Below are positions 1 through 35,656 of a DNA stretch of 35,656 nt, piece by piece. The stretch's first letter is position 1; every line of letters starts with the position of its first letter. The position numbers and the translations under genes are program-made. A model generated the notes under the pieces. That model saw only the letters and a program-made list of their open reading frames with translations. It was not told the origin of the DNA and ran no database searches. This DNA is from Fusobacteriota bacterium (GTDB lineage: Bacteria; Fusobacteriota; Fusobacteriia; JAPLKR01). The stretch lies in NCBI GenBank assembly GCA_026387965.1, contig JAPLKR010000101.1:1-35656 (forward strand), given 5' to 3'.

Positions 1-234
1 TATATGATTGTTACTTAGCTTATTCGTTGCTCCACAGCGCTTTTTTCGCTCTTTTGAGAGCTTTTCTGCTTTGAGTGTACTATAATTGCCGTTCAGACTA
101 TTTCTTATTAACTCTCGACTTATAGTGCTTTTACTGCGATTAAGATTTCCCGCTATACTTGTTTGTTTTTCTCCTCGGGCAAGCATCATCTGTATACTTT
201 CGCGCTCTTCTATGGTAATATGGGTATAGCTCAT
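1..234 (-). CDS. IS30-family transposase, N-terminal 78 residues (partial)
   Basis: An open frame starts at ATG 234 with AAGGAG upstream and runs off the left edge without a stop. It begins MSYTHITIEERESIQMMLA and contains the helix-turn-helix segment NRSKSTISRELIRN, typical of the DNA-binding N terminus of IS30-family transposases. It is close to the protein fragment encoded at 4754-5023, with scattered substitutions, so the two copies are diverged paralogues and not identical repeats. The catalytic DDE region is outside the window, so activity cannot be judged. Confidence 0.85.
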   Translation of the reverse strand, partial: MSYTHITIEERESIQMMLARGEKQTSIAGNLNRSKSTISRELIRNSLNGNYSTLKAEKLSKERKKRCGATNKLSNNHI

Positions 235-338
235 AAGTTAAAGTCTCCTTAATGTGATCGTAACCTACATTATAACAGACTTCCTTCTTATGGGCTTTTT
301 TATTACCTTTATTTTTCTCTGTTGCACTTAATTATACA
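1..338 (-). mobile_element. IS30-family element, 5' part, cut by the left edge
   Basis: The segment holds the upstream end of an IS30-family insertion sequence read on the minus strand. It has the start of the transposase (ATG at 234), its leader, and an outer terminal repeat GTTGCACTTAATTATACA at 321-338. The same 18 bases occur at 5112-5129 beside a second copy, and leader and coding regions align closely between the two. The remaining transposase lies beyond position 1. A TATAAT box in the leader (minus strand, about 268-273) could be the element's own promoter. Confidence 0.85.
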
Positions 339-397
339 CTCACCCGATAATAAAAAATCACACCTAGTGTGTGATTTTTTATTATCGGGTGAGTGTA
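335..397 (-). terminator. 29-bp perfect hairpin at the end of the dehydrogenase gene
   Basis: Arms at 335-363 and 369-397 are perfectly complementary around a 5-nt loop. On the minus strand the right arm contains the last codons and the TAA (382-384) of the upstream gene, and a T-rich run follows within the structure, so it probably terminates that gene. The left arm reaches four bases into the terminal repeat of the IS30 element. The stem is much longer than an ordinary intrinsic terminator. Confidence 0.7.
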
Positions 398-1890
398 TTT
401 AATTTTATGTCTCCCATCTCGTTAATGATGGTTTTTTGAGGAACTAAAACACCCGTGTTCAAATTCGTATATGTGTTACTGCTAACATTTTTTCCATCAA
501 GATATACGTCCCCTTGCTTCACGGTTGCTCTTAAATTGCCTATATCTCCAAGATAAAATATATCTCCTATTTTCTCAACAAGCGACAGTTCAAAGTTGGT
601 TGGCATATTTTGTAAGACAACATTTCCCATATCATCTTCAATTTTCAAACTACATTTTTCAGGTAAATTTTGTATCGTTATTTTTCCCATTCCATTGAGT
701 ACTGTTAAAGATTTCAATGATGCTTGCGAACTATTTTGAATAGAGATATCCCCCATGCTCGCACTAAAAAGCACAATTTGAACATTATTCTTTATAATAT
801 TGGCAAAACTAATATTTCCAATTTCTGAAGTGGCCGTAATTATTTTCAAAGGGCTAGATGCAGGAATGCTTAACGTTAAAATATCAAGTAAATTTAAATC
901 ATCTGGTAGCGTCGTTTCAATCGTTGCAATGCCATCCTTTATTTGCGTAACAACGGGATATTTTTGAGTTGCACTTCCAGATATTTTGTTGCTTTGTGTA
1001 TTAATAACCGTCGATGTAACATTATATTCATTACTTGATGAGAAAGTTATTAATAAGTTCCCCACACGATTTTTAATATTAAATTGAGTTATACTTAAAT
1101 TCATATATTCTAAAAAATCTTCACCTTTTTTATCTTTTTTGATCTCCATCACTTCTTTAATCTCTTCCCCTACTAGAAATCGAATTCTATCGCTATATTC
1201 CGTTGCTGCGCGATATACCATTTTAGCAACTTCATCTAATGAGTCACTGCTTGAAGGGTGTGTAAATATTATATCTCTTGATTTAATATAATCTTGATAA
1301 TAGTCACTTTTTTCATTTTGCGCTAGTGTAAAGTGCGTCTTTCTCTCATTTGCTCCCGAATTTTTATAATCCGTCACAACCATTCTCGACTTTACTCCCA
1401 GTGGGTTAAGTTCATAATTAAGACCCTCACAAAACCCTTCTAGCGCCCATTTGGATGCATTATAACTTGCCATAAACGGGTGCGTAATCACACCTGATAC
1501 ACTTGAGAGTGTCAAAAAAAATCCTTTTGAACGTTTCTTGAAATGTGGAATAAATTCTTTGTATACTATCATAGGAATTTCAACATTCATTCGCCACATA
1601 TCTTCGAGTAGTTCTATTTCCGTAAATTCAAGTGGCCCAAAAACTTTATAATCTAATGTATTAATCACTATATCTACTGTCCCAAAAGTATCAAACACTT
1701 TGGAAACCATTTTTTTAATGCTACCACTCTCTTGGCTATTCCATAAAAAATACCTTGCCTCACTCGAACTTCCAATACTGGTCTCTCCATTGAATCCAAC
1801 GGCCACATCAAAGCCATTTTTCACAAAATAATCTACAATCCTCTTTCCCACGTTATGGGAAGCATCTGTGATAAATACGGTTTTCTTCAA
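382..1890 (-). CDS. Short-chain dehydrogenase/reductase fused to a repetitive beta-strand (DUF4097-like) domain
   Basis: This 502-residue protein starts at a TTG (1890) with AAGGAG seven bases upstream. Residues 1-250 look like a classical SDR Rossmann enzyme: the catalytic serine S130, Y143 and K147 (YNASK) are spaced as in the family. The cofactor loop is unusual: TGxxxGIG reads T8-D-A-S-H-N-V-G15, with Asp replacing the first glycine, and the NNAG motif reads NTLD (77-80). From about residue 275 the protein changes to repeating short strands with motifs such as IGNISF, MGDISIQN, MGKITIQN, MGNVVLQN and GDVYLDG, resembling the DUF4097/DUF4098 putative-adhesin beta-helix family. There is no signal peptide. 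Substrate unknown. Its promoter overlaps that of the divergent DUF896 gene. SDR confidence is high; the C-terminal assignment is moderate. Confidence 0.75.
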   Translation of the reverse strand: MKKTVFITDASHNVGKRIVDYFVKNGFDVAVGFNGETSIGSSSEARYFLWNSQESGSIKKMVSKVFDTFGTVDIVINTLDYKVFGPLEFTEIELLEDMWRMNVEIPMIVYKEFIPHFKKRSKGFFLTLSSVSGVITHPFMASYNASKWALEGFCEGLNYELNPLGVKSRMVVTDYKNSGANERKTHFTLAQNEKSDYYQDYIKSRDIIFTHPSSSDSLDEVAKMVYRAATEYSDRIRFLVGEEIKEVMEIKKDKKGEDFLEYMNLSITQFNIKNRVGNLLITFSSSNEYNVTSTVINTQSNKISGSATQKYPVVTQIKDGIATIETTLPDDLNLLDILTLSIPASSPLKIITATSEIGNISFANIIKNNVQIVLFSASMGDISIQNSSQASLKSLTVLNGMGKITIQNLPEKCSLKIEDDMGNVVLQNMPTNFELSLVEKIGDIFYLGDIGNLRATVKQGDVYLDGKNVSSNTYTNLNTGVLVPQKTIINEMGDIKLNTLTR

Positions 1891-1914
1891 AATTCAACTC
1901 CTTAAACAAAATAC

Positions 1915-1942
1915 TTGATATATCTTATATATGTAGTATAAT
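1915..1942 (+). promoter_or_regulatory. Promoter for the DUF896 gene
   Basis: TTGATA (1915-1920), a 16-nt spacer and TATAAT (1937-1942) lie about 40 nt upstream of the GTG start at 1984. It is divergent from, and overlaps, the dehydrogenase promoter. Confidence 0.65.
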
Positions 1943-1963
1943 ATGATTAGAGCTTTTTAGCAA
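1935..1963 (-). promoter_or_regulatory. Promoter for the dehydrogenase fusion gene
   Basis: On the minus strand, TTGCTA (1963-1958), a 17-nt spacer and TATACT (1940-1935) precede the TTG start at 1890 by about 45 nt. The -10 box lies on top of the -10 box of the opposite promoter. Confidence 0.55.
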
Positions 1964-1983
1964 CTTGAAATTTTGGAGGATAG

Positions 1984-2181
1984 GTGAAAATTCAGGAACT
2001 TTTAGCAAAAATTAATCAATTGGCAAAAATTGCCAAAGAAAGAGAGCTTACTCAAGAGGAAAAAATGGAACAACAACATTTAAGAAAAATTTACCTCGAT
2101 GGATTTCGCTCAAATTTAAAATCTCATCTTGATTCGATAAAAATTATAGATAATCATGAAAATAATGTTGAAAAACACTAA
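1984..2181 (+). CDS. DUF896 family small protein (YnzC-like)
   Basis: This 65-residue protein starts at GTG 1984 behind a strong GGAGG (1976-1980). It has the DUF896 pattern: a helical hairpin INQLAKIAKERELTQEEKMEQ followed by LRKIYLDGFRSNLKSHLDSIKI. Family members such as Bacillus YnzC are small, soluble, two-helix cytoplasmic proteins, some SOS-linked; their biochemical role is not settled. The gene stands alone with its own promoter, divergent from the dehydrogenase fusion gene and about 80 nt before ridA, which has a separate promoter. Family call is confident; function unknown. Confidence 0.85.
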   Translation: MKIQELLAKINQLAKIAKERELTQEEKMEQQHLRKIYLDGFRSNLKSHLDSIKIIDNHENNVEKH

Positions 2182-2207
2182 TTATTACTACACTTTTTTC
2201 ATAAAAA

Positions 2208-2216
2208 TGGTATAAT
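2208..2216 (+). promoter_or_regulatory. Extended -10 promoter of ridA
   Basis: TGGTATAAT at 2208-2216 is an extended -10 element 45 nt before the ridA ATG. No good -35 is visible at the right distance, which is common with extended -10 promoters. Confidence 0.55.
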
Positions 2217-2261
2217 ATATTAAAGTAGTTAACACAATATAAAAAAAAGGGGTATCATTCT

Positions 2262-2645
2262 ATGAAACGTATTATTCATACAGAAAACGCACCAGCAGCA
2301 CTTGGCCCATATTCACAGGCAATAGAAGTCGACAACACTCTTTATGTTTCGGGACAAATTCCGTTTGTTCCAGAAACAATGCAAATTATTTCAGAAGATG
2401 TACAAGACCAAACAAAACAATGTTTAGAAAATGTCGGTGCTATCCTACGCGAAGCAGGGTACGAGTACGAACATGTTGTAAAGGCAACTGTTTTTATTAA
2501 AGATATGAATGATTTTCCAAAAATTAATGAAGTTTATGGCAAGTACTTTGAAAAAAATTCTCCTGCCCGCGCGTGCGTTGAAGTGGCGAGACTTCCAAAA
2601 GACGTGAAAGTTGAAATTGAAGTTATTGCTGCAAAATTAAAGTAA
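2262..2645 (+). CDS. ridA: RidA family enamine/imine deaminase
   Basis: This 127-residue cytoplasmic protein matches the RidA (YjgF/YER057c/UK114) family at its usual length. Landmarks are GPYSQA (15-20), YVSGQIP (28-34) and PARACVEVARLP (from 101), with the conserved catalytic arginine R103. Family members hydrolyse the reactive 2-aminoacrylate-type enamines released by PLP enzymes such as threonine dehydratase. An AAGGGG ribosome site lies about 11 nt before the ATG. It has its own extended -10 promoter and is followed by a strong hairpin terminator, so it appears monocistronic, with recA starting 61 nt further on. Confidence 0.93.
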   Translation: MKRIIHTENAPAALGPYSQAIEVDNTLYVSGQIPFVPETMQIISEDVQDQTKQCLENVGAILREAGYEYEHVVKATVFIKDMNDFPKINEVYGKYFEKNSPARACVEVARLPKDVKVEIEVIAAKLK

Positions 2646-2654
2646 TCTAAATTT

Positions 2655-2685
2655 GTAAAAAGCTCTGACTTTCAGAGCTTTTTAC
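2655..2685 (+). terminator. Terminator between ridA and recA
   Basis: The 14-bp arms at 2655-2668 and 2672-2685 (centred on AGCTCTGA / TCAGAGCT, with A and T tracts) pair perfectly around a 3-nt loop. The stem is symmetric, so it could work in both directions. It ends 20 nt before the recA start. Confidence 0.8.
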
Positions 2686-2705
2686 ACCAATTAAAAGGAG
2701 AAGAA

Positions 2706-3779
2706 ATGTCAAAAGAAGGCATGGAGTCAATGGATAGCAAGCAAAAAGCTATTGCTATTGCTATTAAACAAATCAGAAAAGATTACGGCGAAGGTTCTAT
2801 TATGAAACTTGGCGAACATAAAAAAATGAATATTGAAGTCATTTCAACAGGAAGTTTAAATTTAGATAAAGCTTTAGGCGTTGGCGGATACCCTAAAGGA
2901 AGAGTCATCGAGGTATATGGTCCGGAATCATCTGGAAAGACAACTCTTGCACTACATGCCATTGCAGAAGCTCAAAAATGTGGAGGCATCGCTGCATTTA
3001 TTGATGCCGAACACGCTCTTGATCCTTTATATGCTAAAAACCTAGGCGTTAATATTGATGAACTTCTTATTTCTCAGCCAGATACAGGGGAACAAGCTCT
3101 TGAAATAGCTGATATGCTTGTGCGTAGTGGCGCTATCGATATTATCGTTGTCGATTCAGTTGCGGCACTTGTTCCTAGAGCAGAGATCGAAGGTGAAATG
3201 GGGGATGCACACGTAGGACTTCAAGCTAGACTTATGTCACAAGCGCTCAGAAAACTTACAGGCAGCCTTTCAAAATCTAAAACTTCTATGCTATTTATCA
3301 ACCAAATTCGTGAAAAAATAGGCGGTTTTAGCTTTGGTCCTTCTGAAACAACTTCGGGTGGTCGTGCTCTGAAATTTTATGCTTCTGTTCGTTTAGATGT
3401 ACGAAGAATTGGTAGTGTAAAGCAAGGTGAAGAGATTATTGGAAATGAAGTGAAGGTTAAAGTTACAAAAAATAAAGTCTCTCCTCCTTTTAAAGAGGTT
3501 AAATTTGAAATTATGTATGGAAAAGGTATCTCTAAAGCGGGTGAAATTCTAGATATTGCTCTTGCAAATAATATCATTAACAAAAGTGGTTCTTGGTTCA
3601 GTTATGGTGAAACACGACTTGGGCAAGGACGTGAAAACGTGAAAACGTTTATTTCTGAAAATGCTACTTTAATGGCTGAATTAGAAGTGAAAGTTTTAGA
3701 ATTCATCTCAGTTACTGTTGCAAATAGCGATTCTGATGATGTTAAAACAGATGAAGAAACTGGAGAAATATTAGAATAG
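2706..3779 (+). CDS. recA: Recombinase RecA
   Basis: This 357-residue protein is full length for RecA, the ATP-dependent strand-exchange protein that also triggers LexA-type self-cleavage. Visible features: Walker A GPESSGKT (72-79), Walker B IIVVD (146-150), the MAW-like [15 protein letters not shown] segment, and loop L2 with INQIREKIG and [14 protein letters not shown] (214-227). The C terminus is acidic ([16 protein letters not shown]), as usual. AAGGAG ends 5 nt before ATG 2706. plsC follows 9 nt after the stop, suggesting co-transcription. No LexA-type box is visible in the short upstream gap, and the ridA terminator occupies most of it, so the recA promoter is not obvious. Confidence 0.97.
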
Positions 3780-3788
3780 GAAAACACC

Positions 3789-4532
3789 ATGATAAAAGCG
3801 ATTTGTATTTATTTCATTACTTATCTCTACGCCATTCTCTCTACTCTTTTATATATGCCATATGTATTTTTGCTTGTTAAGCTTCATGTACTTTCTCATA
3901 AAAAAGGAAAAAACATGCTTCAAAATAATGCAAAAAGATGGGCAAAACTTAATATTTTGGTTATGGGAACAAAAGTAAGTGTTAGTTATGAAAAATTTGA
4001 AGCGATTAATGACATTAAAGATGAAGCCATTGTAATTGTTTCTAATCATCAAAGTAAAGCGGATATTCCACTGCTTCTGGGGTATTTTATCCGTCCCATT
4101 GGGTTTGTCGCAAAAATAGAGCTTAAAAATATGCCTATTCTCAAGTATTGGATGCAAATGTTAGATTGCATCTTTCTAGACCGTTCTGATGCTCGTTCTG
4201 CAATAAAAACCATGCAGGAAGGAGCCGCTCTTATTGCGCGGGAGAAGGCTTGTATCTCTATTTTTCCAGAGGGTACGCGCGGAAGTGAAATTATCTCTTT
4301 TAAAAAAGGAAGCTTTAAACTTGCCTTTATGTCAAAAGGTTATCTCGTCCCTATAGTTATTAAAGGTACAGATAAACTTAGCTCAAGTGACAAAATAAAA
4401 GCAGGGAAAGCAGATTTGTTTAAACTTCATATCGGAACACCTATTTCTATGGCTCATTTAACAAAAGAAGAAAAAGAGGCCCTTCCAGAAACTGTCGAAA
4501 ATTGGGTTCGTGAAAATTTTAATAAGCTTTAA
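3789..4532 (+). CDS. plsC: 1-acyl-sn-glycerol-3-phosphate acyltransferase
   Basis: This 247-residue membrane-associated acyltransferase transfers an acyl chain to lysophosphatidate to make phosphatidate in phospholipid synthesis. An N-terminal hydrophobic segment (about 5-32) is followed by the catalytic H(X4)D motif, H87-QSKA-D92, then LDRSDAR (130-136) and the substrate-binding FPEGTRG (159-165). Length is normal for PlsC. It starts 9 nt after the recA stop and is followed by a hairpin terminator, so it is probably the last gene of a recA-plsC unit. Exact acyl donor (ACP or CoA) cannot be read from sequence. Confidence 0.92.
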   Translation: MIKAICIYFITYLYAILSTLLYMPYVFLLVKLHVLSHKKGKNMLQNNAKRWAKLNILVMGTKVSVSYEKFEAINDIKDEAIVIVSNHQSKADIPLLLGYFIRPIGFVAKIELKNMPILKYWMQMLDCIFLDRSDARSAIKTMQEGAALIAREKACISIFPEGTRGSEIISFKKGSFKLAFMSKGYLVPIVIKGTDKLSSSDKIKAGKADLFKLHIGTPISMAHLTKEEKEALPETVENWVRENFNKL

Positions 4533-4536
4533 AAAA

Positions 4537-4562
4537 TTAGGCTATCCTTTCGGATAGCCTAA
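4537..4562 (+). terminator. Terminator after plsC
   Basis: An 11-bp inverted repeat (TTAGGCTATCC / GGATAGCCTAA) with a TTTC loop starts 5 nt after the plsC stop. The following T-rich tract is interrupted, so strength is uncertain. Confidence 0.7.
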
Positions 4563-4642
4563 AATGTTTTGTTTTGTAGAAAGAAAACCACAATGCCTGA
4601 TCCGTAACCGAAAATAGCGTATGGGCTGATTTTTTTTATTTA

Positions 4643-4692
4643 AGACCTCAATTGTCAAATTAAGTGCAACCTTAATTTGACAATTGAGGTCT
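4643..4692. repeat. 22-bp perfect palindrome at the inner/left end of the mini-IS30
   Basis: Arms 4643-4664 and 4671-4692 are exactly complementary around the loop TGCAAC. The left arm plus loop equals the element's terminal repeat. The right arm looks like a second, abutting inverted copy of that repeat and marks where transposase homology stops. Confidence 0.8.
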
Positions 4693-4753
4693 CAAATGAA
4701 ACGCACTTCAAGCCCGCCTCTTCCATACACCCTTTGATTTGTTCTGGCGAATG

Positions 4754-5023
4754 TCATTCTATAAGTTTTGCATGAATCGACTCTTTCAATATATGATTGT
4801 TACTTAGCTTATTAGTTGCTCCACAGTGCTTTTTTCTCTCTTTTGAGAGCTTTTCTGCCTTGAGTGTACTATAAATGCCATTCAAACTATTTCTTATTAA
4901 CTCTCGGCTAATTGTGCTTTTACTGCGATTAAGCTTGCCTGCGACACTTATTGAGTTTTCTCCTCGGGCTAACATCATCTGTATACTTTCTCGTTCATCT
5001 GTGGTTATATTGGTATAGCTCAT
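4754..5023 (-). pseudogene. Truncated IS30-family transposase
   Basis: The 89-codon frame starts MSYTNITTDERESIQMMLA and has the same helix-turn-helix (NRSKSTISRELIRN) as the copy at 1-234. It ends at a TGA (4756-4754), but translation beyond that stop in the same frame gives HSPEQIKGCMEEAGLK and VSFET, matching the conserved SPEQI...V(S/T)xETIY part of IS30 transposases. So it carries a premature in-frame stop, and then loses all remaining coding sequence at the palindrome around 4690. The catalytic DDE domain is absent. AAGGAG lies upstream of the ATG. Confidence 0.85.
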
Positions 5024-5140
5024 AAGTTAAAGTCTCCTTAATGTTTGGTCGGAACTCACATTATAACCGACTTCTTCCTTATTGGCTTTTTTATTACCTT
5101 TATTTCACCTTGTTGCACTTAATTATACAATTCACGATTT

Positions 5141-7252
5141 TTATGCTCTAAAAAGCATATCGACATAAGTTGGGAAAGGCCAATCTTCTTTATCGATGGT
5201 AACTTCAAGAATATCTGCTGTATCTCGTACTTTTTTCATTAATGGAACAATCTCTCTACAGTATTTTTCACCTGTCGCATGCGTTGCTTCTTCTTTTTCA
5301 AGTTCCGCTAATCGCTTCTCTAAATTTTCGCAGCCCTCCGTTAAGTCTCCAATCAACTTGTCTAATTTTTTTAGTGATTTTTCCATATAAGTACTTCCGC
5401 CGTCTAAATATTTTTTAACTGAAACTTCAGAAAGATCCTTATATACTATCAGCATCTTACCAAAACATTTTATAAGCGCTGGCATAATTTGTGTATTAAC
5501 CATCGAAATTGTAATTTTTGCATCTGTGTAAATAGAGCTTATATAACTCTCTACTCGAATTATTTGTCTTGAAAATATCTCTTCACGAGTTAATATGTTG
5601 TACCTTTCATAAAGAGAGAGACTCTTTTCTGTAATAAATTCTTTTGCCGAATCAATCGTATTATTTAAATTAAGTAGCCCCCGACGCTCAGATTCTATTT
5701 TCCACTCCTCAGAATATCCATCTCCATTAAATACAATTCTTCCATGATTAATATACGTCTCTTTAATGATATTTTGAATCTCTTGTGCTACATCTGATGA
5801 TTTGTCTAATCTGTCCGCGAATTCTTCTAAGATACTTCCTACCGTTAGATTCAGCACCGTATTCAGCGTTGCTATCGAACGCGATGATGGCATCATTCTA
5901 AATTCAAATTTATTACCCGTGAAGGCAAATGGTGAGGTTCTGTTTCTATCGGTTAAATCTTTCGGAATATCAGGAATATTATTTACCCCAAGTGAAATAA
6001 TTTCTTTGTGTTTTTCAATAATAATTTTATCTTGTGAAATGTCTTCAAGCATTTGAGTGAGTTCCGAACCTAAGAAAATTGAGATAATGCTTGGTGGTGC
6101 CTCATGCCCTCCAAGTCTTAAATCATTTCCTGCACTACTTACACTTGCTTTAAGTATCCCGGCATAAATATCTGTTGCTTTTAAAATGGCACTCACAAAA
6201 AATAGAAATCGTGTTCTCTCTTCTGGATTCTTCCCTGGATCTAATAGGTTTTGCCCTTTTTCAGTTGCGAGTGACCAGTTGTTGTGCTTTCCTGATCCAT
6301 TCATATTTGAAAAAGGCTTTTCATGAAGGAGTGCAACAAAACCATGGCGACTCGCAATTTTTTCTAAACTCTCCATTACGAGTTGATTGTGATCTACCGC
6401 TAAATTTGATACTTCAAAAACAGGTGCAATTTCAAACTGGCATGGCGCTACTTCATTATGCTGAGTTTTTGCAGGAACGCCAAGCTTCCACAACTCTTCA
6501 TTAAAATCTTTCATAAATCTTCCAACACGTTCAGGAATATGTGCGAAATAATGCTCTTTAACCTGACTTCCCGTTGATTTAAGTGATCCAAAAAGCGTTT
6601 TTCCCGTTAACAGTAGGTCTTTTCTCAAATTAACATACGATTTATCAATCAAGAAATACTCTTGTTCGGCTCCCACTGTAGGTTTTACACTCTCAGCTTC
6701 AATATTAAAATATTTAACCACTCGAAGAGAGGCTTTATTTATTACCTCCATTGAACGAAGCATTGGAAGTTTTTTATCTAAGGCTTGTCCGTGATATGAA
6801 ATGAAAATTGTAGGAATATAAAGTGTCACGCCAGTAGCGTCTTCTTTTAAAAACGCAGGAGATGAGAGATCCCATGCAGTATATCCACGCGCTTCAAAAG
6901 TATGGCGTAGTCCCCCCGATGGAAATGATGACGCATCTGGCTCACCTACGATTAAGTTACTTCCAGAAAATTCCATAATGGTTGCGTTATTCTCTTTGGT
7001 AAAAGCTAAAAACGAATCGTGCTTTTCAGCCGTTATCTCCGTTAATGGCTGAAACCAATGAGTATAGTGTGTCGCACCATTTTCTATGGCCCAATCTCTC
7101 ATAGCAAGAGATATCACATCTGCCACTTCAGACGATAGTTTTTTATTTCCTTTTTGAATCGATTTAAATTCATTAAAAATGCCTTTTGGAACTCTCTCTC
7201 TTACTTTTTCTTCTGTAAATACATTTTTCCCATAAATTTCTTGAATATTCAT
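5141..7252 (-). CDS. glnN: Glutamine synthetase type III
   Basis: This 703-residue cytoplasmic enzyme condenses glutamate and ammonia to glutamine using ATP. Length fits the GSIII (GlnN) class, much longer than GSI. Class features visible are GAEQEYFLID, the HNEVAPCQFEIAPVF segment, the ATP/glutamate region MNGSGKHNNWSL, GGHEAPPSIIS, NRTSPFAFTGNKFEFRMMPSS, and a C-terminal helical tail with a coiled-coil-like stretch (LIGDLTEGCENLEKRLAELEKEE). AGGAGGGG precedes ATG 7252. The stop is only about 10 nt from the outer repeat of the mini-IS30 at 5131, so insertion there may have removed the gene's own terminator; none is visible. No other nitrogen gene is adjacent. Confidence 0.95.
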   Translation of the reverse strand: MNIQEIYGKNVFTEEKVRERVPKGIFNEFKSIQKGNKKLSSEVADVISLAMRDWAIENGATHYTHWFQPLTEITAEKHDSFLAFTKENNATIMEFSGSNLIVGEPDASSFPSGGLRHTFEARGYTAWDLSSPAFLKEDATGVTLYIPTIFISYHGQALDKKLPMLRSMEVINKASLRVVKYFNIEAESVKPTVGAEQEYFLIDKSYVNLRKDLLLTGKTLFGSLKSTGSQVKEHYFAHIPERVGRFMKDFNEELWKLGVPAKTQHNEVAPCQFEIAPVFEVSNLAVDHNQLVMESLEKIASRHGFVALLHEKPFSNMNGSGKHNNWSLATEKGQNLLDPGKNPEERTRFLFFVSAILKATDIYAGILKASVSSAGNDLRLGGHEAPPSIISIFLGSELTQMLEDISQDKIIIEKHKEIISLGVNNIPDIPKDLTDRNRTSPFAFTGNKFEFRMMPSSRSIATLNTVLNLTVGSILEEFADRLDKSSDVAQEIQNIIKETYINHGRIVFNGDGYSEEWKIESERRGLLNLNNTIDSAKEFITEKSLSLYERYNILTREEIFSRQIIRVESYISSIYTDAKITISMVNTQIMPALIKCFGKMLIVYKDLSEVSVKKYLDGGSTYMEKSLKKLDKLIGDLTEGCENLEKRLAELEKEEATHATGEKYCREIVPLMKKVRDTADILEVTIDKEDWPFPTYVDMLFRA

Positions 7253-7377
7253 TTTCCCCTCCTGATATTTTCTTCTTTTATGTAATTATACCTTAATTTC
7301 TTAGAGTATCATAATATATATTTTATCTCTAAACAATATATTTTATATATAGGTATACGACGCATATCGCTTTCAGA

Positions 7378-7386
7378 ATTATACCA
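7378..7386 (-). promoter_or_regulatory. Possible promoter upstream of glnN
   Basis: On the minus strand, TGGTATAAT (7386-7378) is an extended -10 that would give a leader of about 115 nt to glnN. A second TATAAT at 7290-7285 would give a leader of about 30 nt, but its -35 is poor. No riboswitch fold was recognised in this leader. Confidence 0.4.
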
Positions 7387-7408
7387 TTTTTATCACTGTT
7401 TTAAAAGA

Positions 7409-7439
7409 AAAAAACTACCCAAATTTTGGGTAGTTTTTT
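7409..7439 (-). terminator. Terminator at the end of the pilus/secretin operon
   Basis: The stem AAAACTACCC / GGGTAGTTTT (7411-7420 and 7428-7437) is flanked by A and T runs on both sides, so it can terminate leftward transcription from the secretin gene (stop at 7444) and possibly the reverse direction. Confidence 0.85.
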
Positions 7440-7443
7440 CACA

Positions 7444-9030
7444 TTATTTATTAAGTTCTACAATTTCTGGTGTAATTTCAATAAATATTTTACGCGTTAT
7501 CTGAGTTTTAGAGCTTGATTTAAACAAATTACCAATCAGTGGCATAGATGAAAGTACCGGCACACTTGTGTTGTTCACGGTATCCTCTGAATGTTCAAGA
7601 CCACCTATAACAATTGTTTCACCATTTTTAACTCTAACAATTGTATCCGCTGTACTTCCTTTCGTCGACACCGTTTCTTGTTGTCCAGGAATAGTAATTT
7701 TATTAACCACAAAGGTACTTAGATTAGTCGAGATCGTTAGAATAATAGTTCCATCATTTTTTATCAGTGGCGTCACTTTGAGGGTTGTTCCTGCTGTTTG
7801 ATATAAAGGCTCTGTGGTAGTAATTTGTGTATTCGGATCAACAGTAGTCTTCGTTCCTACCACACGATTTTCCACTACATCTATATTAGCTGGTTCACCA
7901 TTTACTACCATAATATTAGGGGCAGAAACGACATTAGAGTCATCCACTGAGTTAAGTAGTTGAAAAGAACCAGAAAATCCGCCTCTTGAAAAAATAAATC
8001 CCAATTGTCCAATTGGGGGAACTAAAGGATTGGTAATGGTTGTTCCGCCCAATATTTGCATTGCTGTGTTTCCATTACTTAACTCGCTCCAATTAAATCC
8101 AAGCTTATTAGCCAGTGTGCTCGTCATATCCGTGATTTTTGCTCTAATTAATACCTGTTTAATGTTTTTATCCAAATTATCAGCCACAGCAATCGCTGTT
8201 TTAATATCTGTTGGATTTCCTTTAAGAATAATAATACTATTTTTACTGTCTACAATGGTGGTTAAATTTGGAAGAAGTTGCTTAAAAACGGTATTAACCC
8301 CCTCAATATCGGTATTATTTACATATAGAATTTTAGTTGATTGAATATTGCCACCATCATCTTCAACTACACCAATATCGCTATTGATCCCAGAATCTGT
8401 GGAGATAGTATTCACTTTCACCAAAGGTTTTCCCATATTAAAATTGATTCTTTGCTGCTTTCCTGTATAGGTAACAAGTTCTGAGACAGAGGCATAATTA
8501 GCCGCCGAAAGCCTCATAATATACTCCCCTTCAGAGAGACCATAAATCTTATAGACTCCAAACTTATCCGTTGTTACTGTTCCCTCGCTGCCATCTCCAA
8601 ACTTCAAACTTACGTTTGGAACGCCTTTTCCATAATAATCGACCACTTCCCCTGTGATATAATTTGAACCATTCGTTGAGCCACCCGATACATTTTGGGC
8701 AGCTAACTGAAAAATAACCCCACTACTTCCCGCGTTAGAAAGTGTTAAATTTAGCTGAGTTGAAATCATAGAAAGCACATCGTAAGCTGTCTCGCCCGGA
8801 GCTGTCATAAGTGAAAGTTGAAGGGGATTAACATTTGCGGTCGCTGTGATTTTCATATTATATACATATCCAAGTACATTTACAGCATCAGCCATTTGCA
8901 TATCTGTAAATTCAATTGTTTTGGGATATTTAGTATTTTTTAATTTAGCTATAACTCCTGGAGTCAGCGATTCAGAAAATAGCGCTAACGACAGTATAAG
9001 TAACATAATTGCAATCGCTATTTTTTTCAT
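7444..9030 (-). CDS. Secretin (PilQ/GspD family) with a carboxypeptidase-regulatory-like insert
   Basis: This 528-residue protein is the predicted outer-membrane gate for a type IV pilus or type II secretion-like machine. Order of parts: signal peptide (1-18); a short STN/N0-like domain (about 35-108, with TAYDVLSMISTQLNLTL); a 70-residue beta-sandwich of the CarboxypepD_reg type (about 126-200, with GKGVPNVSLKFGDG and GVYKIYGLSEGEYIMRL); an N1-like domain (about 228-295); then the secretin channel (about 295-528) with VVSAPNIMVVNGEPA, GTTLKVTPLI, VRVKNGETIVIGGL and PLIGNLFKSSS. It overlaps the preceding secreted-protein gene by 4 nt (ATGA) and ends at the operon terminator. The inserted domain is unusual between N0 and N1. 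Secretin identity is confident; pilus versus secretion role is not settled. Confidence 0.92.
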   Translation of the reverse strand: MKKIAIAIMLLILSLALFSESLTPGVIAKLKNTKYPKTIEFTDMQMADAVNVLGYVYNMKITATANVNPLQLSLMTAPGETAYDVLSMISTQLNLTLSNAGSSGVIFQLAAQNVSGGSTNGSNYITGEVVDYYGKGVPNVSLKFGDGSEGTVTTDKFGVYKIYGLSEGEYIMRLSAANYASVSELVTYTGKQQRINFNMGKPLVKVNTISTDSGINSDIGVVEDDGGNIQSTKILYVNNTDIEGVNTVFKQLLPNLTTIVDSKNSIIILKGNPTDIKTAIAVADNLDKNIKQVLIRAKITDMTSTLANKLGFNWSELSNGNTAMQILGGTTITNPLVPPIGQLGFIFSRGGFSGSFQLLNSVDDSNVVSAPNIMVVNGEPANIDVVENRVVGTKTTVDPNTQITTTEPLYQTAGTTLKVTPLIKNDGTIILTISTNLSTFVVNKITIPGQQETVSTKGSTADTIVRVKNGETIVIGGLEHSEDTVNNTSVPVLSSMPLIGNLFKSSSKTQITRKIFIEITPEIVELNK

Positions 9031-9467
9031 TGCGCTCCTCCTGTTTTAACTAAATAACTTACGTTATTGGTAGGATCTGTTATCATAATTCCATTTTGTG
9101 CTGCTGTGAACTTATATGTCACTCCATTAACTTTTATCATTTGAGTTCCAACAAGAATTTGACGCGAAACAGTGGTGCCATTTTGAATATGATAAAATGC
9201 GACATATTTTCCATTTTTATCTAGAACGTATACAATGTCAGAAATATATCCACTAATATTTTGAATTAGCAGATAATATGGACTATAAAACACATTTTTT
9301 ACCTTTCCATAATTCTGGCGTGTCTCATTCAATGTAGCGTTATTAATTCCTTGATATCCTATAGTAATCACCACACTATTTTGTTTTGTTGTAGCACTCC
9401 CACTTGCGGAAAAAGTGGCTAAGGAGAGTGTCAAAATAAACAAAAGCGTCAATGCTGTTTTCTTCAT
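9027..9467 (-). CDS. Small secreted protein at the PilP position
   Basis: This 146-residue protein has a clear Sec signal (MKKTALTLLFILTLSLATFSASG) and no lipobox cysteine. The mature part is rich in Asn, Thr, Ile and Val and looks all-beta. It lies between the PilO-like gene and the secretin, where canonical pilMNOPQ operons carry the lipoprotein PilP, and overlaps the secretin start by 4 nt, implying coupled translation. No sequence match to PilP is recognisable, so a role linking the inner-membrane PilNO complex to the secretin is inferred only from position. It could also be a pilotin-like or periplasmic chaperone protein. Confidence 0.7.
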   Translation of the reverse strand: MKKTALTLLFILTLSLATFSASGSATTKQNSVVITIGYQGINNATLNETRQNYGKVKNVFYSPYYLLIQNISGYISDIVYVLDKNGKYVAFYHIQNGTTVSRQILVGTQMIKVNGVTYKFTAAQNGIMITDPTNNVSYLVKTGGAQ

Positions 9468-9477
9468 AACTCCCCCT

Positions 9478-10041
9478 CTATTTTGTGTCCGCTTCTACTG
9501 TTAATGTTGCTCTAACTTTTCCATTACTCTCTTGTTCAATCACTACGTTATTTGATCCAATATACATCAGGTCATCTGAATTTTCTAACATATGAATATA
9601 TTCTAAAACTGAAATATAATTTCCCGAAATAACTAATGGATAGTCAATGGTCGTAAAAAAGTCTCCTGGAGTTGATGATTCTACTCCTATACTAACAATG
9701 TTAACTTTTAGCGTTTTTGAAAGATCGTAGATGTAATATTTTACGTCTTTTGAATTATTCCAAAGCATAGCATTTAAGCTGTTTTTCAAATTCATCGCTT
9801 GACCTGTTTTAGTCTCTTGTGACTGCTTCAAACTACTCATTCTACTACGTTCACTTGATAAGTTTTTTTGCAGCGTATCAAGCCGATTAGTGCTTTCTAC
9901 TAATTTCATTTTATTTGACATTGCGCTTGACACTAATGGATACATTGCCACAAAAGTAAGGCACACCAAAATAATAAAAAGAAAAAAAATCACAAGAGAT
10001 TGCTTTTCAACCGGTACTTTAATTTCTAATTTTTTACTCAT
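9478..10041 (-). CDS. PilO-like inner-membrane alignment protein
   Basis: This 187-residue bitopic protein has a short cytoplasmic N terminus (MSKKLEIKVPVEKQ), one membrane helix (about 16-38), a coiled-coil stretch (about 44-82: KLVESTNRLDTLQKNLSSERSR) and a C-terminal alpha/beta domain with the PilO-type pattern (SGNYISVLEYIHMLENSDDLMYI). GGAGGGG precedes its ATG, which lies inside the end of the PilN-like gene (8-nt overlap). PilO pairs with PilN in the periplasm to connect the cytoplasmic ATPase ring side to the secretin. Assignment rests on architecture plus order. Confidence 0.8.
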   Translation of the reverse strand: MSKKLEIKVPVEKQSLVIFFLFIILVCLTFVAMYPLVSSAMSNKMKLVESTNRLDTLQKNLSSERSRMSSLKQSQETKTGQAMNLKNSLNAMLWNNSKDVKYYIYDLSKTLKVNIVSIGVESSTPGDFFTTIDYPLVISGNYISVLEYIHMLENSDDLMYIGSNNVVIEQESNGKVRATLTVEADTK

Positions 10042-10696
10042 TTGCCCCTCCTTTTGTTCCTGTAGGTTGTGGAGGGTTAGCGGTTACCGACGCTACGCCT
10101 GTCGTATCCGTTGTTTCTTGAGGAAATGGGTTGGAAAGTATCAATATAACTTTAAAATTCCTAACATAATTTCCCCCTAAGTTACTACTTGAATCCAGAT
10201 CTTCTCTCACAACTCTTACTGAGGCAAATAAAGAATTTGAGCTTAATTGTTTTTCAAGAGTTACCAAATCATCTTCTACATACGCATCAGAAGACTCAAT
10301 TGTTTTACCTGCTAGAGTGATCTCTGTTGGTGTATAGGTGAAATTCGTAAACCAAACCTTTTGTGGCGTAGCATTGCCAACGGCTTTTAGTATTTCACTC
10401 ACTTGAGTACTGCTCTCTTTCTCTACAATGAGTTGCAGTGCATTCATCTCTTTGTCTAGTGAAGGATCCACTTTCCCATTAGATTTAATACCACTAATAT
10501 TATCTTGCATCATTTTCATTTTACTATTCACTTGGCTTAGTTCATCTTTAGACGTTTGATTGTTGATGAAAAGTATGCTGGCCATGATTAACTCTATCAC
10601 AACAAGTATAATAAAGAGACTAATGAAAAATTTTATTAGTCTTTTATTGATTCTTTTTTGTCTATACTCTCGACTGGTAAAATTGAGTTCTTTCAT
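10034..10696 (-). CDS. PilN-like inner-membrane protein
   Basis: This 220-residue protein begins with MKELNFTSREYRQKRINKR, equivalent to the PilN cytoplasmic motif that binds PilM, followed by one membrane helix (about 22-47), a coiled coil (about 48-90) and a periplasmic domain with VWFTNFTYTPTEITLAGKTIES, a typical PilN pattern. The C terminus is Pro/Thr/Gly rich (TTDTTGVASVTANPPQPTG), which is less usual. It sits between the PilM-like and PilO-like genes with GGGGGA before the ATG. Predicted role: inner-membrane alignment subcomplex. Confidence 0.85.
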   Translation of the reverse strand: MKELNFTSREYRQKRINKRLIKFFISLFIILVVIELIMASILFINNQTSKDELSQVNSKMKMMQDNISGIKSNGKVDPSLDKEMNALQLIVEKESSTQVSEILKAVGNATPQKVWFTNFTYTPTEITLAGKTIESSDAYVEDDLVTLEKQLSSNSLFASVRVVREDLDSSSNLGGNYVRNFKVILILSNPFPQETTDTTGVASVTANPPQPTGTKGGANE

Positions 10697-10705
10697 AACT
10701 TCCCC

Positions 10706-11794
10706 CTACTCCTTCAAAAATCCAACTAAACTATCGTAGAGAATAAACTCATCACTATTTTTTAGTTTAGACGAGAATTTTTTCGAATAGTCCGCTTTTA
10801 TAATCTTATAATTCCTACCTTGTCTGAGTGCTATTTGACTCAAAAATTCAAGAATACCCTTTTGTTCGACCACTCCTCCAGTAATAATAACCCAATCAAT
10901 AAATTGCTTTGAGTTGTTTTTTTCATAAATTTCGATAATACTCTCTATTTGTTCAAAATTATCTTGTATTAGATGTTTGAAATCTGTAAATACACCATAG
11001 TATGAATTGGTAGCTGGTAAGTCAACCATCAAGTCAAACTCTCTTTTTACCACTTCCGCAACTTCTGAGTTAACAGAAAGATACTCTTGTATAAGGGTAT
11101 TTCCTTCATTAGAACCGAGTGCAGCGGTACGATAATATTTACACTCTCGCCCCACTTCAATCAATATTTTGGTATTGCCTCCACCTAAATTAACCAATAC
11201 CCCAGATTTATAAAGTGGTAAACCTATTAACACTTTTTGCTGGAGTAATACCAAAGAGAGTGGATAGACCGTCGGGGTCACCATAATCGGAAAAAGTTTT
11301 AGTTTTTCTAACAGTGTGACGTAATGCTCTTTCATTTCAATACTCAGAGCGAACGCCTGTACTTCTTCTTTTTTACTCTCCACATCTGCAATATCTAAAT
11401 ATTTAATCTCATACAGCGACGCATCAAAGTTATATACTTTTTCTTCAAGTTCCGAACGTATAAGTTCTAACTTCTCCTCTTCGCTCTCTGTTTTGAAAAT
11501 GATTAAATTCGAAATAATGAAAATTGTATCGGGAAGTACCAATGCCACATCATGCAAAACAAGCCCCATGGATTTAACCACTGGGGCTAGAACAGATATA
11601 AACTCTTCCTCGTCTAGAATTGCACCTTGTTTATACACTTCCTGTGAAAAAGGTACTCTCTGCATTTTTTCAATTTGATTGCATCCTTGACTGTATTTTA
11701 CGATTTTAATACAATTAGAACCAAACTCAATTCCGCCCTCTAAACTTCCTGTAAGATAGCTTTTTAATCCACTTAAAATCGTCGATTTGCCCAT
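10706..11794 (-). CDS. PilM-like actin-fold ATPase
   Basis: This cytoplasmic protein of about 362 residues has the FtsA/PilM actin-like fold: phosphate-1 region GGIEFGSNCIKIVKY near the N terminus, VLVNLGGGNTKILIEV in the middle, and VIITGGVVEQKGILEFL near the end. PilM binds ATP and the N-terminal tail of PilN. The frame is open ten codons upstream to 11824, but ATG 11794 is preferred because AGAGGGGAT lies directly in front of it while the upstream ATG has no ribosome site and lies inside a stem-loop. It heads the PilMNO-like set, followed by PilN after 9 nt. Confidence 0.85.
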   Translation of the reverse strand: MGKSTILSGLKSYLTGSLEGGIEFGSNCIKIVKYSQGCNQIEKMQRVPFSQEVYKQGAILDEEEFISVLAPVVKSMGLVLHDVALVLPDTIFIISNLIIFKTESEEEKLELIRSELEEKVYNFDASLYEIKYLDIADVESKKEEVQAFALSIEMKEHYVTLLEKLKLFPIMVTPTVYPLSLVLLQQKVLIGLPLYKSGVLVNLGGGNTKILIEVGRECKYYRTAALGSNEGNTLIQEYLSVNSEVAEVVKREFDLMVDLPATNSYYGVFTDFKHLIQDNFEQIESIIEIYEKNNSKQFIDWVIITGGVVEQKGILEFLSQIALRQGRNYKIIKADYSKKFSSKLKNSDEFILYDSLVGFLKE

Positions 11795-11808
11795 ATATCC
11801 CCTCTTTG

Positions 11809-11845
11809 CCTTAGAAGACTCCAAAATGGTAGGAGTCCTCTAAGG
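11809..11845 (-). promoter_or_regulatory. Intercistronic stem-loop before the PilM-like gene
   Basis: Arms 11809-11822 and 11832-11845 pair over 14 bp with one G-U-compatible mismatch around a 9-nt loop. No T tract follows on the minus strand, so it is not a normal terminator. It ends about 14 nt before the PilM-like ATG and could affect mRNA processing or translation. Confidence 0.55.
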
Positions 11846-11850
11846 TGTTG

Positions 11851-14100
11851 TTATTGGTTAAACATCATATCTAAAGAAGCGCTGCCTGTTACTGATGGGT
11901 TGTTACTTGTTATTGTAACACGAATTGTATTTCTATCCAACTGGGTAATTTGTAAAATAGGGGTAATTTGTCCCGCTGTACACGTAATTGTAATAGTTTC
12001 CCCTGTGCTTACCGAAGCACTTTTTGACTCCCCAGGTTGAATAGAAAATAGAGCTGAGTTCCCAGTCGCTGTTACCGACGGAAGTATAGATGTTTCATTA
12101 AATTTAAGAGTACTGGTGAAATTTCCTCCCATCATATTAGCTGAGCTTAAGATCGAAATTTTTCCATTTTGCCCAATCGAAATAGGAGAAGCAGCAGCTG
12201 TTTCTACCGTTGTTGGAGCTGTTCCCGTTGAACTACTTGTCGTCTCACTTAAGAGCCCAATTTGTCTGTCGATTGAACTCACAACAGGAATCGTTCCAAG
12301 TGTTGTAATCGAATTAATAATTGTTCCTGAATTAAAAAACAGTATATATTTATCGGATGTTTCTTTAATTGTAGCGCTGCTGATTTTACTGAGTTCTGAA
12401 TTAATTGCGTTATTGATAAGTTTTACCTGGGCTATTGAATCAATAAGTTTCGATTTATTGGAACTTAAATTGGCATTCGTGGTAGACAATAGATATGCTT
12501 TTGAAACCGATTCCATAGAATTAGTGTCCGCTGGATCTGAAACGATATCTAGCACTCTATTTACCCTTACAGAAATGATGTTCAAACTTGCTTTAGTTGA
12601 ACTCGATATCCCTGGTGTTTGAGAAAGCTGTCCAAGAATTAAGAGTTGAACCTTATACTCTTCTCCGAGCGTTCTAATGCTATTTAAAAGCATCATAGCC
12701 TTTTGGGTCTGCGCGGTATCAGAATTTACATTGATTTTATTAATTGAATAATCACTCGCATTTTTTAAGTCAACCAAATCACCATGTAGCTCCGCGATGG
12801 ATTTTGGAATTTTGCTTGCTTCTTGCTGAGCTTGATTAACTTGTGTGGACGCTACGTTAACTTCCTGTGATAAGTTTTGATGGCTCATTACATCCACATT
12901 ATCATAAGAACTTACAAGTGTTTTATCTGTAGCTTGAAGAAGTGCCCATATCTGAAATAAATTATTGTAAGCTGTGGTAATAGGGGCTGTCTCTTCTAAT
13001 GTCGTTGGGGTTTGAAGTTTTAAACTAATATTGGGTACCTCTCCTTTTGTAACACGCTGCACTATTAGATTAGCATTCGTAACCGTTAAACTAGAAAGTG
13101 GGCCATCAAGCGTTTCAGTATACGTATATTTGTAGTATTTATCTCCAAAAGTTACTCCAAAAATTTCACTTCCACTAATTTTTACGTACTTTGTGAATTC
13201 TAATTTTACATCGTTCATGCCAGTTGTGTTAGTTATTGTTGTTTTAGTTAAATAAGGTGTCGCATCACCCTCCCATCTATATAAACTGTAAGCCGGTCCG
13301 CCCGGTAGCCATCCATTATCTTCATAATATGTAAATGTTGGTTGAAGCGCTTTCCAAAAACTTGCCTTTTTTGGAGGATTAGGCAAAGCGGAATTAGACG
13401 TAGACTGCCCTGATCTGTAATTATTATAATAAGTCGTGTTCGGATTATTATCATAGTAATATATAATGTCATTCTGTTTATATGTTTTGGTTTTGTTCCA
13501 AACAACAAAGTTAGTAAACTGTGACGGTACACTCTGTGGAATTGCTTTAGATGGGTCTTCTGTTACTGTTCCATTTGCGTCCAACATTTCTGACGTCGAA
13601 GTGGTTTTTGTAGTTATAACCCCTGTAATTAAACTTCCATTACTTATAACTACACCATTAACTTTAGTAAGGACATACCCACCAATTGAACTAATATTCG
13701 TTTGTGTAGAAAATGTGGCAAGATTTTGAATTTCAGAATGTTTTGGAACGCCATTTGTACTCTCCCAGCCTGCTCCTGGAAAATAATCCGTCATTTTAGA
13801 AATTGTTGTTCCAAGGGATGAATCAAAATACTCATGACTACTTGTGAGAAGAATTGGATAAAATTTGTAGTAACTATCGCGCTCATTTCCCTCAATGGTA
13901 TAACTGACTGCTTTTTTCATCTCAAATGCAGCCAGTTGGCTCTCTTCGTTATTCTCTTGATAAGTTTTTGCATTGGTTTTATTGCTTTGACTTCTTTTTG
14001 CTTGCATTTGAACATAGGATATCGATCCTACTCCCAATATTAATACCAAGGCTATTATGACACTGACTACGGCGAGTGTCGAACCTCTATTATTTTTCAT
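11851..14100 (-). CDS. Very large pilin-like surface protein with a carbohydrate-binding-like module
   Basis: This 749-residue protein starts MKNNRGSTLAVVSVIIALVLIL: a prepilin-type leader with cleavage expected after G6 and a hydrophobic helix, but no Glu at mature position 5, as in PilX/GspK-type tip pilins. Residues about 201-252 (W201, KTYKQNDIIYYY, then YRSG and W249) resemble a CBM5/12 chitin-binding-type module. About 400-600 is helical and coiled-coil prone, and the C terminus (about 640-749) is a Ser/Thr-rich beta domain. Typical minor pilins are 150-300 residues, so this one is several times larger. It has its own promoter behind a terminator and precedes pilM. A tip or adhesin role is inference. 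Confidence 0.7.
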   Translation of the reverse strand: MKNNRGSTLAVVSVIIALVLILGVGSISYVQMQAKRSQSNKTNAKTYQENNEESQLAAFEMKKAVSYTIEGNERDSYYKFYPILLTSSHEYFDSSLGTTISKMTDYFPGAGWESTNGVPKHSEIQNLATFSTQTNISSIGGYVLTKVNGVVISNGSLITGVITTKTTSTSEMLDANGTVTEDPSKAIPQSVPSQFTNFVVWNKTKTYKQNDIIYYYDNNPNTTYYNNYRSGQSTSNSALPNPPKKASFWKALQPTFTYYEDNGWLPGGPAYSLYRWEGDATPYLTKTTITNTTGMNDVKLEFTKYVKISGSEIFGVTFGDKYYKYTYTETLDGPLSSLTVTNANLIVQRVTKGEVPNISLKLQTPTTLEETAPITTAYNNLFQIWALLQATDKTLVSSYDNVDVMSHQNLSQEVNVASTQVNQAQQEASKIPKSIAELHGDLVDLKNASDYSINKINVNSDTAQTQKAMMLLNSIRTLGEEYKVQLLILGQLSQTPGISSSTKASLNIISVRVNRVLDIVSDPADTNSMESVSKAYLLSTTNANLSSNKSKLIDSIAQVKLINNAINSELSKISSATIKETSDKYILFFNSGTIINSITTLGTIPVVSSIDRQIGLLSETTSSSTGTAPTTVETAAASPISIGQNGKISILSSANMMGGNFTSTLKFNETSILPSVTATGNSALFSIQPGESKSASVSTGETITITCTAGQITPILQITQLDRNTIRVTITSNNPSVTGSASLDMMFNQ

Positions 14101-14154
14101 AGCTCCCCCTCAATAACGAAACTATCCTACTCTTTATTTACTCTTTGTACTCTA

Positions 14155-14163
14155 AGTATACCA
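14155..14163 (-). promoter_or_regulatory. Extended -10 promoter before the large pilin-like gene
   Basis: Minus-strand TGGTATACT (14163-14155) lies about 55 nt upstream of ATG 14100. A convincing -35 at 17 nt is not seen. It would start a second unit: large pilin, PilM, PilN, PilO, small secreted protein, secretin. Confidence 0.5.
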
Positions 14164-14202
14164 AAAAAAACATTATTTTTCACCAATTGTTCACGTATTA
14201 AT

Positions 14203-14240
14203 AAAAAAAAATTCTTACTCACGTTAAAATGAATAAGAAT
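14203..14240 (-). terminator. Terminator inside the pilus cluster
   Basis: Arms 14211-14221 and 14230-14240 pair over 11 bp (one G-U wobble), followed on the minus strand by eight T residues (14210-14203). It separates the minor-prepilin genes from the large pilin gene. The rest of the 249-nt gap shows nothing further recognisable. Confidence 0.75.
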
Positions 14241-14349
14241 TCTTGTTTTTTTATTGAATTTATTGGCTTTGAAACTTCTTTCTTAAAGCTTTATTTCTTA
14301 AAATTAATGTACTTTGTGTGACACCAACATTTTATACAGTTAATAATAG

Positions 14350-15381
14350 CTACTGTTCGAAGCTTGTTAAGGTGTTACTGAGTTCAACGCTTCTGCTTTT
14401 ATCCGACGCTTGCTCTTTTCCACTAAGTGTTACTACTACCGATTTTCCAGCAGTAATGGTGTATGGAACTTCAATAAACGAATTGGTACCAAGTTTGATT
14501 TGCGTCGTTGTAGAAATATTGGCTAAACTAACTTTTAACGCACCATCGCTAAATGTTGATGGGAATGCCCCTGACACCACATTAGCCAAGGAGCTGCCGC
14601 TTATGGCATTCACTGCACCGCTTGTAATAGTCATATCTCTGTAAGCCTCTGTTCTTATGCTCGAAAAGCTTGTGGTACCAAAACTACCCGTTTGATTTAG
14701 ATATGTTATAGTTAAGCTCATTACAGCATTGTTGCTTCCTAGTGTAGATATATTAAGTACTACTTTTGTATCATTCGTTCCAGAAATTTTGCTCCCTATT
14801 AATACGCCCGGCAAACTATATGTTTGTGTTGATGCATTATAGGTATTTGTATACTCATCATAATACTGAAAAATTTTGGTTTGCCCTGGAAATATAACTG
14901 TTTCCGGAAGATAAAATTTATTTGTAGACAATACTATAAACTTTAATGCGCCACTTCCATTTAGTTTGTCATATATAATTTCTGGAGCCACTTGAGTGGG
15001 GTTTATGTCGGTTAATGCTACCGTTTTGCCTACGCAGTAACCTATGAGTTCACTTGGATTACTTGTACTTTGCATTAAATATAACAAATAAGGCTTTACT
15101 ATTTTTTTACTGGTATCGGTATCTGATAATTCTCTGCTATTTGGTTTTACTTTTAAATAAATTTGAGTATTGGAAACTTTACAAACATAATAACTTCGCT
15201 CTACCTGTCGCTCCATGGCATTCATAGCCGTTATTACTCCTTCGTTTCGAAGCGATGAAGCTGTAGATTTTTGAAAGGATTTATTTAAATTATAAATGGT
15301 TGTTACCACCGCGCCTATCAAAATTCCGATAATCGCAATTCCAATCAAAAGTTCAACCAGTGTAAATCCTTTTTTTTTCAT
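14350..15381 (-). CDS. Minor prepilin (type IV pilus/type II secretion pseudopilin)
   Basis: This 343-residue protein has a textbook class III signal, MKKKG/FTLVELLIGIAIIGILIG, with G5 before the cleavage site and Glu at mature position 5, so the neighbouring prepilin peptidase should cleave and N-methylate it. The N-terminal helix is followed by the PilW/GspJ-like motif GVITAMNAMERQVERSYYVC and a large beta-rich globular part. Size and placement after a PilV/GspI-like gene fit a PilW/GspJ-type minor pilin. Only 8 nt separate it from the preceding gene, so the two are likely co-translated. It is followed by a terminator. Confidence 0.85.
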   Translation of the reverse strand: MKKKGFTLVELLIGIAIIGILIGAVVTTIYNLNKSFQKSTASSLRNEGVITAMNAMERQVERSYYVCKVSNTQIYLKVKPNSRELSDTDTSKKIVKPYLLYLMQSTSNPSELIGYCVGKTVALTDINPTQVAPEIIYDKLNGSGALKFIVLSTNKFYLPETVIFPGQTKIFQYYDEYTNTYNASTQTYSLPGVLIGSKISGTNDTKVVLNISTLGSNNAVMSLTITYLNQTGSFGTTSFSSIRTEAYRDMTITSGAVNAISGSSLANVVSGAFPSTFSDGALKVSLANISTTTQIKLGTNSFIEVPYTITAGKSVVVTLSGKEQASDKSRSVELSNTLTSFEQ

Positions 15382-15389
15382 ACTTCCCC

Positions 15390-15938
15390 CTAGGTTGTCG
15401 TATCGAGTTTCGTTGTCTCTCGAATTTCCGGGATAACAAAGTCTACAACGGCACTTTTAGAAGAGTTTCCTTTAAGGCTCCAATTTACCATAACTTTACC
15501 TGAAATAAAATTCTGACTTGCCTGATCGTTAGAATATATAGCCGTTCCGTCTGCTAGTGTTGGGGTGACTTTATTAAGTATAATCTTTACCGAAAGCTTT
15601 AAAGGAGATATGCCTAAATTTTTAATTTTAACCATATCATTGACATTATTACCTAATTCGAAATCTTGTGTGAAGTTATCACCTATGGTCCAATCGTTGT
15701 TGATTTTATAGACCTTTTGGAATCCACTGCTACCCGCTTTAGTGTTAAGAAAAGTATATCCTTTTTGTTGTACTAAGTTTGAAATCGTTTGTGCTACCTC
15801 AATACCTTTTGTGCGATAGACATTTTCTGTTTGTGCTTTAAATACGCTATCATAAATAGCCAGTAAAGAGAGCATGACCATGAGTAAAATGAGTATAGCT
15901 ATAATACTTTCTAAAAGAATGGATCCCCTTTTTTTCAT
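15390..15938 (-). CDS. Minor prepilin, PilV/GspI-like
   Basis: About 182 residues starting at ATG 15938, chosen because GAGGGGGTG stands just in front and the leader MKKRG/SILLESIIAIL then has normal length. An open frame 12 codons longer (to 15974) gives an unlikely extension. Cleavage after G5 leaves Ser1 and Glu5, which is compatible with prepilin peptidase. The hydrophobic helix continues to about residue 35 and is followed by a beta-rich domain (VMVNWSLKGNSSKSAVVDFVIPE). It is placed between the peptidase gene and the larger minor pilin, as in many minor-pilin operons. Confidence 0.8.
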   Translation of the reverse strand: MKKRGSILLESIIAILILLMVMLSLLAIYDSVFKAQTENVYRTKGIEVAQTISNLVQQKGYTFLNTKAGSSGFQKVYKINNDWTIGDNFTQDFELGNNVNDMVKIKNLGISPLKLSVKIILNKVTPTLADGTAIYSNDQASQNFISGKVMVNWSLKGNSSKSAVVDFVIPEIRETTKLDTTT

Positions 15939-15983
15939 AATCACCCCCTCTTTATCAATAATAATAGAAAACATGATGCTTGT

Positions 15984-16721
15984 TTAAAAAAATTGAATAA
16001 TTACAATAACTAAGGCAACTGCCATAAAGGGTGCAAAGGGAATTTGAGTTTGTCTTCCTTTTTTTCCCAACTTTATAGCAATAATAGCATAGATAGCACC
16101 AAGAATAAAGGTATATAAAAAATACATGTAGAGCATATGAAAATCTATATACCCGAGAAATGCGCCAATTCCTGCTGCAAATTTTACATCGCCAAATCCA
16201 AATACTTCTTTTCCATATATAGCTTCAGAAAATGTATATACTAGAAAAAATGGAAAGGCAAAAAGGGCTGCTCCCATAAACGATGACCAAGGATCAACCA
16301 TATTGGAAGGAAATAGCGAAAGTATTAGCCCCACCACAATCATTCCCAGAGTTAATCTGTCCGGTAGTATCATTTTTTTTATATCAATAACAACCGCTAT
16401 CAAAACGATACTCAGTAGTATTACCGTTTTATAAAAGTCAAATGTAAAGTCATATTTAAAGTATACACTTAAAAACATGACTCCAGTAATAAACTCAATA
16501 ACCGGATATTGAAAGGAAATATTGCTTTTACAATGCCCACATTTTCCCCGAAGAAAAACAAAACTTACGATAGGAATATTTTCCCACGGCTTTAATTTAG
16601 CTTGGCATTTAGGACAATGGGAAGCCGGCCAAACGACAGACTTCCCTTCTGAAATTCTATAGATGCATACGTTATAAAAACTACCAAATAGTAGTCCAAT
16701 AATAAAAATAATAAGTGACAT
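15984..16721 (-). CDS. pilD: Prepilin peptidase / N-methyltransferase (PilD family)
   Basis: This polytopic membrane protein of about 245 residues is the aspartyl protease that removes prepilin leaders and methylates the new N terminus. The N-terminal zinc-binding cytoplasmic loop is complete: CPKCQAKLKPWENIPIVSF followed by GKCGHC. The two catalytic aspartates are visible in DIKKMILPDRLT and in the hallmark GFGDVKF. About eight hydrophobic segments are seen. ATG 16721 is preferred over a GTG two codons upstream because AGAGG abuts that GTG directly. Its presence next to three prepilin-like genes supports a dedicated pilus or pseudopilus system. Confidence 0.95.
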   Translation of the reverse strand: MSLIIFIIGLLFGSFYNVCIYRISEGKSVVWPASHCPKCQAKLKPWENIPIVSFVFLRGKCGHCKSNISFQYPVIEFITGVMFLSVYFKYDFTFDFYKTVILLSIVLIAVVIDIKKMILPDRLTLGMIVVGLILSLFPSNMVDPWSSFMGAALFAFPFFLVYTFSEAIYGKEVFGFGDVKFAAGIGAFLGYIDFHMLYMYFLYTFILGAIYAIIAIKLGKKGRQTQIPFAPFMAVALVIVIIQFF

Positions 16722-16751
16722 TTTCACCTCTGTAATTACTTTCTTTTTATA

Positions 16752-17837
16752 CTATTTTACTGTGTTTTGACTCACTAAATTTACCGCCTGAATCATATGT
16801 CCTTCATAATATATAGAAACACTACCAATATTTTTTCCTACTTTTAATGGTCCAATAATATTACTTTTCAATTTATAGCGATAGGTAATTTTGTTTTGTG
16901 TCCCTTTTATAATGTTAATATTCACATTTCGAGAAACTGTTGCTAACACATTGGTGCCGCCAACTTCAAGTGAAATGCTTTTAATCACTTGATTGGCCGT
17001 TAGTACTTGGTATGATATCACATCATTGTAAGCCATAGAAATTATTTGCTTGGCTATTATATTTCTATCTACTTCAGTTGTCCCGCCGAACACAACAACA
17101 ATAAATTTTTTACCTGCTCGGCTTGTGGATACAACAATATTGTATTTCGACTCATTATGATGTCCAGTTTTCATTCCTGTTGTTCCTGGAACTGAAATCA
17201 GTATTGGATTGCTACTGTATAGCATAATTTTCCCGTTGCAAATTTTTGCTTCTCCTAAGCTACATATCGACATAAATGTACGAGATGCCATAAGCTTTGA
17301 TGCGAGTATCGCAGTATCGGAAGCGGTTGATACATCTAATGGTTTATTCGTCATTGAGGTTGGTAAGCCATCTGGTGTAAAGTAGATGGTGCTTTCCATT
17401 CCGAGTCTGGCAGCCTCAGAGTTCATTTGGGCTACAAATCTTGCAGGACTTCCATTTCCAATTAAATACGCAAGTGTCATCGCAGCATCATTTCCTGAGG
17501 GAATAATCATCCCTTTAAGTAAATCACTTACTGATATATATTGTCCATATGAAAGATCTGCGCTACTTCCTGAAGTACTTGCCGCTATTTTATTCACAGT
17601 CGTCATTTCACTGAGAGAAGTTTTACCCTCTTGTATATTTTGGAGGACCACATACGCATTCATAAGCTTTGTAAGCGAAGCGAGTGGCCAAACTTTACCC
17701 ACAGCGCTGCCCGCAATATAATTTCCATTTGAATCTGTTAAAATCCAAGAAGAACATTTGCCCGTAGAAATCTGTGCATATGTTAAAGAGATGCAAAGTA
17801 ATAGAAACAGTACTAATAAACCAACTCTATTTTTCAC
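16752..17837 (-). CDS. Serine-type D-Ala-D-Ala carboxypeptidase (S11 family)
   Basis: This 361-residue exported enzyme starts at GTG 17837 behind AAGGGGTGG. A signal peptide (1-21) is followed by the penicillin-binding S11 motifs: SLTK (SxxK) in WPLASLTKLMNAYV, SGN in IIPSGNDAAMTL, and KTG in GMKTGHHNESKYNIV. S11 enzymes remove the terminal D-Ala of peptidoglycan stem peptides in the periplasm. It is a paralogue of the upstream gene (shared GKxWPxASxTK, PSGNDA, GLPxSMT and MKTG blocks) but lacks LysM repeats. It sits 20 nt downstream of that gene and about 30 nt before pilD. Confidence 0.9.
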   Translation of the reverse strand: MKNRVGLLVLFLLLCISLTYAQISTGKCSSWILTDSNGNYIAGSAVGKVWPLASLTKLMNAYVVLQNIQEGKTSLSEMTTVNKIAASTSGSSADLSYGQYISVSDLLKGMIIPSGNDAAMTLAYLIGNGSPARFVAQMNSEAARLGMESTIYFTPDGLPTSMTNKPLDVSTASDTAILASKLMASRTFMSICSLGEAKICNGKIMLYSSNPILISVPGTTGMKTGHHNESKYNIVVSTSRAGKKFIVVVFGGTTEVDRNIIAKQIISMAYNDVISYQVLTANQVIKSISLEVGGTNVLATVSRNVNINIIKGTQNKITYRYKLKSNIIGPLKVGKNIGSVSIYYEGHMIQAVNLVSQNTVK

Positions 17838-17857
17838 AAATATCCACCCCTTTCAAG

Positions 17858-19258
17858 CTAATTAATTTTCCCGTACTGCGTATAATATTGATAAGCTTGA
17901 TTAATTATTTTTTGAGGATTCACATGTAACCACTCAACGGTTGGACAACCAAAAACTAATACAATAAAACCTACGTTCCCTCTTTGTACGCTGGCAACAA
18001 TATTATATTTAGCTAGGTCATGATTTCCTGTTTTCATTCCATTAATACCCGGAACGCGCGTTAATAGCCATTGATTACTGTTTCTTATTTGGTAACGCCC
18101 ACCATCAATCATTGCGTATTTTTGACTAGAAATTTGTATATATGTCGAACTATTATACAATCTTGTTGCCAAAATTGCCATGTCGGCTGCTGTTGAAATG
18201 TCCATTCCTTTTCCACCGGTCATACTTGGTGGAAGTCCACATGGTGTATAAAACCTCGTATGTGTCATACCTAGTGACTTTGCCGTTGCATTCATTTGAG
18301 CTACAAAAGCATTTTGGTTTCCACCTGATATCATTAAGGCAATGGCTGTTGCTGCATCATTTCCAGACGGCATAATGGCACCTTCGAGTAAATCATACAG
18401 TGATATCGTTTCCCTTTCATAAAGAAAAGCTGAACTTCCTCCAACTGTTCTTGATGTAGCTTGCCATGGCACCGTATACATACTGTTTAAACTGAATTTA
18501 CCCTGTTGTATCGCTTGAAGCGCAACATATGCTGTCATCATTTTGGTGATAGAAGCCATTGGCCACACTTTGTTAATATTTTTTCCCGCTATAAACTGAC
18601 CTTGTGTACTAATAAGAAGCCAAGATTGACAGGGTCCCACCTTAATCGCGGGAGCTGTTCCAACCTGCGTTACCGTTACAGTGTTAGAATTTTTAACTAC
18701 TTTTGCATTTCTCTGTGCGGCCGAAGACGTCGCTACTACTGTAGAAGTTGTTGTATTGGCTAATTGTGTTGGAACCGTTAACTTCATTCCTATTTTAAGT
18801 CGACTTGTTCTCATTCCGCTTGCTTTTCGAATTGCCTGAGGTGTCGTTTGATATTTTTTAGCAATACTTGTTAACGTATCTCCACTTTTAACCACATAAG
18901 ATAGTTTCGACGACTGAATTTGTGATTGAGTTTGCATTGCAGATCGTGTTGATGGGGCTGTATAAGTTGTCTTTGCAACAGGTGTTGTGACTTTTTGAAG
19001 TGTTGGTATCACCAACTTCATGCCTGCTTTAATATTTCCAGTGGAAAGCCTGTTCGCGTATTGAATTGAAGCCACGGATGTATTGTATTTTTTAGCAATA
19101 CTTGATAAATTGTCACCGCTTTTTACAACATAGTTTACATAAACCGTTTGAACCGCAGAAGTTTGACTTTTTTGGCTATGTGAAGCGGTTGTTTTTGCAT
19201 ATCCCCCCAAAGCTACCAGTACAAACAGTCCACATATTATTAACGTTCTCTTTTTCAC
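17858..19258 (-). CDS. LysM-containing D-Ala-D-Ala carboxypeptidase (S11 family)
   Basis: This 466-residue exported protein starts at GTG 19258 behind GGAGAGG. It has a signal peptide (about 1-21), two LysM repeats (about 42-92 and 118-168, each VVKSGD-LxSIAKKY...GMKLxVP), a Ser/Thr/Val linker, then an S11 peptidase domain with SITK in WPMASITKMMTAYV, SGN in IMPSGNDAATAI, and KTG in GMKTGNHDLAKYNIV. LysM binds GlcNAc-containing glycan, which would hold the enzyme on peptidoglycan. As first gene of the envelope cluster, it may help remodel the wall for the pilus/secretin complex; that link is inference from position. Confidence 0.92.
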   Translation of the reverse strand: MKKRTLIICGLFVLVALGGYAKTTASHSQKSQTSAVQTVYVNYVVKSGDNLSSIAKKYNTSVASIQYANRLSTGNIKAGMKLVIPTLQKVTTPVAKTTYTAPSTRSAMQTQSQIQSSKLSYVVKSGDTLTSIAKKYQTTPQAIRKASGMRTSRLKIGMKLTVPTQLANTTTSTVVATSSAAQRNAKVVKNSNTVTVTQVGTAPAIKVGPCQSWLLISTQGQFIAGKNINKVWPMASITKMMTAYVALQAIQQGKFSLNSMYTVPWQATSRTVGGSSAFLYERETISLYDLLEGAIMPSGNDAATAIALMISGGNQNAFVAQMNATAKSLGMTHTRFYTPCGLPPSMTGGKGMDISTAADMAILATRLYNSSTYIQISSQKYAMIDGGRYQIRNSNQWLLTRVPGINGMKTGNHDLAKYNIVASVQRGNVGFIVLVFGCPTVEWLHVNPQKIINQAYQYYTQYGKIN

Positions 19259-19285
19259 TAACCTCTCCTATAATGTTCTTTTTTT

Positions 19286-19328
19286 AAAGTATTCCACACA
19301 ATTTGTGATAAATTGTGTGGAATACTTT
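19286..19328. terminator. Hairpin between gyrA and the carboxypeptidase gene
   Basis: Perfect 19-bp arms (19286-19304 and 19310-19328) around a 5-nt loop follow the gyrA stop by 9 nt on the minus strand. The T tract on the gyrA side is only three residues; it is five on the opposite side. Confidence 0.65.
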
Positions 19329-19336
19329 TTGCATGG

Positions 19337-21850
19337 TTAAATTGTTTCGTTTTCCTCAATTTCATCAACTTTTACCTCATCAACTTTTACCATTGAAGTT
19401 ACACAATCATCCGTTACATTCATAATTCTAACACCTTGAGTAGCTCTACCGATTGAACGAATATTTTTTACTGCCGTTCTAATAAGGGTCCCCGATTTAG
19501 TAATAATCATCACTTCATCATCGTCCATACAAGATTTTATTGCTACAACAGTTCCAGAGTTTTCAGTTATTTTTAAATTAATAACACCTTTTCCAGAACG
19601 TTTTTGAAGTAAATAATTATCTACTTTAGTTCTTTTTCCAATACCTTTTTCTGCTATCGTAAGTATGCTTGTACCCTCATCCACTTTAATAGAACCGACA
19701 ACACCATCAGAATTTCTAAGTTTTATACCAATAACACCACTCGCTGTTCTTCCAGTATGTGATACATCTGAACTGTTAAACCGTATTGCAAAACCAAGCT
19801 TAGTTCCAAGTACAACTTCACAGTCTCCCTCAAGTTTTAAAACATTAACTAAATCATCATCTTCTTTTAGTGTAATCGCTCTAATTCCTGAACGATTAAT
19901 ATTTTTATAAAGATTAAGGGCTGTCTTTTTCACAATTCCTTTACGTGTCACGAAAAGAAGTTGCTCTAATTCACTATATTCACGTGTTTGAATAATGGCT
20001 CTTACTTTTTCATCTTCGCCCATTTGAATAAGGTTTTGTACAAGTTTTCCTCTTGCATTTTTTCCAACAGTTGGAATTTCATATACTTTAATGTTGAAAA
20101 CCTTACCAAGGTTTGTGAAAATAAGTAGTGTGTCATGATTTGAAGCAAGATACATATTTTCAACAAAATCATCTTCAAGCGTAGATGTTGCATTTGAACC
20201 TCGTCCCCCACGCTTTTGAGTTCTATATTGCTCGATTGGCATACGTTTAATATATCCACCATTTGTCAATGTAACAATAACTGGCTCATCTTTGATTAAG
20301 TCTTCAAGATTAATTTCTTTAATATCTGCTTGAATTTCTGTTCTTCTATTATCTCCGAACTGCTCTTTTATTTCAACAATCTCTTTTGAGATAATTCCAT
20401 AAATCATAGTTGGGTTAGCAAGAATCTCTTTAAGTCTAATAATTTCAGTCATTAAGAATGCGTACTCTTCATCAATTTTGTTACGTTCCATATTGGTTAA
20501 ACGTTGTAGTCTCATCTCTAATATCGCTTTTGCTTGAATATCGGAGAATTTAAACTGTTCTATTAAACGTTCTTTAGCTTCTTGAGCGTCTTTTGATGCT
20601 CTAATTGTTTTAATTACCTGTTCAATATGATCTAACGCTATTCTAAACCCTTCTAAAATGTGCGCTCTTGCCTCACATTTATTGAGTTCAAATTGAGTCC
20701 TACGGGTAATTACTTCAAAACGGTGCTCAAGATAGTAGTGTAAAATCTCTTTTAGATTCAGTACTCTTGGAATATTTTTTACCAGTGCAAGTAAAATAAT
20801 TCCAAACGTTACTTCCATATCTGTGAATTTGAAAAGGGTATTTAATACCACTTCTGCATTCTCTCCACGCTTAATTTCAATAACAATTCTCATGCCGTCT
20901 CGATCTGATTCATCACGAAGATCGCTTATGCCGGTTATTTTTTTATCTTTTGCTAACTCTGCTATATTTTCAATAAGTCTTGCTTTATTAACTTGGTAAG
21001 GAAGTTCGTGAACAATAATTGTTTGCTTGCTGCCTTGATCTTTTTCAATAATTTCAGCTTTTGCACGAACACGTATTTTTCCTCTACCTGTTTTATACGC
21101 CTCTAAAATTCCACCCATTCCATTGATAATCCCGCCCGTTGGAAAATCTGGTCCCTTTAAATGTTCGTATAAATCTTCAATACTTGCCTCAGGATTTTCA
21201 ATTAAACATTGAATCGCATCTACTAGTTCGCATAAATTATGTGGTGGAATATTCGTTGCCATACCCACGGCAATTCCTGCCGCTCCGTTAAGTAGAAGGT
21301 TGGGAAGTTTTGCCGGAAGTACTTTTGGTTCTTCTAATGTTTCGTCAAAGTTTTTAGCAAAATCTATGGTGTTTTTGTCAATATCATCTAGAAGTCCCGT
21401 CGTAATTTTTGCCATTCTTGCTTCCGTGTAACGCATTGCCGCAGCGCTATCACCGTCAACTGAACCAAAGTTTCCGTGCCCTTGAATTAGCATGTATCGG
21501 TAGTTGAAATTTTGTGCCATTCTTACCATCGCGTGGTACACCGCTGTATCACCATGTGGATGATACTTACCTAAAACCTCTCCTACTATTCTTGCAGACT
21601 TTTTATACGCCTTGTCATAAGTCATTCCCATTTCATTCATAGCAAAGAGAATTCGTCTATGTACAGGTTTTAAACCATCTCGAACATCTGGTAACGCACG
21701 ACTTACAATAACGCTCATAGAATAATCAAGATAAGAAGCTTTGATCTCATCTTCGATATATATATTCGAAATTCCTTGATTATCATCTGTCTCAATACTA
21801 TCAATATTTTCTGTTTCTAGTATTTCATCATCATTTACAATATCTGACAT
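19337..21850 (-). CDS. gyrA: DNA gyrase subunit A
   Basis: This 837-residue protein is full length. The N-terminal winged-helix/tower region has [34 protein letters not shown] and the catalytic tyrosine in RYTEARM. The C-terminal beta-pinwheel contains the GyrA box QKRGGRG in [13 protein letters not shown], which marks a DNA-wrapping gyrase A and not ParC. The C-terminal tail is acidic ([15 protein letters not shown]). It follows the gyrB fragments by 10 nt, so gyrB and gyrA are expected to form one transcript. With GyrB it introduces negative supercoils using ATP. No damage is visible in this gene, in contrast to gyrB. Confidence 0.97.
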
Positions 21851-21860
21851 CTCTTCTCCC

Positions 21861-22352
21861 TTAAATATCTAAGTTTCTTACATATTTCGCATGTTTTTCA
21901 ATAAACTCTCTTCTAGGTTCAACTTTTTCTCCCATTAATATATCGAATAGTTGATCAGCCACAATGGCATCCTCTAATGTTACTTTTAAAAGTGTTCTTG
22001 ATTCTGGATCCATCGTTGTAGACCAAAGTTGTTCAGGGTTCATCTCGCCAAGACCTTTGTAACGTTGAATAGTAGTTTTATCCCCCATTTGAGCAAGCAC
22101 TCTTTGAAGTTCAGGATCTGAATACGCATACACTTCTCTTTTTCCTGCTGAAACTTTATAAAGTGGCGGTTGAGCAATATAGATATGTCCGCCATCTATT
22201 AGAGGTTTTAAATATCGATAGAAAAAAGTTAAAATAAGCGTTCTAATATGAGCTCCATCCACGTCCGCATCGGTCATGATAATAATTTTACCATAACGTA
22301 TTTTAGTTAGGTCTATATCATCACCGATATTTACTCCAAACGCCGTGATCAT
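21861..22352 (-). CDS. gyrB: GyrB C-terminal fragment (broken gyrB)
   Basis: This 163-codon open piece corresponds to the end of GyrB: the rest of TOPRIM with [17 protein letters not shown], then [38 protein letters not shown] and the terminal [20 protein letters not shown]. Homology begins slightly upstream of ATG 22352 (LENNEIRS, 22376-22353) in the same frame, and no ribosome site precedes this ATG, so it is probably not an independent gene. The fragment is in a different frame from the N-terminal part at 22373-23728. Compared with Bacillus GyrB, 16 residues (LRGKILNVEKARLDKI) are missing at the junction. Confidence 0.9.
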
Positions 22353-22372
22353 TGAACGAATTTCGTTATTCT

Positions 22373-23713
22373 CTAAGGTGGCAAAATTGCTTGAAAATGT
22401 CTATTTCTTCCTTGTTTCGCCGAACCACCTGCTGAATCTCCTTCGACTAAATACACTTCGCACTCCGCAGGATCTTTAGACGAACAATCCGCTAATTTTC
22501 CTGGCATAAAAGAAATATCTAACGCATTTTTTCTCATAACTAAATCACGCGCTTTTTTTGCCGCCTCTCTAGCTCTTCTGGATATTGAAATTTTATCAAT
22601 TATCTCTTTTGTAACTTTTGGCGCATCTTCTAAATAGCGCTTTAGATGAAGCATTACAATCCCGGAAACAATACCTGTTACTTCAGAATTCCCAAGTTTT
22701 GTTTTAGTTTGTCCTTCAAATTGAGGCTCCGGAACTTTAATATTTATAATTGCAGACAGCCCTTCTCTTACATCGCTTCCTTGAAAAGTGCTGTCTTTTT
22801 CTTTTATGAATCCAAGTGATTTTGAAACATCGTTAATAACGCGCGTTAAAGCTGTTTTAAACCCCGATACGTGCGTTCCACCTTCGTGGGTATTGATGTT
22901 GTTAACAAACGAGAAAATAGCCTCTTTTTCGTGATCTGCATAGACCAGAGCTATCTCTACTTGCACATCTAAATCTTCTCCACTCATAAATAGTACTATT
23001 GGAGTAATAAGAGAAGTTCCTTTGTTTAGATCTAAAATATAATCTTGTATTCCGCCTTCAAACTCAAATACATCACGAATAATATTTGCTTCATCTCTTA
23101 AATCTTCAACAACTATTTTTAAACCTCTATTAAGATATGCCATTTCTTTTAAACGCGTAGCGATAACATCGTATTCGTACTCTAGAGATTCAAAAATAGT
23201 ATCATCGGCCAAAAACACCGTTTTTGTTCCTGTTTTATCTGAAACTTCACACCTCTCAACATCCGCTACCGGCTTTCCTCGCTTATATGATTGGCGCCAC
23301 TTAAAACCTTCACGACACACTTCTACATCAAGCCATGTTGAGAGTGCATTTACTACTGAAGCTCCCACACCATGAAGACCTCCAGAAACTTTATATCCAC
23401 CTTTTTCAAATTTTCCACCTGCGTGTAAAACTGTCATAACTATTTCTAAGGCTGACCTTTTTTGTTGTGCATGTAATCCGGTTGGAATACCTCTTCCGTT
23501 ATCCTCTACACTAATAATATTGCCTGGAAGAAAAGATACTTTAATATCTTTACAATATCCAGCTAAAGCCTCATCCACCGAATTATCTACAATTTCATAA
23601 ACTAAATGATGAAGACCTCGAATAGATGTACTGCCAATATACATTCCAGGACGTTTCCGAACAGCTTCTAATCCTTCTAAAACTTTAATATCACTTGCTG
23701 AATACTCTCCCAC
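22373..23713 (-). CDS. gyrB: DNA gyrase subunit B, N-terminal part (broken gyrB)
   Basis: About 446 residues carry the GHKL ATPase domain ([38 protein letters not shown]), the transducer domain and the start of TOPRIM ([26 protein letters not shown]). The frame then ends at TAG (22375-22373), whereas normal GyrB continues for about 190 residues; the remainder is in another frame at 21861-22352. GTG 23713 is the likely start since GGAGG stands 8 nt upstream; an ATG five codons earlier (23728) is the alternative. Either start overlaps the end of the dciA-like gene. A lesion in an essential gene suggests sequence error or that another gyrB copy exists. Confidence 0.92.
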
Positions 23714-24572
23714 TTTCAATTCCTCCATCTTTTTTCTTCTTCTCTTCTTGTTCTAATTTAAATAACTTAATCTTATCTGCAATAACCATTTTGCTCTCTG
23801 TTTCATATTTTAACATAAAATAACGAACCAAAATAGTTTCAAAAATTTTATCATGAACTTTACTACGCTCTATTTGCACTCGCCATTGTTCCAAAAGCTG
23901 TTCTTTTATTTTTAAAAATTCTATGCTTTTTAAAGAGTTTATCTCTTTTTTTGCTTCTAAAAACGTCAATACAGGATTTTTTTTTATAAGCCTTCTTACT
24001 CTAACAATGTTTTCTTTTTCAAGTATATGTTTGCACTCTACACACATTTTATCTGTTTCAAGTGTAAATGCTCCACAATTTTTACATCGTATTAATCCCT
24101 CTGATCTAAGTTTTTTTATGCGTTTAAAGCCGTTTGAAAGCATATGATACATCGGCTCTTTTAAATCAACATCCGAAATACCTTTAACAATGGTCTTTAT
24201 TTTCAAAATATCCTCTTTTTTCAAAACAATGTCTTTTGTAGAAAACTCAAGAGCTGCGCTCTCTTTTTCTACAAATTGGTTCGTTTTACTTCCGACATCT
24301 ATCACAAAATCTATTTTATCAACAATAAAATCATTAAACGCTGTATTAATTTTATCTTTAATTGTATTTTTTAAAAAATTCAGCTGTGTTATCCATGCTG
24401 AATTTTCTGCTGCAATCTTTAATTTTTTATCTTTAATAAAAATAGGATAGGATTTTGAAGCAAGAACTGTGCCTATTATTTCGGGCCACCTATTCCTAAC
24501 TCTCTCTAATAAAAAAAAATTGCTATTTTTTGAACGCTCTTCAACTAACTCTTTTATATGCTTTAAGGCCAT
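23691..24572 (-). CDS. DciA-like (DUF721) protein with a C-terminal zinc-ribbon extension
   Basis: This 293-residue protein has a DUF721/DciA domain at about 1-95 (VRNRWPEIIGTVLASKSYPIFIKDKKLKIAAENSAWITQL shortened here to its landmarks RWPEIIG and NSAWITQL). DciA proteins are ancestral loaders of the replicative helicase DnaB in bacteria without DnaC. Beyond it lies a zinc-ribbon-like motif with C163-KN-C166 and C177-VE-C180, then a long charged helical tail. Ordinary DciA proteins are about 100-180 residues, so the extension is notable. It sits in the dnaA-gyrB interval, two bases after the S4 gene and overlapping gyrB. The usual neighbour recF is not present here. Confidence 0.8.
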   Translation of the reverse strand: MALKHIKELVEERSKNSNFFLLERVRNRWPEIIGTVLASKSYPIFIKDKKLKIAAENSAWITQLNFLKNTIKDKINTAFNDFIVDKIDFVIDVGSKTNQFVEKESAALEFSTKDIVLKKEDILKIKTIVKGISDVDLKEPMYHMLSNGFKRIKKLRSEGLIRCKNCGAFTLETDKMCVECKHILEKENIVRVRRLIKKNPVLTFLEAKKEINSLKSIEFLKIKEQLLEQWRVQIERSKVHDKIFETILVRYFMLKYETESKMVIADKIKLFKLEQEEKKKKDGGIESGRVFSK

Positions 24573-24574
24573 AA

Positions 24575-24784
24575 TTATCTTGAAATTTCAAACTCTTTAT
24601 TTTGAAAACGTACTTTATCACCTGGATAGAGTTTTCTGCCTCTTCTCTCTTCTACTTCACCGTTTACAACCAATTGTTTTGTTTGAATATAAAATTTTGC
24701 ATCACTTCCACTGTCTACTATTCCAGAAAATTTTAAGAACTGATCTAGTTTAATAAATTCAGATTGTATCTCTACTTTTTTCAT
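24575..24784 (-). CDS. S4-domain RNA-binding protein (YaaA/RlbA-like)
   Basis: This 69-residue protein is a single S4 domain: FIKLDQFLKFSGIVDSG, AKFYIQTKQLVVNGEVE, RRGRKLYPGDKVRF. The equivalent YaaA gene lies between dnaN and recF in many Firmicutes, where the protein is linked to ribosome assembly. Here it lies 2 nt downstream of dnaA's end region and 2 nt before the dciA-like gene, in one leftward operon. dnaN and recF, commonly in the same interval, are both missing from it. Family call is confident; the precise role is inferred from that synteny. Confidence 0.85.
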   Translation of the reverse strand: MKKVEIQSEFIKLDQFLKFSGIVDSGSDAKFYIQTKQLVVNGEVEERRGRKLYPGDKVRFQNKEFEISR

Positions 24785-24786
24785 TT

Positions 24787-26166
24787 TTACCCCTTTATTT
24801 TATCTTTCAACATTTTAATATCATTTGAAAGATATTTATCATTTTTCATATCCTCTTCCACTTTACTAATCGAATGGAGTACTGTGGAATGATCTTTACC
24901 ACCAAATACTGAACCTATGGCCACCAATTGCATATCAAGCATTTCTCTCAGTAAATACATAGAAACTTGTCTTGCGTTGGCTATTTCTTTTTGTCTTTTT
25001 TTAGACTTCATCTCTTCTTCAGATATATCAAAATGTTCTGAAACAACCGATAACACTTTTTCTTTTGTAACTGATTTTGTTTTTAAACGCATTTTTTCAC
25101 GTAAAACATTTTCTACTAACTCCACGGTCATCTCCTGGTTTTTAAGGGACGCCATAGCTACAATTTGATTTAAGGATCCTTCAAGTTCTCTGATATTTGA
25201 ACTTACATGCTCGGCTATTGATTTCAAAACTGCTGACGGAACATATACTTTTTCCTGCTCGGCTTTTTTTTGTAATATTGCCACACGTGTCTCATAATCG
25301 GGGAGTTGAATATCTACCGTTAATCCACCTTCAAAACGTGATACCAGCCTTTTTTCAAGCTTCTCAAGGTTTTTTGGAGGTCTGTCACTGGTAAGTACAA
25401 TTTGTTTGCCAGAATCCTTTAATACGTTAAATGTATGAAAAAATTCTTCTTGTGTTTCGTTTTTTCCTGCTAAAAATTGTATATCATCTATAAGAAGTAC
25501 ATCTAAATTTCGATATTTTTTTCTAAAATTTTGCCCTTTTCCATCTTTTATCGAAGTGATAAAATCATTTGTAAATTGCTCAGATGAACAATAATAAACT
25601 TTTTTATTGGGATTTTGAGAGAGAACCAAATTTCCAATTGCTTGCATTAAATGGGTTTTACCAAGACCTACATCTCCATATACAAAAAGTGGGTTATATC
25701 GTCTTCCTGGTTCTTTGGCTACCGCTTCAGATGCAGAAAAAGCGAAATTATTAGTTCTTCCAACTACAAACTCAGAAAAAGTATTTTTAGGTTGAAGTTT
25801 TGTTTCGAATATTTCGCCATATATAGTTTCACCTGTGTTTTCTTTGTTAAATAAAGGGGGTTTCTCGTTTTCAAATTCATATTTTTCAGGGGTGCTTTCT
25901 TTTGTAACTTCAACAATAACGTCTGTGTACTCTTCCATAATAAGAATACTATTAAGAATTTCATTAACCTTTTCACTAATCAGTTCTTCAAATTTTTCCT
26001 TTATTAGCTTGTTTTCAACACTTAAGTAAAGATGATTATTCTCAAATCTTAATGGTTTTACATTTTTAATTATCATTGAATAATCCGATTCACTTATAGA
26101 ACTGCCTTTTTGCATTTCTAAAACTTTTAAAACTCTTTCCCAGACTTTTTCAGCTTGGTCCAACAT
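24787..26166 (-). CDS. dnaA: Chromosomal replication initiator DnaA
   Basis: This protein of 459 residues has all DnaA domains: N-terminal DnaB-interaction domain (LDQAEKVWERVLKVLE), linker, AAA+ domain with Walker A GDVGLGKT (164-171) and LLIDDIQFL, and the C-terminal DNA-binding helix-turn-helix ending in the signature GGKDHSTVLHS. The frame is open 36 codons further to 26274, but ATG 26166 is chosen because GGGGG precedes it, the protein then starts as other DnaAs do, and a strong promoter at 26207-26235 lies downstream of the longer start. The S4 gene, dciA-like gene and gyrBA follow in the same direction. oriC is immediately upstream. Confidence 0.95.
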   Translation of the reverse strand: MLDQAEKVWERVLKVLEMQKGSSISESDYSMIIKNVKPLRFENNHLYLSVENKLIKEKFEELISEKVNEILNSILIMEEYTDVIVEVTKESTPEKYEFENEKPPLFNKENTGETIYGEIFETKLQPKNTFSEFVVGRTNNFAFSASEAVAKEPGRRYNPLFVYGDVGLGKTHLMQAIGNLVLSQNPNKKVYYCSSEQFTNDFITSIKDGKGQNFRKKYRNLDVLLIDDIQFLAGKNETQEEFFHTFNVLKDSGKQIVLTSDRPPKNLEKLEKRLVSRFEGGLTVDIQLPDYETRVAILQKKAEQEKVYVPSAVLKSIAEHVSSNIRELEGSLNQIVAMASLKNQEMTVELVENVLREKMRLKTKSVTKEKVLSVVSEHFDISEEEMKSKKRQKEIANARQVSMYLLREMLDMQLVAIGSVFGGKDHSTVLHSISKVEEDMKNDKYLSNDIKMLKDKIKG

Positions 26167-26206
26167 AGAACCCCCTGTCACTTTTTTCATATCATAGTAT
26201 TTTTTA

Positions 26207-26235
26207 ATTATATCAAAAATAATCATATTTTTCAA
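26207..26235 (-). promoter_or_regulatory. dnaA promoter
   Basis: On the minus strand: TTGAAA (26235-26230), 17-nt spacer, TATAAT (26212-26207) with an extended TG (TGATATAAT). Transcription would begin near 26200, about 35 nt before the chosen dnaA ATG. A DnaA-box-like TTTTCCACA (26249-26257) stands just upstream, which would allow autoregulation. Confidence 0.7.
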
Positions 26236-26724
26236 CTTTTCAAGATACTTTTCCACATTTTTTAATTTTTTCAACTTATAAACTTATAAACATCTTTTCC
26301 CACACCTTATCTATAACAAAACCAATTAATTCTTCAACTTATAAACATTTCCACATTTTTTCCACACAAACATTTCAACACCCATAACCGTTAACTTATA
26401 TTTTTTTTTTCAACACACATTATCCACACACCTTAAAACCTGTTCACATTGTGTGGATTTCTGTCTATAACTTTTTTTTTTTCATTTCCTATGTGGGAAA
26501 GTATTTGTTATCCACAAGCAATATTCACACAAAAGAGAAGCCAAAGCTTTTAAACATATAGCTTTAAACATTTCCACAGCCCCTACTACTTCTACTACTA
26601 TATCTATAAATAATCTCTTTCTTTTAAACATTGTGGGAAACACTTATTGAAAGAAGTATTTAATTATTTTTATAATGAAAAATTAAATATATTTGTTTTT
26701 TTTTGTTTATAACGTTTAATAACC
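26236..26724. other. oriC: Replication origin (oriC)
   Basis: The 641-nt gene-free gap between dnaA and rpmH holds two perfect DnaA boxes TTATCCACA (26420-26428, 26508-26516) and several near matches: TTTTCCACA (26249, 26358), ATTTCCACA (26347), TGTGGATTT (26452), and TTTCCCACA-type sites near 26295, 26492 and 26631. Direct repeats of CAACTTATAAAC occur near 26272 and 26334. The right side (about 26640-26760) is extremely AT-rich and suits unwinding. Genes diverge from this point on both sides. This is a typical dnaA-rpmH origin. Confidence 0.9.
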
Positions 26725-26753
26725 TTGACATATTCCAAAATATAAAGTAAAAT
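26725..26753 (+). promoter_or_regulatory. rpmH promoter
   Basis: A consensus TTGACA (26725-26730), 17-nt spacer and TAAAAT (26748-26753) lie about 55 nt before the rpmH ATG; likely the main promoter for rpmH and the downstream rnpA-yidD-yidC genes. Confidence 0.75.
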
Positions 26754-26807
26754 ATATCAATGTGACTAAAATTGAATAATAAAGTATAGAAAGGGAGTGT
26801 TTATATT

Positions 26808-26942
26808 ATGAAAAGAACTTTTCAACCTAATATTAGAAAAAGAAAGAAAGATCATGGTTTCAGAAACAGAATGGCTACTAAAAGTGGTAGAGATGTTTTA
26901 AAAAGAAGAAGACTCAAAAAACGTGCTCAATTATCTGCATAA
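26808..26942 (+). CDS. rpmH: 50S ribosomal protein L34
   Basis: This 44-residue, strongly basic protein begins [20 protein letters not shown] and ends with [13 protein letters not shown], matching bacterial L34 over its full length (usually 44-46 residues). AAGGGAG lies about 11 nt upstream of ATG 26808. It is the first rightward gene from oriC and is followed by a hairpin, then rnpA, as in most bacteria. It is a structural protein of the large ribosomal subunit. Certain assignment. Confidence 0.97.
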
Positions 26943-26944
26943 TT

Positions 26945-26970
26945 AAACCCGGGTTAAACCTCGGGTTTTT
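26945..26970 (+). terminator. Hairpin between rpmH and rnpA
   Basis: AAACCCG (26945-26951) pairs with CGGGTTT (26962-26968), followed by T residues. It probably terminates part of the rpmH transcripts, lowering rnpA output relative to L34. Confidence 0.7.
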
Positions 26971-27002
26971 CATTAATTATTTAATTACAAAAGAGGTTTC
27001 TT

Positions 27003-27323
27003 GTGTATTCTAAATTATCCAGTGAAGAGATAACTAAACTCCAAAATGGAACTAAAAAAATTTATAGTAGATATTTTGTTATCCTTTATGAAGAGAGTTC
27101 GACTAGCAAATTTGCTTTTATTGCTAGTAAAAAAGTAGGTAATGCTGTCATTAGGAATCAAAGTAAACGTTATTTGAGAGAAATAATTCGATTAAATCAC
27201 CTTACTATTTCAAAAAAATATATTTTAGTTATATGCAAAAAAAATATTAATGAAGCTTTACATAGCGGACGTAATTATTTTGATTTTGAAAAAGATTTAC
27301 TATTAGCATTAAAAAAGGTATAA
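27003..27323 (+). CDS. rnpA: Ribonuclease P protein component
   Basis: This 106-residue basic protein starts at GTG 27003 with AGAGG seven bases before. It contains the family signature FIASKKVGNAVIRNQSKR followed by YLREIIR, the RNR-type motif that contacts RNase P RNA during 5' maturation of tRNA precursors. Length is normal. yidD follows after 9 nt, preserving the rpmH-rnpA-yidD-yidC order that is widespread in bacteria. Confidence 0.95.
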   Translation: MYSKLSSEEITKLQNGTKKIYSRYFVILYEESSTSKFAFIASKKVGNAVIRNQSKRYLREIIRLNHLTISKKYILVICKKNINEALHSGRNYFDFEKDLLLALKKV

Positions 27324-27332
27324 TGTGATTAT

Positions 27333-27629
27333 ATGAAATATATATTAATATTATTTATTTGGTTTTATAGAAAATTTATTTCCCCGTTTATTCCTAATCG
27401 CTGTAGATTTTATCCAACTTGTTCGGCGTATTCGTTAGAATCTTTAAAAAAATATGGGGCTATAAAAGGTTCTTTGTTAACACTATATAGGGTGCTACGA
27501 TGTCATCCTTTTCATCCGGGTGGGAATGATCCTGTTCCGGAAAATTTTAATTTAGGAGAGAAATTATATGAAGGAATTAGAGCACTTTCTCGCATTGTGT
27601 CTGCAGTTTTTAAACGGTTACACCCATAA
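27333..27629 (+). CDS. yidD: Membrane protein insertion efficiency factor YidD
   Basis: This 98-residue protein carries the YidD signature: [18 protein letters not shown] and then [19 protein letters not shown], with the conserved cysteines and an amphipathic, membrane-associated N terminus. YidD aids YidC/Sec-dependent membrane insertion. No strong ribosome site precedes the ATG, so translation may be coupled to rnpA. Its last 62 bases overlap the start of yidC in a different frame. The C-terminal tail past the conserved part (about 70-98) is longer than in many homologues. Confidence 0.93.
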
Positions 27630-28275
27630 TTTTGGTGTTGCTATTATTTTACTTACATTCTTAATTCGTCTTTGTCTTTTTCCATTAGGAATTAAGCAAG
27701 ATCGCTCAATGAAACAAATGAGAGAGATGCAACCAGAAATTGCAAAATTAAAAGTTAAGTTTGGTGATGACAAGCAAGGACTTCAAAAAGCTCAAATGGA
27801 ACTTTATAAGAAAAATCAAGTAAATCCTTTAGGTGGATGTCTTCCATTAATCATTCAACTTCCTATTTTTTGGGCTCTATACAAAGTTTTAAGAGGTGGA
27901 ATAATACCAACTGATGCAACATTTTTATGGTGGCACTTATCTATTGCTGATAAAACAATGATTCTTCCATTAATTAATGGTGTAGCAACGTTCTTACAGC
28001 AAAAGTTTACTATGTCAACTTCACCTGGTGGAGATAATCCTCAAATGAAAATGATGCTTTATGGAATGCCAATTATGATTTTTTTTATATCAAGACAATT
28101 TGCAGTTGGACTACTTTGTTATTGGATTACATCAACACTCTGTGCCTTTGGTCAGTATTATTTAGTAAATTATGTGTTTAATAAAAATTACAAGCCTAAT
28201 TATGCTACAGATGTAGCTGTTATTGAAGAAAAAAAAGTGATAAATAAAAATACAAAAAATAAAAAGGGGAAATAG
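27568..28275 (+). CDS. yidC: YidC/Oxa1 family membrane protein insertase
   Basis: This 235-residue protein has the conserved Oxa1 core: first helix [20 protein letters not shown] with the key arginine, the basic cytoplasmic hairpin [40 protein letters not shown], and later helices to [12 protein letters not shown], ending in a basic tail (KNTKNKKGK). There is no large periplasmic domain and no lipoprotein signal. AGGAGAG sits just before ATG 27568, inside yidD, so the 62-nt overlap is probably real. It inserts membrane proteins alone or with Sec. jag follows after 3 nt. Confidence 0.94.
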
Positions 28276-28278
28276 GTC

Positions 28279-28863
28279 ATGGCAAGAGAGCTAATTATTA
28301 AAGCTGGCTCAATTTCTGAACTTGAGCTTTCTTTAAAAGTTAATCATAATTTTGATAAAGAGTCTGAAATATATGAAATCATTTCAGAAGATAAAGCAAG
28401 TGGACTGAAAAAACTATTTGCTTCTAAAGCAATTTATTTGGTTTCTATTAGAGGTAAAAATGAAAAAAACGAAGTAGTTAAAGTTGTAAAAAAGAGTGAG
28501 GAAAATAAGAAAGTTGAAGTTAAACCTCAAATAAAAGAAATAAAAGCCTCTAGTGAAGAAAAAACAGTAATTTTAAAAGAATCAGAAGGTGAAAAAAAGT
28601 TTATAGAGTATGCAGTGCTTCCAATTTCTAAAGAACTTGTTACAGCTAAAGTTTCTGCACTATTTGAAGCAACACACTTAGATGTGAAAGTTGTTGAAGT
28701 AGAGGAAGTTGATGGTAATTATAATGTTATTATTGAAGGTGAATCTCAAGGACTTATCATTGGAGCTAAAGGAAAAACTTTATATAGTTTTGAGTATTTA
28801 GTTAACCAATTTTTTGGACTGAGATATAAAAAAATATTTCTTAATTTTGAAGGATTTAAATAA
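28279..28863 (+). CDS. jag: Jag/KhpB RNA-binding protein, truncated before its R3H domain
   Basis: These 194 residues hold the Jag_N domain (about 1-50), a charged Lys/Glu linker (about 65-110) and a KH domain (about 120-190) with the GxxG-type loop IIGAKGKTL. The frame then meets TAA (28861-28863). The R3H domain expected in this family is encoded immediately after the stop, in the same frame, to 29076. KhpB/Jag proteins bind RNA with KhpA and affect cell elongation and division. The result is either a KH-only protein or a split gene caused by one base change (AAA to TAA would restore it). Confidence 0.9.
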   Translation: MARELIIKAGSISELELSLKVNHNFDKESEIYEIISEDKASGLKKLFASKAIYLVSIRGKNEKNEVVKVVKKSEENKKVEVKPQIKEIKASSEEKTVILKESEGEKKFIEYAVLPISKELVTAKVSALFEATHLDVKVVEVEEVDGNYNVIIEGESQGLIIGAKGKTLYSFEYLVNQFFGLRYKKIFLNFEGFK

Positions 28864-29076
28864 AATCGTCAGGAAACAGTTGGAAGACTTGCAACTAGTG
28901 TTTCAAAAAAGGTAATTAGATTTGAAAAGCCTGTAAAACTTAATTTTATGCCTGCAAATGAAAGAAAAATTATTCATGAAATTATATCATCTTATCCTGA
29001 ACTAGAGAGTATTAGTGAAGGTCAAGGACCAAAAAGGTATGTTGTTATTCAATTAAAGAAAGGTAGTAATGTTTAA
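28864..29076 (+). pseudogene. jag: R3H part of jag, downstream of the in-frame stop
   Basis: Seventy codons continue the jag frame without interruption: NRQETVGRLATSVSKKV, then LNFMPANERKIIHEIIS, with the R3H signature Arg-x3-His (RKIIH), and SEGQGPKRYVVIQLKKG to a TAA at 29074-29076. The segment ends overlapping the mnmE start by 8 nt, the arrangement expected for an intact coupled jag. No start codon with a ribosome site is visible, so separate translation is unlikely. Confidence 0.85.
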
Positions 29077-30439
29077 GACTATTACAGCTATATCAACACC
29101 TCGTGGTGAGGGAGCAATAGGCATCGTTCGCATATCAGGCAGCGATGCCTTTGATATATTAAAAAAAATTTTCAAACTAAAAGTATTAACAAAATCCGTG
29201 GATAATTTAAAAAATTTTAGTTTAAATTATGGATATATCTATGATGGTGAGAGATTGATTGATGAAGTTTTAGTGGCTATTATGAAAAAACCTAATACTT
29301 TTACCAAAGAAAACATGGTTGAAATACAGTGTCATGGAGGTTTTTTAGTTACTCAAAAAATTTTAGAAGTGACGATTAAGTACGGAGCTATTCTCGCCGA
29401 ACAAGGTGAATTTACTAAAAGAGCCTTTTTAAATGGAAGAATATCTCTTGAACAGGCAGAAAGTATTATGGATTTAATCCACTCTACTTCAGATAGGTCT
29501 ATGTCTAACTCAATTTCAACTCTTCAAGGAAAGTTAAGTGAAAAAATTTCTGAAATAAAAACACAACTTTTGGATGTTATTTCACATGTAAATGTGGTTA
29601 TAGACTATCCCGAAGAAGGTATTGATGAACCTTTACCAGAAAATTTGTATCAAAATTTAGGATTTGCAAAAAAGTCTATTGAATCTCTGCTATTAACCTA
29701 TCAAAAAGGTAAGAAAATTAAAGAAGGTATAAAAACTGCTATTATTGGTAAACCTAATGTGGGAAAATCCAGTATTCTTAATGCTCTTTTAAAAGAGGAG
29801 AGAGCTATTGTTACGCATATTCCTGGAACAACAAGAGATATTATTGAAGAAAATATCCATATTCATGGAATTTCCCTTAAATTAATAGATACAGCAGGAA
29901 TTCGTGAAACAGATGATATAATCGAACAAATGGGAATAGATAAAAGTATGATAGCTTTGGAAAGTGCCGATTTAGTGCTTTTTATAGTTGACCTCTCAAG
30001 AGAGTTTGAAACTGACGAGAGGGCTCTTTTAGAGAGTTTAGATGTAAGTAAAACCATTATTGTAATGAATAAATCTGATTTAAAATTATATCTTGATTTA
30101 AAACTGATTCAAGAAAAATATAAAAAAGTAACTATCTCTGCAATTCAAGAGAATGGATTGGAACAACTGGAAAAAACTATATACGAACTTATATTAAATG
30201 AAAAAATTGAAGCTAAAATGGATGATATTTTGATTGATAATATCCGTCATAAAACAGCATTAGAAAAATCCCTTTTAGGAATAAAACAAGTTCAAGAAAC
30301 TATTTCTAATGGATTTCCTCTTGACTTGATTGCTATTGATTTGAAAGATGCTATTGATGGACTCTCTGAAATAACAGGTGAGATTACCAATGAGGATATA
30401 CTTGATAATATTTTTAAAAAGTTTTGTGTTGGTAAATAA
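29069..30439 (+). CDS. mnmE: tRNA modification GTPase MnmE
   Basis: This 456-residue protein has the N-terminal tetrahydrofolate-binding domain ([29 protein letters not shown]), a helical domain, and an inserted G domain with G1 GKPNVGKSS (227-235), GTTRD (253-257), G3 DTAGIRET (274-281) and NKSD. The C terminus ends with the invariant FCVGK, whose cysteine is required. With MnmG it makes the (carboxymethyl)aminomethyl group on wobble U34 of several tRNAs. The ATG overlaps the end of the extended jag frame. A terminator follows, then mnmG. Confidence 0.97.
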
Positions 30440-30442
30440 AGT

Positions 30443-30466
30443 AGCAGAGTGAAAACTCTGCTTTTC
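30443..30466 (+). terminator. Terminator between mnmE and mnmG
   Basis: AGCAGAGT (30443-30450) pairs with ACTCTGCT (30455-30462) around a GAAA tetraloop, followed by TTTCTGTGTT. mnmG starts 43 nt further on with no clear promoter between, so termination is probably partial. Confidence 0.75.
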
Positions 30467-30505
30467 TGTGTTATTAAAAAAGTAATTATTTAAAAAGGAA
30501 AGTAT

Positions 30506-32377
30506 ATGACTGAAAAATGTGATATTATTGTTGTTGGTGGAGGCCATGCTGGAATAGAGGCAACACTCGCTGCAGCAAGATTGGGTAAAAAAGTAACTCT
30601 TTTTACCATGAATATTGACTGTATTGCTATGATGTCTTGTAACCCTGCAATGGGTGGACCAGGAAAAAGTAATTTAATGGCTGAAACTGATATTTTAGGC
30701 GGAGAGATTGCAAAACACACCGATGAACATAATTTGCAAATAAAAAATTTAAATACTACCAAAGGTGTTTCCTCTAAAGTTTTAAGAGCTCAGGCAGATA
30801 AGCATCATTATCGTATGAAAATGCGAGAAAAATTAGAAAGTTTTTCTAATATAACTATTAGACAAGAGATTGTATCTGAACTTATTTTAGAAAACTCTAC
30901 TATAATGGGGGTTAAAACTGAAATTTTCAACTCATATTTCGCTTTAGCAACCATTTTAGCTACTGGAACATTTTTGAAAGGAAAAGTGATTATAGGAGAT
31001 TTTAGCTACTCTGCTGGACGTCAAGGAGAAAATTCAGCGGAAGAACTTTCAAACAGTTTAAGGGAACACGGACTTGAAGTATTTCGTTTTCAAACTGCTA
31101 CCCCTCCGAGAATTTCCAAAAATAGTATTGATTTTTCAAAAGTTGAAGAAATGTTTGGGGAAGATATGCCAAACTATTTTTCTGTTAGAACGAAAAAAGA
31201 TGAAAATTTAAATTTACCTACTTGGCTTACTCATACTACAATAGAAACTATAGAAATGGTAAAAAAAAATTTACCTCACTCCCCTATTGTAAAAGGTACT
31301 ATTGAAACACATGGTCCAAGACACTGTCCATCAATTGATAGAAAAGTAATAAATTTTCCAGAAAAAATTAAACATCAAATTTTTTTAGAACAAGAATCTT
31401 TAGAGAGTAGTGAAATTTATGTAAATGGATTTACGACTTCAATGCCTGCATTTGCTCAAGAAGAAATATTAAAAACGATTCCAGGGCTTGAAAAAGTTGA
31501 AATTATGCGTTATGGATACGCAATAGAGTATGATTATGTTAATCCACATCAATTGAAACACTCTCTTGAAACAAAAGTTATTGAAAATCTTTTTTTGGCT
31601 GGGCAAATAAACGGAACGAGTGGTTATGAAGAGGCAGCGGCTCAAGGACTTATTGCAGGAATAAATGCTTCTAAAAAAATTAGTGGTCAAGAGCCTTTAA
31701 TACTTAGTAGAAGTAATTCATATATAGGGATTTTAATTGACGATATATTAACTAAAAAAATGATTGAACCCTATAGAGTACTCCCTTCCCGTTCAGACTT
31801 TAGGCTATCTTTAAGACAAGATAATGCTTGGAGAAGATTGCTTGAAAAAAGTCGTGAAGCAGGGGTATTAGATAGAGAAGTTCTTGAATATTTAAGTGTT
31901 CTTGATAAGCAAATTAATGAGGAAGTTAAAAGAATAGAAGAAGCCTTTATCTACCCTACAAAAGAGGTAAATAAAACACTTGAAAATATGGAAGAAGTAG
32001 GTATTAAAAAAAGAATATCTGTTGCTGATCTTTTAAGAAGAGAAAGTATGAATTATAGTAAAATAGAACCTTTTTTTGAGATAAAAGAGTTTGAAAAAAA
32101 AGAAATAGAGCAAATTGAAATAGAGGTAAAATACAGACATTTTATAGCAAAAGAGAGAGAACAAATTATTAAAATAAAAGAACACGAAGCATTTCTTATT
32201 CCTAGCGAAATTAATTATGATAAAGTAAATGGACTTTCAAATATTGCTAGAGAAAACTTAAAGGATGTTAAACCTGAAAATATTGAACAAGTTTTTAATA
32301 TTTTAGGAGTTTCTATTCACGATATTAATATATTAATTTTATACATTAAAGAATTAAAAAAAGGAAGGTTAATATGA
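30506..32377 (+). CDS. mnmG: tRNA modification enzyme MnmG (GidA)
   Basis: This 623-residue FAD protein has the N-terminal dinucleotide-binding motif VVGGGHAGIEA (10-19), CNPAMGGPGKSNLMAE, the GidA signatures GPRHCPSIDRKV and GQINGTSGYEEAAAQGL, and the C-terminal MnmE-interacting helical domain (ARENLKDVKPENIEQVFNILGV region). Length is normal. AAGGAAAG precedes the ATG. It works with MnmE in wobble-uridine modification. Its last four bases overlap the start of the S4-domain gene. Confidence 0.97.
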   Translation: MTEKCDIIVVGGGHAGIEATLAAARLGKKVTLFTMNIDCIAMMSCNPAMGGPGKSNLMAETDILGGEIAKHTDEHNLQIKNLNTTKGVSSKVLRAQADKHHYRMKMREKLESFSNITIRQEIVSELILENSTIMGVKTEIFNSYFALATILATGTFLKGKVIIGDFSYSAGRQGENSAEELSNSLREHGLEVFRFQTATPPRISKNSIDFSKVEEMFGEDMPNYFSVRTKKDENLNLPTWLTHTTIETIEMVKKNLPHSPIVKGTIETHGPRHCPSIDRKVINFPEKIKHQIFLEQESLESSEIYVNGFTTSMPAFAQEEILKTIPGLEKVEIMRYGYAIEYDYVNPHQLKHSLETKVIENLFLAGQINGTSGYEEAAAQGLIAGINASKKISGQEPLILSRSNSYIGILIDDILTKKMIEPYRVLPSRSDFRLSLRQDNAWRRLLEKSREAGVLDREVLEYLSVLDKQINEEVKRIEEAFIYPTKEVNKTLENMEEVGIKKRISVADLLRRESMNYSKIEPFFEIKEFEKKEIEQIEIEVKYRHFIAKEREQIIKIKEHEAFLIPSEINYDKVNGLSNIARENLKDVKPENIEQVFNILGVSIHDINILILYIKELKKGRLI

Positions 32378-32625
32378 GACTTGATAAATTTTTAAAAGTT
32401 TCTAGATTGATAAAAAGAAGAACAGTTGCTAAGGAAGTTGCTGAACATGAAAAAATTATTGTAAATGGACAGGTTAAAAAACCAGCATATAGTGTAAAAG
32501 TTGGGGATATTATTGAAATATCTTTATATAATCATCATTATAAAGCGAGAGTTTTGAGTGTACCAGAAGGTAATGTAAGAAAAGATGATGCAGAAACACT
32601 TTATGAAATCATAGAGGGAAATTAG
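32374..32625 (+). CDS. S4-domain RNA-binding protein, RqcP/YabO-like
   Basis: This 83-residue protein is one S4 domain: MRLDKFLKVSRLIKRRTVAKE, IIVNGQVKKPAYSVKVGD. Family members (RqcP/YabO and HslR types) bind 23S rRNA on stalled 50S subunits and assist RqcH-driven tailing of nascent peptides, or heat-shock recovery. The start overlaps mnmG by ATGA, and ispE begins one base after its stop, so the three genes are tightly coupled. It differs from the S4 gene beside dnaA in length and motif. RqcP versus HslR cannot be settled from sequence alone. Confidence 0.85.
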   Translation: MRLDKFLKVSRLIKRRTVAKEVAEHEKIIVNGQVKKPAYSVKVGDIIEISLYNHHYKARVLSVPEGNVRKDDAETLYEIIEGN

Positions 32626-32626
32626 T

Positions 32627-33499
32627 ATGGATATTATAAAATGTAATGCTAAAATTAATATAGGTTTAAATGTCATTGGAAAAAGAAATGATGGATACCA
32701 TGAACTTAGAATGATTATGGCGCCTATAGATTTTTCTGATACTCTTCATATACAATATCAAAAAGGTGTAATAGGAGAGTTTAATATGAGTTGTAATATT
32801 CCTTTTATTCCTACGGATAAGAGAAATATACTCTATAAAATTTACGATTCTTTTTATTTTAAAACGGGCATAATTCCTGAAAAAATAAATATTAGTTTAA
32901 TGAAAAAAGTTCCTATTCAAGCTGGACTTGGAGGTGGCAGCAGCAATGGTGCATTTTTATTAAAGTATTTAAATGTCAAACATAATAATATTCTCTCTTT
33001 AGAAGAAATGATAAAAATTTCTAAAAAAATTGGCGCGGATATTCCTTTCTTTTTAATCAACAAAACAGCATTAGTTGAAGGAATAGGAGAAAAAATAGAT
33101 ATAGTTAAAAATACCTTAAATTGTGATATTATTTTAATAAAACCAACTTTTGGAGTAAGTACAAAGGAAGCTTTTGAAAACATCTCTAAAATTATTTTAA
33201 AAAAAGATGTACGTATTGATAACATTAGATACGCTCTTGAAAACAATGATATTGAAGGAGTTAAGGCCAATATTTTTAATGATATTGAACGTAGTTTGCT
33301 CTTGACAAATCAAAAAATAATTGATATAAAGTACTTAGAGAATAAATTAAAAAATATAAATCTTTTTATGTCTGGCAGTGGAAGCACGTATTTTGTGTTG
33401 GTAAATAAAAATTCAAGTGAAAAAGTTTATAATGAGTTAAAAAACATTTTCCCTATCCATTCATTTTTTCTCTACAAAACACATTTTATAAATAATTAA
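32627..33499 (+). CDS. ispE: 4-(cytidine 5'-diphospho)-2-C-methyl-D-erythritol kinase
   Basis: This 290-residue GHMP kinase phosphorylates CDP-methylerythritol in the MEP isoprenoid pathway. Visible: AKINIGLNVIGKRNDGYHEL (8-27) with the catalytic Lys, the ATP loop PIQAGLGGGSSNGA (96-109), the catalytic aspartate in GADIPFFL, and MSGSGSTYFVL near the C terminus. The ATP loop reads SSNGA where most IspE proteins have SSDAA, a small deviation. It is the only MEP gene in the window. spoVG follows after 20 nt. Confidence 0.93.
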   Translation: MDIIKCNAKINIGLNVIGKRNDGYHELRMIMAPIDFSDTLHIQYQKGVIGEFNMSCNIPFIPTDKRNILYKIYDSFYFKTGIIPEKINISLMKKVPIQAGLGGGSSNGAFLLKYLNVKHNNILSLEEMIKISKKIGADIPFFLINKTALVEGIGEKIDIVKNTLNCDIILIKPTFGVSTKEAFENISKIILKKDVRIDNIRYALENNDIEGVKANIFNDIERSLLLTNQKIIDIKYLENKLKNINLFMSGSGSTYFVLVNKNSSEKVYNELKNIFPIHSFFLYKTHFINN

Positions 33500-33519
33500 T
33501 ACAAAAAAAGGGGTGTAAA

Positions 33520-33819
33520 ATGAAAATAAGCGACGTAAGAGTTCGTATTGCTAGAAATGAGTCTGATGCTAAATTAAGAGCCTATGTTGATATTACATTG
33601 GAAGATTGTTTTGTAATTCATGGGCTTAAAGTTATAGAAGGAAAAAACGGAAAATTTGTTGCAATGCCATCTAGAAAAATGCCAAATGGAGAGTATAAAG
33701 ATATTGCACATCCAATCTTTACGGATATAAGAAATGAGATTACAAATAAAGTGTTAGAAAAATATGAAGAAGTTGCAGCCACAGTATCAGAAACGGAAAT
33801 TTTTACACATGAAGAGTAG
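33520..33819 (+). CDS. spoVG: Septation regulator SpoVG
   Basis: This 99-residue protein matches SpoVG closely: MKISDVRVRIARN, LRAYVDITLEDCFVIHGLKVIEGKNG shown here by its landmarks AYVDITLEDCFV and HGLKVIEG, then FVAMPSRKMPNGEYKDIAHPI and a helical C terminus. SpoVG binds nucleic acids and influences division and, in sporulators, the asymmetric septum; it also occurs in non-spore-formers such as Borrelia and fusobacteria. AAAGGGG lies before the ATG. The ispE-spoVG pairing is also seen in Firmicutes. A terminator follows directly. Confidence 0.95.
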   Translation: MKISDVRVRIARNESDAKLRAYVDITLEDCFVIHGLKVIEGKNGKFVAMPSRKMPNGEYKDIAHPIFTDIRNEITNKVLEKYEEVAATVSETEIFTHEE

Positions 33820-33822
33820 CTT

Positions 33823-33850
33823 AAACCACGCATAAATTGCGTGGTTTTTT
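33823..33850 (+). terminator. Terminator after spoVG
   Basis: AAACCACGCA (33823-33832) and TGCGTGGTTT (33838-33847) form a perfect 10-bp stem around a 5-nt loop, followed by more T residues; a strong intrinsic terminator. Confidence 0.9.
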
Positions 33851-33933
33851 TATTTAAGAAACAACGAATCTAAATATTATTTATTTTTAAAAAAATCAAA
33901 ATTGGAAAAGTTAGTGTAATTTGTTTTAAATTT

Positions 33934-33942
33934 TGATATAAT
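33934..33942 (+). promoter_or_regulatory. Extended -10 promoter of the glycosyltransferase gene
   Basis: TGATATAAT (33934-33942) lies 30 nt before the chosen ATG and just after the spoVG terminator; no clear -35 is visible. Confidence 0.5.
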
Positions 33943-33971
33943 TTTAATAATAATGATATTTGAGGAGAAAA

Positions 33972-34991
33972 ATGAAAATCAATATGATTTCTGAGACAAT
34001 GGGAAAAAATGGACCCATTGACGCTAACGGAGTTCACTCAGCTTTTATGGATGTATTAAGCTCTTTGAAAAAACATGCAGATATGCAAGTAGATGTGAAT
34101 GGTGAAGGAGATGAGTATGATATTATTCACTCTCATACAATAGGTCCTATATATATAAAAAAATCAAAGGGGAAAAAATACAAAACGCTCGTTTCAGCAC
34201 ATGTTATACCTGAATCAATGGTTGGAAGTATAATACTTTCAAAATATTGGTTACCTTTTTTTACCTTATGGATGAAAAGAGCTTATAATAGAGCTTCTAT
34301 GGTATTGGCAGTCTCCCCTACCGTAAAGAAGAGATTAGAAGAGTTAAATATTAAAGCAAAAGTGGTATTTATGCCAAACAGTATAAATAGAGATAATTTT
34401 CGTTACAGCACAGATAAGAGTTATCGTTCACATTATGAACTTTCAAATGAGGATTTTATTGTACTCTGTATTGGACAAATTCAAACGCGAAAAGGGGTTT
34501 CGGATTTTATAGAATGTGCACATAAATTACCTGAGGTAAAATTTATTTGGGCAGGTAATAGACCATTTGGAAAGGCGACTTCAGGATTTTCTGAGACTGA
34601 AAAAAAGATAGAAAGTGCACCAAAAAATTGTAAATTTATTGGAAAAGTTGATAGAGATGATATGCCGAGAGTTCTTAATATGTCAGATGTTTTCTTCTTT
34701 CCTAGTTTTCAAGAAAATCACCCCGTAGCTGTTATTGAGGCTGCAAGTGCAAAACTTCCAATCATTTTAAGAGATATTGAAGAGTATAAAGATATTTTTT
34801 TTGACTGTTATTTAAAGGGTAAAAATAATGATGAATTTGTTGAAATTATTAAAAAATTAAAAACAGATAAAGTTCTTTACTCTGAATATATGGAAAAGGC
34901 AGATATCATTGGTGCGGAGTATGATGTTAAAACAGTTACAGAAAAATTGGTAAATGCATATAAAGAAGTATATCAAAATTATAAAAAATAA
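33972..34991 (+). CDS. Family 4 glycosyltransferase, probably diacylglycerol glucosyltransferase-like
   Basis: The 339-residue protein starts at ATG 33972, six bases after GAGGAG; an open TTG four codons earlier overlaps that ribosome site and is rejected. It has the GT-B layout: N-terminal domain with DANGVHSAF and YDIIHSHT, an amphipathic basic segment KYWLPFFTLWMKRAYNRAS typical of membrane-surface GT4 lipid glycosyltransferases, and a C-terminal donor domain with IGQIQTRKGVSDFIE, FIGKV and the E-x7-E motif (E248, E256, in SFQENHPVAVIEAAS). The resemblance is to bacterial 1,2-diacylglycerol 3-glucosyltransferases, which make glycolipids; acceptor not proven. A small unknown gene follows after 12 nt. 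Confidence 0.82.
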   Translation: MKINMISETMGKNGPIDANGVHSAFMDVLSSLKKHADMQVDVNGEGDEYDIIHSHTIGPIYIKKSKGKKYKTLVSAHVIPESMVGSIILSKYWLPFFTLWMKRAYNRASMVLAVSPTVKKRLEELNIKAKVVFMPNSINRDNFRYSTDKSYRSHYELSNEDFIVLCIGQIQTRKGVSDFIECAHKLPEVKFIWAGNRPFGKATSGFSETEKKIESAPKNCKFIGKVDRDDMPRVLNMSDVFFFPSFQENHPVAVIEAASAKLPIILRDIEEYKDIFFDCYLKGKNNDEFVEIIKKLKTDKVLYSEYMEKADIIGAEYDVKTVTEKLVNAYKEVYQNYKK

Positions 34992-35003
34992 AATTTGAGG
35001 TGA

Positions 35004-35312
35004 ATGATGGTGGATACAGAAGTTGGCTTTCATATGGCCGAAGACGAATTTGATAGAGAATTTGATTTAGATTATTATATGTTAAAAGCATGTGAGAGAT
35101 TAAATGGTTGGAAACTCTTAAAAGAAAAACTTAATTTAAAGCCATTTGATTTTAAAATTAAAGATCTTTTTAATGAAGAGGAGTGGGAAAATATCAAATC
35201 ATGTTCTTCAACTGCCATTTCAGAACTCGAGGATTTATTGTTTGAAGATTTAAAAGAGTATTATTTTGATTTTATAGAAATTGTTGAACTAAAAAAATAT
35301 AGAGTGTTATAA
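35004..35312 (+). CDS. Acidic protein of unknown function
   Basis: I do not recognise this 102-residue protein. It is strongly acidic (runs such as EDEFDREFDLDYY and ELEDLLFEDLKEYYFDF), has no signal peptide or membrane segment, and is mostly predicted helix. TGAGGTG lies just before the tandem ATGATG at 35004-35009, so either Met may be used. It starts 12 nt after the glycosyltransferase stop and is probably co-transcribed, so it may be a partner or regulator of that enzyme; this is inference from position only. An imperfect A/T-rich inverted repeat follows at about 35330-35350. Confidence 0.65.
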   Translation: MMVDTEVGFHMAEDEFDREFDLDYYMLKACERLNGWKLLKEKLNLKPFDFKIKDLFNEEEWENIKSCSSTAISELEDLLFEDLKEYYFDFIEIVELKKYRVL

Positions 35313-35349
35313 ATATGAAAAACCTCTAAAATTTGAATTTTAAGAGATT

Positions 35350-35656
35350 CTTTTAAAATTAAGCGAACAAAATACTGGCAAACGCAATAAAATTGAAATT
35401 TAATACCAAAAAATTCATAAATCATGATTCTGTAAATTTGGTTTTCTTCTCTTCAATAATTTTAGAAGTGACAGTGTATATTTTCAATAAAATGATTGCA
35501 TAAAGTTGAGGTTTTAGGTCCGCCCAGAAAACTTCATGGGGCGTTTTGTAATTAAGTACTTTTCTTGGTCTGTTATTCAATTGAGTAGCTACGTCTCTAA
35601 TTTCTTTATCTGAAATAGTATTGAAGTCCGTTCCTTTTGGGAAATACTGCCTTAAT
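35350..35656 (-). mobile_element. IS30-family element, 3' part, cut by the right edge
   Basis: The minus strand carries the end of an IS30-type transposase, then about 70 nt of noncoding sequence, then a likely terminal repeat around 35351-35368. The reverse complement of that repeat, GTTCGCTTAATTT, resembles the GTTGCACTTAATTT end at 4651-4670 with one indel. The 5' part of the element lies beyond the window. Orientation is the same as that of the left-edge copy. Confidence 0.75.
35422..35656 (-). CDS. IS30-family transposase, C-terminal part (partial)
   Basis: Reading leftward from the edge, the frame gives LRQYFPKGTDFNTISDKEI, then VATQLNNRPRKVLNYKTPHE and VFW, the highly conserved C-terminal block of IS30-family transposases, containing the final catalytic-region sequence. 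It stops at TGA (35424-35422) after a further 38 or so residues, longer than the usual short tail after HEVF, so the true end may have changed or the tail is recombinant. The N terminus lies outside the window. Confidence 0.88.
   Translation of the reverse strand, partial: LRQYFPKGTDFNTISDKEIRDVATQLNNRPRKVLNYKTPHEVFWADLKPQLYAIILLKIYTVTSKIIEEKKTKFTES

Follow-up and report, generated by a model that had tools for sequence, protein, structure and literature searches.

A short-chain dehydrogenase-like domain with a dismantled cofactor site, joined to a beta-repeat tail in a Fusobacteriota draft genome

Short-chain dehydrogenases/reductases (SDRs) rank with the largest families of enzymes, and their classical members carry a first sequence motif of the form T-G/A-x3-G/A-x-G (PMC11976700). 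In the literature we searched, the halohydrin dehalogenases form one well-documented cofactor-free branch: these SDR relatives keep a Ser-Tyr-Arg triad, with a nucleophile pocket replacing the cofactor site (PMC4989007; PMC11976700), and are recognized by two fingerprints, T-x4-F/Y-x-G for motif 1 and S-x12-Y-x3-R for motif 2 (PMC11976700). They are the closest precedent for an SDR fold that does without its cofactor (PMC4989007). Among beta-repeat proteins, the intracellular Toastrack domains have been proposed to serve as docking platforms (PMC11237479).

Here, we analyze a gene from a Fusobacteriota bacterium that joins an SDR-like domain to a repetitive beta-strand tail. The window, i.e., the whole stretch of DNA that was analyzed, comprises 35,656 nucleotides (GenBank assembly GCA_026387965.1, contig JAPLKR010000101.1). 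A preliminary description had placed the feature at 382-1890; this is a real open reading frame of 502 amino acids on the minus strand, and both its two-part architecture and its altered cofactor loop are confirmed. The elements of the gene are the following.

382-1890, minus strand: whole gene for the 502-aa SDR-like/beta-repeat fusion protein (open reading frame; TTG start, TAA stop)
1898-1903, minus strand: ribosome-binding site AAGGAG, separated from the TTG start by 7 nt (from the sequence)
1935-1963, minus strand: promoter-like site TTGCTA-17-TATACT, weak (9/12; consensus match only)
1105-1890, minus strand: residues 1-262, complete SDR domain (Pfam, NCBIfam, alignment with relatives)
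385-1104, minus strand: residues 263-502, beta-repeat domain without a Pfam match (Pfam search, repeat analysis, paralogue)
400-822, minus strand: residues 357-497, repeated strands of ∼20 residues (IGNISF, MGDISI, MGKITI, MGNVVL, IGDIFY, QGDVYL, MGDIKL)
334-398, no strand: perfect 30-bp inverted repeat (loop of 5 nt) in which the final codons and the stop codon of the fusion gene lie

The gene is present in a single copy, and the other SDR genes of the genome show 24-29% identity to the fusion protein, in the SDR part only. Codon usage is native in both halves, with GC content, GC3, and codon score all within the range of neighboring genes; in the tail region, each of the two alternative frames has 24 stops. 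The fusion gene is solitary and diverges from a DUF896 gene (1984-2181), after which come genes reading as RidA, RecA, and an acyltransferase. Its promoter-like site overlaps a stronger divergent one on the plus strand (1915-1942, also a consensus match).

At the 3′ end, the region around the inverted repeat (320-430) has a folding z-score of -12.6, and the repeat is abutted by the end of an IS30-type element that runs off the contig. Two such elements are found, at 1-338 and 4654-5129, which are 86-89% alike and share the end sequence GTTGCACTTAATTATACA; of the second only a short remnant is left, which holds an 89-aa N-terminal piece of a transposase (HTH_38). Each lies directly against a strong inverted repeat (334-398 and 4634-4701), a position as though hairpins are targeted. 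Elsewhere in the window, the secretin of a type IV pilus cluster (7444-9030) has a carboxypeptidase-regulatory-like domain (residues 125-199) ahead of its secretin domain, and there are two adjacent D-alanyl-D-alanine carboxypeptidases (16752-19258), one of which has two LysM domains in front, while its neighbor carries a PBP5 C-terminal domain.

The N-terminal domain is an SDR of the ∼270-residue, 17-beta-hydroxysteroid-dehydrogenase-like type. Pfam adh_short matches residues 3-178 (E=9e-22) and NCBIfam PRK06179 residues 2-251 (2.7e-31); PDB relatives of this half include 1iol and 3m1a, and an alignment with four ∼270-aa relatives reaches near their C-termini. As a reference set, 80 near SDR relatives were taken from species genomes by two search patterns and then aligned. 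These patterns correspond to columns 22-31 and 143-151, where conservation is therefore partly built in, and the TGxxxGxG, NNAG, PG, N102, and S130 columns lie outside them. The relatives measure 234-288 aa (the 234-aa one ends at its contig end) and 0/80 are fused, which argues against the tail being an ordinary SDR extension. Compared with this set, the cofactor and catalytic sites of the fusion protein read as follows.

1846-1869, minus strand: residues 8-15, TDASHNVG replacing TGxxxGxG, first two glycines lost (G9 and G13 in 80/80 relatives)
1651-1662, minus strand: residues 77-80, NTLD replacing NNAG (N78 in 79/80 relatives, A79 in 80/80, G80 in 79/80)
1369-1374, minus strand: residues 173-174, TD replacing the PG motif (P173 in 78/80 relatives, G174 in 79/80)
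1585-1587, minus strand: catalytic Asn102, kept (80/80 relatives)
1501-1503, minus strand: catalytic Ser130, kept (79/80 relatives)
1450-1464, minus strand: residues 143-147, YNASK with catalytic Tyr143 and Lys147, kept (80/80 relatives; the YxxxK block is one of the two search patterns)

Among 46 columns conserved at ≥95%, 18 are changed in the fusion protein, as compared to a median of 0 and a maximum of 4 in the 80 relatives. These departures (G9D, G13N, W27F, A31V, T32G, M33F, R34N, L50W, D51N, V52S, N78T, A79L, G80D, G105I, P173T, G174D, T178S, and F180A) fall mainly in the NAD(P) site: two are glycines of TGxxxGxG, and others affect the NAG part of NNAG, the PG motif, and positions that follow strands B and C. 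With the columns sorted by the standard SDR motif map (motif 1 as in PMC11976700), 13/17 coenzyme-motif columns are lost versus 5/29 elsewhere (Fisher p=1e-4, the sorting having been made after the losses were seen). In place of the classical motif 1, the protein reads T-D-ASH-N-V-G; NTLD stands where NNAG would follow strand D, and TD where PG would follow strand F. The catalytic set is complete (N102, S130, Y143, K147), its S-x12-Y-x3-K spacing lying within S-x10-14-Y-x3-K. Of the cofactor site, T8, S11, G15, and N77 are still present, and Asp residues have taken the usual places of the pyrophosphate and of the NAG/PG turns.

These results add N102, the fourth residue of the catalytic set, to the S130, Y143, and K147 that the preliminary description had seen kept. 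The change of NNAG to NTLD was likewise read correctly, and TD for PG and other cofactor-side positions add to it. The reported Asp for the first glycine of the loop stands (D9) but understates the loss, as the second glycine has gone as well (N13). The proposed redox enzyme with an altered cofactor retains its altered loop as a fact, yet is weakened as a reading, because the loss extends beyond one glycine to almost the entire dinucleotide-binding signature. To judge by its sequence, the fusion protein is unlikely to be a conventional NAD(P)-dependent reductase. A working oxidoreductase with a site rebuilt for NAD(P)H or some other dinucleotide would draw on the intact tetrad and on the remaining T8, S11, G15, and N77; with 13/17 coenzyme-motif columns changed, Asp at the pyrophosphate and NAG/PG turn sites, and two glycines lost that 80/80 relatives keep, we consider it very improbable.

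The loss of the two inner glycines, with T8, G15, and the S-x12-Y-x3-K spacing kept, would also suit a cofactor-independent enzyme, in which Ser-Tyr-Lys(-Asn) would carry out acid-base chemistry and the old nicotinamide site would form part of the pocket, as in the halohydrin dehalogenases that provide the precedent (PMC4989007; PMC11976700). However, both of their fingerprints fail: T8-x4-N13-x-G15 has Asn and not Phe/Tyr at position 13, and S130-x12-Y143-x3-K147 has Lys and not Arg at position 147. In addition, an unsystematic look at the neighboring genes recognized none for epoxide or halogen metabolism, and we regard such an enzyme as rather unlikely.

In a tree with its relatives, the fusion protein sits on a terminal branch of 4.2 changes per column, compared with a median of 0.27. 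A branch of this length would also fit a gene in decay, its SDR part functionless and drifting, and the IS30-type element ending directly beside the 3′ end as well as the absence of a tail orthologue from 98 genomes of the class point the same way. On the other hand, decay is difficult to reconcile with 502 codons free of stops, native codon usage in both halves, and a good ribosome-binding site, or with losses that concentrate in the cofactor motifs and spare the tetrad, making it an improbable explanation.

The tail, 240 residues long, is repetitive far beyond chance. The pattern [MILVQ]G[DNK][IV] occurs eight times, whereas 2,000 shuffles averaged 0.2 occurrences and never exceeded 3, and the best self-similarity period is 20 residues. 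The preliminary description was thus right about the repeated strands, if not about their extent, given as the C-terminal 225 residues (actually 263-502). The resemblance to DUF4097 that it proposed is not significant by sequence: at E≤10, neither a Pfam family for the tail nor a DUF4097 domain anywhere in the genome was found, and a profile of the tail compared with three DUF4097 proteins of the same class reached an hhalign score of 22.9 over 65 columns with a probability of only 2.6%. Since this score exceeds the maximum of 18.0 in 100 column shuffles but comes with so low a probability, a kinship to Toastrack/DUF4097 is a lead, not a result. The label of putative adhesin is not supported either, and the described Toastrack/DUF4097 proteins are proposed to be intracellular and not adhesins (PMC11237479). 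As to the suggested polymer-forming or scaffolded enzyme, nothing we found supports polymer formation. A phage-shock-protein (PSP/Lia) context, common for Toastrack albeit not universal, is absent, with neither PspA_IM30 nor PspC in the genome. In a relative, the locus G081:C1:914640-915824 belongs to a 5,356-aa open frame with repeated DUF4097 matches.

Structure prediction was of little help. AlphaFold2 without an alignment gave a model of the full chain too weak to use (mean pLDDT 39.7) and, for the tail, strands throughout, too weak for assignment of a fold such as the right-handed beta-helix of Toastrack (mean pLDDT 55.6, pTM 0.58). A fold search returned weak matches to unrelated beta proteins only (best E=0.19) and no PDB match, and the tail profile found no match among PDB sequences.

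The only detectable relative of the tail is an exported 183-aa protein of the same genome (G000:C101:1782-2333), with 32% identity over 94 residues. Its N- and C-terminal parts resemble those of the tail, but about three central repeats are missing from it, it has no SDR domain, and it begins with a signal-peptide-like N-terminus, which the fusion protein does not have. As this paralogue stands alone behind its own signal-peptide-like start, the tail can be taken as a separable domain. The paralogue gene is directly followed by one for a calcineurin-like phosphoesterase that appears to be exported, and the two genes may form a unit (G000:C101 1782-3180).

We found the domain combination nowhere else. 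With the full protein, peptide-pattern scans of about 85,000 species genomes yielded no second fusion, nor did a search of 40 relatives, where the longest other SDR frame is 312 aa; against plasmids and phages, the full protein matched ordinary SDRs only, with no record covering 80%, and the tail revealed no second fusion among viral contigs. Across 98 genomes of the class, the tail by sequence and profile returned only the same-genome paralogue. Other matches there (E about 0.01-0.1) were rejected, being short, many in frames with stops and one in an unrelated ABC transporter ATPase. The one paper in which SDR was found together with Toastrack/DUF4097 shows no sign of a fusion in its title or abstract. 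The earlier remark that no described protein joins these two parts is therefore borne out for the genomes, plasmids, and phages searched, but as the fusion genome is alone in its family in the set searched, absence elsewhere is weak evidence of rarity.

The fusion is known from one draft genome only, and the weight of the claim therefore rests on confirming its sequence. The gyrB gene of the same contig (21861-23728) illustrates the concern. It is split into two frames, the first stopping at 22373 and the second resuming in another frame, and roughly 45-50 bases of conserved sequence are missing near the break when judged against the E. coli GyrB. As the only gyrB-like match in the genome, it is likely split by a sequence or assembly error, which raises the chance that the fusion, too, is an assembly error. 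In that event, a small deletion of the kind seen in this single-copy gyrB would have fused an ordinary SDR gene with the portion of a neighboring gene that encodes the mature region of an exported beta-repeat protein; indeed, the signal-peptide-like start of the paralogue is missing from the fusion, and the join (at about 1104; junction peptide GEDFLEYMNLSITQFNIKNRVG) lies between the SDR end and the expected start of a mature domain. However, the join is in frame with both domains whole, a search for within-window repeats found none of ≥14 bases within about 65 bases of it, and an artefact would leave the scattered cofactor-site substitutions unexplained. We consider it quite improbable, yet a real rival.

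What we tentatively favor, at somewhat less than an even chance, is that the protein is a binding module of SDR fold, free of cofactor and carried by a platform of beta-repeats. It would be a cytoplasmic two-domain protein whose N-terminal SDR fold has lost ordinary NAD(P)(H) binding and retains the N-S-Y-K tetrad and much of the surrounding conserved fold. Given a dismantled dinucleotide site and a preserved tetrad and fold, the SDR part is probably a pseudo-reductase that holds a small-molecule ligand in the old substrate cleft independently of NAD(P)(H). The C-terminal domain may be a beta-helix-like stack of strands, repeating every ∼20 residues, on which this module would be displayed and through which it would dock to partner proteins, the docking surface being suggested by analogy with the proposal for intracellular Toastrack domains (PMC11237479); the whole protein might then act as a sensor or adaptor.

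In favor of a binding module are the SDR homology over residues 1-252 or further with all four tetrad residues intact, the 18/46 changed columns and their bias to coenzyme motifs (13/17 versus 5/29), and a terminal branch (4.2 versus 0.27) as expected after a change of function, together with repeats beyond chance, the separable tail, and the docking proposal (PMC11237479). Against it, the long branch also suits a decaying gene, a pure binding protein would not need to keep the tetrad, and the neighboring genes point to no ligand or partner. Moreover, with no orthologue in the data searched, selection on the protein is not measurable, and neither the structure models (mean pLDDT 39.7 and 55.6) nor the fold search (best E=0.19) can be used in its support. 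Rather unlikely, in our estimate, is the wider claim of a new SDR-fold kind, independent of the halohydrin dehalogenases, in which a dismantled dinucleotide site, a kept tetrad, and a beta-helix-like mount would make a cofactor-free enzyme or sensor. If true, the cofactor site would have been lost a second time while the catalytic residues stayed, which would show how redox enzymes turn into binding proteins or into catalysts of non-redox reactions, and beta-repeat domains would have gained a new partner.

Among known systems, the Toastrack domains (DUF4097/DUF2154/DUF2807) resemble the tail in their short, glycine-punctuated strand repeats and are likewise proposed to be intracellular; they differ in that the tail lacks a Pfam match and the genome lacks PspA and PspC, and the main text of the Toastrack survey (PMC11237479) does not name an SDR partner. 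The halohydrin dehalogenases (HheA/B/C/G) share an SDR fold without an NAD(P)H site and a Ser-Tyr pair at S-x12-Y spacing, a likeness without demonstrated close kinship, the fusion protein having Asn13 and Lys147. Homology extends over residues 1-252 or more with the classical 17-beta-hydroxysteroid-dehydrogenase-like SDRs (PRK06179; 1iol, 3m1a), which have the N-S-Y-K tetrad and the C-terminal helices in common with the fusion protein and from which it departs by the loss of the NAD(P)-binding motifs and the gain of a 240-residue beta-repeat tail.
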